Part shown: one piece after another, positions 1 to 5,332 of the stretch
Layout of the letters: every line of letters begins with the position of its first letter
Position numbering within the stretch: the stretch's first letter is position 1
Source of the DNA: Gammaproteobacteria bacterium
GTDB taxonomy: Bacteria > Pseudomonadota > Gammaproteobacteria > Arenicellales > Poriferihabitantaceae
Assembly (NCBI GenBank): GCA_009839585.1
Contig: VXPI01000328.1
Coordinates: forward strand, 1 to 5,332
Reading direction: 5' to 3'
DNA length: 5,332 bases
The notes under the pieces: generated by a model
Databases searched by the model: none
Seen by the model: only the letters and a program-made list of their open reading frames with translations
Told to the model about the DNA's origin: nothing
Position numbers and translations under genes: made by a program

Positions 1-15
1 GCCTGCCGGGCCATT

Positions 16-29
16 CCGGAGCACTCCGG
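16..29. repeat. Perfect inverted repeat CCGGAG-CA-CTCCGG
   Basis: The 6-bp arms CCGGAG (16-21) and CTCCGG (24-29) are separated by CA. As RNA this would fold as a 5-bp stem with a GCAC loop. No T-run follows directly, so it is not a standard terminator. It lies in the GC-rich left edge and may be the 3' end of whatever precedes the window. Confidence 0.45.
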
Positions 30-205
30 CCTCCCGCACCGCCGAAATCCCGGCCTGCAGCGGGCAAAAAAATCTCTATTTTGGGATTAGGGAAGTGATA
101 GGTGTTTGGAGTATCTGGAATCTCGGGTATTGTCGGGCCTGCCATCTCTGGATGAAGGCTAAACCATTCCCCGGAGACGGGCATGTTGCGTCTTGGACTA
201 GAACC

Positions 206-225
206 GGGATTGTTTTTTCAATCCC
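206..225. repeat. Perfect 7-bp inverted repeat with T6 centre
   Basis: GGGATTG (206-212) and CAATCCC (219-225) are exact reverse complements around six T residues (213-218). The element ends 25 bases before the ATG at 251. The T-run is in the loop, so this is not an intrinsic terminator. A regulator operator or a leader RNA hairpin in front of the iron-sulfur gene are the two plausible readings. The symmetry is directly visible; the role is inferred. Confidence 0.5.
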
Positions 226-250
226 TCGCGCCACTACTTTGAAGTATAGT

Positions 251-967
251 ATGGTGTTCAAACTAGTCAAACCCAGCATGCAGACACTGAATCAAGTCGA
301 GTCCCTTGCGGGTCGCTATGGCCTGGTCGTTCGAGGTGCGTTTGCGGTTCAGGATGAAGACAACGTCCCGCCAATCCGTGATCAAGTCCCAACTCGAACA
401 TTGATGCTGTTTGGCAACGTCGGTTCATCAATCTGGAAGACGTTTTCCTCATCGGAAGAATATAGCGATGGCAGGCCTGATGCGCTGGACCGTTGGAGTC
501 AGCGCATCGGTGAAAAAATGGCCAATCAACTGGAAGGTCGGGCATTGTTCCCATTTGGTGGACCACCCTATCGTCCGTTTCTGAGGTGGGCCAAGAAAGC
601 CGAGTCGTTAATGAACTCTCGCCTAGGCATGTTGATTCATCCGAAATATGGACTCTGGCATGCCTACCGGTTTGCCATTGCATTGCCTTTTGATATTGAG
701 ACCGATTCCGTCAATCCGGCTGATATCTGCGCTGCATGTCCGGATCAGCCCTGCATTACGGCCTGTCCGGTCAATGCTTTCGAGGTAGAGATGGAGTTTG
801 ATGCCAGAGCCTGCTATACCCATCTCAGCGAACAGCAAAACGCCGCTTGCAGAACCGGTTGCCAGGCTCGACTTTCCTGTCCGTATGCCAGTGAGTTCAG
901 GTATCATCCCGATCAGGCTGGATTTCATATGGATGCTTATATCAAGACCATGTCCAGGCGGTTTTGA
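251..967 (+). CDS. Iron-sulfur protein with CblC (MMACHC)-like N-terminal half and QueG-like ferredoxin module
   Basis: Encodes 238 residues with no signal peptide or membrane segment, so cytoplasmic. Residues 160-173 carry C-x2-C-x4-C-x3-C-P (Cys160, 163, 168, 172). A second set follows: Cys188 in a RACYTHL context, then Cys200, 204 and 210-Pro. The eight cysteines and the 'ARxCxxxL' signature resemble the two-[4Fe-4S] module of epoxyqueuosine reductase QueG and reductive dehalogenases. The N-terminal half contains IHPKYGLWHAYR at 129-140 followed by a hydrophobic strand ending in LP. From memory this closely matches the human cobalamin chaperone MMACHC segment IHPRFGGWFAIR, and an earlier TRTLMLFGNVG strand also has an MMACHC counterpart. 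Inferred role: electron transfer to, or reductive handling of, a corrinoid. Start choice: ATG at 251 has a weak GAAG six bases upstream; ATG at 278 (229 aa) is an equally family-like alternative, and GTG at 95 is unlikely. An 82-nt gap leads to the ATPase gene on the same strand, probably one operon. Confidence 0.8.
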   Translation: MVFKLVKPSMQTLNQVESLAGRYGLVVRGAFAVQDEDNVPPIRDQVPTRTLMLFGNVGSSIWKTFSSSEEYSDGRPDALDRWSQRIGEKMANQLEGRALFPFGGPPYRPFLRWAKKAESLMNSRLGMLIHPKYGLWHAYRFAIALPFDIETDSVNPADICAACPDQPCITACPVNAFEVEMEFDARACYTHLSEQQNAACRTGCQARLSCPYASEFRYHPDQAGFHMDAYIKTMSRRF

Positions 968-986
968 TATCCAATCCAGTTCGCAT

Positions 987-1004
987 GTTCAATCGTTATT
1001 GAAC
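987..1004. promoter_or_regulatory. Perfect 18-bp palindromic site, candidate operator or hairpin
   Basis: GTTCAAT (987-993) and ATTGAAC (998-1004) are exact reverse complements around CGTT. The site sits in the 82-nt spacer between the iron-sulfur gene and the ATPase gene, 45 bases before the ATG at 1050. Its TTCAAT-N4-ATTGAA layout is of the size and symmetry of a dimeric regulator site (the FNR site is TTGAT-N4-ATCAA, similar in layout but not in sequence). It could equally be an mRNA hairpin that sets the expression ratio of the two genes. No T-run follows, so it is not a typical terminator. Confidence 0.45.
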
Positions 1005-1039
1005 GGTCTGCAATACTCGTTTTGGGCACAAAATACAGC

Positions 1040-1044
1040 AGGGA
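1040..1044 (+). promoter_or_regulatory. Ribosome binding site of the ATPase gene
   Basis: AGGGA lies five bases before ATG 1050. This fixes the start inside a reading frame that stays open upstream to an ATG at 798, which overlaps the iron-sulfur gene. The ATG at 1050 is followed directly by the family-typical TRQLGIDTGGTYTD N-terminus. Confidence 0.7.
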
Positions 1045-1049
1045 ATCAT

Positions 1050-3086
1050 ATGACCCGTCAACTCGGAATTGATACAGGGGGGACCTATACCGACGCAGTG
1101 ATTGTGGATACTGCAAAACAGATGATTGCCAAATGCAAGAGTCTGACCACCCCGTTTGATCTGACCGAAGGTATCGAACAGGCACTCGATGGACTGGGTG
1201 GAGTCAACCTTCAGGCTATTGGTCTGGTTGCGTTGTCGACTACCCTGTCGACCAACTCGGTAGTTGAAGGTCGAGGATCACCAGTCGGTGTTATTCTGGC
1301 AGGCTACAAGCCCCAACAGGTCAAACAAAGCGGACTGCAAGAAATCCTGGAAGACAGGATGATCTCGATCATCGATGGCGGGCATGGTGCGACCGGTGAA
1401 GAGCTGGTTCCTCTCGATGAAGCAAGACTGGAGAAGCTGATAGCAGGATATCAGGACAAGGTTTCCGCATTTGCCGTCTCATCAATCTTTTCCATTCGCA
1501 ACCCGGAACATGAAATAAGGATTCGGGAAAAGATCTATGCCATCTCGGGCAAACCCGTGGCATGCGGACATGAACTGTCCAACAGTCTCGGGGCACCGAG
1601 ACGGGCTCTCACCACAGCCATGAATGCCCGAATGCTGTTGTATATTCAGGAGTTGATCGATTCTGTCGAACGCATCCTCGGCAGAAAATCGATCCGTGCA
1701 CCGCTGATGATCGTCAAAGGCGACGGGTCCTTGGTTAACGCCCAGATCGCCCGCAAATATCCGGTCTCGACAGTGCTGTCAGGGCCTGCTGCAAGCGTGA
1801 TTGGCGCATGTGCGCTGAGCGGAAGAAAAGATGCCATCGTGGTTGACATGGGAGGCACCACAACCGATATCTGCGTAGTCTCGAAGGGTCGCCCTGATTT
1901 ATGTCATGATGGTGCGAGAATCGGTGACTGGCGGCCAATGGTTGAAGCCATCCGGGTAATTTCGATTGGACTCGGGGGTGACAGCGAGTTGCGATTCAAG
2001 GCCGGCATGGAAATTTCCGAGCGACGGATTGTGCCGATCAGCCTGTTAGCCTATCAATATCCCCAGGTCCTCGACAAACTGTATTCCCAGTATCGTACTG
2101 GGCCGACTCCCCGCAACAACAAGTTTGCCTTACAGCTTCAGATGAACAGGATTTTGATTGACAATCTTGATCCAGCGGAGAAAGAGGTTTGGGAATCACT
2201 TGGGCAAGGACCCGTTGAACTGGATTACTTGGCTAGCACTGATCGCATGCGCTTGCGGGCACTGGCCCGCCTTGAGCGCCTGGGGTTGGTGGTTTACAGC
2301 GGATTCACTCCTTCGGATGCCACCCACGTACTCGGCATGAGCCAGCACTGGAATCGCGAGGCTGCCATCATTGGTGCCAAAATCTGGGCTCGACAGATGC
2401 GACATCTTTATGGATTTGGCAACTGGGCAGATGATGATGCCGTCACTCCCAGTCAGCAGGTATTTGATACCGTCACCCAAAAGATCAGCCAGAAACTGAT
2501 TGAGGCCGGACTGCATCAACTGGAAAAATTGTCCGAAACCCAGACTGGTAAATTGACCAATGTCCTGGCAGACATCATATTGAACCCACAATTCCAGGGG
2601 TCCGGAAAACCACTGTTTGAACTTAGCTTCTCCCGCAACCATTCTGTGATTGCAGTCGGTGGTCCGGCTAAGGATTATTTTCCGGATGTTTCAAGGCGTC
2701 TGGGGGTGAGTCTTGAATTGCCAGAGCATGGCGAGGTCGCAAATGCGGTCGGTGCGGCATTGGGCGCAGTAGTACAAACTTCACAGATTAATGTGACTCA
2801 ACCCGAGTTCGGGGTGTTTTACCTGTTTCACAAGGGTCAGCCGATGCGTTTTTCCAGTTTGCAGGAGGCGGTGAATATTGCAGAGAGTATGGCCAGAGAG
2901 GAAGCGGAAAATCTGGCGATTGCTGCAGGCGCAGACGGGATTGAAACCAGCATTGAGTATGATGCCAATCACATCAAGCATGATTTGGACGGGGAGTTGT
3001 TCGTGAGCACAACGGTAACCGCAATTGCTACCGGGCACCCGAAAGCGGTCCAGATTGATGGTAGCTCTGTGAGACCGGGAAAATAA
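1050..3086 (+). CDS. Hydantoinase/oxoprolinase (HyuA)-family ASKHA ATPase, stand-alone
   Basis: Encodes 678 cytoplasmic residues. The N-terminal phosphate-binding loop GIDTGGTYTD lies at 6-15, STTLSTN at 63-69, the GHELSNSLG region from 173, SGPAAS from 244, and the second phosphate motif VDMGGTTTD at 265-273. A C-terminal adenosine-type motif, IAVGGPAKDYFPDV, starts at 534. Together these are the hydantoinase A N-terminal and hydantoinase/oxoprolinase domains of the actin/Hsp70-like ATPase superfamily. Characterised relatives (N-methylhydantoinase, 5-oxoprolinase, acetone and acetophenone carboxylases) use ATP to activate a carbonyl and need a HyuB-type partner. None is in the window, so a hydantoinase call is unsafe. 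Residues about 372-430 form a charged helical stretch ending in a GFTPSDATHVLG-type motif that looks winged-helix-like. The frame is open upstream to 798, but the RBS at 1040-1044 and the family N-terminus place the start at 1050. Cotranscribed neighbour: the iron-sulfur protein. Alternative role: ATP-driven reactivation of a corrinoid enzyme, by analogy with other ASKHA reactivases. The family is certain; the substrate is unknown. Confidence 0.88.
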   Translation: MTRQLGIDTGGTYTDAVIVDTAKQMIAKCKSLTTPFDLTEGIEQALDGLGGVNLQAIGLVALSTTLSTNSVVEGRGSPVGVILAGYKPQQVKQSGLQEILEDRMISIIDGGHGATGEELVPLDEARLEKLIAGYQDKVSAFAVSSIFSIRNPEHEIRIREKIYAISGKPVACGHELSNSLGAPRRALTTAMNARMLLYIQELIDSVERILGRKSIRAPLMIVKGDGSLVNAQIARKYPVSTVLSGPAASVIGACALSGRKDAIVVDMGGTTTDICVVSKGRPDLCHDGARIGDWRPMVEAIRVISIGLGGDSELRFKAGMEISERRIVPISLLAYQYPQVLDKLYSQYRTGPTPRNNKFALQLQMNRILIDNLDPAEKEVWESLGQGPVELDYLASTDRMRLRALARLERLGLVVYSGFTPSDATHVLGMSQHWNREAAIIGAKIWARQMRHLYGFGNWADDDAVTPSQQVFDTVTQKISQKLIEAGLHQLEKLSETQTGKLTNVLADIILNPQFQGSGKPLFELSFSRNHSVIAVGGPAKDYFPDVSRRLGVSLELPEHGEVANAVGAALGAVVQTSQINVTQPEFGVFYLFHKGQPMRFSSLQEAVNIAESMAREEAENLAIAAGADGIETSIEYDANHIKHDLDGELFVSTTVTAIATGHPKAVQIDGSSVRPGK

Positions 3087-3110
3087 AACAGCTAGATTCC
3101 CGCTGGTCTC
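3071..3110. terminator. Shared hairpin between convergent genes, candidate bidirectional terminator
   Basis: GAGACCGGGAA (3071-3081) pairs with TTCCC (3097-3101) and GGTCTC (3105-3110), giving 11 base pairs with a GCT bulge on the 3' arm and a 15-base loop. It spans the TAA of the ATPase gene (3084-3086) and touches the TGA of the flavoprotein gene (3109-3111). A stem at the meeting point of two transcripts suggests a shared 3' end. There is no strong T-run on either side, so efficiency as an intrinsic terminator is doubtful; 3'-end protection is the alternative. Confidence 0.45.
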
Positions 3111-5205
3111 AGATTTCTGTATATTCGCGCCGGTAGGGCACCTCATCAATATCCATCGATTCATTGAAGTCCCGGGCATACAAATGCCCCGCATATACTG
3201 CGGCTGCAATTGTGGATGGTGCAAGGCAATCGCCGATTCGCGTAACGGAACGCACGTCCCGCTCCTGCATGGCTTCGGGATCGTCGATCAGGTCAAAATA
3301 CAGTTGATGGTCTGGTTGCCTCGCCGTTACCAGAATCAGGTTATGAGTGAGCAGGCTTCGCTGTTCCTGACTGACCACATGCTGGATTATGGCTTCCTGT
3401 TCCTTCAGCGAGACGAGAGCGTGTTTTTCCATGAGCCATACGCCTAGGTCAAGCAGGCGTTTTTCGATAAAGGTCTGCTCAAGGGTATTTTTGGTCCAGG
3501 CCGAAACATTGGCTTCGGGCGTGACCAAGGTCACCTGGCATCCACTTGATGCCAGTTTTTCGGCAATCACGCCACCCATATAGTAATGATCATCGTCGAA
3601 AATCAACACGGAACCCGAAACATCCTGACCGTCCATAATCTGATCAGGCGTCAGTCGGGTCACACTACTATCGATTTCAATGGGGGTACGGTGTGTGCGG
3701 CCGATACCCCCCGCATGCCAGGTTGATCCGGTTGCACAGAGAATATGCCGGTACTTCAACTCATCGGCCAATTCAAGAACCTGTTGTTTATCCAGCCTGC
3801 TCTCAAAATACATCTCGACATTTTCCATACGCTGGATTTGTCCCAGTCGGTAATCAGCCACCCTCTTCCATTCGGAAAGTCCGGGCAGACGCGATTCCCG
3901 ATCGACCCGTCCGCCCGCATGTCGGGATGTCTCGGCAAGCACTACACGGTATCCCCGCTTGCCGAGGGACATTGCCGCTTCAAGCCCGGCAGGCCCTGCA
4001 CCAATCACCAGAATCGAATCTTCCGAGCTTTTGGGTGCAATCTGTTCGGGGTGCCAGTTTTTTCGGTACTCCTCGCCCATAGTCGGGTTCTGGGTACAGC
4101 GTATGGGTGACATGGTCATGTCGCCTGATACACAGATATTGCAACCGATACATTCGCGGATATCCTCAAGCCTGCCCTGACGGATTTTCTCCGGTAGAAA
4201 GGGATCGGCGATAGAAGGACGGGCTGCTCCAATCATGTCCAGCACCCCACGCCTGACTTGATCGACCATAGTCTCGGGGGATGTGAAACGGCCAACCCCA
4301 ACCACCGGCTTGCCGGTTACCTGTTTCACAAAAGCAATATACGATTCCTGATCGCCTTCGTTTGCGAAGCGGGAAGACTTTGAGTCATACATCCAGTCCG
4401 AAATATTGACATCCCAGATGTCCGGTAAATCGGCCAGCATCTCCACGACATCGCGGCCTTCATCCTCGCTTAGAGAATCCTGACCCAGAAACTCCCTGAC
4501 CGCGAGTCTGAGAGCAATTCCGCACCGATCACCAACCACATCACGCGTATCATCAAGGACCTCACGCAACAGGCGAGTCCGGTTTTCCAGAGAACCGCCA
4601 TACTCATCGGTTCGATTATTGAACTTGCGCGAGAGAAAATGCGACAACAGGGACAGACTGTGCGCTGCATACACATAGACGATATCAAAACCGATGTCTC
4701 TTGCGCGGATGGCAGCACGTCGATGCCAGCGTCGGTAGTTGGCGATATCTTCGCGCGTCATCTTGTACGCCTGCACGGGATCCAAACCGGTCACCGGAAT
4801 CATCTCGCCAACAGCCATCAGTGGCAGGCGACTGTGTCGATTGGTTGCCTCATGTCCATTGTGCGTGATTTCAATAGCCGCGAGTGAGTTGTGCTCATGA
4901 ACCGCATCCACCGTCAAGGCCAGTCGATGCATATCCTTCTCATCCCAGAGCCGCCCTTCAATATGTGGAGAGACATCGGTGCTTGGATGGATATCCACTT
5001 CCTGAGTGGACACGACCCCCCAGCCGCCTTCGGCCTTGACACCACGCATTGCGGCCTCGGCTTTGGGGAACACATGGCCCAGTCCATTGCAATGCGGAAC
5101 CTGATAAAACCGGTTGCGTGCCGTGACCGGGCCAATTTGAACCGGCTCGAACAATATGTCGTAACGGGAATCGCTTATTCCACGTGAATTACCGGAATCA
5201 GGCAT
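3109..5205 (-). CDS. Trimethylamine-dehydrogenase-family iron-sulfur flavoprotein (amine dehydrogenase)
   Basis: Encodes 698 residues (trimethylamine dehydrogenase, TMADH, has about 729). The N-terminal half is an Old Yellow Enzyme-type FMN barrel, starting YDILFEPVQIG. Cys39 in RFYQVPHC matches the TMADH cysteine that carries 6-S-cysteinyl FMN. Tyr179, His182 and Asp274 match its Tyr169/His172/Asp267. Cys352, 355, 358 and 370 bind one 4Fe-4S cluster. GAGPAG at 402-407 opens the C-terminal nucleotide-binding domains. The family oxidises amines to aldehyde plus a smaller amine or ammonia, passing electrons from FMN through 4Fe-4S to an electron-transfer flavoprotein. The substrate cage differs: TMADH Tyr60 and Trp355 correspond to Glu69 and Asp362, while Trp264 is kept as Trp271. 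As recalled, histamine dehydrogenase also has Asp in place of Trp355. Trimethylamine is therefore an unlikely substrate. Start: ATG 5205 has AGGAG ten bases upstream and overlaps the preceding stop; an in-frame ATG at 5256 would add 17 unfamily-like residues. Alternatives: dimethylamine dehydrogenase or an N-methyl amino acid demethylase. Confidence 0.9.
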   Translation of the reverse strand: MPDSGNSRGISDSRYDILFEPVQIGPVTARNRFYQVPHCNGLGHVFPKAEAAMRGVKAEGGWGVVSTQEVDIHPSTDVSPHIEGRLWDEKDMHRLALTVDAVHEHNSLAAIEITHNGHEATNRHSRLPLMAVGEMIPVTGLDPVQAYKMTREDIANYRRWHRRAAIRARDIGFDIVYVYAAHSLSLLSHFLSRKFNNRTDEYGGSLENRTRLLREVLDDTRDVVGDRCGIALRLAVREFLGQDSLSEDEGRDVVEMLADLPDIWDVNISDWMYDSKSSRFANEGDQESYIAFVKQVTGKPVVGVGRFTSPETMVDQVRRGVLDMIGAARPSIADPFLPEKIRQGRLEDIRECIGCNICVSGDMTMSPIRCTQNPTMGEEYRKNWHPEQIAPKSSEDSILVIGAGPAGLEAAMSLGKRGYRVVLAETSRHAGGRVDRESRLPGLSEWKRVADYRLGQIQRMENVEMYFESRLDKQQVLELADELKYRHILCATGSTWHAGGIGRTHRTPIEIDSSVTRLTPDQIMDGQDVSGSVLIFDDDHYYMGGVIAEKLASSGCQVTLVTPEANVSAWTKNTLEQTFIEKRLLDLGVWLMEKHALVSLKEQEAIIQHVVSQEQRSLLTHNLILVTARQPDHQLYFDLIDDPEAMQERDVRSVTRIGDCLAPSTIAAAVYAGHLYARDFNESMDIDEVPYRREYTEI

Positions 5206-5332
5206 ACCATGCAAACTCCTGAATCTCGCGAGCCTTGAATGTGTTGTATTCCTCAAGCTTGCAGGTCGTGTACACCCTTATGTACTGTTCTCCAAGATAA
5301 TCAGCCAGAAACTGGCTTTTTCTGGACAGGTT
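5198..5332 (-). CDS. Glutamine synthetase-family protein, C-terminal fragment
   Basis: Partial: the last 44 codons before TGA (5200-5198), running off the right edge. The residues include LADYLGEQYIRVY, then K-L-E-E-Y at 25-29 and a terminal EFAWYA. The spacing L-G-x2-[YF]-I-R-x-Y-x3-K-x2-E-x4-F and the aromatic C-terminus resemble the C-terminal helix of glutamine synthetase-like ligases (GlnA, gamma-glutamylmethylamide synthetase GmaS, gamma-glutamylputrescine synthetase PuuA). These ligases join ammonia or an amine to glutamate using ATP. The active-site regions are outside the window, so the substrate cannot be read. The stop overlaps the start of the amine dehydrogenase (ATGCCTGA), indicating one operon and translational coupling. 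That pairing favours an amine-related ligase. The match is from memory over a short segment, so the call is moderate. Confidence 0.6.
   Translation of the reverse strand, partial: NLSRKSQFLADYLGEQYIRVYTTCKLEEYNTFKAREIQEFAWYA
5216..5220 (-). promoter_or_regulatory. Ribosome binding site of the amine dehydrogenase
   Basis: AGGAG on the minus strand lies ten bases before ATG 5205 and inside the 3' end of the glutamine synthetase-like gene. It supports the 5205 start over the in-frame ATG at 5256. A second ATG at 5210-5208 is out of frame with the enzyme. Confidence 0.6.

Follow-up and report, generated by a model that had tools for sequence, protein, structure and literature searches.

A CblC-like ferredoxin with a probable role in B12 reduction or repair in bacteria that live aerobically on methylated amines

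Among the nutrients of the ocean, glycine betaine is an important one. It is not settled by what means aerobic bacteria maintain a usable Co(I) state in air on the B12-dependent enzyme that demethylates it; super-reduced Co(I) would often be lost in air, so that additional repair would be needed by aerobes that possess many MttB enzymes. In the sections of the reports drawn on here, RamA already holds the reactivation role (PMC5764234, PMC12478193), and RamA and DUF1638 are named for keeping Co(I) usable in the MtgBCD system (PMC12478193); the words "ferredoxin" and "CblC" do not occur in the main text of the latter report. CblC (MMACHC), which processes B12 in humans, is without a ferredoxin domain (PMC4646009) and, according to excerpts of PMC10740964, uses glutathione or flavin, human R161 acting as the glutathione anchor. 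Bacteria are stated to be without CblC homologs in the excerpted text of PMC5070874. In class III cobalamin enzymes (QueG, RdhA) eight cysteines for two [4Fe-4S] clusters lie C-terminal to the B12 module, cob(II)alamin is base-off and pentacoordinate, and one Tyr is placed above the corrin (PMC4646009); further class III families were thought possible in the QueG structure paper (PMC4646009). No report of bacterial CblC-like or ferredoxin-fused homologs was found in the titles and abstract openings of the open-licence papers listed, those on class III cobalamin enzymes dating from 2016 onwards; apart from PMC5070874, the papers found for bacterial or CblC-like homologs deal with mice and animal models.

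The window, i.e., the whole stretch of DNA that was analysed, comprises 5332 bases. It is an entire contig, so that wider gene context is lost, and belongs to a gammaproteobacterial genome that is about 76% complete. Its features are (window positions):

251 to 967, forward strand: CblC-like ferredoxin, an open reading frame of 238 aa with 813 relatives and a predicted model of pLDDT 88.7
278 to 700, forward strand: N-terminal domain of predicted CblC/nitroreductase type, approximately residues 10-150
635 to 670, forward strand: IHPKYGLWHAYR, residues 129-140, in which R140 aligns with R161 of human MMACHC
728 to 766, forward strand: first cysteine group, C160-x2-C163-x4-C168-x3-C172-P, invariant in 70/70 aligned sequences
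812 to 880, forward strand: second cysteine group, C188-x11-C200-x3-C204-x5-C210-P, invariant in 70/70 and aligned with the QueG dicluster module
1050 to 3086, forward strand: hydantoinase/oxoprolinase-like ASKHA ATPase of 678 aa, a frequent partner (Pfam Hydant_A_N and Hydantoinase_A)
3109 to 5205, reverse strand: flavoprotein of the OYE/dienoyl-CoA-reductase type (Pfam Oxidored_FMN at 1.3e-65 and Pyr_redox_2)

The relatives of the window protein were taken at E ≤ 1e-3 among 944 candidates. Many aligned relatives begin at the second methionine, and the true start may therefore be 278 instead of 251. In the alignment of the window protein with 69 of 120 listed relatives, the eight cysteines (residues 160, 163, 168, 172 and 188, 200, 204, 210) as well as G134, W136, H137, R140, R207 and H226 are invariant in all 70 sequences, while H130 and P131 of IHPKYGLWHAYR are kept in at least 90%, short of invariance. 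A wider alignment of 12 sequences, which goes down to 25% identity with the window protein, retains the eight cysteines, G55, W62, P101, P109, G134, R140, R207 and H226 in 12/12; the IHP is lost in its distant members. The QueG-like eight-cysteine module, which had been claimed from the sequence alone, is confirmed by this invariance and by its alignment with QueG, and by its sequence it likely carries two [4Fe-4S] clusters placed C-terminal to a B12-type module as in class III cobalamin enzymes. None of the Pfam families was reached by the window protein, the best being Fer4_16 at E 0.33.

Profile-profile comparison matches the family to MMACHC over 27 columns of a local alignment (E 2.4e-5, probability 75.6%) and to QueG (E 3.6e-9, probability 96.1%), and these E-values together with the fold match argue for a likeness beyond chance. 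Global hhalign of the family profile against MMACHC gives E 0.27, the sure local match being confined to the 27 columns. The shared motif is IHPxxGxWxAxR including the corresponding arginine, and its human-type counterpart IHPRFGGWFAIR is present in a primate MMACHC by profile alignment; the sequence-only reading had named such a motif for human MMACHC. The fold matched best by the predicted model is that of MMACHC, with 181-199 residues covered, followed by QueG and then by the reductive dehalogenases; Foldseek gives moderate TM-scores against MMACHC, 0.52-0.57 for the six top chains, with a whole-chain rmsd of 7 to 8. On this model the window protein would have the nitroreductase-related B12-binding fold. 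The sequence-only reading had claimed a CblC/MMACHC-like N-terminal half and had pointed to profile and structure comparison with MMACHC and QueG; once this was run, both proteins were matched by sequence profiles and by predicted fold, and the claim is supported, as is its interpretation as a protein that probably binds or reduces a corrinoid. The Pfam model PF16690 (MMACHC) finds no match in the window protein at E ≤ 1, its curated cut-off not being reached, and gives weak matches in 12/70 family members (best E 0.019); across 398 phylum genomes it gave no match and the controls were equally silent, so that this search has no bearing on absence. As to the arginine pocket of CblC, R161 corresponds to the invariant R140, and R206 and R230 fall where the ferredoxin module stands here, in a region aligned without confidence. 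The presence of a ferredoxin in place of the CblC C-terminal region suggests that electrons would come from the clusters and not from a thiol or flavin. A comparison with a viral structure library yielded no match at E ≤ 0.001.

The family bridges MMACHC and QueG, which match each other directly at a profile E of 0.032 only. Identity with QueG is ruled out, the score to TIGR00276 being 27.7 bits against a cut-off of 200; the cysteine spacing differs as well, and QueG-length open reading frames in several of the genomes are located elsewhere and match weakly. The reductive dehalogenases PceA and NpRdhA are longer, and unlike them the CblC-like ferredoxin has methyl-transfer genes as neighbours. 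A pure ferredoxin is ruled out as a complete explanation, given the conservation of the N-terminal half and its predicted CblC fold, which supports the earlier statement that the protein is more than an electron carrier. RamA/RACo (PF14574), an ASKHA protein with a 2Fe-2S domain, often occurs in the same genomes and neighbourhoods and shares the proposed job of restoring Co(I); RACo_C_ter (PF14574) was found neither in the window protein (E ≤ 1) nor in the families listed for the 70 members.

The gene neighbourhoods link the family to corrinoid-dependent methyl transfer. On pSymB of S. meliloti the homolog (LZK74_26790), annotated simply as "ferredoxin", lies 107 bases downstream of a trimethylamine-methyltransferase-family gene, and the opposite strand carries genes for a cobalamin-binding protein, DUF1638, methylenetetrahydrofolate reductase, methyltetrahydrofolate cobalamin methyltransferase and an ASKHA protein, with betaine-homocysteine methyltransferase and glycine betaine transporter genes in the vicinity. 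The core gene order is the same in Paracoccus aminovorans and Shinella, and in all three the homolog stands directly downstream of the mtgB-type gene. These loci correspond to the gene set for demethylating glycine betaine aerobically (MtgBCD, RamA and DUF1638) as far as described in the consulted parts of PMC12478193 and PMC5764234, the single-gene names mtgB, mtgC and mtgD being assigned here by likeness. Another contig of the window's own genome (L161) carries genes like mtgB, RamA, mtgD, a virulence-factor-family protein, DUF1638 and mtgC. Among the best 80 of 579 loci, a survey which leans to near relatives, an MttB-type gene lies within seven open reading frames in 16/80 (Pfam-confirmed in 5/16). 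A corrinoid protein and a DUF1638 gene do so in 6/80 (L020, L027, L030, L057, L058, L070; Pfam-confirmed for the corrinoid protein in L020, L030 and L058 and for DUF1638 in L020), and RACo and a Pterin_bind gene are also nearby in L020, L057 and L070. At other loci of these 80, genes for sarcosine oxidase alpha and gamma, a dimethylglycine-dehydrogenase-like protein or SHMT adjoin. A hydantoinase-like ASKHA gene accompanies the CblC-like ferredoxin gene on the same strand in 29 of these best 80 of 579 loci and is immediately adjacent in 28. As a general substitute for RamA this neighbour is ruled out, since RACo is found in 35/40 searched genomes, the window's included, and both occur together in L020, L057 and L070. 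The OYE-type flavoprotein gene is convergent to the CblC-like ferredoxin and ASKHA genes and has no demonstrated membership in the unit.

Co-occurrence was followed in several genome samples. In the family f63 (101 genomes of 100 genera) the CblC-like ferredoxin is found in 62 genomes, MttB in 71 and RACo in 70, and MttB is present in 62/62 carriers versus 9/39 non-carriers (Fisher p 5e-18). In the family f67 (120 genomes) the corresponding figures are 93/94 and 20/26 (p 4e-4), and the median number of MttB matches is 4 in carriers versus 1 in MttB-positive non-carriers; such enrichment where MttB genes are numerous is consistent with a capacity role. The Fisher tests ignore shared ancestry; taking roughly one genome from each genus, as in f63, reduces this effect without removing it. 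In a phylum sample of 348 genomes, MttB occurs in 38/41 close members versus 4/306 others, the window's genome being left out of this count; the close members are cut at E ≤ 1.1e-45, three of the 41 are without MttB, and 15 divergent members (E 2e-19 to 3e-30) as well as 12 genomes with QueG-level matches only are left out of the 41. No MttB was found in the 15 divergent members of this sample, and counting them MttB occurs in 38/56. In the window's 40 nearest genomes MttB is present in 30/32 carriers and in 7/8 non-carriers, and these similar rates make the tie uninformative there. Linkage and co-inheritance with mttB/mtgB are seen in f63, in f67 and in the phylum sample. Next to the conserved sequence and the predicted fold with its ranking, a genetic tie to MttB-type corrinoid methyltransferases is observed, for two families in the Alphaproteobacteria and for several loci in the Gammaproteobacteria. 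As MttB occurs in the absence of the CblC-like ferredoxin in 9/71 MttB genomes of f63 and 20/113 of f67, the gene is not strictly needed.

These data are tentatively read, with a little less than even confidence, as a B12-servicing reductase that combines a CblC-type fold with an eight-cysteine ferredoxin module and would act alongside RamA and DUF1638 as part of the aerobic system of MtgBCD type. The substrate would be inactivated cobalamin, i.e., cob(II)alamin, or cobalamin with a wrong upper ligand, which would likely be bound base-off on the CblC-type face. Electrons would pass from the two putative [4Fe-4S] clusters of the ferredoxin module to the cobalt, and the reduced cobalamin would be handed back to the corrinoid protein. 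In some members of the family the neighbouring ASKHA ATPase may use ATP to drive conformational change or electron transfer, which is the weakest step of the scheme. Since RACo is usually present (61/62 f63 carriers), the CblC-like ferredoxin would most likely assist RACo and not replace it; given the existing reactivation role of RamA, it may also be redundant with RamA.

The same RACo count also suits a dedicated electron donor to the ASKHA activator RamA, in which the CblC-type pocket would be a docking surface or a relic without corrinoid, and so does the retention of the eight-cysteine module in the most distant aligned members. However, conservation extends to the CblC half, where both alignments keep G55, W62, P101, P109, G134 and R140, nine f63 genomes have RACo without the CblC-like ferredoxin, and two carriers near the window (G008 and G035, several of the 40 nearest genomes being incomplete) have neither RACo nor MttB, and a mere donor is judged unlikely. 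A class III enzyme with catalysis of its own, which like QueG and the dehalogenases would convert a small substrate at a corrinoid, e.g., by reductive demethylation or dealkylation feeding the methyl pool, would account for the domain order shared with QueG and RdhA and for the methylated-amine genes among the neighbours. Against this, the protein is short and its match to QueG ends before the C-terminal part of QueG, a domain which is missing here, and it adjoins MttB proteins of different subfamilies (289, 380 and >700 bits to PF06253), which points to an accessory and not to one substrate; we regard such an enzyme as quite unlikely. A general CblC-type decyanase or dealkylase scavenging imported B12, tied to MttB only through a high B12 need, is very unlikely, for although MMACHC is the best fold match, R140 equals the glutathione-anchoring R161 and carriers without MttB exist, 57/62 f63 carriers have a same-strand MttB no more than 4 kb upstream (≤400 bases in 42/62; distances between profile matches, for the approximately 100 best-scoring MttB matches among those listed, the other listed matches changing nothing) and no B12 uptake gene is annotated at the S. 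meliloti and P. aminovorans loci.

With the B12-servicing reductase as the preferred reading, the CblC-like ferredoxin is a conserved and testable third candidate, beside RamA and DUF1638, for the upkeep of Co(I). If it holds, relatives of CblC exist in bacteria, contrary to the statement in the excerpted text of PMC5070874, and the protein represents a further class III family of the kind foreseen in PMC4646009. A more far-reaching version is doubtful: here the family would be the third class III B12/iron-sulfur family and, among bacterial branches, the closest one to animal CblC. It would be a corrinoid reductase working without ATP, which takes inactivated cobalamin out of the shared corrinoid protein, reduces it via its own two clusters and returns it, so that MttB-type methyltransferases stay functional in oxygen; animal CblC would have this same fold, the ferredoxin having been lost.

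Several smaller observations accompany these results. In the window's family (G000-G023) MttB-type genes are strongly expanded, with 8 matches in the window's genome and 0 to 19 in the others. The divergent branch L128-L133 comes from genomes without detected MttB, L128 retaining the eight cysteines at 26% identity, and its job may differ from that of the close members. The ASKHA protein matches solved relatives in sequence only over approximately its first 320 residues, its model is similar to N-methylhydantoinase and to acetone carboxylase subunits, and a HyuB gene is absent from the window. At L003 an OYE-type flavoprotein gene of this kind is followed by a glutamine-synthetase-family gene, and these two may point to methylamine-type nitrogen use. 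The protein of 186-195 aa encoded directly downstream of the CblC-like ferredoxin in L022, L029, L033 and L046 gives no Pfam match at E ≤ 1e-4 for the L029 copy. In seven f67 loci (L121-L127) the gene stands between argB-like (amino acid kinase) and histidine phosphatase genes and not beside mttB, with yidC and GTPase genes adjoining (families tested in L121). In Pelagibius (L016, L018, L019, L021) a conserved row comprises a divergent MttB, a CxxCxxCC-type protein, the CblC-like ferredoxin and a class I glutamine amidotransferase.
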